From a virus, in IMG/VR virus record IMGVR_UViG_3300033146_000387, positions 1-35,608 of that record: 35,608 nt of DNA. One strand, written 5' to 3'. The translations under genes and the position numbers were made by a program. Below are positions 1-35,608 of this stretch, one piece after another; within the stretch, counting starts at the first letter, position 1; each line of letters opens with the position of its first letter. A model generated the notes under the pieces. It searched no databases. It was not told the origin of the DNA and saw only the letters and a program-made list of their open reading frames with translations.

Positions 1-2658
1 ATTTGCTGAAAACGGAATATTTACCGTAGCCGTATTTACATCAGTTGTTGCTGTATAAGACACACTGTTAAATGTGAAATTACAACTAGATGACGATACA
101 TGACTTATAGATGTGATAGTCCCAGTCACTGGGGGAGTAATGAATGCGGGAAATAAATCAGTATTTTGAGGAGATAATAATGTTATACCTATAGTGTGCT
201 GCGAAATATTATCAACATACTGTTTATCAACAACAGCATAATCACTAGCAGAAGTACCTAAATGGGAGTTTAATACAACATCATCACTCCCCATACCTAG
301 AGTTATTGTTCCTCCATTGGCTTCAATATGTAAATTGTCTCCACCATTAACAGGTCCCATAGTTACACCATCAGTAGGAGATACTTTAAGATCTGAAGCG
401 ACCCAGCCACCATTATTGTCTGATACATTAACAGTAAGTAAATCACCCTGTGATGGTTGTGTACGGTTATCAACATATTTTTTAGTAGTCAAATCATCAT
501 TAATAGTAGGATCCCACACAAAACTATTAGCTCTTGGTACTTCTATTTGAGTATATCCATAGTGCATTTTGATATTACCAAAGTTTCCATTCTCATCAGA
601 TACCCCAATTTCACCATAATAAACATCAGTAGATAATGTATCATGTCTATTATAAAATATCATCATCCTGTCTGGATATGTGGAATCATTCGGAGTTAAT
701 ATAAAACCATAATTATTATAACCTTTGTGGATAATAGGATGAGTAGTGGCAATATTATCTTCTTGTAATGTGTCATCCCAAGAAGGTGTAGATACAGAAT
801 CATCAACATATTTTTTATCTATTAACGATGTATCATCTATCATAGGATTCCCTGTCATCAAGATTTGACTATCGGTTCTAAATTCTAACTCACCAAATGC
901 TGATGTACCATTAGACTGAATCTTGAGACTTGCATTAGAAGGTTTTATAATAGAATCACCACTCATGTGTAATTCAACAAGATCAGTAATATTATAACCA
1001 TTTGCACTATTGTCAACAGTCAAAACATCACCTAATCCTTGAGACGATACCTCAGTATGCATCCATTGCCCTTTTGTTACCGTACCATTACCAGATGTAA
1101 CAAAATCTATATTACTAGTAGCATATTCATAATATAGATCACAATCAGTAACAGTGATTGTGTGGACATTAGAACCTGTATCTGTTTCAACACCTTTATC
1201 CGTAGTTGATAAAAAATTAGTAACATATATCGATGGAAGGTTTGACGGTGATAACGCACTTATTCCTAAATTTGAACCTGCGTTATTAAGTAATGTGATA
1301 CCTCCAGCAAAAACAGTACTTTTATGAGAAGTTGGACTACATCCAACCGTCCACGTTGCACCCGTTCTATTACCAACACATAACGGATACCCATCAATGA
1401 TAATATCTCCGTCATCAGGTCTAACATAATTATCACCAGGGTATGCCTTAGAGAAATTCATAAATCCTCTATACCCACTATTAATCAAATCTGATATAAG
1501 TTCACCCTGCCTAGCATATATAATAGTATCGGCATCAAATGAATAATTTGTTAAATATTTTTTTGTCACCACATCATAATCATCAACAATATCAGTAATA
1601 TCACAATTTGGTAATCTCAAATTACCATTAGTATATAATTGCATCAAGATGTTAGGTGATACATTACCAGTAATTGATTGATTTAACTGCATACTAATAT
1701 CATTGACAGGGGACTCTCCTACATTGATATTATTAACTCCAGCAGCATCCTTACCAAAAGAATATAAACTTCCTACCTGTAATTCTGTCCCTGTTTTGAT
1801 AACATCACTAGAATATATTTTACCATCTGTTGTTATTGCTTCCAATGAGGTTCCTACCGCATCAGATACTGTAATAGTACCACTATATCCTGATGATGGT
1901 TGATAAGGATTTCCGTCTACAGGAGTTGGTCGTCCTTGAGCACCAACAGCTATCATATGATTATTAGGGTCATTTTCATCGTATGTGACTGTCCATTCTG
2001 TTCCTGTTTGAATGATCCAATAATCATGAGTATCATGTTTATATTTACTAGATGTTACTTTTATAAACTGCCCATTACAGTTACAATTACCTGTAGAATA
2101 TGATATCATATCGACACCATCTAAAATGACATTATCAGTAGACGATGCACCCACGTGTATATCTAACTTACCACTAGAAAATCCTCCGCCCAATATCATT
2201 TGATTAGGATCAGTAATAGGCGACAATATATCATTAGTATACGACCATAATTCTGGAGAAATTTGAGTTGATAAATAATCTTTAGTTACCAATGTAGTTG
2301 CACTTGCGGCAGATATTGCAGCAATACTAGCATTAGGAGCATTAATAGTTCCATCAGTAACAATTTGAAGTTCCCCATCTGAATAATTTAAATCTTGGGA
2401 TACTAACTTAAGATATGACGTATCATAATATATATATCCTGTTAATCCAGAATATGCTGGATCTGGATCCTGAATTTCTATATCTTTAAATGATGCCTCA
2501 CCTGTTTTTTTAGTGTATGTATTTATATCTCCCATATCAGATTTATAATTAATATCACCAGTAACAGTATTATATGCTAATTGTTTATTATCAAGATCAT
2601 TCATATCATCATGTTCAATATGTCTAATCTTTCTAAAACCTATTTGTTCGTTTGCCAT
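1..2658 (-). CDS. Tail fibre protein, partial (3' end outside window)
   Basis: The frame is open from the ATG at 2658 to the left edge, giving at least 886 residues with no stop; it starts MANEQIGFRKIRH and has a GGAG Shine-Dalgarno sequence in front of the ATG. The protein is modular. Short motifs of the type T/D-K-K-Y-V-D recur at about residues 125 (TKDYL), 365 (TKKYL), 610 (KKYVD), 726 (KKYVD) and 812 (KQYVD), separated by beta-rich, Gly/Ser/Asn/Asp-rich segments containing phrases such as GDLLTVNVSDNNGG. KKYVD-type linkers are common in trimeric tail fibres of T4-like phages, so a host-recognition or fibre-shaft role is inferred. All motifs are in one frame, so no frameshift is present. 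The gene sits last in the block, behind its own terminator/late-promoter pair. Which T4 fibre it corresponds to cannot be decided. Confidence 0.75.
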   Translation of the reverse strand, partial: MANEQIGFRKIRHIEHDDMNDLDNKQLAYNTVTGDINYKSDMGDINTYTKKTGEASFKDIEIQDPDPAYSGLTGYIYYDTSYLKLVSQDLNYSDGELQIVTDGTINAPNASIAAISAASATTLVTKDYLSTQISPELWSYTNDILSPITDPNQMILGGGFSSGKLDIHVGASSTDNVILDGVDMISYSTGNCNCNGQFIKVTSSKYKHDTHDYWIIQTGTEWTVTYDENDPNNHMIAVGAQGRPTPVDGNPYQPSSGYSGTITVSDAVGTSLEAITTDGKIYSSDVIKTGTELQVGSLYSFGKDAAGVNNINVGESPVNDISMQLNQSITGNVSPNILMQLYTNGNLRLPNCDITDIVDDYDVVTKKYLTNYSFDADTIIYARQGELISDLINSGYRGFMNFSKAYPGDNYVRPDDGDIIIDGYPLCVGNRTGATWTVGCSPTSHKSTVFAGGITLLNNAGSNLGISALSPSNLPSIYVTNFLSTTDKGVETDTGSNVHTITVTDCDLYYEYATSNIDFVTSGNGTVTKGQWMHTEVSSQGLGDVLTVDNSANGYNITDLVELHMSGDSIIKPSNASLKIQSNGTSAFGELEFRTDSQILMTGNPMIDDTSLIDKKYVDDSVSTPSWDDTLQEDNIATTHPIIHKGYNNYGFILTPNDSTYPDRMMIFYNRHDTLSTDVYYGEIGVSDENGNFGNIKMHYGYTQIEVPRANSFVWDPTINDDLTTKKYVDNRTQPSQGDLLTVNVSDNNGGWVASDLKVSPTDGVTMGPVNGGDNLHIEANGGTITLGMGSDDVVLNSHLGTSASDYAVVDKQYVDNISQHTIGITLLSPQNTDLFPAFITPPVTGTITSISHVSSSSCNFTFNSVSYTATTDVNTATVNIPFSAN

Positions 2659-2695
2659 TACACGACTCCATATTTATAAATATTTTTAACAATAG

Positions 2696-2703
2696 TATTT
2701 ATA
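2696..2703 (-). promoter_or_regulatory. T4-type late promoter for the tail-fibre gene
   Basis: The minus strand reads TATAAATACT, preceded by A, 37 bases upstream of the tail-fibre ATG and just after a strong hairpin. It matches the T4 late-promoter core TATAAATA, which is recognised in T4 by the gp55 sigma factor with the gp45 clamp. A second TATAAATA at 2671-2678 is too close to the start codon to leave a leader. Confidence 0.65.
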
Positions 2704-2711
2704 TAAAATGA

Positions 2712-2743
2712 AAGAACCGTTCAAAATTAATCGAACGGTTCTT
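2712..2743 (-). terminator. Intrinsic terminator after the spike gene
   Basis: An 11-bp perfect inverted repeat (AAGAACCGTTC / GAACGGTTCTT) with a 10-base loop lies directly behind the TAG stop of the spike gene. On the minus strand it is followed by a T-rich stretch (TTCATTTTA). It separates the spike gene from the tail-fibre promoter. Confidence 0.75.
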
Positions 2744-2747
2744 ATAC

Positions 2748-4571
2748 CTAACATCCTTGTGGATCATCTTCGCAAGGAGGATGGATACTATCTTGTATAA
2801 TTATGGAATATCCATCAATCATATCTATCAGTTCTGTATCTGTAGCGAAATCATCTTGTATGATACAAGGATCTGGATTACATTCATTAATATAATCAAC
2901 TCTAGGATACCCAAATATTCCAGTTTCATAATTAGTATATTCTGGGAAACCATAACCAGGATTAGGTGGACATTTTATATTATTAAATGGAGACAATTCT
3001 CCTTTATTTCTGAAAATATCAATAATATCTTTTCTATAAAAATCACTACCTATAGAGAATGGATATTCATATCCTTCATCAACAGAATCATAATGTAAAT
3101 TAAATTGATTATTATATACACACGAAGGATATACCTCGTACCCTTCTCTATAAAAATTATTATAATCCGCAGATGTACCATTCAATGTATCATTAATGAA
3201 ACTAATATACACATCATTATCATTTTCTATCTCTATCAAATTATTAGTCACAGTATCAACGATATTAAGATATTGAGTAATATGGTCTCTATTTTCCACA
3301 CCAATACCTATATTATGATGTTTATACCCCATTCCTATCATTTCACTTTGGATAGAACAATAATATGATTTAAGATCATCTATATCATATGACGTTGTGA
3401 ATGAACCTGAATCGTACACACCGCCATCTATTATTAATATATGAGAATCTGCATCGATATTTCTAGGTCCGATTTCATTTATAACATTTGGTGCTCCATT
3501 AGAAATAAATATATTTTGTTCTTCAAAATTATGAATATTATTATAATCGATAATTCCGCGTTCTATACTAGCATTAATTGCTATAGAATCATTGTTATTA
3601 GAAAATACACTAGTAGTAGTGAACGGATTGTATTCTATAATATTATTGATTATCGTATATTCTGAAGTACCACCTGTACCAGCGTATGGAATTACTATAC
3701 ATGTACTATTATTATCAGGCTCCATAATGTAAATAAAATTATTAGAAATTTTCATACCATTACCGTGTGATATATTTTGATCATATAACACACCCATAGA
3801 TGCGTCACCTAATAATCCTATAACATTTTTATGTGTGATTATATGATCACATAATTTTGTAGCATAAACACACGTAAAACTTCCTGATACAGACATATCA
3901 GTAATAATATTTTTTTCTATAGTTATGTAATTGGATACATTAACTATAGATATACCGATACCTCGATAATCAATAGAAGGATCCACAAAATCATAAATAA
4001 CGGTTTTTATCACATTATCTTCAATCACACACGATCTACTATTATCTATCCTAATACCATTACACGAATGTAAATTATCAGTAACGTGGGTATATATTGT
4101 AGAATTTTTGATATGAACATTGACAGTATCAACTACATCAATGATAGTTGCGTTATCAGGGCTATTGAATGCGGTATCTTTACCGAAAATGCAAGAATTA
4201 ACTATAACTGAGTTTGTGTTGATACGCAAGCACACACCATTTCTGACATCTGTATCGAATTCTAAATTATTAATGGTAGAACCATTACCTAATAATGTCA
4301 TCCCAGTACTATCGGGATTTGTGGAGATTATACCTCTATTACTATCACTCCAAGAAAATTCTGTTCCTGTGTAATAACTAGATATATGTACTGTGTGAAA
4401 TATTGTAATATCCTCAGCACTATCATCTACAGGACCGCCTACAATAATATAATCACCATTATTAATAGAGACGTTATCTAATAATTCTTTAAAATTTGTA
4501 GCACCACTAGAAAACTGTAAAAAGTCTTTAGTGGGATCTGGTGATAAAAACCCGTTTATATAATATTTCAT
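2748..4571 (-). CDS. Right-handed beta-helix tailspike-like protein
   Basis: The product is about 607 residues. An ATG at 4583 is also in frame, but the ATG at 4571 has GGGA at the right distance and makes an ATGA overlap with the upstream stop, so I chose it. After an N-terminal segment (about 1-75) come repeated rungs of the pectate-lyase/NosD type, about 80-330, each with hydrophobic-Asn patterns such as VIVNSCIFG, VHIKNSTIY, CVIEDNVIK, ITIEKNIIT, MKISNNFIY and YTIINNIIE. This is the hallmark of a parallel beta-helix, as in phage tailspikes that bind or cut surface glycans. Catalytic residues cannot be assigned. The C-terminus (about 330-607) is unrecognised and ends Cys-rich and acidic. 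Position after the wedge genes supports a peripheral baseplate or tail location. Confidence 0.65.
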   Translation of the reverse strand: MKYYINGFLSPDPTKDFLQFSSGATNFKELLDNVSINNGDYIIVGGPVDDSAEDITIFHTVHISSYYTGTEFSWSDSNRGIISTNPDSTGMTLLGNGSTINNLEFDTDVRNGVCLRINTNSVIVNSCIFGKDTAFNSPDNATIIDVVDTVNVHIKNSTIYTHVTDNLHSCNGIRIDNSRSCVIEDNVIKTVIYDFVDPSIDYRGIGISIVNVSNYITIEKNIITDMSVSGSFTCVYATKLCDHIITHKNVIGLLGDASMGVLYDQNISHGNGMKISNNFIYIMEPDNNSTCIVIPYAGTGGTSEYTIINNIIEYNPFTTTSVFSNNNDSIAINASIERGIIDYNNIHNFEEQNIFISNGAPNVINEIGPRNIDADSHILIIDGGVYDSGSFTTSYDIDDLKSYYCSIQSEMIGMGYKHHNIGIGVENRDHITQYLNIVDTVTNNLIEIENDNDVYISFINDTLNGTSADYNNFYREGYEVYPSCVYNNQFNLHYDSVDEGYEYPFSIGSDFYRKDIIDIFRNKGELSPFNNIKCPPNPGYGFPEYTNYETGIFGYPRVDYINECNPDPCIIQDDFATDTELIDMIDGYSIIIQDSIHPPCEDDPQGC

Positions 4572-7522
4572 ATTTGTTCCCATGTTGTCTTAAATCCATT
4601 ATTAGAATTTATAGTACACCCTATAATATTAGTTGTTTTTGTTGCGTCATCTATCCATCTAGTTCTTTCGAAAATTATTTTACCTAGATTATTCCAAGTC
4701 ACAAACATATTATACATATTTGTGACGAATAAATTACCAATACTATTAGATGTTCTATTATATATGACACCATCAGAGATAACACATCCTACAAGACTTA
4801 CATTTTTATTTTTAGTTCCATAAAAATTAATAACCCAAGGACCATATAATGTAGAATCCCACGCATCGATCTCATAAAAATTATCATCATTAATAATGAT
4901 GTTGCTTTCTGCCTCTCGATAGCCACGACAATGATAAATGTCCCTAAATTCTCCATCACCACCATCAGTAATTCTATCAACGAATTCAGAATATGTGAAT
5001 GGAAGGTCTTCAGTACCATTAGATACCATACCACTTATAGTTTCATTAATATAATCAGCTTCCATTAAAATCTCACCAAAGCCACATTCGTAGGTTCCTT
5101 CTACCTTAACAGTCATAGAATTGAACTCACCAAAATTAGAATTATATAATGATATCCAAGCGTTATCACGTTTAGTTTTTCCATATATACGCATAGTAAT
5201 ATATGGAGTACCATCATAAGCTACCAGAGGGTCAAATTCTACTTTAACCCATATTCTTCGTAATGAATCACTACACGTTAAATCTTTATTACCAACGACA
5301 CCATATTTACGTTTAACATATGTCAATACTGACGCATCATATATATTGATAGAATCTTGTATATAATCCCATTCTATATATGTTTCATTACCATCTATAT
5401 TTAAATACATTCTAGGAGTACATGATATGTTTTTTCTAACAAACGAAAATTCTGTATTAAATTTTCCATATTTGATACCTGACATGATAATAGATTTATT
5501 AATACCAATAGCAACAAATTTATCATCAGAATCATCATGCCACAATGTTACAGGATTATACTCATTAAAAAAATCAGCATTCCACAAACCATTAATATGA
5601 CCATCTTCGAAATCATCATAGAGACCATATGCCAGAGATATGTCCTTGTCGCTTTCATATTTAGCGTCAAAATCAACATAATACTCCGACCTATTAACTA
5701 CATCAGTTATACGAACAGAAACATTCTCACTAAAGGAAATGCCATCTATCTTCATACCACTAACATTGATATCTACATCACCCACAATATTGTATGTGTA
5801 TGGGATATTAATAACATCCCCATAATTCTGAATATTATCAATTGGAATATCCATATGATATGGAAATAATGGATCACCCCAAGTAACACCCATAGATACT
5901 ATAGATGGTGTATCCTCTACTAAATTACTTATACGTAAATATAACGATGTTCCTATTTCAAATTCGTGAGTTGGTGTAGTGTCACTATCACTCAAATATG
6001 TATCAACTTCTACATGTCCAGGAGTTGTTACTATAAATTGAGTATAATTATCAGCAGGATTATCATACCAACCATTGAATGACTTTATATAAGACGAAAC
6101 TTGACTTATTCCTCTGGAAGTAGCAGATACGGATACCGCACCACTAGTAGTATAATATTCATTGCTATCCACATCCCATACATATTCATTAAAAATATTA
6201 TTAGTATCATACGTAGCACTAGTTGTATTAAATATATGTACATTATCATTTAGATTTGCATATCTAGGATCTGAATCTATTCTGTATGAAGGTAATTCTG
6301 GAAAATACAATGGTCCTATTCCATCTCGTTTACCAAACACATCTGTTAGTGAATTTGGGGTATTATAATAAAATGGTTTATCATCAGCAGTACCACGAAC
6401 ACCACCAATAGCAGAAGTGCCTATCCAGTCAGGAGACGTATATTGTAAATCATCTAATGTCAAAGGTAACACCCCAGCACTTAGCAATGACACCACAGGA
6501 TAACTATATAAATTATCTGTCCAATCATCAGCATACTCAAATAAATTAACATAATATTGACCAGCAGGAGTATTCAATACTGTTATATAATCTGTAGAAA
6601 ATATATTTTTATGTATAAATACAGTTATTCCACCCTTACCAAAATAATCATTATAATTATCTATTAAATACATTTCTCCTATATTAAAAAACATATTATT
6701 GACCATGACATAATTAGTATTACCATTGTATATATCACCACTATGCATTTCTTTAATACCAAATATAGACCCATCTATGGATGATCCAGACAACGACGGA
6801 ACACCATAGTTCTTAGAATAAAATATATTATTATATAACTCGATATTAGACCCATATTCATATACACCGAATGCTATAGGCATTCCTGTTGATACCCCAG
6901 TACCATCACTAACAAATAAACAATTACTTAGTAATATTCTATTAAAATTAACATCCGATATAAAGTCATTAGATATACATCTAAATACTAATCCTCCAAT
7001 AGGCACACCTGATGAATTAGACGCATCAAAACAATCACCTGTTTCCAACTGCATATTAGAAATACGTAATCCTACTCTATGAGTATTAATATATAACACA
7101 CTATGTATTTGTGATCCTAAATTGGGAACAATATTTTCTAAAGGCAACGCCACGTCATTTAAATCTGTTTTCTGATGTATCTTTAATTTATACGGAGTAT
7201 TATCTACCCAGCTAACAACATCAACAGTAATATATTCATCGGTGACAGAATTAAAATACATAACACCAGTCTCAACACGGAATGACCCAAAATCCTTAGT
7301 ATATTCAATACTACCTTTTAGATAAAATGTTCGTGAACTTTCAGACGACATATTCAATCTATATCTGATATATAATGTGAATTGCTCGAAACTTAATGGA
7401 TTTGATGTTGATCCTGTAGCAAAAGGATTTCCTATTTCACAAATAGGAGCACCATCACTATCAACATTTGATAGTGCGTCTGGTCCACTTAAATCAACAT
7501 ATATATTATTATAATCAGTCAT
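4568..7522 (-). CDS. Large multidomain tail spike/adhesin (beta-helix plus lectin-like domain)
   Basis: The product is 984 residues, starting at an ATG preceded by AGGAT nine bases after the gp6-like stop. Visible regions: a beta-helix-like stretch about 150-320 (rungs such as VGLRISNMQLE, RILLSNCLFVS, IELYNNIFYS, YVMVNNMFFN), an Ig/PKD-like beta region about 490-630, and about 635-830 a segment that looks like a concanavalin/LamG-type jellyroll (begins YDDFEDGHINGLWN, later WISLYNSNFGEF). The last 140 residues return to beta-helix-like rungs. Domain calls are by eye. The stop overlaps the start of the next spike gene (ATGA), so the two are translationally coupled and probably assemble together. 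The role is inferred as a surface-binding spike. No T4 counterpart is recognised; gp7, gp8 and gp10 occupy this part of the T4 gene order. Confidence 0.55.
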   Translation of the reverse strand: MTDYNNIYVDLSGPDALSNVDSDGAPICEIGNPFATGSTSNPLSFEQFTLYIRYRLNMSSESSRTFYLKGSIEYTKDFGSFRVETGVMYFNSVTDEYITVDVVSWVDNTPYKLKIHQKTDLNDVALPLENIVPNLGSQIHSVLYINTHRVGLRISNMQLETGDCFDASNSSGVPIGGLVFRCISNDFISDVNFNRILLSNCLFVSDGTGVSTGMPIAFGVYEYGSNIELYNNIFYSKNYGVPSLSGSSIDGSIFGIKEMHSGDIYNGNTNYVMVNNMFFNIGEMYLIDNYNDYFGKGGITVFIHKNIFSTDYITVLNTPAGQYYVNLFEYADDWTDNLYSYPVVSLLSAGVLPLTLDDLQYTSPDWIGTSAIGGVRGTADDKPFYYNTPNSLTDVFGKRDGIGPLYFPELPSYRIDSDPRYANLNDNVHIFNTTSATYDTNNIFNEYVWDVDSNEYYTTSGAVSVSATSRGISQVSSYIKSFNGWYDNPADNYTQFIVTTPGHVEVDTYLSDSDTTPTHEFEIGTSLYLRISNLVEDTPSIVSMGVTWGDPLFPYHMDIPIDNIQNYGDVINIPYTYNIVGDVDINVSGMKIDGISFSENVSVRITDVVNRSEYYVDFDAKYESDKDISLAYGLYDDFEDGHINGLWNADFFNEYNPVTLWHDDSDDKFVAIGINKSIIMSGIKYGKFNTEFSFVRKNISCTPRMYLNIDGNETYIEWDYIQDSINIYDASVLTYVKRKYGVVGNKDLTCSDSLRRIWVKVEFDPLVAYDGTPYITMRIYGKTKRDNAWISLYNSNFGEFNSMTVKVEGTYECGFGEILMEADYINETISGMVSNGTEDLPFTYSEFVDRITDGGDGEFRDIYHCRGYREAESNIIINDDNFYEIDAWDSTLYGPWVINFYGTKNKNVSLVGCVISDGVIYNRTSNSIGNLFVTNMYNMFVTWNNLGKIIFERTRWIDDATKTTNIIGCTINSNNGFKTTWEQI

Positions 7523-7530
7523 TTAACATC

Positions 7531-10500
7531 CTATTGGTATCTAAATTCTAATTTATTTTTATCTAACTCTATCTGTACTATTTCTGATCCAAGAGTATAA
7601 CCGCCTCTAATAAAATTACGATCATCATCATATTCCGCTCTGATATTACCATGAGTATCTAGCATATTAGTCATAATGAGATAATTAAGATCTCTATGAA
7701 TAGCTTGCATTAATTTTCCGAAATCAGAATCTGTTAATGGATCTTTATACTTATATGAATTGTATACTTGATCCTCATCAGCATTCGGAGTTATACATTT
7801 TCCTAAAAATTTAGCATAATTAGGTTGATACTCTCCTGTGGGTGATGTGCAAGTATAATCATTACAATTTTCATCACAAGTTTGACCAGCAATTAATCCA
7901 CAAAAATAATTATATAAAGGCGAGACAAAATTAACATAAAATGAACGTTCTGTTATAGAATTATTAATATCATATGAAAAACTTTCTGTGATCATTGTTT
8001 TGATATCTAATATATTAAATCCTCTAAATCCCGCAATTCTAGGATATGTATCAATGTTATCATTAGTACAATCTATAAACCCCCCAAGATAGCAATATAT
8101 AGCGTGATTGATATAATCTATTATATCAGAAAACGTATCCGTACTATCAGGAGCAATATATTTATTAGCAATTCCATTAATCAAAGATTCTACATAATAT
8201 TGATTAGATATACTACTAGGGTCTGTAAATAGTCCATTGTCTCCACCCTTAGGAATTATCTTAACATCAACATAAGACACGCCTGGATGTTTCTCAATAA
8301 TTTCTATGATATTAGAAATATATATTTCAGTATTAAAATCTATATTAATATCAAACCATTCATACAATGAATTAAATATATCTACACGTACTTGATGTAT
8401 ATCAAATAAAGATTTAATAACAACAGAACCTAACAAATTAAACACATGAATGATAGGTGATATATAAATATTTTTAACACTTGTTTGTGATCTAGATTCT
8501 AAATCTTTAACAACATCTATAATTTTAGAATTCATAACACCTACATATGCTTCAGTAATCCATTCAACCTTATTAGGGAATGATTGTCCTTTTCCGTCAT
8601 CATCTACTAATCCTATAATTTCACCCAAACCTTCTGAATTTGGTGAAGTATTAACAAACGATACGTAACACGGAGATGCTGTCGCATATATAGGATTATC
8701 ATCGTCATTAAATGAAAACATAAATGACCCTTTTGTTGGATCTGTTTCATCCTCTACCCAAATACATAATTTAGGAGCTGTACCTGGATGACTTTGATCA
8801 AAAAATCTACCAATAAATGCTTTATTTCCGAAATTAAGATTGGTTCCTTGAGTACCTGTACTATCCTGATATCCTCTAGTATCTTCAAAATCAGCTAAAG
8901 CGTCATTTATAGCACTAGCTAGTGTATAATTATTAAAAGGTTGTCCTGTACCATCATCATCAGTTACTGGTATATCTACAGTTAACTCTGCCTTTTTATC
9001 AATATTATTAGCATAATCTAATTCATTACTAGTATAACTTATATACAGTTTAGCTTTCCCAGCACCATGATAAGTTTCCCAGATATCGTGACCAACACTA
9101 ACCCCTACAGGATTACCTTTAATCATAGCATATTCTCTATTGCGTCTGTATCGATGTAGTTGATTAACTTGTTCTTGAGCTATAAAAATATTAAAATAAC
9201 TTTGTGTTGGAAATGAATTAACATCATATTCAGTATCTAATACCACATTATTAATATCATTACCAGATTTAGCAGTAAATTCCACACCAGTTAAATTATA
9301 CATACTAGCAACACAACTAAATAATACAGCATTAAACATTTTCCATAAAGCAAACACACCATATTTATCAGTTTCTTCTTGTTCTCCCCAAGCCACCGCA
9401 TTTTTAATATTAATAGGAGTGGTTAAAGATTTTAAGTATGCCATATAATCTTGTTTAGTCACTAATCTATCTAGAGAGTAATATATTTTTGGTGCTGAAT
9501 ATTTAATAGAATCCATACTCTCTTCATTAGCACCACCAACAATATTACTATTTAATTCAAAACTAATAAGACCAGTGATATCAGTACCATTAGATGAATA
9601 TATTTTTCCTGAAAAATCTACATTATCACCTTTAACACCAACAGTATTAGCATTTAGTCCTTCAGTAGATAAGTATTGCACAAATATATTATCTTTAGAT
9701 GTTATCGCTCCCTTAGCAGCATATTTATCATCACCAAATAATAATTCTACAGTACTATCATTCGCAGTTCTAATTAAACACACATCTTTTGCCTTTGATG
9801 CCCCTGTAACAGGATCTATATCAAAATCAGCGGTCATATTTTCCCAGTTAAGAAGAGATTTTCTATCTATTTGGAATTCTCTAGCTTGTGTGTCATCTTT
9901 AGTTTCACCAACCCAAACTCGTGTAACATTACTATGAAATATATCTTTACTACCATATAGATCACTAAATGATTTATCTTCTATTTTATAAATTTGAAAT
10001 GGTGAGTTTAATTGTGTGTTTGTTGTAGCATTAAATATTTTTTCTTTAACATCGCCTTGAATAATCACAATTGGATCAATAGTATCGTCACCACATTCAA
10101 ATTCAGCCTTAAACGACTCTTTTTGAACTAACATCTCTTGATACATTTCTGTGGATATAGAAATTTTTAATGTATCCCATAACACAAAATTAAAACCATT
10201 AGATGAAAACTTAGATAACGTAGGAATCTGAATAATTCTATGAGCAACATTATTATTGAATGCACTTGAAAAGTCGCCTTCTAGTTTAACTTTCAATGTA
10301 CTTTTTGCTGGTGATATTCTAGACATATCATAAGCAAACATTCTAGATAAACTAATAACAGAACTCTTTAATTGTGCTGTATCGAAGTAACATTCTTCAG
10401 CTCGTCTCTGTATATAATAATTATTGATATCTACTGTTCCAGCAAATATTTCTATAAGAGTCTGTCCTAAAGATGATTCTCTAAAGTTGTCGAATTTATG

Positions 10501-10599
10501 ATTTGGTAATCCATCACGAGTTCGTAAAAAACGATCATATACCTGTTTCAGTATATCATCATATGTTAAACTAGTGTACTTTAATTTATTTTCATTCAC
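7531..10599 (-). CDS. gp6: Baseplate wedge protein, gp6/baseplate-J-like
   Basis: The product is about 1022 residues, much longer than T4 gp6 (about 660). The N-terminus has the typical baseplate-J opening: YTSLTYDDILKQVYDRF, then SSLGQTLIEIFAGTVDINNYYIQRRAEECYFDTA, a helix seen in gp6-type wedge proteins where each subunit packs on the next. A further family-like phrase is DRLVTKQDYMAYLKS near residue 390. The open frame begins with TTG at 10611, but GTG at 10599 is preceded by GGTGG and is the better start. In T4, gp6 dimers form the wedge ring that surrounds the hub. The gene has its own late promoter and follows gp25, its wedge neighbour in T4-like particles. The extra roughly 350 residues lie mostly in the middle and C-terminal half and are unassigned. 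Confidence 0.75.
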   Translation of the reverse strand: MNENKLKYTSLTYDDILKQVYDRFLRTRDGLPNHKFDNFRESSLGQTLIEIFAGTVDINNYYIQRRAEECYFDTAQLKSSVISLSRMFAYDMSRISPAKSTLKVKLEGDFSSAFNNNVAHRIIQIPTLSKFSSNGFNFVLWDTLKISISTEMYQEMLVQKESFKAEFECGDDTIDPIVIIQGDVKEKIFNATTNTQLNSPFQIYKIEDKSFSDLYGSKDIFHSNVTRVWVGETKDDTQAREFQIDRKSLLNWENMTADFDIDPVTGASKAKDVCLIRTANDSTVELLFGDDKYAAKGAITSKDNIFVQYLSTEGLNANTVGVKGDNVDFSGKIYSSNGTDITGLISFELNSNIVGGANEESMDSIKYSAPKIYYSLDRLVTKQDYMAYLKSLTTPINIKNAVAWGEQEETDKYGVFALWKMFNAVLFSCVASMYNLTGVEFTAKSGNDINNVVLDTEYDVNSFPTQSYFNIFIAQEQVNQLHRYRRNREYAMIKGNPVGVSVGHDIWETYHGAGKAKLYISYTSNELDYANNIDKKAELTVDIPVTDDDGTGQPFNNYTLASAINDALADFEDTRGYQDSTGTQGTNLNFGNKAFIGRFFDQSHPGTAPKLCIWVEDETDPTKGSFMFSFNDDDNPIYATASPCYVSFVNTSPNSEGLGEIIGLVDDDGKGQSFPNKVEWITEAYVGVMNSKIIDVVKDLESRSQTSVKNIYISPIIHVFNLLGSVVIKSLFDIHQVRVDIFNSLYEWFDINIDFNTEIYISNIIEIIEKHPGVSYVDVKIIPKGGDNGLFTDPSSISNQYYVESLINGIANKYIAPDSTDTFSDIIDYINHAIYCYLGGFIDCTNDNIDTYPRIAGFRGFNILDIKTMITESFSYDINNSITERSFYVNFVSPLYNYFCGLIAGQTCDENCNDYTCTSPTGEYQPNYAKFLGKCITPNADEDQVYNSYKYKDPLTDSDFGKLMQAIHRDLNYLIMTNMLDTHGNIRAEYDDDRNFIRGGYTLGSEIVQIELDKNKLEFRYQ

Positions 10600-10635
10600 T
10601 TTTACCACCAAATTTATGTATTAATTTCTTTATAT

Positions 10636-10643
10636 TATTTATA
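10636..10643 (-). promoter_or_regulatory. T4-type late promoter for the gp6-like gene
   Basis: The minus strand reads A-TATAAATAAT, 36 bases upstream of the GTG start of the gp6-like gene and directly behind a terminator hairpin. It matches the late-promoter set found throughout this window. Confidence 0.7.
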
Positions 10644-10652
10644 TAAATTGAA

Positions 10653-10677
10653 AAAGGATAACAATTTGTTATCCTTT
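10653..10677 (-). terminator. Intrinsic terminator after the gp25-like gene
   Basis: An 11-bp inverted repeat (AAAGGATAACA / TGTTATCCTTT) with a very short loop lies 21 bases behind the gp25-like stop. On the minus strand it runs into TTTTTCAATTT. It ends the tube/baseplate transcription unit just before the gp6-like promoter. Confidence 0.75.
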
Positions 10678-10698
10678 AATAATCTATGATAATATGTA

Positions 10699-11094
10699 TT
10701 ATTGACTAACGACTTTCTTAAATTCTGCCAGAACATTTCTACGTTTTATTATATATGGTATAGTTATAGTTAATTTATTATTGTCGGCATCAACTACTAT
10801 TGACATTTTATTTCGAATTATCATAACTCGGTCATCCCAGTATTCAATACTATCAGCAGTATCTACCATCAATTGTTCTAAATATCCAACATCCATATTA
10901 TCGAAAATTCTTAAACTAAAATCTGAACCAAAACCAATATTAAATAATCTAGTACCTAATGGTGTAGATAATATAGTTTCGATACTTTGATTAATAACAT
11001 CAACATTATATATTTCGCCAACACTCAATGTTTTATTATCAATGTCCATAGTCCATTTATCAGCATATTCTCGTAATGATTCCTGATTAAGCAT
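10699..11094 (-). CDS. gp25: Baseplate wedge subunit gp25
   Basis: The product is 131 residues, matching the T4 gp25 length (132). It carries the gp25/GpW-type signature: ...DVDVINQSIETILSTPLGTRLFNIGFGSDFSLRIFDN in the first half (the PLGTR/FGSDF region corresponds to the conserved EPR-like core of contractile baseplates) and a beta-hairpin LTITIPYIIK at the C-terminus. The motif is shown here only in part: key residues are P-L-G-T-R near 45-49 and G-F-G-S-D near 54-58. In T4 and related contractile systems gp25 joins sheath to baseplate and starts sheath polymerisation. GAGGAA precedes the ATG. It lies between hub genes and the gp6-like wedge gene. Confidence 0.85.
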   Translation of the reverse strand: MLNQESLREYADKWTMDIDNKTLSVGEIYNVDVINQSIETILSTPLGTRLFNIGFGSDFSLRIFDNMDVGYLEQLMVDTADSIEYWDDRVMIIRNKMSIVVDADNNKLTITIPYIIKRRNVLAEFKKVVSQ

Positions 11095-11103
11095 AAGTTC
11101 CTC

Positions 11104-11757
11104 TTATTTTATTTGTACTTGATATTCTACACCATCAACTATTACAGTTTCATTAGTAGATTTAAAATTATCAGTAGCAGTTGTCCTATAAATACCACCA
11201 CCAGAAATTTGAATAGAATCTACTAAATTACTCAACACATTCGGTTCTATTACATTGATATGGTCATATCTCATATTATATATGTAATTAGCTGAAGTTG
11301 TGTCATATGATATATTAGTAATCGCAGAAGTAGTCACATTATCGATATCTACCGCCACATTATGTATTGCTTGTAATAACGTATTATAATTACGTTCCAA
11401 CTCATCCATTCGTTCCTTCATAGCAACCTCAGCATTAGCAATAACATAATTCAATATTTCTTTAGCAACAATCATAAACATTGCTTCTGTACCTGTGAAT
11501 TTATCATCAATATATTCTGTCTGGAATATTGGATTGTCAGGAACACCTCTGCCACTGAAATTACTCACTTTAACATCTGCCGATAGTCCCATATCGGTAT
11601 ACTTGTTATTTAGATCTTCAGCATCGAACGGGTATAGATTTTCACGGCTTTCAACCTTACCATCATTACCAAAATTAACCCAAGCATTATTATTAGTTAC
11701 TTTTTTCAAAGCAGACATTATATTGTCGTATAGTTCATCATCTTTATTTATCAACAT
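11104..11757 (-). CDS. Unrecognised baseplate-region protein
   Basis: The product is 217 residues with no family I recognise. The N-terminal third is hydrophilic (MLINKDDELYDNIMSAL...). A helical region about 85-145 contains AMFMIVAKEILNYVIANAE followed by MKERMDELERNYNTLLQAI, suggesting a helix pair or short coiled coil, and the C-terminus is beta-like and ends VIVDGVEYQVQIK. There is no signal peptide. GAGGAT lies in front of the ATG. Its position between the gp5-like spike and gp25 genes implies a baseplate or hub-associated role, but that is context only. It is not obviously gp28 or gp51. Confidence 0.6.
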   Translation of the reverse strand: MLINKDDELYDNIMSALKKVTNNNAWVNFGNDGKVESRENLYPFDAEDLNNKYTDMGLSADVKVSNFSGRGVPDNPIFQTEYIDDKFTGTEAMFMIVAKEILNYVIANAEVAMKERMDELERNYNTLLQAIHNVAVDIDNVTTSAITNISYDTTSANYIYNMRYDHINVIEPNVLSNLVDSIQISGGGIYRTTATDNFKSTNETVIVDGVEYQVQIK

Positions 11758-11773
11758 CTATATATCCTCTTTA

Positions 11774-12565
11774 TTATAAACCTGGAGCACACTTTTGTCC
11801 ATTCAAAATAATACCCATCAGAGGACACACGCCACCAGGGGCAGCAATATATGGTCCTTGTCCGTTAGGTATAGTGAAACTACCATCATCAGTTAAGAAT
11901 CCTGTAGGGTGTTCTGTATCAACATTACCAGTAACAGCACTAATATGTATTCCTGTACTATCTACAGTAACAGTATTACCACTAAAATGCTCAATAACAA
12001 TAGCATCATTTTGCATATTTATAGTATTACCATTAGGTTGGGATATATCTATCTCCCCATCATCAAAATATATTTTAGAACCGCCAGCGTGTTCAAACAC
12101 AGCACTTCTATTAACTAAATTGATTTCTGCTTTATCTCCATTATCTGTTTCAAAAAATATTAAATTATTAGGATAATTAACATCTTTATTAGTTGGTAGT
12201 TGATTTTTATTCAGAACCTTAGTACTGTATATAGGTAAATTAATTTCACCTGAATCAAATCTAACAGACACCATAGTACCAATACGAGGAACAATAAATG
12301 ATCCTTTTAAACTACCTACAAACGAAAATTCAGGAATAGCCCATGGTAATTGATTTGTAGGTATATGTTCATCAAATACAGAATACACCATAATACGACA
12401 TCTTCCTAATTTCTCAGGATCCATATTATCAACTACACGACCAACATACATATTACCTTCGTCGCCTTCATAATTATATCTATCTAGAAAATCATTTAAT
12501 ATAAAATTTATATCAGATGATAAATCTTGTTTGATATTAACTGTATGGTCCATTGTACTACTCAT
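11774..12565 (-). CDS. gp5: Baseplate central spike, gp5/VgrG-like without lysozyme domain
   Basis: The product is 263 residues. About 35-115 resembles the gp5 N-terminal OB fold: NMYVGRVVDNMDPEKLGRCRI, a phrase typical of gp5/VgrG (GRV-x-D-N-x-DP-x-x-xGR), followed by W-AIPEFSF and PRIGTMVSVRF. About 125-230 is a run of short beta repeats (VFEHAGGSKIYFDDG, INMQNDAIVIEHFSGNTVTVDSTGIHIS), like the C-terminal triple-stranded beta-helix of gp5. The T4 lysozyme domain, inserted between these parts in T4 gp5 (575 residues), is absent. The C-terminal end carries two cysteines. Its start overlaps the gp27-like stop (TAATG), and gp27 is the direct structural partner of gp5 in the T4 hub. Confidence 0.8.
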   Translation of the reverse strand: MSSTMDHTVNIKQDLSSDINFILNDFLDRYNYEGDEGNMYVGRVVDNMDPEKLGRCRIMVYSVFDEHIPTNQLPWAIPEFSFVGSLKGSFIVPRIGTMVSVRFDSGEINLPIYSTKVLNKNQLPTNKDVNYPNNLIFFETDNGDKAEINLVNRSAVFEHAGGSKIYFDDGEIDISQPNGNTINMQNDAIVIEHFSGNTVTVDSTGIHISAVTGNVDTEHPTGFLTDDGSFTIPNGQGPYIAAPGGVCPLMGIILNGQKCAPGL

Positions 12566-13770
12566 TACATCACCTTTGGATTAATATAGTTAGAAACATT
12601 TTTATTTATTCCACCACGACAAAGTAGTATACGTTTAGCATATCCAACTTGACTCATCAAGTTATGGGTTATTGTAGCAACTACATAATCTCCAGAGTAT
12701 GGTTCCGCTATACCATCACCTAATGTTGATGATAAATTTAAATCCACTTTATCAAATAGTGTAACTTCAGTTGAAGTATTTATATTTAATGCTATAGTGT
12801 TAGAAAATATATTATATCTCAGATACTCATTCTGAACTTTACCCTTATATATTGTATTCTGTAATCGTTTATCTACAACTATACCAACATTATTACTAAA
12901 TACAGGTAATCCATCATAAGAAATATCTCTATTAACAAAATCTGTTGTTTCTTTATACGAATCTATTTCTTCTGTAATATAATCAATACCATTATAATAT
13001 GCATACCACCCACCATAACTAGATATATTATTATAAATTTCTGTAACATTCAAAATATCATAACTATCATAATACATATATAACGCATCATCAGGAAGTA
13101 ATACAGGATTTTGAACTCTTTCTCTATTTAATACCGCATTAAATTTAGGAGGCATAGCATTTTTAATATTATATGACGTGTAATTCATAGTACCATTTAA
13201 AGATGTATACACAAACACACCATCATTAGGAATATATGATCTACTCGATACATGTTTTAAAAATTGATAATTATTACTATTTTGGTGCCACGTAATATTG
13301 TCTACTCCTGAAATATCATTTTTGAATTTTAATCCCATTTTATTAGAAATTATACGAATAACAGAATCTGACGACCCTGTATATGCATTTCTTGAGAATG
13401 GAGCAAACGTGTTATTTGATGCCAGGTATCCAACTAAACTAAATATATTAGAAGTATTACCATATGAATCTGATATAGCTTTAAACGAACTAATAATGAA
13501 CGCAGCATGAACTTCATTACCTTCGATACCTAAATCATTATTAAATGTGAGATGTATCACATCTTTATCCATTATAGGATGTAAATCTAAAAACCCACCA
13601 TTATCAGTGAGTGTCATTTCTAATTTAGGCAATAACGTAATAATACTCTCAGTCACCGTCACGCTTAAAATATTTTCCATATTGATAACAAACGCAGTTT
13701 CTGGTGTAGGGAGAGTATCTTTATCATGATTCATCATAACACTTAATTGATAGTCTTGGGATAATGCCAT
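12565..13770 (-). CDS. gp27: Baseplate hub protein, gp27-like
   Basis: The product is 401 residues, close to T4 gp27 (391). The assignment rests on length, beta-rich composition and strict coupling to the gp5-like gene, plus an overall gp27/gp44/GpD-like pattern: an N-terminal VINMENILSVTVTESIITLLPKLEMTLTD strand region, a central segment with SSDSVIRIISNKMGLKF (a helix typical of the hub fold), and a C-terminal domain ending GDYVVATITHNLMSQVGYAKRILLCRGG, in which a shape like DYVV-x-x-I-x-H is usual for this superfamily. In T4 the gp27 trimer is the torus that adapts the sixfold tube to the threefold spike. Start TAATG overlaps the gp53-like stop. Confidence 0.7.
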   Translation of the reverse strand: MALSQDYQLSVMMNHDKDTLPTPETAFVINMENILSVTVTESIITLLPKLEMTLTDNGGFLDLHPIMDKDVIHLTFNNDLGIEGNEVHAAFIISSFKAISDSYGNTSNIFSLVGYLASNNTFAPFSRNAYTGSSDSVIRIISNKMGLKFKNDISGVDNITWHQNSNNYQFLKHVSSRSYIPNDGVFVYTSLNGTMNYTSYNIKNAMPPKFNAVLNRERVQNPVLLPDDALYMYYDSYDILNVTEIYNNISSYGGWYAYYNGIDYITEEIDSYKETTDFVNRDISYDGLPVFSNNVGIVVDKRLQNTIYKGKVQNEYLRYNIFSNTIALNINTSTEVTLFDKVDLNLSSTLGDGIAEPYSGDYVVATITHNLMSQVGYAKRILLCRGGINKNVSNYINPKVM

Positions 13771-14102
13771 TATGTTCTTCTCATTCTTTTAATTGCCGCA
13801 TAATAATTTTCAATATCCACTAAATCTGGAACAACAATATCGTCACCTATACTCATATCATTCCACACATCATCGATTTGATTAACCTTACACAAAATCC
13901 ACCAATATTTACTAGAATTATATATTCTATATGATAATATATCGGGTCTACCAATATCACCATATTGTATAGTATTAAATGATACAGGTTTAGTTAGCAT
14001 GAACAAATCCCAACCACTCAATAATAAATCCCATTCTAAATTATCAGTCGCATTTTGCGTTTTATCTAAAAATGTAGTTCTATCAAATTTATTAAATAAC
14101 AT
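13770..14102 (-). CDS. gp53: Baseplate wedge protein, gp53/LysM-like
   Basis: The product is 110 residues, shorter than T4 gp53 (196). The core DILSYRIYNSSKYWWILCKVNQIDDVWNDMSIGDDIVVPD holds the pattern typical of gp53 and related LysM-like baseplate proteins: Y-x-x-Y/S-x-x-W-W-I at about 57-69, N near 74, D-x-x-x-D-M/x-x-G about 79-88, and V/I-P near 92. Such proteins bridge wedges and hub in T4 and in Mu/P2-type baseplates. AGGAT precedes the ATG. It lies between the gp48-like and gp27-like genes, consistent with baseplate assembly. Confidence 0.75.
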   Translation of the reverse strand: MLFNKFDRTTFLDKTQNATDNLEWDLLLSGWDLFMLTKPVSFNTIQYGDIGRPDILSYRIYNSSKYWWILCKVNQIDDVWNDMSIGDDIVVPDLVDIENYYAAIKRMRRT

Positions 14103-14113
14103 ATTATATCCTA

Positions 14114-15115
14114 CTAATTAGGTGTTTTAGGTGTCTTTTTCTTTTTTACGGGAATTTTATCGGTATTAGATTCGATAACTTCACCATTAGAAATAATACT
14201 AACAGTACCTACGTTCTTTGTACCTTCCATACCTGTACTATTAATACCATTTATGATTCTTCTAGTAGTCAATGTTAAATCTATATCAACATACAAAGGA
14301 CCATTAATTGTATTCTCCTGAGAAAATGTAAAATTAATATCCGTTAATACCATATCTTCATGATGAAAGATTCTCCCGATATCCACTTTTAATGGTGGAG
14401 GTGATACTTTTAATGAAAATGCATCAGAGATACCTTCTAAATATTCATCAGCAGCAGCTAATGCTATTTGGAATGAATTTTCTGCCACAAGTTTAGCAGC
14501 AGCACCTACTTTTGGTAATCCTGATTTATCATTAAAATCTTTTTGGTCTTGTTCCGCACGAGATATAGAACCCGTATTTAATGTTTCGATACCTTTATCT
14601 ATTGTGCCTTCGAACGATTTAAGTTTCTCTTCAAACGTGCCTGTCATAGCAGTACAGAACATTAATAATAATCTAGTAGCTAATAATGGTAAACCATCTC
14701 CATTCACATCAATTATTCTCATTTTAGGAGTAACAGTTAAGTATCCACTTCTCTTCCAGTATTTTTTACTTTTATATACAGCACCCATTTCTCCACCACC
14801 AGCAGCAACAAACACATCACCCAGTATACCTAAATTTATTAATGACAAAGGAGTTTGGATAGTTTCCCATTCAGAACTAAGACTATATGAAAATTCATTA
14901 GTCATAACACCAGTAATAATTTTATTCATCTCCGCAAATTTTTCTTTAATAAGATCGTCATCTTGTGCTCTATTCCACGCGGACCATTTAGAAAGATTAG
15001 GTCTGATAGTTATTAAATTAAAGCCTAACGCAGAACCATAAGCATTATAACCAACTTGTCCATTTTTAACAACGTTCCATATATTTTTATCTATTACACT
15101 ATTATTTAAATTCAT
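14114..15115 (-). CDS. gp48: Baseplate tail-tube cap protein, gp48-like
   Basis: The product is 333 residues (T4 gp48 has 364). The C-terminal part (about 235-300) has a tube-fold signature: VDIGRIFHHEDMVLTDINFTF then GPLYVDIDLTLTTRR, which resembles the end of T4 gp48, where a GP-x-Y-x-D strand follows an S-x-Q-x-T segment. A central glycine-rich stretch (about 100-115, VFVAAGGGEMGA) and a Lys/Thr/Pro tail (KKKKTPKTPN) are also visible. In T4, gp48 caps the hub and starts the tail tube together with gp54. The ATG overlaps the tape-measure stop (ATGA), with AGAGG in front. Exact T4 equivalence (gp48 versus gp54) is uncertain. Confidence 0.6.
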   Translation of the reverse strand: MNLNNSVIDKNIWNVVKNGQVGYNAYGSALGFNLITIRPNLSKWSAWNRAQDDDLIKEKFAEMNKIITGVMTNEFSYSLSSEWETIQTPLSLINLGILGDVFVAAGGGEMGAVYKSKKYWKRSGYLTVTPKMRIIDVNGDGLPLLATRLLLMFCTAMTGTFEEKLKSFEGTIDKGIETLNTGSISRAEQDQKDFNDKSGLPKVGAAAKLVAENSFQIALAAADEYLEGISDAFSLKVSPPPLKVDIGRIFHHEDMVLTDINFTFSQENTINGPLYVDIDLTLTTRRIINGINSTGMEGTKNVGTVSIISNGEVIESNTDKIPVKKKKTPKTPN

Positions 15116-16974
15116 AAATTACCTCTTGGACTTCCTAAATTTGCAGGAGCAGGTCTATTAGTTGGCATCTTTATATTATCCTTCATTTGTTTACCGAAAG
15201 CGGCAGCTAAATTCTCTATATCTTGAGGCATCAATACCACGCTTATAGGCGAATTATTCTGGGGCTTCCTACCAATACTTCCTTGAGGTAGATTTGTGTC
15301 AGATAATCCAGCAGAACTTATAGGCATAGGAGTTAACGCATCTGCCTCAGTAACTTCAGGACTATCACTAGACATCCCAACACCTGATTGAATTTTAGCA
15401 TATTCAAGACCTTTAGGTTCAATGTGCCACGTTTCCCAACCTTTTTTTCCTTTTTTAACAGGTCTATGGAAGTTCCACTTATCTAGTAATCCTAAATCAG
15501 CCATTTCATTGGCTTCTCTAGAATTAATATCTAACGCGTATCCATAATTATGCATTGATTTTCCTGGATTAGCCACAGGTGCGGGATGTTTTCCTGCTGC
15601 TAAATCTTTTCGATATTGTTTATATAATTTACGTTGATATTCTACATCCCTATAGCCAGAATTAATTTGTACTCGTCTATTAGGTTTGAGTGAATGATAT
15701 TCATTGACCATTCCTGTGAAGTTGTGCCAAACGTCTGAACGTATACCCTTCAAATTAATAGAATCCTTAGCTTTATAATACGCATCATCAGAGGGTGGTC
15801 TGTCACCAGATGGGTTAGATGGATCATAATTATCACTAAACACATCAGCTATAGATGGCATACCTGTGGTAGAAATAGACCTTGGTTTAGTACCATAACT
15901 AGTTATAGAATCTGCTTCTTCTATTTCTGCCGCATCAATATATTGATCAAACAATTCTTCATCAGCTATAGTATTGGCAGAAACTCCATTCTTTTTTCTG
16001 TATTTTATATATGCTTTTTGTTGCTTAGGAGTTAATGCTGAAATACGTCTACTTAATTTTGCTGATTGCTTCTTAGCTAATCCTGCATTATTTTTACGTT
16101 TTTTGATATCTCCACTCAATTTACCTTTGATGAATGGCATTTTATTTAATGCCACCATGAATCCTATAAACATTCTAGAAAACTTATCACCAATAAATTT
16201 TCCTAAATCCATAAGGTTCTCACCTAAGCCTTTAAATCCTCCCATAATTTTATCGCCAAATGAAGAAAATTTATCACCAATTCCAGTAAATGTTTTTTCC
16301 ATCCACGGGAATTTTTTCTCTAAATAATCTTTAATCTTTCCAGCAAAATCTAACGCTTTTACTATAAGAAATGCTGTACGTATCCATTTAAACCAATTAG
16401 TAGTTTTCTTATTATGTTCTCGTTGATCATCCATCATTGTAGCTATTTGAGAACTAATTAATGATAATTGAATAACAGTTTCAGTACCAGTATCTTCTTT
16501 TTTAAAAGAAGATGCCTTTACTGCTGTTTTAACAGAAGATTTATCTAATCCTGTTTTTTGAGACAAATATTTATTCTGATCTTTCTTTTCTTTATCTAGA
16601 TCTCTACTACTTTTGCGTGTTGTTGATGTACGACGTTTAGTTTCTTTAGTCTCACGTGCAGCAGGTTTATATTTAGTAGATTTTAATATATCTTTTATAT
16701 ATTTATCACCTTTAGAACCTGTTTGTTTAGCCAACACTTTCAGCATATTTTCTTGAAGTTTAACTAATGTAGTAACGTGTTTATCTATGGACGCAACACT
16801 TTTGTCCATAGATTTTATAGTAGACAACTGTTGTTTCTGAATTGTCAATACTGCGTTCATACTAGTCTGTAATACAGAACTAATACCACCCACAGTATCT
16901 TTAATCTGATCATTGTTACCTTTAATAAATTGGTCTACACGTACACCATTTAAAAATTCATTATCTTTAGCCAT
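15112..16974 (-). CDS. gp29: Tape measure/hub protein (gp29-like) with M15 peptidase domain
   Basis: The product is 620 residues (T4 gp29 has 590). About 1-85 is helical with a heptad-like pattern. About 100-150 is very Lys/Ser/Thr-rich. About 195-300 is a hydrophobic-amphipathic stretch (FKWIRTAFLIVKALDFAGKI, MIGGFKGLGENLMDLGKFIG-like segments) typical of tape measures. About 420-525 is an M15 (VanY/L-Ala-D-Glu) peptidase: NSGYRDVEYQRKLY, SMHNYGYALDI with H475 and D482, and TWHIEP with H517, giving the zinc triad H-x6-D...WH. Such a domain would cut peptide bridges in peptidoglycan during DNA entry. It ends with a flexible tail. Length suggests a tail roughly like that of T4. It sits between the gp26-like/chaperone region and the tube-cap gene, the usual place for a tape measure. 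Confidence 0.75.
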   Translation of the reverse strand: MAKDNEFLNGVRVDQFIKGNNDQIKDTVGGISSVLQTSMNAVLTIQKQQLSTIKSMDKSVASIDKHVTTLVKLQENMLKVLAKQTGSKGDKYIKDILKSTKYKPAARETKETKRRTSTTRKSSRDLDKEKKDQNKYLSQKTGLDKSSVKTAVKASSFKKEDTGTETVIQLSLISSQIATMMDDQREHNKKTTNWFKWIRTAFLIVKALDFAGKIKDYLEKKFPWMEKTFTGIGDKFSSFGDKIMGGFKGLGENLMDLGKFIGDKFSRMFIGFMVALNKMPFIKGKLSGDIKKRKNNAGLAKKQSAKLSRRISALTPKQQKAYIKYRKKNGVSANTIADEELFDQYIDAAEIEEADSITSYGTKPRSISTTGMPSIADVFSDNYDPSNPSGDRPPSDDAYYKAKDSINLKGIRSDVWHNFTGMVNEYHSLKPNRRVQINSGYRDVEYQRKLYKQYRKDLAAGKHPAPVANPGKSMHNYGYALDINSREANEMADLGLLDKWNFHRPVKKGKKGWETWHIEPKGLEYAKIQSGVGMSSDSPEVTEADALTPMPISSAGLSDTNLPQGSIGRKPQNNSPISVVLMPQDIENLAAAFGKQMKDNIKMPTNRPAPANLGSPRGNL

Positions 16975-16977
16975 TCA

Positions 16978-17181
16978 TCATCCACGGTTAGCTGGTTTAT
17001 TATCTGTAGAATTCATCTGTGCTATATTAGCTCCTAAATTAGAAATAGACATTCTACCTTTTTGTGCTTGCATTTCATCACTCTCGCGTTTACGTTCTTC
17101 AACCAAACGTTCAAATAACCAAACAAATTCATAATATTCCATTTGATTATACTCAAATGGAATATTAAGAGCATAGCTCAT
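16978..17181 (-). CDS. Small protein, possible tail-assembly chaperone extension
   Basis: The open frame gives 67 residues from the ATG at 17181 (MSYALNIPFEYNQMEYYEFV...). The segment PFEYNQMEYYEFVWLFERLVEERKRE resembles in style the short chaperone proteins before tape-measure genes, such as P2 gpE, which have a Leu/Glu/Trp-rich single helix. Unlike nearly all neighbours, its ATG has no good Shine-Dalgarno sequence. The frame is open upstream to 17253, across the stop of the gp26-like gene, and the extra codons read LKLNDVLELEFQ, which looks like protein. It may therefore be made as a +1 (or -2) frameshift extension of the upstream gene rather than alone. The stop lies a few bases before the tape-measure ATG. 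Confidence 0.55.
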   Translation of the reverse strand: MSYALNIPFEYNQMEYYEFVWLFERLVEERKRESDEMQAQKGRMSISNLGANIAQMNSTDNKPANRG

Positions 17182-17203
17182 TTGAAATTCTAATTCCAGA
17201 ACA

Positions 17204-17253
17204 TCATTTAGTTTTAGTTCTGGGAAGAAAGAAATCGGGCTGAAAGGTAATCC
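17204..17253 (-). promoter_or_regulatory. Possible programmed +1 frameshift window
   Basis: The zero frame ends at the TGA at 17206-17204, while the +1 frame is open from just after a TAG at 17256-17254 and runs without a stop into the 67-residue frame. A shift anywhere in this window would fuse the gp26-like protein to it. CTT CCC A is a possible +1 site. No slippery site is proven. Confidence 0.3.
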
Positions 17254-18121
17254 CTAACTGGGATTCACCTCCACACTCTTCACAAGTCACATTCATAAAT
17301 GGTTTAATACCAACAGTAGTATCTTGAAGTCTTGTAGTTAGTGCGGCAAAATCGCCTGGATTCATATCTAATACATAGTTATATTTCTTTAAAGGATCCA
17401 TGGCAACACCATTAACTAGTTCAATCATAAACGATAATGCCAATAGTTCGTCATCAATTCCGTCACCAGAATTATCAAACAATGAGCTATATCTATTAAT
17501 GAATGAAGTTGTTGCTATTTCATCTTTAATCTGTAGCAATTTAACTTTAATAGTATCACCACTACTTAATTTAATAATCTCATCTGGATCGTAATCATCT
17601 GATAGATAATCGATCTCAATATTATCAATATCAAAATGATATGATGATTCTTTATCACACAAATTACACGTAAATCCAACTACATAATTATTATCTCTAA
17701 AAGAATTGGCTCTTAGCCATAATAATAAATACATTTTATCTGCTGAATATATTTCATTAACATCTATACCACGAACACATTTACGTAATATATCATTAAC
17801 AACGCTATCAGCGTTATACTCATTGATTGATGTTAATTTTTTAATCTCTAAAACTTTTAACGGTCTTGCTGTAATTTGTGTTCCTTCAGGATATAATCTA
17901 TACTTAGTTGGTATATCAATTATATCCCAGTAGTTTACATTAGTATCTGGTTTAATATTAACACCAATATTATCAACAGTATTGGCATCATTAATTGTTG
18001 GTACATTACCAACAGGTTGTTGCTGTTGTGCTTGTGCTTGCATTTCTGCCATCAATTTCATCATTTTTTGTTCTGATTCTATTGACGGATCCACAGAATC
18101 ATTAACATCTTCCATTTTCAT
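17204..18121 (-). CDS. gp26: Baseplate hub assembly protein, gp26-like (T4_baseplate family)
   Basis: The product is 305 residues (T4 gp26 has 208). About 1-60 is Gln/Met-rich and low in complexity (AQAQQQQPVG). From about 65 the family-like part starts with IPTKYRLYPEGTQITARPLKVLEIKKL. Two Cys-x2-Cys pairs, FTCNLCDKES (about 165) and VTCEECGGES (about 280), suggest a zinc-binding knuckle, as in the T4-baseplate family found before the tape measure in many T4-like phages. In T4, gp26 is needed for hub assembly. GAGGAAAT precedes the ATG. Being next to the tape measure it could also act as its chaperone. The assignment to gp26 rather than another family member is moderate. Confidence 0.6.
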   Translation of the reverse strand: MKMEDVNDSVDPSIESEQKMMKLMAEMQAQAQQQQPVGNVPTINDANTVDNIGVNIKPDTNVNYWDIIDIPTKYRLYPEGTQITARPLKVLEIKKLTSINEYNADSVVNDILRKCVRGIDVNEIYSADKMYLLLWLRANSFRDNNYVVGFTCNLCDKESSYHFDIDNIEIDYLSDDYDPDEIIKLSSGDTIKVKLLQIKDEIATTSFINRYSSLFDNSGDGIDDELLALSFMIELVNGVAMDPLKKYNYVLDMNPGDFAALTTRLQDTTVGIKPFMNVTCEECGGESQLGITFQPDFFLPRTKTK

Positions 18122-18153
18122 AAATAATTTCCTCTATTTTAATAAACATATTT

Positions 18154-18741
18154 CTATTTAAATGAATTTTTACTAAACTTAAACGAGCGTTGTTTTCCTA
18201 ACGTACGCTCTTGATTTCTCTCACTTATTAAATGGTCTGTACCAAATGTAAGAGAATATTTAATTGCGTCATTAGAATCATATGTAAGCGATAACGAATC
18301 ATATCCTAGAAAAAATATATCTTTAGCTATATATATATTTATAGGATTTTTCATGCTATCCATTATGTATATATACATATCACCAATCCTGCTATCAACA
18401 GGAGCAACGTGTAATCCATCCTTAGTGACAGTCTCTGTGAGATGTCTAATAAAATCACCAACACTACCATATATATCTTCTTCTAATGTTACTTTAATAT
18501 CTAACGGCTGTTCTTTATTAAGAACAGGGAACGAATACTGTGTTGCTCCGTAATTAATACTAGATCTACTAAAAGAATACGTAGGTATATCTACCCCTAT
18601 AATATTCATAGAGAATATATCAGCTTCCAAATTCATATGTTTTTCATTAAAAACAAATTCAACGAAAAAATTATAAGAATTTATTATACTTTTATACTCG
18701 TGAAACAGTCTTATATCACCCGAACGTTCTTTACTAAACAC
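18154..18741 (-). CDS. Second tail-tube-fold protein (gp19 paralogue or gp54-like)
   Basis: The product is 195 residues, starting with GTG preceded by a strong GGGAGG. Its C-terminal part matches the tube protein encoded just upstream: here LSLTYDSNDAIKYSLTFGTDH, there ASMSYDGNEAVKYDVTFQYDY. The N-terminal pattern of strands (IGVDIPTYSFSRSSINYG, then KVTLEEDIYG) also follows the gp19 layout. Tube-like domains occur in T4 gp19, gp48 and gp54, so it is probably the tube initiator (gp54 role) or a terminal ring subunit. It is shorter than T4 gp54 (320). The gene lies 18 bases after the gp19 stop in the same transcript. Confidence 0.65.
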   Translation of the reverse strand: MFSKERSGDIRLFHEYKSIINSYNFFVEFVFNEKHMNLEADIFSMNIIGVDIPTYSFSRSSINYGATQYSFPVLNKEQPLDIKVTLEEDIYGSVGDFIRHLTETVTKDGLHVAPVDSRIGDMYIYIMDSMKNPINIYIAKDIFFLGYDSLSLTYDSNDAIKYSLTFGTDHLISERNQERTLGKQRSFKFSKNSFK

Positions 18742-18759
18742 AGTATCCTCCCTTAATAA

Positions 18760-19365
18760 TTACACCGCAGTAGTATCTGGAAATAACGTCCAATAATCAT
18801 ATTGGAAAGTTACATCATATTTAACTGCTTCGTTACCATCGTAACTCATACTAGCTTCACCAACATTTTGAACCCATGCATTATGAAATCTAATTTGTTT
18901 AACTAGAGGAATACCCGCATAATTATATAAAATTAAATACATATCCTTAGTTAAATTACGTTTTAAAGGACGCTTAGATTTACCAGCAGTAATTGGACTG
19001 GCTGGGTTGATATTGAAAATATTTTGTTGCCATTCATAAAAAATTCTCTGAATTGCCATATCCTCAGTATCTTCAAATTGTACTGTTATCGTGCCACCAC
19101 CTGGATCAGCTTTACCAGGAAAGTACTGACGTGTTCCCATGAAATTAGATTGTATAGCCTCATTTGAACGTTGAGGTATCGAAATACTTCTACAACGAAC
19201 TAATAAATCCTCAGCATCTAGTAATGCTGATGGAGCTACACCAATAATACCTGGCACAAACAATTGCCACATAAAGTTACGTTGTACGTCAGGATATTTA
19301 AATGCACGACCATTAATCGTGAAGTTCGCAGGGTTCACAGACCCTAATACATCACTTAAAGCCAT
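18760..19365 (-). CDS. gp19: Tail tube protein gp19
   Basis: The product is 201 residues (T4 gp19 has 163). Typical tube features are visible: an N-terminal segment with RNFMWQLFVPGI, a strand pair RCRSISIPQRSNEAI followed by GTRQYFPGKADPGGGTITVQF with the GG turn, a helix around IQRIFYEWQQNIFN, and a final strand pair VGEASMSYDGNEAVKYDVTF. Six copies per ring form the inner tube for DNA passage in T4. It follows the sheath gene as in T4, but has its own late promoter and strong Shine-Dalgarno sequence (GGAG), fitting the large number of copies needed. Confidence 0.88.
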   Translation of the reverse strand: MALSDVLGSVNPANFTINGRAFKYPDVQRNFMWQLFVPGIIGVAPSALLDAEDLLVRCRSISIPQRSNEAIQSNFMGTRQYFPGKADPGGGTITVQFEDTEDMAIQRIFYEWQQNIFNINPASPITAGKSKRPLKRNLTKDMYLILYNYAGIPLVKQIRFHNAWVQNVGEASMSYDGNEAVKYDVTFQYDYWTLFPDTTAV

Positions 19366-19407
19366 TATTTACTCCTTAATTTAAATAATAAGTATAACAC
19401 TCATTAT

Positions 19408-19415
19408 TATTTATA
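19408..19415 (-). promoter_or_regulatory. T4-type late promoter for the tail-tube gene
   Basis: The minus strand reads A-TATAAATAAT, 42 bases upstream of the gp19 ATG and right behind the sheath terminator. Confidence 0.7.
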
Positions 19416-19429
19416 TAAATTCAAAAGAA

Positions 19430-19459
19430 AAATGGGACGATCATAAGACCATCCCATTT
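19430..19459 (-). terminator. Intrinsic terminator after the sheath gene
   Basis: A 13-bp stem (AAATGGGATGGTC / GATCGTCCCATTT on the minus strand, two G-U pairs) with a TTAT loop is followed by TTCTTTTG. It lies 24 bases after the gp18 stop. Confidence 0.78.
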
Positions 19460-19483
19460 AATAAAAACTATATATCTATTCAG

Positions 19484-21469
19484 TTATGCGTATTTTAATT
19501 TAACATCACTAAAACTAACTCCTGTACGAGTAATGACAGTGGTGAATTGGATAAATTCAATAGTTTTAGTAGGTTGAACATAAATATCAACATTTAATTG
19601 ATTAGCATCTATAACATCTGGTGTGTTATTACTTTCGTCACAAACAACATCGTAACTATATAATCCATCAGAAGCCAAAATACCTGCTAAGAAATTATCA
19701 ATTAAAGTAAATACTCTTAAACGAGTTTGCTGAGTGTTATTCTCAAATAAGAATTGATTTAGAGTTCGTTCTATATTAGTCTCAATATAAATAAGATTAC
19801 GTCTAACATTAATTCTATCTAAAGCAGAATGCTTTAATTGTGCTGTTTTTTGTCCATCCATAATGAAACCTGTTCCTCTGATATATTTAACAGAGTTTAT
19901 GTTTCTATCATACATTAAACCAATTTGATCTTGATTATATAATCTATTTTGATCAAGTATTGATAATACCCCTCGTGTAGTTCCCGCAGGAGCATACCAA
20001 GGTTCAGCAATATTATCAACTCTAGCCATCAATGACGCACCATATATTGAATTAGGAATATATACTTCTTTATCATTATACTTATCATAGATTTTGGCAT
20101 AACCAGAATATAACGCCACGTAAGATGGATTAGGATATCCATATTTCTCATCATTAATGATCACCATAGGATCGGTCTCACCCACAGTACCAACTTGACT
20201 AGCGACAATACAATCTTTACGATCATAACAAACTTTAGCAGCTTCTAATTTATGAACATCATTCTCATATGGATTGATTAATATATTCACTGGAAGTTCT
20301 TCTCTGTTTCCGAATAATTGCCAGAAATCAGCATCAGAAGCACTACCACCAGTAGTCATAGTAAAATCACCACCCGATAATGTAGCAAATGTTCCACTAG
20401 TCTCATATGCATCACGTCTCACATATACTCCACCTGTATCACGCCAAGTTGGTGTTGTAGCACTAACACCTGTGAAATCCCAACTAGCACTTAAACTGAG
20501 AGTTTTGTCTATATACGATCTAACATAAATATATCGCGACACACCATTAAGTACTTTTTCTATAAATAAATCATTACCATCGGAATCTTTCTGATGTTGT
20601 GTTGATCCATAAAAAATTTCTGATGGCGAAATTCTTAAAATACCATGTTGCTTATCTTGAGCGTTAGCGTAAAGCTCATCCCACTCTTTATCATCTGGTT
20701 TAACATATACAGAAACTTTAATAACATCACTAGCGATAGGGAAGTATTTTTTTACTTTAGTGTCTCCACCGCCATATTGCCCACCACTAGTCACCCATAC
20801 TTCAGGAACTTTAAGTCCTGCTGATGTAAGATTATAATCTGGTGTAAATACCTGATCGTTAGTAGGTATAAACGCTGATGTAGCAAAACTTGATGTTGGA
20901 TATTCATCATAGCTATATAACCAATCAGAATATGGATTTAACGTTTCAACTGTAACAGCAATATTATCATTATCTTTACCTGGTCCTATAGCACCAAAAA
21001 GTAATGGACGAGATGATGTTTTATTTTCCCATACAGAAATTCTATCTCTTGTATCAAAAACTTCTAAGTCCGATACTTTAGTGGGTGTTTGTCCACTAGC
21101 AGGAATAACTGATTTACCTTCAGTATTAATTTCCACGTATCCATATTTATCGTTACCTGTATCATCATCATCATATGCTCTAAACACAAACAATGATTGA
21201 GATTCACTTAAAAATTGAATAGCACCGTATGATCCATAACCCAATTCTGGAGTTAATCTGCCTACTGGGGAATTATCAGTTCCACTAACAAAGTAAGGTT
21301 CACCGAATGTATCTATATATTCTTTATCGTTTTGTATCAGAACAGGTCTTGAAACTGGACCTTTTTTTGCTCTAACAACAGTACCACCATTAGAAATACC
21401 TTGAGCGATTAAAATTTCACTTAAATCTATTTCCTTGCGGTATACTCCAGGAGCTGAGTATCCTGCCAT
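19484..21469 (-). CDS. gp18: Tail sheath protein gp18
   Basis: The product is 661 residues, almost exactly the T4 gp18 length (659). It starts MAGYSAPGVYRKEIDLSEI, the standard sheath opening (PGVY-x-x-E-x-D). The C-terminal domain holds conserved sheath phrases: EPWYAPAGTTRGVLSILDQNRLYNQDQIGLMYDRNINSV (key residues W-Y-A-P-A-G, N-R-L-Y, D-x-L/I-y), then the RINVRRNLIYIETNIERTLNQFLFENN helix, and a final SFSDVKL strand. The central part (about 160-400) is divergent, as expected for the protruding domain. It forms the contractile outer tail cylinder. GGAGGAAA precedes the ATG, and a late promoter lies 44 bases upstream. Confidence 0.93.
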   Translation of the reverse strand: MAGYSAPGVYRKEIDLSEILIAQGISNGGTVVRAKKGPVSRPVLIQNDKEYIDTFGEPYFVSGTDNSPVGRLTPELGYGSYGAIQFLSESQSLFVFRAYDDDDTGNDKYGYVEINTEGKSVIPASGQTPTKVSDLEVFDTRDRISVWENKTSSRPLLFGAIGPGKDNDNIAVTVETLNPYSDWLYSYDEYPTSSFATSAFIPTNDQVFTPDYNLTSAGLKVPEVWVTSGGQYGGGDTKVKKYFPIASDVIKVSVYVKPDDKEWDELYANAQDKQHGILRISPSEIFYGSTQHQKDSDGNDLFIEKVLNGVSRYIYVRSYIDKTLSLSASWDFTGVSATTPTWRDTGGVYVRRDAYETSGTFATLSGGDFTMTTGGSASDADFWQLFGNREELPVNILINPYENDVHKLEAAKVCYDRKDCIVASQVGTVGETDPMVIINDEKYGYPNPSYVALYSGYAKIYDKYNDKEVYIPNSIYGASLMARVDNIAEPWYAPAGTTRGVLSILDQNRLYNQDQIGLMYDRNINSVKYIRGTGFIMDGQKTAQLKHSALDRINVRRNLIYIETNIERTLNQFLFENNTQQTRLRVFTLIDNFLAGILASDGLYSYDVVCDESNNTPDVIDANQLNVDIYVQPTKTIEFIQFTTVITRTGVSFSDVKLKYA

Positions 21470-21513
21470 AATTTTCCTCCGTATATTATATCATGAAATG
21501 TATTCTACACTAT

Positions 21514-21521
21514 TATTTATA
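21514..21521 (-). promoter_or_regulatory. T4-type late promoter for the sheath gene
   Basis: The minus strand reads A-TATAAATAAT in the short gap between the terminase C-gene stop and the sheath ATG, 44 bases upstream of that ATG. No terminator hairpin is visible in this gap. Confidence 0.7.
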
Positions 21522-21531
21522 TATTTTTTAA

Positions 21532-23130
21532 TTAATCAGGTAGATACATTATAGGACCACTATTAGTTAAATCATATTGCTTATCTAAAGTACGAACCTC
21601 TAGATTAGCACTATCGAAATAATCAGTGGTTATGAAGTATAATGCCCATAATAAAGAAGTAACACAATCATCGTGAGTTTTTTGTGTTTCACCCTTCCAT
21701 ACATTAGGTCGTATTTCCACATAACGTGATAATTCAGAAATAGTATCGAAATCTCTAATATTTAATTTTTTTTCATTAGCATATCTTCTTAATAACAGAT
21801 GTGCCTCTAATTTACTTTTTCGTGTTGAACGTACTCCTAATCCATTAGGATCTAAATTTATAATATTATCAAATTCATATTCATACCACATCGTACTTAA
21901 TAACGATTCACCGATATCATTATTCTCTACCATTAATGGTGCGTCATAATATTGTGAAATACCTATACACACCTGGGCAAAATCATGAGTATCTATAGTA
22001 TTACATCTATATACAGCAACTTGGTCTATTTTTTCCTCAGAATATATTCTAAGAACTTGAACTACACTGTAATCATTACCTGTACCTTTTGCGGTATCAA
22101 CTCCTAAAATATACATAGCACCAGAAACAGGACGTTCGTATATTCCAAACACACCATTCCATTTATATTCTATTGGTTTTTCTAAATTTAGTCGTTTTAA
22201 TATATCACCATCAATCAATGTAGTAGAACTACCAAGAAACTTATTACCGTATTCCTGTTCAAATCTTCTGATATCATTATTTAATCGTCTAAGTTCTCTA
22301 CGTTTCCATTCATCATCTCTATCAGGGTGTTCCCACCAGTTAACTTCAATAGGATAATATGCGTTGTCATTTCTAACAGCACCAGACCAGAATTCGTAAA
22401 AGTGATTTAATCCTAATGGTGTAGATACAATAATAACCTTACCACCTGTAGATACTGTAGGTAAACTCGCAGTAATAAACTCTTCAGCCACATGGGGTTT
22501 TACTTTAGCAAACTCATCAAGATATAACATCGATACAGTTTCACCAGAAATTGAGTCTGATGATGTAGTGGCTGCTATAAGTTTCATACCGTTTTCTAAT
22601 TCTAATGTTTTCTCATTCCACGATACAATACCCTGCTGTAGCCATAATGGTAATTTTTTATAGGCTGTTTTTATACGTCTAAGAACTTCTTTAGCAGCAC
22701 TTTCTTTGTTAGCTAATATAGCAACAACTAAATCTTTATTAAATAACATATAATGTAATAAAAATATTGATGACATTGTGCTATTGTGTGATAACATACC
22801 ATCACTGAAAAATGTGTGACCATCCGAATCTACACTAACATCATACATATGCTCTGGTTCTATATCTAAGTGTGTGACACTTATTATCGCTTCAGTACCT
22901 GTGTTGGTCTTAACTAAATCACCAACACACAAATCTTCTACAAATACCTCTTCACTATTATCACGTATTAAAATATGTTTATCTGCACACTTCAAACTAT
23001 GATTTTCTGACTTAACTTCCCATACATCATATTTAATCGTTTTATGTACGTGGGTGAGAGGTTCCCACCCAGTATCTGATAAAATTTCATAATTATGAAG
23101 TTCTCTAGTCTCTATTACCTCAGCCATCAT
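21532..23130 (-). CDS. gp17: Large terminase gp17, C-terminal gene: C-intein plus ATPase/nuclease extein
   Basis: The product is 532 residues from the ATG at 23130 (AAGGGG upstream; GTG at 23133 is also in frame). Residues 1-116 are a C-intein: block-B-like LKCADKH (H52; the usual Thr of TxxH is Ala), a GDLV strand near 70, block F YDVSVDSDGHTFFSDG, and block G ending MLSHN. From S117 it is T4 gp17-like: STMSSIFLLHYMLFNKD completes the Walker A, MLYLDE (205-206) is Walker B, IVSTPLGLNHFYEF is the motif after it, and the nuclease acids are D345 (LGVDTAKG), E402 (MVENND) and D487/D488 (THDD). The extein cannot work alone, since the first half of its P-loop lies in a separate gene. Its start overlaps the endonuclease stop by 11 bases. 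Confidence 0.93.
   Translation of the reverse strand: MMAEVIETRELHNYEILSDTGWEPLTHVHKTIKYDVWEVKSENHSLKCADKHILIRDNSEEVFVEDLCVGDLVKTNTGTEAIISVTHLDIEPEHMYDVSVDSDGHTFFSDGMLSHNSTMSSIFLLHYMLFNKDLVVAILANKESAAKEVLRRIKTAYKKLPLWLQQGIVSWNEKTLELENGMKLIAATTSSDSISGETVSMLYLDEFAKVKPHVAEEFITASLPTVSTGGKVIIVSTPLGLNHFYEFWSGAVRNDNAYYPIEVNWWEHPDRDDEWKRRELRRLNNDIRRFEQEYGNKFLGSSTTLIDGDILKRLNLEKPIEYKWNGVFGIYERPVSGAMYILGVDTAKGTGNDYSVVQVLRIYSEEKIDQVAVYRCNTIDTHDFAQVCIGISQYYDAPLMVENNDIGESLLSTMWYEYEFDNIINLDPNGLGVRSTRKSKLEAHLLLRRYANEKKLNIRDFDTISELSRYVEIRPNVWKGETQKTHDDCVTSLLWALYFITTDYFDSANLEVRTLDKQYDLTNSGPIMYLPD
23120..23127. repeat. Direct repeat, copy 1 (start of C-intein gene)
   Basis: TCAGCCAT, an exact copy of 24145-24152. 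Read on the minus strand both copies code Met-Ala-Glu in the intein frame. They bracket the endonuclease gene and may mark its insertion point. Confidence 0.5.
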
Positions 23131-24091
23131 CACCCCTTATAAACTCTAAACATTGACATATAACTTTTTCCTTATCGTCATTATAATCTTTTTCAGAAAC
23201 GTGATATATAGATATGTATGGACACGCATCAATAATCTCTTTATCTCTATCTTCGTCTCTAGTTCTATTACCTCTACCAACTTCACCATGCCAATATGTA
23301 CCATCAAATTCGATGCATTTATGGTTATCTAGTATATAAAAATCCAACATTCTGTGCGTGACATTAGTATTAACTCTATATTCTTTATTAACACCCTCAT
23401 CAACCCTAACACCGTCCACCAATGTAGCAAAATATATATCATCATAATCATCTTTAATTATGTCATATATACTCCAAAATAAGTCCTGACTAATTTTGGA
23501 GTAATTCATTTTAGGAAAAGATTTCAGCCACTTCTCTTGACGTTTGTTAAATACAGTAATACCTTCATCCTCACCATACTTATCTATACATATTTTCTTA
23601 CTAAAGGTAGACTGTCTTTTTGATAATTGCACTTCAGCTTCTTGTTTGGTGTATCCTTTATGTATCCAATATTCTATTTTAGAATTCAAATATGACGGAT
23701 TATTTTCTATTGCCTTTTTAATACCTTCAGAAGATTTTTCTAGCCTATTAGCATGTTCGTTATGCCATAGAACATTACAATCACTATTATAACAAAATTT
23801 CATATATCCCTCACTAAAACGATCTTTAACGAGTTTCAATCTCTTGCCACAGTGTTTACAATGTCCCTCATCATCATTTTTGATATATGTATCATAATAT
23901 TCTAACCTATCATCAACGTCCATATGATGTGTTGATGTTAAATGACGTTGCAACCCACCTAAAGTAGCGTAACGTTTACCACATAATTCACATACAACAT
24001 TTAAATCATCAGAATGTTGTTCTCTAGTATGTCTTCGTAACGACGACATATTTTTATACTCTTTACCACAAACATCGCAAATATACGACAT
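23120..24091 (-). CDS. Homing endonuclease-like protein, C2H2 fingers plus Vsr-like nuclease
   Basis: The product is 323 residues. TTG at 24097 is in frame, but ATG at 24091 has GGGTGG at the right distance. Residues 5-26 (CDVC...H-x4-H) and 34-55 (CELC...H-x4-H) are classic C2H2 fingers, and C78/C81/C100/C105 form a possible third zinc site. About 138-200 carries a pattern found in phage-borne endonucleases: WIHKGYTKQEAEVQLSKRQ, TFSKKICIDKYGEDEG. About 245-300 is a Vsr/EDxHD-type catalytic core: D250 (RMLDFYI), E261 and D263 (CIEFDG), H268 (YWHGE), followed by RDEDRDKEI. This family is known from fractured phage genes with split inteins and from free-standing phage homing enzymes. It sits exactly between the two terminase gene halves, with its own late promoter. 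The likely target is an uninterrupted intein or terminase allele (inferred). Confidence 0.85.
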   Translation of the reverse strand: MSYICDVCGKEYKNMSSLRRHTREQHSDDLNVVCELCGKRYATLGGLQRHLTSTHHMDVDDRLEYYDTYIKNDDEGHCKHCGKRLKLVKDRFSEGYMKFCYNSDCNVLWHNEHANRLEKSSEGIKKAIENNPSYLNSKIEYWIHKGYTKQEAEVQLSKRQSTFSKKICIDKYGEDEGITVFNKRQEKWLKSFPKMNYSKISQDLFWSIYDIIKDDYDDIYFATLVDGVRVDEGVNKEYRVNTNVTHRMLDFYILDNHKCIEFDGTYWHGEVGRGNRTRDEDRDKEIIDACPYISIYHVSEKDYNDDKEKVICQCLEFIRGDDG

Positions 24092-24112
24092 AATCAACCA
24101 CCCGTTTTTAAT

Positions 24113-24120
24113 TATTTATA
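24113..24120 (-). promoter_or_regulatory. T4-type late promoter between the terminase halves
   Basis: The minus strand reads A-TATAAATAAT, 21 bases upstream of the endonuclease ATG and 11 bases after the stop of the terminase N-gene. It would drive the endonuclease and the coupled terminase C-gene. Confidence 0.65.
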
Positions 24121-24131
24121 TTAACATAAAA

Positions 24132-24494
24132 TCAATTTTCTTCTTCAGCCATACCAAACAACTCAGAACCCGAAACTTGCATTATTTCACCGCTTAAAAC
24201 GTCTCTAACGGTCAATTTAACGTCCTTAAAAAAACATTTACCCATTTGTCGCGGCATTAACACAATAGCATTTTCTCTCTCATCATATTCTTCTGAACTG
24301 AATATTTTAAGAGCTTTTTTTTGATAATCGAATAACTTAACTAAGTGCATACCTTTTTTATTACTTTTAATATACACATAGTGTTCAGCAAAATATATAG
24401 GATCAAACGCACATCTCATAAACTCTTGCTGTTGTTCTTTCGTAACCTCGTACTGTTCTTTAACGCCTCTTAGGTTTTCGTGTCCTAAAAACAT
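24132..24494 (-). CDS. gp17: Large terminase gp17, N-terminal gene: N-extein plus N-intein
   Basis: The product is 120 residues. Residues 1-86 are the gp17 N-terminal extein: adenine-binding region with FDYQKKALKIF (Q-motif like) and VLMPRQMGK, which matches T4 SRQLGKT up to the Lys. Residue 87 is Cys, the splice nucleophile, starting a 34-residue N-intein (CFFKDVKLTVRDVLSGEIMQ..., block A), ending MAEEEN and TGA. The split point is early, between blocks A and B, unlike the usual split near block F. This resembles the atypically split AceL-TerL intein, whose N-part is about 25 residues. AAGGAAG precedes the ATG. It follows gp16 by 34 bases, as in T4. It is not a truncated pseudogene: all splice signals are present. 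Confidence 0.92.
   Translation of the reverse strand: MFLGHENLRGVKEQYEVTKEQQQEFMRCAFDPIYFAEHYVYIKSNKKGMHLVKLFDYQKKALKIFSSEEYDERENAIVLMPRQMGKCFFKDVKLTVRDVLSGEIMQVSGSELFGMAEEEN
24145..24152. repeat. Direct repeat, copy 2 (end of N-intein gene)
   Basis: TCAGCCAT, identical to 23120-23127. In the N-intein it codes the Met-Ala-Glu that precedes the final residues EEN. Confidence 0.5.
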
Positions 24495-24528
24495 AATATA
24501 CTTCCTTTATAAAAAAATACCATAAAAA

Positions 24529-25143
24529 TTATAAACTTAAATCTTCAGTAATTTCAAAATCAGCATCTAATGTTTCTATTTCACTATTATTTTTAGCATC
24601 CATAAACATATTTAGCATATCAGTTGAATTCATTACCATCTTATGTTCTTCTTTAACTTCATCAAGATTTTGTTTTTTATTCTCTATAATGAATTTAGCA
24701 ACCGCCTCATTTAATTGACGCAGCTCTTTATATTGAGATGTAATAGCGTTTAGTAATGAAGCATACACCTCATACATTCTAGGAGCAGAACCAATTTTAA
24801 TATCTTTTTCTAGTGTATTGAGAACACGTTTACTAGATAGGATTAATGATTTTATTTCGTGTGTTAAAAAATCAACATCACGTATTTTAGCAACCATTAA
24901 TTGATTTTGTAGATCATCTTTTTTGAGATCTATTTCATGGATTTCAGATTCAATAAGTTCAAAAGCGTCAGTTGATTGTTGTTTTATATCTGAAATTTTA
25001 GAAGCACTTTTAAATGAGTTATTAAACTCTTCATCTAATTTTTTTTCTGTTAATTCTTCTTCATAATCTGTGTCTAACGCATCACTAAGATTATGGAATG
25101 TTTTCTTCATACTTTGTCTTTCAACGTGCGGATTAGAATCCAT
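24529..25143 (-). CDS. gp16: Small terminase subunit gp16
   Basis: The product is 204 residues (T4 gp16 has 164). The central-C part, IGSAPRMYEVYASLLNAITSQYKELRQLNEAVAKFI (about 125-160), matches the conserved T4 gp16 phrase with [23 protein letters not shown]: key residues A/S-P-R, E-V, L and the helix that follows. About 65-120 is a long, charged coiled-coil-like stretch. The N-terminus is acidic and variable. In T4, gp16 oligomers find the DNA and stimulate the gp17 ATPase. It stands directly upstream of gp17, the canonical order. AAGGTGG lies in front of the ATG. Confidence 0.85.
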   Translation of the reverse strand: MDSNPHVERQSMKKTFHNLSDALDTDYEEELTEKKLDEEFNNSFKSASKISDIKQQSTDAFELIESEIHEIDLKKDDLQNQLMVAKIRDVDFLTHEIKSLILSSKRVLNTLEKDIKIGSAPRMYEVYASLLNAITSQYKELRQLNEAVAKFIIENKKQNLDEVKEEHKMVMNSTDMLNMFMDAKNNSEIETLDADFEITEDLSL

Positions 25144-25154
25144 AATAAACCACC

Positions 25155-26003
25155 TTAAATAATTATTTCTTTATACCAATTAAATTCTTTATCACCGTCA
25201 TTATAATAACCACTAGTAAAGAATTCATCAGAATTAGGAATAGCACTTAAATCAATAGGAACACCACCAGAAGTTATATATCCTGATGTACTAAATCCTT
25301 CTAACATCAATCCAGTAGAACCATTAATATATTTAGAATTAATGGTATCAATAACATCACTAGTAATAAATGGTCTATACATAAACCCTTTTACTGTAAT
25401 ATTCATAGTACAATTAACAAATCTAGTTGTTGTAGGATCTTCATCATCAATGAAATCTGGATTAATTCCATCTAATGTTACAGGAAGATCTCGTTCTATA
25501 TTTAAAAATGAAAATTCTTTAACCCTTAACATAAGAGAAGGGTTGAAGTATGGAAGAATATTCTCTAATATTTGAGACAAATAATCCATTGAATCATTTT
25601 TAATATGTAATACAAAATTGAAATTGTATGGTGTTGGTTGGTAATCAGATATTATTCTATTGGTTTCAGATTCAGAAAGATTCAATGTCTCTTTCATCCA
25701 ATGTCTCCATTCGTTAGCACCTGTAGCTCTTTCAGGATCATAAGCAATACCATTAAGAACAAGTGCCATTCTAGGAATTTGTATATAATATCGTTGATTA
25801 TGTTCAACACCATCAGAATCATAATAATGATTTTCAGTTCTATCCTGATGATATTTTTCAACTGGTCCGAATGTTATAGGAACAAATTTCTCACCAACAG
25901 GATTATTATTACTGTCATATTTAACTACCCTAATATCATTAAACATATCGATAAGGGCTATAGTGATTGCTCGTATAGTTCTAGGATAGTAATACTTAAT
26001 CAT
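25155..26003 (-). CDS. gp15: Tail completion/sheath stabiliser gp15
   Basis: The product is 282 residues (T4 gp15 has 272). It starts MIKYYYPRTIRAITIALIDMFNDI, like the T4 opening with YFYNSSFRRYATLMGDLFSNI, and contains VPITFGPVEKYHQDRT (T4: VPITYASKEHF). At about 120-155, YQPTPYNFNFVLHI and LSQILENILPYFNPSL match T4 YNPSPIKMIYELSIF and VEQILPYFQPHF. In T4 gp15 forms the ring that closes the tail and joins it to the gp13/gp14 neck. ATG overlaps the upstream stop (TAATG), and the Shine-Dalgarno sequence AGAGGAAAAA lies inside the poly-Glu end of the preceding gene. Confidence 0.88.
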   Translation of the reverse strand: MIKYYYPRTIRAITIALIDMFNDIRVVKYDSNNNPVGEKFVPITFGPVEKYHQDRTENHYYDSDGVEHNQRYYIQIPRMALVLNGIAYDPERATGANEWRHWMKETLNLSESETNRIISDYQPTPYNFNFVLHIKNDSMDYLSQILENILPYFNPSLMLRVKEFSFLNIERDLPVTLDGINPDFIDDEDPTTTRFVNCTMNITVKGFMYRPFITSDVIDTINSKYINGSTGLMLEGFSTSGYITSGGVPIDLSAIPNSDEFFTSGYYNDGDKEFNWYKEIII

Positions 26004-26593
26004 TATTTTTCCTCTTTTTCCTCTTCGTCAGAAGTTTCATCATCAACAGGTTCTTCTTCTGTTGGTTCTTGACCAACATTAGCTGTCTCTGCTTCTTTTT
26101 CTGCATCTAATTTGCCAGCATTATACATGAAATCTGATGACGGTTTAGCGTCATCTTCACTATCATTATAATCAACATCGTATCCTGTATAGCTATCTGG
26201 AAGCTCATCGGCTCTTTCGGCATCACTACCTACCTGAGGTCCCTCATCATCCATACTATGTTTTTCGTTATTGATTCTTATTGTATTTTCATCATATCCC
26301 ATGTTATCTAGCTTTTCTATTATCCATTCTAGTAACGGAATAGAACCTGGATTATCTTCATCATATTCAAGTTTAACATCAGCATACACCTCATCATAAT
26401 GATAAGGTGCTGATAATGCGTCTATTGGTTGTCCGTCTAATGTTTTAATAGAGATTTTAGCAATTTCTTTACCATCAGACTCAACAGAAAACGAATACGC
26501 GTTTTCCTCATCAAAATCTACAGGAACTAAACTATATTTAGAATCTTCAGTTCCCTCATAAATATATAATTCTAATGTATCTAAAAATCTCAT
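26003..26593 (-). CDS. Acidic unrecognised protein in the neck region
   Basis: The product is 196 residues. About 1-105 looks like a small folded beta/alpha domain (MRFLDTLELYIYEGTEDSKYSLVPV-type start; strand IAKISIKTL; helix LLEWIIEKLDNMGY). About 110-196 is disordered and very acidic, ending in a poly-Glu run (DDETSDEEEKEEK). Gene order (gp13 then gp15) would predict gp14 here, but length and sequence do not resemble T4 gp14 (256 residues). The function is unknown. It could be a neck or head protein specific to this lineage. Strong GGAGG lies in front of the ATG. Confidence 0.6.
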   Translation of the reverse strand: MRFLDTLELYIYEGTEDSKYSLVPVDFDEENAYSFSVESDGKEIAKISIKTLDGQPIDALSAPYHYDEVYADVKLEYDEDNPGSIPLLEWIIEKLDNMGYDENTIRINNEKHSMDDEGPQVGSDAERADELPDSYTGYDVDYNDSEDDAKPSSDFMYNAGKLDAEKEAETANVGQEPTEEEPVDDETSDEEEKEEK

Positions 26594-26605
26594 AGGACCT
26601 CCAAA

Positions 26606-26953
26606 TTAATCTTCTACATATGGATCTGAATCTAATTCCATTTCACTAGATTCTAGCTCGTCTTCTTCTGTTGCTGGTAACATATCACCAGATTCTTCAT
26701 CATCTAATAGATCATCAGGAATTCCATCCTCATCTTTATCATTAGTTAAAAGAAAGTCCTTCAACATTTTGAATACGATAGTTTCTGCCTCATCTTCAGA
26801 CATACCTAATTCATCGATAGCAAACTCTTTAAAACGCTCGTCATTAAGATCATCAATAGTTCTGATGAAATCAGCTAACTTTGTTTTATTTTCATTATCT
26901 TTTTGAAGAATTACTAACTCTTCTTGCTCTTTCATATATTGCATTAGTGACAT
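26606..26953 (-). CDS. Small acidic protein with calcium-loop-like motif
   Basis: The product is 115 residues, unrecognised. About 1-70 is helical (YMKEQEELVILQKD; FAIDELGMSEDEAETIVFKMLKDFL). About 73-85 reads NDKDEDGIPDDLL, a D-x-D-x-D-G-x-x-D pattern like calcium-binding loops of EF-hand or thrombospondin type-3 repeats. The rest is Asp/Glu-rich and probably disordered. AGGAG precedes the ATG. It sits in one transcript with gp13 and gp15, so a neck or head role is possible from context only. Confidence 0.6.
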   Translation of the reverse strand: MSLMQYMKEQEELVILQKDNENKTKLADFIRTIDDLNDERFKEFAIDELGMSEDEAETIVFKMLKDFLLTNDKDEDGIPDDLLDDEESGDMLPATEEDELESSEMELDSDPYVED

Positions 26954-26976
26954 ACTAATCTCCTTATATTAAAAAT

Positions 26977-27744
26977 TTAACCTACAAAAAAATCTATAGG
27001 CTCAGATTCTTTCCGAATCCATTCTAGATATTTATCTTCTTCTTCATAACCCTTATTCATGAGTTCAAACCCACTCATAGTTATTCCATCAGGAAGAGTT
27101 ATTTGATATTTACCCAAATGTCTTCCCCATTGTATTAATGTCCTAGCCACTGCCAATTTCTTAACTAGTGGATGATTATATAATTTTTCAGCATCAGCTC
27201 GTCTATATAACCCAACAGTACCAATCATACACTCATCAGGTGTGGGTGTGATAATCAATACCTCTCTAGCACTATTGTATTTAATAGTAAAATGTTTACC
27301 GAACATCATCTTAGCTTGCTCTAACCATTGCATAGTGATCTGATAATTGCTTAAAATCATTCCACTACCACCACCAATACCATATGAATTTCCTGGTCCT
27401 CCTGGATAATTACCATTAACTACCCAATCGTTATATAACAAAAAATTCATAGGAGAAAATAATGTATTAATTCCACCTAAACCATCAGATAACTGTATAT
27501 CATATGCCGCCTCAATATTACTACCCTTAACAGAGTATTCACTGATACCAGCAGAAACTAATAGTGTTGTATATTCTAAATCTGTTCCATCACCATAATT
27601 ATATCTAGTGAAATCTTGAACTGTATCATATATAATAACATCAACTTGTGAAGGGTCTACCTCTACGTTAGTTACTGGATAACCTAAACGTGTAAATATA
27701 TACTCACGAAATTCGTCTAGAGTTTGAGGGCTTGATACACTCAT
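26977..27744 (-). CDS. gp13: Neck protein gp13
   Basis: The product is 255 residues (T4 gp13 has 309). It opens SVSSPQTLDEFREYIFTRLGYPVTNVEVDPSQVDVIIYDTVQDF, the pattern typical of gp13 in marine T4-like phages: L-x-x-F/Y-x-x-Y-x-x-R-x-G-x-P-V-x-x-V/I-x-V, then D-Q-x-x-D-x-I-x-D-x-x-Q. About 95-125 is Gly-rich. The C-terminal half (about 175-250) is helical with VARTLIQWGRHLGKYQITLPDG. In T4, gp13 and gp14 sit on the portal after packaging and receive the tail. The gene starts two bases after the lysine-rich gene's stop and has a GAGGAT Shine-Dalgarno sequence inside that gene's end. Confidence 0.82.
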   Translation of the reverse strand: MSVSSPQTLDEFREYIFTRLGYPVTNVEVDPSQVDVIIYDTVQDFTRYNYGDGTDLEYTTLLVSAGISEYSVKGSNIEAAYDIQLSDGLGGINTLFSPMNFLLYNDWVVNGNYPGGPGNSYGIGGGSGMILSNYQITMQWLEQAKMMFGKHFTIKYNSAREVLIITPTPDECMIGTVGLYRRADAEKLYNHPLVKKLAVARTLIQWGRHLGKYQITLPDGITMSGFELMNKGYEEEDKYLEWIRKESEPIDFFVG

Positions 27745-27746
27745 AA

Positions 27747-28316
27747 TTAATCCTCTTTTTTAGTTTTAGTCTTCTTCTTTGTAGTAGATGACTTTTTCTT
27801 TTTTGTAGTTGTTTTCTTAGTGGCTGACTTTTTCTTTTTGGGAGTCGCCTTTTTTGTCGTAGATGACTTTTTCTTTGTAGTTTTTGGTTTATCTTCTTTA
27901 GACTCTTTGACTGATGCCGAAGTATCTATAGAATTAATCAAAACATCCAAATCAATATCAACAACAGAAGAATTATCTTCTTGTGACTCGATAACAGGTT
28001 CTTCTAGTTTAGGTTCTTCAACTTTACGCTTAATATTACCCCTACGTGCGTATCGTTTACCCTTACTATCATATTTATCTTTTCTAGGAGGTCTACCACT
28101 CCTCTTTGGACCATTAACCTTATCAGAAATAGACCCATCAACTTTTATGTATATCACTTTTTGTGTGCGTATATGCATAGGCATGATTATTTGTAATTCT
28201 TTAAATGTAGGACAATCATTAGGAATAGAATATATTATCCCATCATATGGAATTGTTATTATTGTATCTCTATACTTGAACGCAAAATTATATCCAACTC
28301 TATTTCTTACATACAT
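27747..28316 (-). CDS. Basic protein with AT-hook-like motif and histone-H1-like Lys tail
   Basis: The product is 189 residues from the ATG at 28316, which has GAGG upstream; an ATG at 28337 is in frame but has no Shine-Dalgarno sequence. About 1-65 appears folded (MYVRNRVGYNFAFKYRDTI, strands IITIPYDGIIYSIP). Residues 71-79, KRSGRPPRK, resemble an AT-hook (GRP core in basic flanks). About 100-135 is an acidic linker. About 143-189 is nearly all Lys/Ser/Thr/Ala/Pro, in repeats such as TTKKKSS, ATPKKKK and TTTKKKK, like the tail of histone H1 and bacterial H1-like proteins. It lies directly after the capsid gene and before gp13, so a head protein contacting packaged DNA is plausible but inferred. 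It has its own late promoter. Confidence 0.7.
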   Translation of the reverse strand: MYVRNRVGYNFAFKYRDTIITIPYDGIIYSIPNDCPTFKELQIIMPMHIRTQKVIYIKVDGSISDKVNGPKRSGRPPRKDKYDSKGKRYARRGNIKRKVEEPKLEEPVIESQEDNSSVVDIDLDVLINSIDTSASVKESKEDKPKTTKKKSSTTKKATPKKKKSATKKTTTKKKKSSTTKKKTKTKKED

Positions 28317-28360
28317 TTTAAACCTCAATTTGTTCATATTAAATTCAATATATCTAAAAC

Positions 28361-28368
28361 TATTTATA
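28361..28368 (-). promoter_or_regulatory. T4-type late promoter for the neck gene group
   Basis: The minus strand reads A-TATAAATAGT, 44 bases upstream of the chosen ATG of the lysine-rich gene and just behind the capsid terminator. Confidence 0.7.
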
Positions 28369-28388
28369 TAAATTAACTATAAATAAAA

Positions 28389-28414
28389 AAGGGAAGAACC
28401 TAAGTTCTTCCCTT
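28389..28414 (-). terminator. Intrinsic terminator after the major capsid gene
   Basis: An 11-bp perfect stem (AAGGGAAGAAC / GTTCTTCCCTT) with a four-base loop is followed on the minus strand by TTTTTT and ATTTATAG: the clearest rho-independent terminator in the window. It lies 30 bases after the gp23 stop. Confidence 0.88.
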
Positions 28415-28444
28415 AACATTATATATTTAAATATAATTTATGTA

Positions 28445-29857
28445 TTACAATGCACCTGGAATCAACGCAGCTACATTAACGAAAGGTATTAATCTATAAT
28501 AACGACCAGCACCAAGTAATGAGTCAGTAATAGCATAACGAGACATTACACCAACTCTTGGAGAGAAATCGTCTGGAGAAATTGCTCTATTCTGAAGACC
28601 CATGATATATGGAGAATAGATAACACCTGAATCAGATACACCTGGTCCTTTATACCCTACAAGAGCATAATCAGAAGTAGCATATTGATCACGATACACA
28701 TCAAGTGTTCCGTTAAGTTTACCAATAGCAGCCATAGTTGTGCCTGGATTAACATTTTGTTCATAATTAACAAATTGATGTCCAGCAGCCTGAAGTGCTG
28801 TAGCAATAGCAGGTGATACAATAACAAAATTACCTGGTCCTCTACGAGTGCTGATTGCAATTTGATTAGCTTGGTAAATGATAGCTGAGATAACACTCAT
28901 AAATCTTTCACCATTCCAACGTCCAAAAGCATCACTCGAATTTGCAAGGTCAAGAGCAGGAATAATTCTTCCACCCTTAGTTTCATCTGTCGCAGTCATT
29001 TTAAGACGTGTTAAAAGCTCACGGTCTAGTTCAGCAGTAATTTCATACTGAAGTACATTAACCATTTCACGCTCGATATCGATACCGTGCATAGCTTTAA
29101 TATCTTGAGCTGCTTCTAGAGAGAAAGATGCTGCGAGTTTACGAGTAAGTGCCTCAATAGGTACTTGGTCGATACGAAGACCTAATTGTCTCCACTCATC
29201 TTCATCACAACCAGTGATACAACCAGTGCGTGAATCTGCAATTTGAAGTTTATCACCAGCAGATGCTAAGATACCGTTAGATTCTACACCAGAAACACCT
29301 GAAAGAGGGACAATATTACCGTCAGCGTCTTTACCACTAAGTGCATATGGATCTGTTGGGTTGAACGGACTTCCTTCTGGTAATCCATCAGTTCCGCCAC
29401 CAGAATAACGTGAATACTCAGGAACTGAATCCCATGCAGCTTCACCTGAACCAGTAGGACCACTTCCATCAGATTTATAAGTAAAACGAAGTGCATACGC
29501 AAGACCTACAGGTGTAGACATTGCTTGAACACCCACAACTTTATTAGCAAATAGATCTGGGAAAGTACGACGTTGTAGAGCAAGAGCTACAGGACGGAAT
29601 TTCCAGTCTCCACCTTGCCAGTTTGAATTTGGTCCACCTATATCACCAGGCGTAAATGCTCCGTCTAGTGCAGCAGTATTTGTTGCACCATCTGATTCTG
29701 CAAGGAACAGATCTCTTCCTTGGAAATCTTTTTTCTCTTGGTTTTCAAGAAGTTGTGCTAAGTTTTCTTTAACACCATAATCTTCTATATTTTTAATGCT
29801 CATTGGTCCTTTCATTGCTGACCACTTTTGCACCAATCTTTCTTTGTAATTAGACAT
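28445..29857 (-). CDS. gp23: Major capsid protein gp23
   Basis: The product is 470 residues (T4 gp23 has 521). The N-terminal part, MSNYKERLVQKWSAMKGP..., is a propeptide-like delta domain. LFLAE-S at residues 50-55 fits the gp21 cleavage rule (Leu/Ile-x-Glu), so the mature protein probably starts at S55. Typical gp23 phrases follow: RRTFPDLFANKVVGVQAMSTPVGLAYALRF, LTRKLAASFSLEAAQDIKAMHG-type helices, GPGNFVIVSPAIATALQAAG, and at the end ISPDDFSPRVGVMSRYAITDSLL. It forms the icosahedral shell. Its codons are visibly richer in G/C third positions than those of the neighbours, fitting high expression. It has a very strong Shine-Dalgarno sequence (AGGAGGAC). No TATAAATA lies directly upstream, so it is probably read from the gp22 promoter. 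Confidence 0.95.
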   Translation of the reverse strand: MSNYKERLVQKWSAMKGPMSIKNIEDYGVKENLAQLLENQEKKDFQGRDLFLAESDGATNTAALDGAFTPGDIGGPNSNWQGGDWKFRPVALALQRRTFPDLFANKVVGVQAMSTPVGLAYALRFTYKSDGSGPTGSGEAAWDSVPEYSRYSGGGTDGLPEGSPFNPTDPYALSGKDADGNIVPLSGVSGVESNGILASAGDKLQIADSRTGCITGCDEDEWRQLGLRIDQVPIEALTRKLAASFSLEAAQDIKAMHGIDIEREMVNVLQYEITAELDRELLTRLKMTATDETKGGRIIPALDLANSSDAFGRWNGERFMSVISAIIYQANQIAISTRRGPGNFVIVSPAIATALQAAGHQFVNYEQNVNPGTTMAAIGKLNGTLDVYRDQYATSDYALVGYKGPGVSDSGVIYSPYIMGLQNRAISPDDFSPRVGVMSRYAITDSLLGAGRYYRLIPFVNVAALIPGAL

Positions 29858-29888
29858 ACCTAAGTCCTCCTAATATATAATATTCATT

Positions 29889-30737
29889 TTACGCTAAATA
29901 TTTGTTAGCATAATCACTTAATGTTGGAATAGTCTGTTCATCAAGTGATTTGTCTGCAACAGGTTTTTTCTGAGATTTAACAGAAGCACCTTCATTAACA
30001 GATTGAACTTTATCTTGAACAGATTTTTTACGTTCTACTACTACTTTTTTCTTCGATGGTCTAGTTGATTCTTTAATCAAATCAAGATAGTTATCGATAT
30101 TCTTTTCTACATCATCAAAAGACTTTTCTCTAAACATCTCGATAACTCGTTGTTTATCAGATTTTTTGAGACCATTAGTTTTTTCTGAAATTAAAAGATA
30201 AATAGCACTTTGTTCTAGTTGAGATTCTAGTTTCATACCCTTTTCGATAGAACCTGACATTTCTTCTTTTAGCGATTCGACTTCGGCAGTAAGTTTGTCG
30301 ATAGTTGAATTAGCATTAGAATCAAGTTTCAGATGATTAGAACTAAATACAGATTTAATTCCTTCAACCACAGGAGCAAGAGTTTCGTTGATTGCTATTT
30401 TTTCAAGCATTTCATCGGAAATCTGTTCTGAAATTACGTGGTCTAGAAATGAATCTAACTTAGTAACAATCTTTTCTTCTAAAAGAGAAAGTTTAGAGTC
30501 ATAACTCTCAACGAGTTGTGCCTTTTCATCAGTTAGCTTTTCAGAAATAACTTTGGATACATATTCTTCAGCAACAGTGTCATATTTCTTAGTAAGCTCT
30601 TCTTCTTTAAGTTGAACTAGACTAGAAAGTTGTTCGTCAACACGATCTTGGATCATATTTTCGACTGCACTTTCAAATACTTTTAAGTCTTCTGGTGTCA
30701 AAAGCTCCCTAATTTTTTGGGTAATTTTTTTTGACAT
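29889..30737 (-). CDS. gp22: Prohead scaffold core protein gp22
   Basis: The product is 282 residues (T4 gp22 has 269). It is almost entirely helical and rich in Glu, Lys, Ser and Leu, with long coiled-coil-like heptads (about 20-110 and 140-190), as expected of a scaffold that is chewed up by gp21. Assignment follows from composition, size and place between protease and capsid genes, the T4 order 21-22-23. About 220-250 is a basic patch (RPSKKKVVVERKK), and the C-terminus ends TIPTLSDYANKYLA, which may be the portion that touches the shell. AGGAGGAAA lies in front of the ATG, with late promoters upstream. Confidence 0.85.
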   Translation of the reverse strand: MSKKITQKIRELLTPEDLKVFESAVENMIQDRVDEQLSSLVQLKEEELTKKYDTVAEEYVSKVISEKLTDEKAQLVESYDSKLSLLEEKIVTKLDSFLDHVISEQISDEMLEKIAINETLAPVVEGIKSVFSSNHLKLDSNANSTIDKLTAEVESLKEEMSGSIEKGMKLESQLEQSAIYLLISEKTNGLKKSDKQRVIEMFREKSFDDVEKNIDNYLDLIKESTRPSKKKVVVERKKSVQDKVQSVNEGASVKSQKKPVADKSLDEQTIPTLSDYANKYLA

Positions 30738-30768
30738 GGACTTTCCTCCTAAATTGTATTCTTGTAAT

Positions 30769-30776
30769 TATTTATA
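30769..30776 (-). promoter_or_regulatory. T4-type late promoter, proximal, for scaffold/capsid
   Basis: The minus strand reads A-TATAAATAAT, 31 bases upstream of the gp22 ATG. It is one of two late motifs in the 148-bp gap between the protease and scaffold genes. Confidence 0.7.
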
Positions 30777-30857
30777 TTACTTTCTATTTCAATGATATTA
30801 TTATCAAATCTTGTAAAAAATAATAAGTCACATCACGTTTCAAATCAATTACAAAAG

Positions 30858-30865
30858 TATTTATA
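30858..30865 (-). promoter_or_regulatory. T4-type late promoter, distal, for scaffold/capsid
   Basis: The minus strand reads A-TATAAATACT, 20 bases after the gp21 stop and 120 bases upstream of the gp22 ATG. With the proximal copy it gives the scaffold/capsid genes a double promoter. Confidence 0.6.
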
Positions 30866-30885
30866 TATTTTTTCTAATTAATTTT

Positions 30886-31551
30886 TTAAACGTGAATACT
30901 TTTTAAAAATTCATCAAGATATGATAAAACATTACTTGAAAATTCTTCTTTATTAAAACGTGGTTTATAATTATTATCCACACGCTGTTTTAGTTTAGCA
31001 ACAGCCGCTTCAACAATATCACCACTACCATCAATTATGTAATCTCTATTTTCTAGGACCCCTTCAACAAACGCAGAAGGAGCAGAAGGATCAGCGACAA
31101 TATCCACAGTTATCAACTTATAATCGTCTTTAACCATATCACCGTCAAGAGAACCAACTCCACGAGTAGACATACCTAATTGAATTCCGTCATCAACCAA
31201 TGCTTTGGCTATTTTACCCATAGGAGTATTTAATAGTTTAGCGACACCATAACCTACATTACCATCCATTGCTAATGAAGTAATAACGTGGGAAATTCTA
31301 TCTAGGTTGATAGTAGGCTCTGGTGGATGATCTAACTCACCAACAGACCTATGAGTTTTTATTTTATTTTCTGCAAAATCTTTAACTTCTCTATCGAGAG
31401 TTTCTTGCATATATTTTCTACCATTACGATTTTTAACGTTAGCTTCCAGAAACGGACCTTTTAAAAAGTAATTTTTTTCATCACTACCCTCTACTGCTTC
31501 TGAAACCACTTCAATATTGTCGAATGATACGAATTCACGAAGTAATTTCAT
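30886..31551 (-). CDS. gp21: Prohead protease gp21
   Basis: The product is 221 residues from the ATG at 31551 (AGGTAGG upstream; TTG at 31557 is also in frame), matching T4 gp21 (212). The herpesvirus-assemblin-like serine protease (S77) motifs are visible: SVGELDHPPEP with the catalytic His at about 74, and LGMSTRGVGS with the catalytic Ser at about 131, followed by ITVDIVADPSAPSAF (conserved V-D-x-V-x-x-P-s-x-x-a). NRNGRKYMQETLDR near the N-terminus is also usual. It cuts scaffold and capsid proteins after Leu/Ile-x-Glu during head maturation, then itself. It follows the gp67-like gene as in T4. Confidence 0.92.
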   Translation of the reverse strand: MKLLREFVSFDNIEVVSEAVEGSDEKNYFLKGPFLEANVKNRNGRKYMQETLDREVKDFAENKIKTHRSVGELDHPPEPTINLDRISHVITSLAMDGNVGYGVAKLLNTPMGKIAKALVDDGIQLGMSTRGVGSLDGDMVKDDYKLITVDIVADPSAPSAFVEGVLENRDYIIDGSGDIVEAAVAKLKQRVDNNYKPRFNKEEFSSNVLSYLDEFLKSIHV

Positions 31552-31563
31552 GACCAACCTACC

Positions 31564-31743
31564 TTAATCGTTTAGTTCATCATTAATGACATCTGAATCA
31601 AGTACACCTTCATTCATACTATCAATAATGATTTTCTTTTTTTGTTCTATTCTTTCTTTGATTTTAGCAGCGGCACGTTGTTCGACAAATTTTGTCATTT
31701 CACGCCAGTCAGAATCTAAAACCATTTGGATTACAGATTTCAT
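31564..31743 (-). CDS. gp67: Small prohead core protein, gp67-like
   Basis: The product is 59 residues (MKSVIQMVLDSDWREMTKFV..., ending VINDELND), too short for many ORF cut-offs. It has a good Shine-Dalgarno sequence (GGAGATAAAA) and its own late promoter. The middle part, FVEQRAAAKIKERIEQKKK, is a charged helix resembling T4 gp67 (80 residues), in which a leader is followed by an -AA-x-x-x-x-IE- helix and an acidic end. Place between portal (20) and protease (21) is exactly the T4 position of gp67/gp68. In T4 gp67 is an essential core peptide cut by gp21. Sequence alone would not settle it. Confidence 0.72.
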   Translation of the reverse strand: MKSVIQMVLDSDWREMTKFVEQRAAAKIKERIEQKKKIIIDSMNEGVLDSDVINDELND

Positions 31744-31784
31744 TTTTATCTCCTGTATAGTTAAATAAATAACGTTCTTATTAT

Positions 31785-31792
31785 TATTTATA
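31785..31792 (-). promoter_or_regulatory. T4-type late promoter for gp67-like/protease genes
   Basis: The minus strand reads A-TATAAATAAT, 41 bases upstream of the gp67-like ATG and 13 bases after the portal stop. Confidence 0.7.
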
Positions 31793-31805
31793 TTTTTTAA
31801 TTAAT

Positions 31806-33620
31806 TTATACTTCAGCGTCGAATGAACCTTCTTCACCGCCAGTTTCGGCACCGAACTCTTCACCGCCTCCAGCTTCGCCACCAAACTCTTCACCGCCTC
31901 CAGCTTCGCCACCGAAACCTTCTTCGCCTCCACCAAATTCTCCACCACCTCCAGCACCAAACTCGTCTCCGCCTTCTTCTTCACCACCGAAGCCAGCATC
32001 AAGTCCAGCCATCTTAGCAGCTTCTTTTTCTCTAGTGACTAATTTGTCATTCTCTTCATATTCCTCTTCACTCATAAGGAACCAATTTTTAAGAACAAAT
32101 TCCATTGAGAATGGAGCATTTTCATTTTCTTGTGGTTTGTATATATAAGTTTCAATAGCACCAAGAATACCAAATCTAGATTCAAGTAATTCAAGTTCTT
32201 TATACTGTCTCCATAAATTAGATTGAGTATATTTAATATGATATAATGACTCATCAATATATGTGTCATCAAACCCCTGAAGTCGTAATAGAGTTAAAAA
32301 TGAATCCATAAATAGTTTAGTGAATTTTTTCTGTAGTCTTTCAACAAATCGTGAGAATTTTATTTCTTCTCTAGCAATCTCACCACTTTTACCAGTTGTG
32401 TAAGATGACGATGCTTCATCACCATTACCACCCCATCTAGAACTAGGAAGTTTTAATGTCTGGTGTAATTTTTTCTCAAAGAAATACACATCAGCCATTT
32501 CTCCTAGATTTTGTCCACCAGCGAGAGTTTCAACTGTAGTTCCTTCACCATTTTCATTTCTAGCAAACCAAAAATCCTCGGTCATTGCTTGGAAATTTTG
32601 TGACGAATCCATAGCACCTGTTGATGAATCGTAATGAATTTTCTTACGATACCGTTGCACGATACCACGTATATATTGTTCTGCTTTACCTTTTGGCATA
32701 CGACCAACAGCAATATTCCAAATACGACGTTCAGGTGCTCTAACTATACGATACACAACAACAGCATCCTCTAAATACTTAAGTTGATTATATACACGAA
32801 TACTTGCCTCTAAAAATCCAGTAACATCTAAAGGATTACGTCCTGTTTTTTGATAAGGAACATAAACAATTTGATCTTTGTCGAATCTAACTTCATCAGG
32901 TAATCCTGCGTCATGTCCACCATCAGTATCACCACTTCCAGCAGCGTATTGTTGAGATTGTGACCCGTCATTAGTACTAACGACACCCACACCCATATTA
33001 GCACCACCATAAGTTAGTTGAGTATTTTGAACATAACCACTAACCTGCGAATTGATATATACAGGAGACATTGTTTGTGGGGGCAACATTTTAAAATCTA
33101 TGATTGTGTCGCCTTCATCATTAAGAATCAATTCTAAATATATTTCACTATCGATTAGCCATCTACGAAACATATCCCATGCGGTATCATTAACAACAAA
33201 TACTTCATTGATTAAATAATCCCAATAATCTCTAAGTTGCTCTTCTATATATTCTGGAAGTTCTTCTTTAATATTGAGAGTCATAATACGACCATCAGAA
33301 TCTTCACACATAGCTTCATCACAAATAATATCAATAGCATCATTAATATCTGGATAATAAGACATTTCTCTATATTTAAAAATTCGATCATATTTTTGTC
33401 TAAAAAATTGTTCGAATTGGATATTAATAGATGCCATACCATAATATCCATTACTATCATATTCTGAATATGGATATCTACCGAATTCTATTTCTTCTTG
33501 AGAAAAACCTTTACTATTCTCAAATGCTTCAGCAGTTTCGTGTGTATGTTCATCATTAAGTCTTCCAAATCTAAAAAATTTAGCAAATGGATTTTCTTTA
33601 CCGAAAATTGGAATATTCAC
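31806..33620 (-). CDS. gp20: Portal protein gp20
   Basis: The product is 604 residues (T4 gp20 has 524), beginning at GTG 33620 with AAGGAGA upstream; the GTGA overlaps the HNH stop. Characteristic gp20 phrases: YREMSYYPDINDAIDIICDEAM near 80, DMFRRWLIDSEIYLELIL about 160-178, VYRIVRAPERRIWNIAVGRMPKGKAEQYI about 300-330, TVETLAGGQNLGEMADVYFF, and LKLPSSRWGG. Twelve copies form the ring for DNA entry and head-tail joining. The last 60 or so residues are a Gly/Glu-rich tail (repeats of GGGEEFGGEA) absent from T4 gp20, encoded by G/C-rich tandem DNA repeats. Confidence 0.93.
   Translation of the reverse strand: MNIPIFGKENPFAKFFRFGRLNDEHTHETAEAFENSKGFSQEEIEFGRYPYSEYDSNGYYGMASINIQFEQFFRQKYDRIFKYREMSYYPDINDAIDIICDEAMCEDSDGRIMTLNIKEELPEYIEEQLRDYWDYLINEVFVVNDTAWDMFRRWLIDSEIYLELILNDEGDTIIDFKMLPPQTMSPVYINSQVSGYVQNTQLTYGGANMGVGVVSTNDGSQSQQYAAGSGDTDGGHDAGLPDEVRFDKDQIVYVPYQKTGRNPLDVTGFLEASIRVYNQLKYLEDAVVVYRIVRAPERRIWNIAVGRMPKGKAEQYIRGIVQRYRKKIHYDSSTGAMDSSQNFQAMTEDFWFARNENGEGTTVETLAGGQNLGEMADVYFFEKKLHQTLKLPSSRWGGNGDEASSSYTTGKSGEIAREEIKFSRFVERLQKKFTKLFMDSFLTLLRLQGFDDTYIDESLYHIKYTQSNLWRQYKELELLESRFGILGAIETYIYKPQENENAPFSMEFVLKNWFLMSEEEYEENDKLVTREKEAAKMAGLDAGFGGEEEGGDEFGAGGGGEFGGGEEGFGGEAGGGEEFGGEAGGGEEFGAETGGEEGSFDAEV
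31854..31913. repeat. 30-bp tandem repeat in the portal C-terminal tail
   Basis: Two 30-base units (31854-31883 and 31884-31913) differ only in their first base. They code a ten-residue Gly/Glu/Phe/Ala unit, and more degenerate copies extend to about 31990. Local base composition is far richer in G/C than the surroundings. Confidence 0.85.
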
Positions 33621-33916
33621 AATATCTCCTTCATAAAGTAGTAATCAATATTTCCACTACTATTTATATATTCTAACACTCTTCCATTTGTAGAACCTAA
33701 CCATCCATTAATGATTATAGATTCGTTAGTTTTTATGGAATGTATTCCGTGTTTTACACCTGGTACATATATTCGTGTGTGGCAATTAGGACACACATAT
33801 ATTTTATTATATTCTTTATCAGATCCGTTTAATGTTTTAGGAACTATATGATGACGATGAATTTGACTTCGATGTTCACACACATAATCGCATCCTGGAA
33901 ATTCGCATTTATACAT
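33617..33916 (-). CDS. Free-standing HNH endonuclease
   Basis: The product is 99 residues. Zinc-type cysteines C4, C9 and C13 lie near the start (MYKCEFPGCDYVCEHR). The HNH core is HRHHIVPK at about 20-27, N38 (EYNKIYVCPNCHTRIY), and the final His of the CPNCH segment near 46. Such small HNH proteins are common mobile nicking or cutting enzymes in phages. It starts by TAATG overlap with the preceding gene and its end supplies the Shine-Dalgarno sequence and a late promoter (33661-33668) for the portal gene. The remaining C-terminal half (about 55-99) is unrecognised. Whether it homes or serves in packaging, like terminase-linked HNH proteins of other phages, is open. Confidence 0.82.
   Translation of the reverse strand: MYKCEFPGCDYVCEHRSQIHRHHIVPKTLNGSDKEYNKIYVCPNCHTRIYVPGVKHGIHSIKTNESIIINGWLGSTNGRVLEYINSSGNIDYYFMKEIL
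33661..33668 (-). promoter_or_regulatory. T4-type late promoter inside the HNH gene, for the portal
   Basis: The minus strand reads A-TATAAATAGT within the last 50 bases of the HNH coding region, 40 bases upstream of the portal GTG. Spacing equals that of the intergenic copies. Confidence 0.65.
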
Positions 33917-34386
33917 TAATTAAAATCACTCGCATCATAGTCACCATCATTATCAGAATCTGGATCGAATGCTTTATTGATGTATGATAAAATTTTATCT
34001 CTTTTATTTTTCTTTTTCTTTCGTTTTCCAGAAAAACGAGATGTAGTATCGCCTATTTTACTATAATGTTTCCATCCACCATAATCTCCACCAGAAGATG
34101 CGTCTAAGGATCCGATAGTAATAGCAGCATCCGCTTCTTCAGTTTCCAGGTCAGTTTGGTTGTCTGTAGTATTAAACTCATCTTCTGTATTGGATTCTTT
34201 ATCTAATCCTGCTTTAATTCTGAGTTTATTAATATCATCATCTATTTTTTTGATTTGATCATTCAAGTTATCGATATCATCCTGTATCTTATCAATATCT
34301 TCTTGTTTTTTATCAACTTGATCTTGAATGTTTTGTTTTCTAGATGCTAGATTAGCCAACATCATATTAGTACGTCTATCGTCCAT
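33916..34386 (-). CDS. Unrecognised coiled-coil protein with acidic loop at the end
   Basis: The product is 156 residues. About 5-60 is a strong coiled coil (QDQVDKKQEDIDKIQDDIDN..., heptads of I/L). About 65-90 is acidic and disordered, and about 115-130 has a basic cluster (KRKKKKNKRDK). The end reads DPDSDNDGDYDASDF, a D-x-D-x-D-G-x-x-D pattern like a calcium-binding loop. No family is recognised. It starts inside the end of the upstream gene (ATGGACGATAG overlap) with GGTGG as Shine-Dalgarno sequence. Place upstream of the portal suggests a head-related role at most. Confidence 0.6.
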   Translation of the reverse strand: MDDRRTNMMLANLASRKQNIQDQVDKKQEDIDKIQDDIDNLNDQIKKIDDDINKLRIKAGLDKESNTEDEFNTTDNQTDLETEEADAAITIGSLDASSGGDYGGWKHYSKIGDTTSRFSGKRKKKKNKRDKILSYINKAFDPDSDNDGDYDASDFN

Positions 34387-34591
34387 TTATTCCACCAGCC
34401 TTTATTAATACTTTAGCTATAGAATTCACAACCTCATTAAATAATCTATCTTTATCATCTACAGATTTATTTATTGTGTATTCTAAAAATAAGTTTACAA
34501 ACTCACGTGAATTTGTAAAATTTTCTTTAATATCTTCTACTAACTCTTCTTTACTATCAAATCTATTTAAATATTCGTGATATCTACTCAT
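34376..34591 (-). CDS. Small unrecognised helical protein
   Basis: The product is 71 residues from the ATG at 34591, chosen because TTGGAGG lies in front; an in-frame start at 34633 would overlap the previous gene and lacks a ribosome site. The sequence (MSRYHEYLNRFDSKEELVED..., ending VLIKAGGINGR) looks like three amphipathic helices. No family is recognised. It is flanked closely on both sides in one operon with other head-proximal unknowns. Confidence 0.6.
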   Translation of the reverse strand: MSRYHEYLNRFDSKEELVEDIKENFTNSREFVNLFLEYTINKSVDDKDRLFNEVVNSIAKVLIKAGGINGR

Positions 34592-34604
34592 AAGACCTCC
34601 AATA

Positions 34605-35018
34605 TTATCGTCTAGTGATAAGTACTTTAGCAACTCGTTTCTCGATATTATCCATAAATTTAATTTTTTCTTTTAAAATAATATCTCTAACCTTCTCAAC
34701 AACTTTGCGTATTTCATCGTCATTTCCAGTTTTCATTATTTTTTTGAGTTCTTTACTTAATACACCTTTTAATTTACTCTGATTAGGAAAAGATTTATCT
34801 ATTTCATGTTCGAGGTAATCAACTAATCTACGACAAAAATCTTCATCTATAAATTCTTTACCATTATTAAAATTAGAGTCCGTGGTGATAGTCTTATCAT
34901 CCTTCTCAGATTTTTTCAATGTATTATTATTGATATCTAGTCTTCTTTTTTTATTGACTAACATACCTTTAATATCTGAATACAAATCTTCATATAATGA
35001 TTCTTGTGATTGTTTCAT
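34605..35018 (-). CDS. Unrecognised charged helical protein
   Basis: The product is 137 residues, first in the small-gene cluster before the portal. It starts MKQSQESLYEDLYSDIKG, has a Lys/Asp/Asn-rich disordered part (about 20-55) and a helical C-terminal half with FCRRLVDYLEHEIDKSF and EIRKVVEKVRDIILKEKIKF. There is no membrane segment or known motif. GAGGG lies ten bases before the ATG, and a late promoter is 33 bases upstream. Function unknown. Confidence 0.65.
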   Translation of the reverse strand: MKQSQESLYEDLYSDIKGMLVNKKRRLDINNNTLKKSEKDDKTITTDSNFNNGKEFIDEDFCRRLVDYLEHEIDKSFPNQSKLKGVLSKELKKIMKTGNDDEIRKVVEKVRDIILKEKIKFMDNIEKRVAKVLITRR

Positions 35019-35051
35019 CTATACCCTCGTTTTAATTTATATCATTTGAAT

Positions 35052-35059
35052 TATTTATA
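35052..35059 (-). promoter_or_regulatory. T4-type late promoter for the small-gene cluster
   Basis: The minus strand reads A-TATAAATAAT, 33 bases upstream of the ATG at 35018 and just behind a terminator hairpin. Confidence 0.7.
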
Positions 35060-35069
35060 TTAATTATTA

Positions 35070-35100
35070 AATGGCTCCTGATACACAATCAGGAGCCATT
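35070..35100 (-). terminator. Intrinsic terminator after the partial virion gene
   Basis: A 13-bp perfect stem (AATGGCTCCTGAT / ATCAGGAGCCATT) with a five-base loop is followed on the minus strand by TTAATAATTAAT. It lies 25 bases after the TAA stop of the partial gene. Confidence 0.8.
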
Positions 35101-35125
35101 AATTTAACACTATGTATTATGGTTA

Positions 35126-35608
35126 TTATACAGCAGCGTGAAGAGATGCCATAGTAGCAATACCGTTAGCAACTCTTTCAATAACAATACCTGCACCACC
35201 ACTAGCATTTTGAATAGATGTATCTTGAGTGATTTTCTCTTGAATACGAATCTTAACACTAGAACCATGAGGGATTCTGTAAGTGATCATACGACCAGCA
35301 GATACATTACCTTCATCACCAGCAAGAATAAAGTCTACATTACCAGATTGAACAATATCCACCCAACCAGCACCATCAACATTTTCTTGAAGTTTAACAT
35401 TATATGCAACATTAACTGATTGATCAAATTCAATACCAGATTCGTACCAAATTTTGTATACACCAAAACCAAGTTCATATGTTGATTCAATTGGATCAAA
35501 TACAGCAAATCCACCAAGAGTGTTATTTCTTTCTGTATCTAATGCTCTAGTATACCAAGTAGCACCATTAACAACAGCAGTAGTTCCTGTTGTGTCGATA
35601 GCTTCAGC
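35126..35608 (-). CDS. Virion structural protein, partial (5' end outside window)
   Basis: The frame is open from the right edge, so the visible 160 residues are the C-terminal end; a GTG at 35362 in this frame is internal. The pattern TWYTRALDTERNNTLG, later YELGFGVYKIWYESG and GNVSAGRMITYRIPHGSSVKIRI resembles C1q/TNF-like jellyroll domains of phage structural proteins, where an R-x-LN-T strand is followed by a G-x-Y-x-I strand. The end is AS-G-GAGI and MASLHAAV. Codon use is clearly less AT-biased than that of the next genes and similar to the capsid gene, suggesting an abundant protein, perhaps a head decoration or fibre. The family is not certain. Confidence 0.6.
   Translation of the reverse strand, partial: AEAIDTTGTTAVVNGATWYTRALDTERNNTLGGFAVFDPIESTYELGFGVYKIWYESGIEFDQSVNVAYNVKLQENVDGAGWVDIVQSGNVDFILAGDEGNVSAGRMITYRIPHGSSVKIRIQEKITQDTSIQNASGGAGIVIERVANGIATMASLHAAV

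What the first reader, a model, noticed from the sequence alone, without database searches (positions are those of the whole stretch)
21532..24494. Fractured large terminase gene with an atypically split intein inside the Walker A loop
The two terminase halves are separate genes. The first ends its extein as PRQMGK, then Cys and a 34-residue N-intein; the second starts with a 116-residue C-intein ending MLSHN, then STMSSIFLLHY. Joined, the extein reads PRQMGK-STMS, aligning with T4 gp17 SRQLGKTT, so the Walker A Ser/Thr is also the +1 splice nucleophile. DNA packaging would depend on protein trans-splicing. The N-intein is very short, as in the AceL-TerL intein from an Antarctic lake metagenome and unlike most split inteins, which break near block F. 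A complete phage context with both halves and the intervening gene makes this a useful case.
Basis: partly seen in the sequence, partly recalled or inferred. Interest (0 to 1): 0.92.

Follow-up and report, generated by a model that had tools for sequence, protein, structure and literature searches.

The report
Phage packaging motor encoded in halves
In this phage fragment the gene for the DNA-packaging motor is broken in two inside its ATP-binding loop, and each half carries part of a self-excising intein that should join the two proteins; this is a new member of a known kind (split inteins in fractured genes), and the same arrangement turns up as the only recognisable motor gene in several already-cultured phages.

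Summary
N-half (24132-24494, -) is an 86-aa T4 gp17-like extein ending PRQMGK plus a 34-aa Cys1 N-intein; C-half (21532-23133, -) is a ~116-aa C-intein ending LSHN plus the rest of TerL, beginning with the Walker A Ser. Splicing would give GK|ST at the T4 gp17 K166|T167 junction. Between them lies a homing-endonuclease gene (two C2H2 fingers plus an EDxHD/Vsr-like nuclease). About 34 further distinct viral loci show the same split; the endonuclease gene is intact in 21, a remnant in 2 and missing in 11. An 83%-identical contiguous version shows the two intein pieces are one domain. Corrections: AceL-TerL is split the same way but is related to inteins at a different TerL site; the contig is a 35.6-kb fragment; TerL is not expected in virions. 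New here: three cultured phages (Delftia phiW-14, Vibrio VmeM-32, Salicola SCTP-2) have only split TerL; in VmeM-32 the halves lie about 77 kb apart on opposite strands and in SCTP-2 the gene is in three dispersed pieces. That makes mere gene decay or RNA cis-splicing unlikely. Splicing itself is inferred, not measured.

The parts
24237..24494 (-). TerL N-extein (86 aa), gp17-like, ends PRQMGK (Walker A Lys)
   Evidence: phmmer to T4 gp17 residues 87-166 of 3ezk E 2e-6; phrog_5989 terminase 1.6e-16
24135..24236 (-). N-intein, 34 aa, Cys1; stop codon 24132-24134
   Evidence: aligned with 33-43 aa N-inteins of relatives and with contiguous inteins
23120..24091 (-). Free-standing homing endonuclease gene between the halves: two C2H2 zinc fingers + EDxHD/Vsr-like nuclease domain (likely start ATG 24091; ORF opens at TTG 24097; end overlaps the C-half start)
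   Evidence: zf-C2H2 8.6e-10; phrog_3339 homing endonuclease 3.5e-5; nuclease-domain profile top PDB hit 3r3p 'Mobile intron protein' 6.7e-4, then two Vsr entries at E about 3; MTES_1575 REase in 10/10 members
22783..23130 (-). C-intein, 115-116 aa, ends LSHN
   Evidence: dN/dS 0.14 against L002
21535..22782 (-). TerL C-extein (416 aa): +1 Ser, rest of ATPase domain, nuclease domain; stop 21532-21534
   Evidence: AlphaFold model matches T4 gp17 3cpe 5e-34
24529..25143 (-). Probable small terminase (context)
   Evidence: phrog_445 terminase small subunit 3.7e-5
19484..21469 (-). Tail sheath gene (context, downstream of TerL)
   Evidence: phrog_23 1.3e-70

Best explanation
A fractured T4-type large terminase gene carrying a class-1, atypically split intein exactly inside the Walker A loop, with a free-standing homing-endonuclease gene at the break. 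The two polypeptides are translated separately. The 34-aa N-intein docks into the ~116-aa C-intein to complete one HINT domain; Cys1 makes the N-S acyl shift, the Walker A Ser (+1) takes the N-extein by transesterification, the terminal Asn cyclises with its neighbouring His, and an O-N shift leaves intact ...PRQMGK-STMSS... TerL. Until then neither half has a complete P-loop, so packaging should need splicing. The endonuclease most likely spread the element by cutting empty terL alleles at this conserved site. Shown here: anatomy, homology, conservation of catalytic residues, purifying selection on the C-intein, natural contiguous counterparts, persistence of the split after endonuclease loss. 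Inferred: splicing activity, endonuclease target, dependence of packaging on splicing.
For: Coding anatomy and junction; gp17 homology of both halves meeting at K166|T167. In the 9-sequence alignment Cys1, block-B His, block-F Asp and terminal LSHN are invariant. Joined N+C profile hits solved inteins VidaL 1.4e-11, gp41-1 5.6e-9, CatC 1e-4. Contiguous natural counterpart: L122 153-aa intein is 83% identical over 150 columns to the L007 split pair (33+117), with only a short linker at the break. Of 56 distinct C-inteins in viral contigs: 21 split with endonuclease >=250 aa, 11 split with gap <400 and no endonuclease, 2 with endonuclease remnants, 8 contiguous; Cys1 in 32 of 35 parsed N-halves, +1 Thr 29, Ser 26, Cys 1. 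Close relative L002 (82.5% nt) keeps the split with only 19 nt between the halves; dN/dS 0.14 intein, 0.03 extein. Cultured phages with split-only TerL: phiW-14, VmeM-32 (opposite strands, about 77 kb), SCTP-2 (three loci). No Rfam intron in the window.
Against: No splicing measured. The window's N-intein is the most divergent of the close set (KDVKLTV where others have DT..KIRNKKTGEI). The model of the C-half alone has low confidence in the C-intein (pLDDT <50 at 1-35 and 93-116), as expected without its partner but not proof of a HINT fold. The rest of the genome is missing, so an intact second terL cannot be excluded in this phage itself. dS in the dN/dS estimate is near saturation.
Confidence: 0.92

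Rival explanations
1. The two halves are never ligated: they associate and work as a two-chain TerL (non-covalent complementation through the bound intein pieces).
For: Split ATPases can sometimes complement (general knowledge); no splicing data here.
Against: Cys1, the block residues, terminal His-Asn and +1 Ser/Thr are kept in nearly all relatives, which complementation alone would not need; an unspliced intein would sit inside the P-loop between the Walker A Lys and Ser/Thr.
Confidence: 0.04
2. Gene decay: a dead terminase broken by endonuclease insertion, with an intact terL elsewhere in the genome.
For: The rest of this genome is not available.
Against: dN/dS 0.03 for the extein and 0.14 for the C-intein; about 34 other loci with the same split; phiW-14, VmeM-32 and SCTP-2 have no other recognisable intact TerL.
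Confidence: 0.03
3. The halves are joined at RNA level (group I/II intron carrying the endonuclease), as reported for the ICP1 terminase transcript (PMC10448857).
For: Homing endonucleases also live in introns; ICP1 terL transcripts are spliced (PMC10448857).
Against: No Rfam match in the window; the pieces beyond GK and before ST are conserved protein sequence ending in intein motifs; relatives keep the split with only 10-100 nt between halves, too short for such an intron; in VmeM-32 the halves are on opposite strands.
Confidence: 0.01

Closest known systems
Fractured genes with split inteins and EDxHD homing endonucleases (Dassa et al. 2009, known here only by citation and own knowledge)
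   Same: Essential gene broken at an intein, free-standing Vsr-like endonuclease gene between the halves, conserved catalytic motif as insertion site
   Different: Host gene TerL, Walker A site, atypical split near the N-terminus; relatives include endonuclease-less and contiguous states
AceL-TerL and GOS-TerL atypically split inteins (consensus Cat, PDB 6dsl)
   Same: Naturally split in TerL with short N-intein (25 and 37 aa in the literature, PMC11766414; 34 here); split after the first helix
   Different: By sequence the AceL/GOS consensus is closest to inteins at another TerL site, near the ATPase/nuclease linker; window family is closer to VidaL and gp41-1; +1 residue Ser here, Cys at that other site
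Contiguous TerL intein at the same site in Ackermannviridae (Kuttervirus, Miltonvirus, Kujavirus; annotated as intein in phages Maynard and Marshall)
   Same: Same insertion point GK|T, homologous intein (32-35% identity)
   Different: One gene, cis-splicing, no endonuclease gene within terL in the records read
VidaL intein (PDB 6vgv/6vgw)
   Same: Best solved-structure match of the family profile (1.4e-11); short N-intein
   Different: N-intein 16 aa in VidaL (PMC13014065) against 34 here; weak pairwise similarity (E 0.04)

Membership tests
Split intein, class 1 | Nucleophile Cys/Ser at position 1 after the N-extein | tested here: met
   Cys after PRQMGK; Cys in 32 of 35 parsed N-halves
Split intein, class 1 | Block B His, block F, C-terminal His-Asn and +1 Cys/Ser/Thr | tested here: met
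   CADKH, YDVSVDSD, LSHN|S; TIGR01443 above its cutoff
Split intein, class 1 | N- and C-pieces form one HINT domain | tested here: inconclusive
   Strong indirect support: 83%-identical contiguous intein and one alignment with VidaL; the complex itself could not be modelled and the C-half model is weak in the intein
Split intein, class 1 | Ligated product observed | not testable with these tools
   needs co-expression or proteomics
Atypically split intein (short N-intein) | N-intein of about 15-37 aa | tested here: met
   34 aa; range quoted in PMC13014065
Fractured gene with free-standing homing endonuclease | Endonuclease gene between the two halves | tested here: met
   23120-24091
Fractured gene with free-standing homing endonuclease | EDxHD / Vsr-like nuclease domain | tested here: met
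   Invariant E42, D55, E66, G69, H73 in nuclease alignment; 3r3p 6.7e-4, Vsr next but only at E about 3. Whole-protein fold search gave only zinc-finger matches
Fractured gene with free-standing homing endonuclease | Endonuclease cuts empty terL at the insertion site | not testable with these tools
   needs cleavage assay
AceL/GOS TerL intein allele | Same insertion site and closest sequence kinship | tested here: not met
   6dsl matches an intein of the other TerL site at 8e-8, not the window C-intein at E<=10; profile 1e-4 against 1.4e-11 for VidaL
T4-type large terminase | gp17 ATPase and nuclease domains | tested here: met
   PF03237 7.5e-19, PF17289 above cutoff

The most novel reading that the evidence does not exclude
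A wide set of T4-like and jumbo phages, cultured ones included, can package DNA only after covalently assembling their sole packaging motor from two or three separately encoded proteins, with breaks in catalytic motifs (Walker A, Walker B, ATPase/nuclease linker); once fractured, the gene stays split even after the endonuclease is lost.
Probability: 0.8. Interest if true: 0.68.

Novelty: new member of a known kind. Interest (0 to 1): 0.55.

Why it matters
It gives a full locus (both halves, endonuclease, neighbours) for a split intein whose +1 nucleophile is itself the ATP-binding Ser/Thr of an essential motor. The comparison finds matched contiguous, split-plus-endonuclease, and split-without-endonuclease versions of one intein, which makes the origin and apparent irreversibility of gene fracture testable. 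It also points to cultured phages (Delftia phiW-14, Vibrio VmeM-32, Salicola SCTP-2) in which dependence of packaging on protein trans-splicing can be tested in infection. The three-piece terminases suggest natural pairs of intein ligations acting on one protein, which would have to be mutually orthogonal to avoid mis-ligation.

Tried and rejected
Allele of AceL-TerL: rejected by the 6dsl comparison. RNA intron: no Rfam match. A second TerL in the window's genome: not testable, only the window is held. Literature on split terminase inteins in cultured phages: no paper found with the terms used; Dassa 2009, Bachmann 2015 and Stevens 2018 are not in the library, so prior description cannot be excluded. 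Single origin of the split: the intein tree is too weakly supported to decide. Whole-protein fold search of the endonuclease was swamped by zinc fingers and a single-sequence search of its nuclease domain found nothing; the domain profile resolved it. A complex of N- and C-intein could not be modelled under the folding rules. My first endonuclease motif pattern missed Cys-Ile-Glu variants and undercounted endonucleases; corrected.

Full report
WHAT IS THERE. The window is a 35,608-base linear IMG/VR record and nothing else of its genome is held. All genes of the module run on the minus strand in T4-like order: portal, protease, scaffold, major head protein, neck gene, sheath stabiliser, probable small terminase, N-half of TerL, endonuclease, C-half of TerL, sheath, tube, baseplate. 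The N-half (24132-24494) is 120 aa: an 86-aa extein ending PRQMGK, then CFFKDVKLTVRDVLSGEIMQVSGSELFGMAEEEN and a stop. The C-half (21532-23133; likely start ATG 23130 or 23127 behind an AAGGGG) begins with ~116 aa ending MLSHN and goes on as STMSSIFLLHY. The extein parts match T4 gp17 at E 3e-52 and about 1e-6, and meet exactly at gp17 K166|T167. So the Ser left at the junction is both the Walker A hydroxyl residue and the +1 splicing nucleophile.

THE INTEIN. TIGR01443 scores the C-intein above its cutoff. In an alignment of seven split pairs and two contiguous inteins, Cys1, the block-B Ala-Asp-x-His, the block-F Asp and the final LSHN are invariant. A profile of this alignment hits solved inteins: VidaL 1.4e-11, gp41-1 5.6e-9, DnaX 7e-6, CatC 1e-4. 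AlphaFold on the C-half recovers gp17 convincingly and reaches VidaL at 1e-4 and gp41-1 at about 9e-4, but the C-intein itself is of low confidence, as one would expect without its 34-residue partner.

SAME INTEIN, THREE STATES. Among 56 distinct C-inteins in viral contigs: 21 split with an endonuclease gene of >=250 aa; 11 split with under 400 nt between halves and no endonuclease; 2 with endonuclease remnants; 1 with a long gap and no motif; 8 contiguous; 13 unresolved because the N-half lies outside the locus or could not be parsed. N-inteins are mostly 30-43 aa. The contiguous intein of L122 is 83% identical over 150 columns to the split pair of L007, with only three extra linker residues at the break. 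This is the best evidence that N-intein and C-intein are one domain cut in its linker. The window's near relative L002 (82.5% nucleotide identity) keeps the split with only 19 nt between the stop of the N-half and the ATG of the C-half; the N-half is visible only in its last codons because the contig ends there. C-intein dN/dS is 0.14 and extein 0.03 (dS near saturation). The fracture therefore outlives the endonuclease, which argues that the halves function as a pair.

THE ENDONUCLEASE. The gene between the halves has two C2H2 fingers and a C-terminal nuclease with invariant E, D, EF-G and H residues. The nuclease profile hits 3r3p, deposited as 'Mobile intron protein' (I-Bth0305I from my own knowledge), at 6.7e-4, with Vsr next but only at E about 3; MTES_1575 REase matches all members. 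Caulobacter phage Cr30 carries a homologue directly upstream of an unbroken, intein-less terL, as expected if this nuclease family homes on terL.

AceL/GOS-TerL share the split position but, on the sequence evidence, not the insertion site. In relatives, TerL inteins occupy several sites in spliced-window numbering: 86|87 (Walker A, this one), about 173-176 (Walker B), 206|207 (S|TPxG) and about 265|266 (QEYG|NKFLG). A C-intein of the last site matches the AceL/GOS consensus 6dsl at 8e-8; the window's does not at E<=10. That AceL itself lies at this site I also recall from its EFE|CEFL flanks, but that is memory, not a test.

CULTURED PHAGES WITH ONLY SPLIT TERL. Delftia phage phiW-14: the annotated gp47 begins with the C-intein; an unannotated ORF (record about 43274-43744, minus) is the N-half ending TARQMGK plus a 43-aa N-intein; a terminator-like hairpin (seen by eye) lies between them; no other TerL is found. 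Vibrio phage VmeM-32: N-half VmeM32_00107 (79947-80624, minus) ends SRQLGK plus a 34-aa N-intein; C-half VmeM32_00001 (1102-3216, plus) starts with the C-intein and also holds a contiguous intein in Walker B. Salicola phage SCTP-2: three genes annotated 'terminase large subunit' (gp534, gp267, gp224) at 429, 256 and 216 kb form N, middle and C pieces, split at Walker A and Walker B, with a further contiguous intein in gp224. Complete genomes with pieces on opposite strands or at distant loci rule out simple read-through or cis-splicing there. In metagenomic loci such as L063 three consecutive genes form one TerL through split inteins at Walker A and at the ATPase/nuclease linker.

VERDICT. The feature is real and the mechanism is very probably protein trans-splicing. 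It belongs to a known kind: fractured genes with atypically split inteins. What the window adds is the Walker A site and a full locus; the wider comparison adds the paired states and the cultured models. I did not find these cultured cases described as split-intein terminases in the open literature searched, but key papers were not readable here. Activity remains to be shown.

Noticed in passing
L063:4413-7416; L069:1-5293; L014; L008; phage SCTP-2 (MF360958 gp534, gp267, gp224): Terminases in three separate genes, joined by two split inteins (Walker A plus the ATPase/nuclease linker or Walker B), sometimes with a further contiguous intein.
   Followed up: partly
L066:4299-4991; L080:6518-7333; VmeM-32 VmeM32_00108 (KU160494 80621-81091): Stand-alone truncated TerL-like ATPase-domain genes (no nuclease domain; Walker A intact in L066, altered in the other two) sit beside fractured terL in three unrelated phages; function unknown.
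   Followed up: partly
L101 (Vibrio phage Va1, MK387337) 2153-5570 minus: TerL split at the linker site with an EDxHD-like endonuclease fused in frame to the C-intein and the TerL C-terminal half.
   Followed up: partly
GQ357915 about 43274-43744 minus (L084): Unannotated N-terminal TerL half in Delftia phage phiW-14, with a terminator-like hairpin between the two halves.
   Followed up: yes
window 33617-33916 minus: Small HNH endonuclease (PF01844, 8.3e-7), a possible second homing endonuclease near the portal gene.
   Followed up: no
L016 (1059-3815) and L051 (754-3282): TerL ORFs with Ala after the Walker A Gly-Lys and an insertion ending HN|T, possibly Ala1-type inteins at the same site.
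   Followed up: no
L153: Contiguous Walker A-site intein of 405 aa with a ~250-aa insertion at the position where others are split, perhaps decayed endonuclease sequence read in frame.
   Followed up: no
window 1-7522 minus: Three large ORFs (886, 611, 984 aa) next to the baseplate genes with no PHROG or Pfam match.
   Followed up: no
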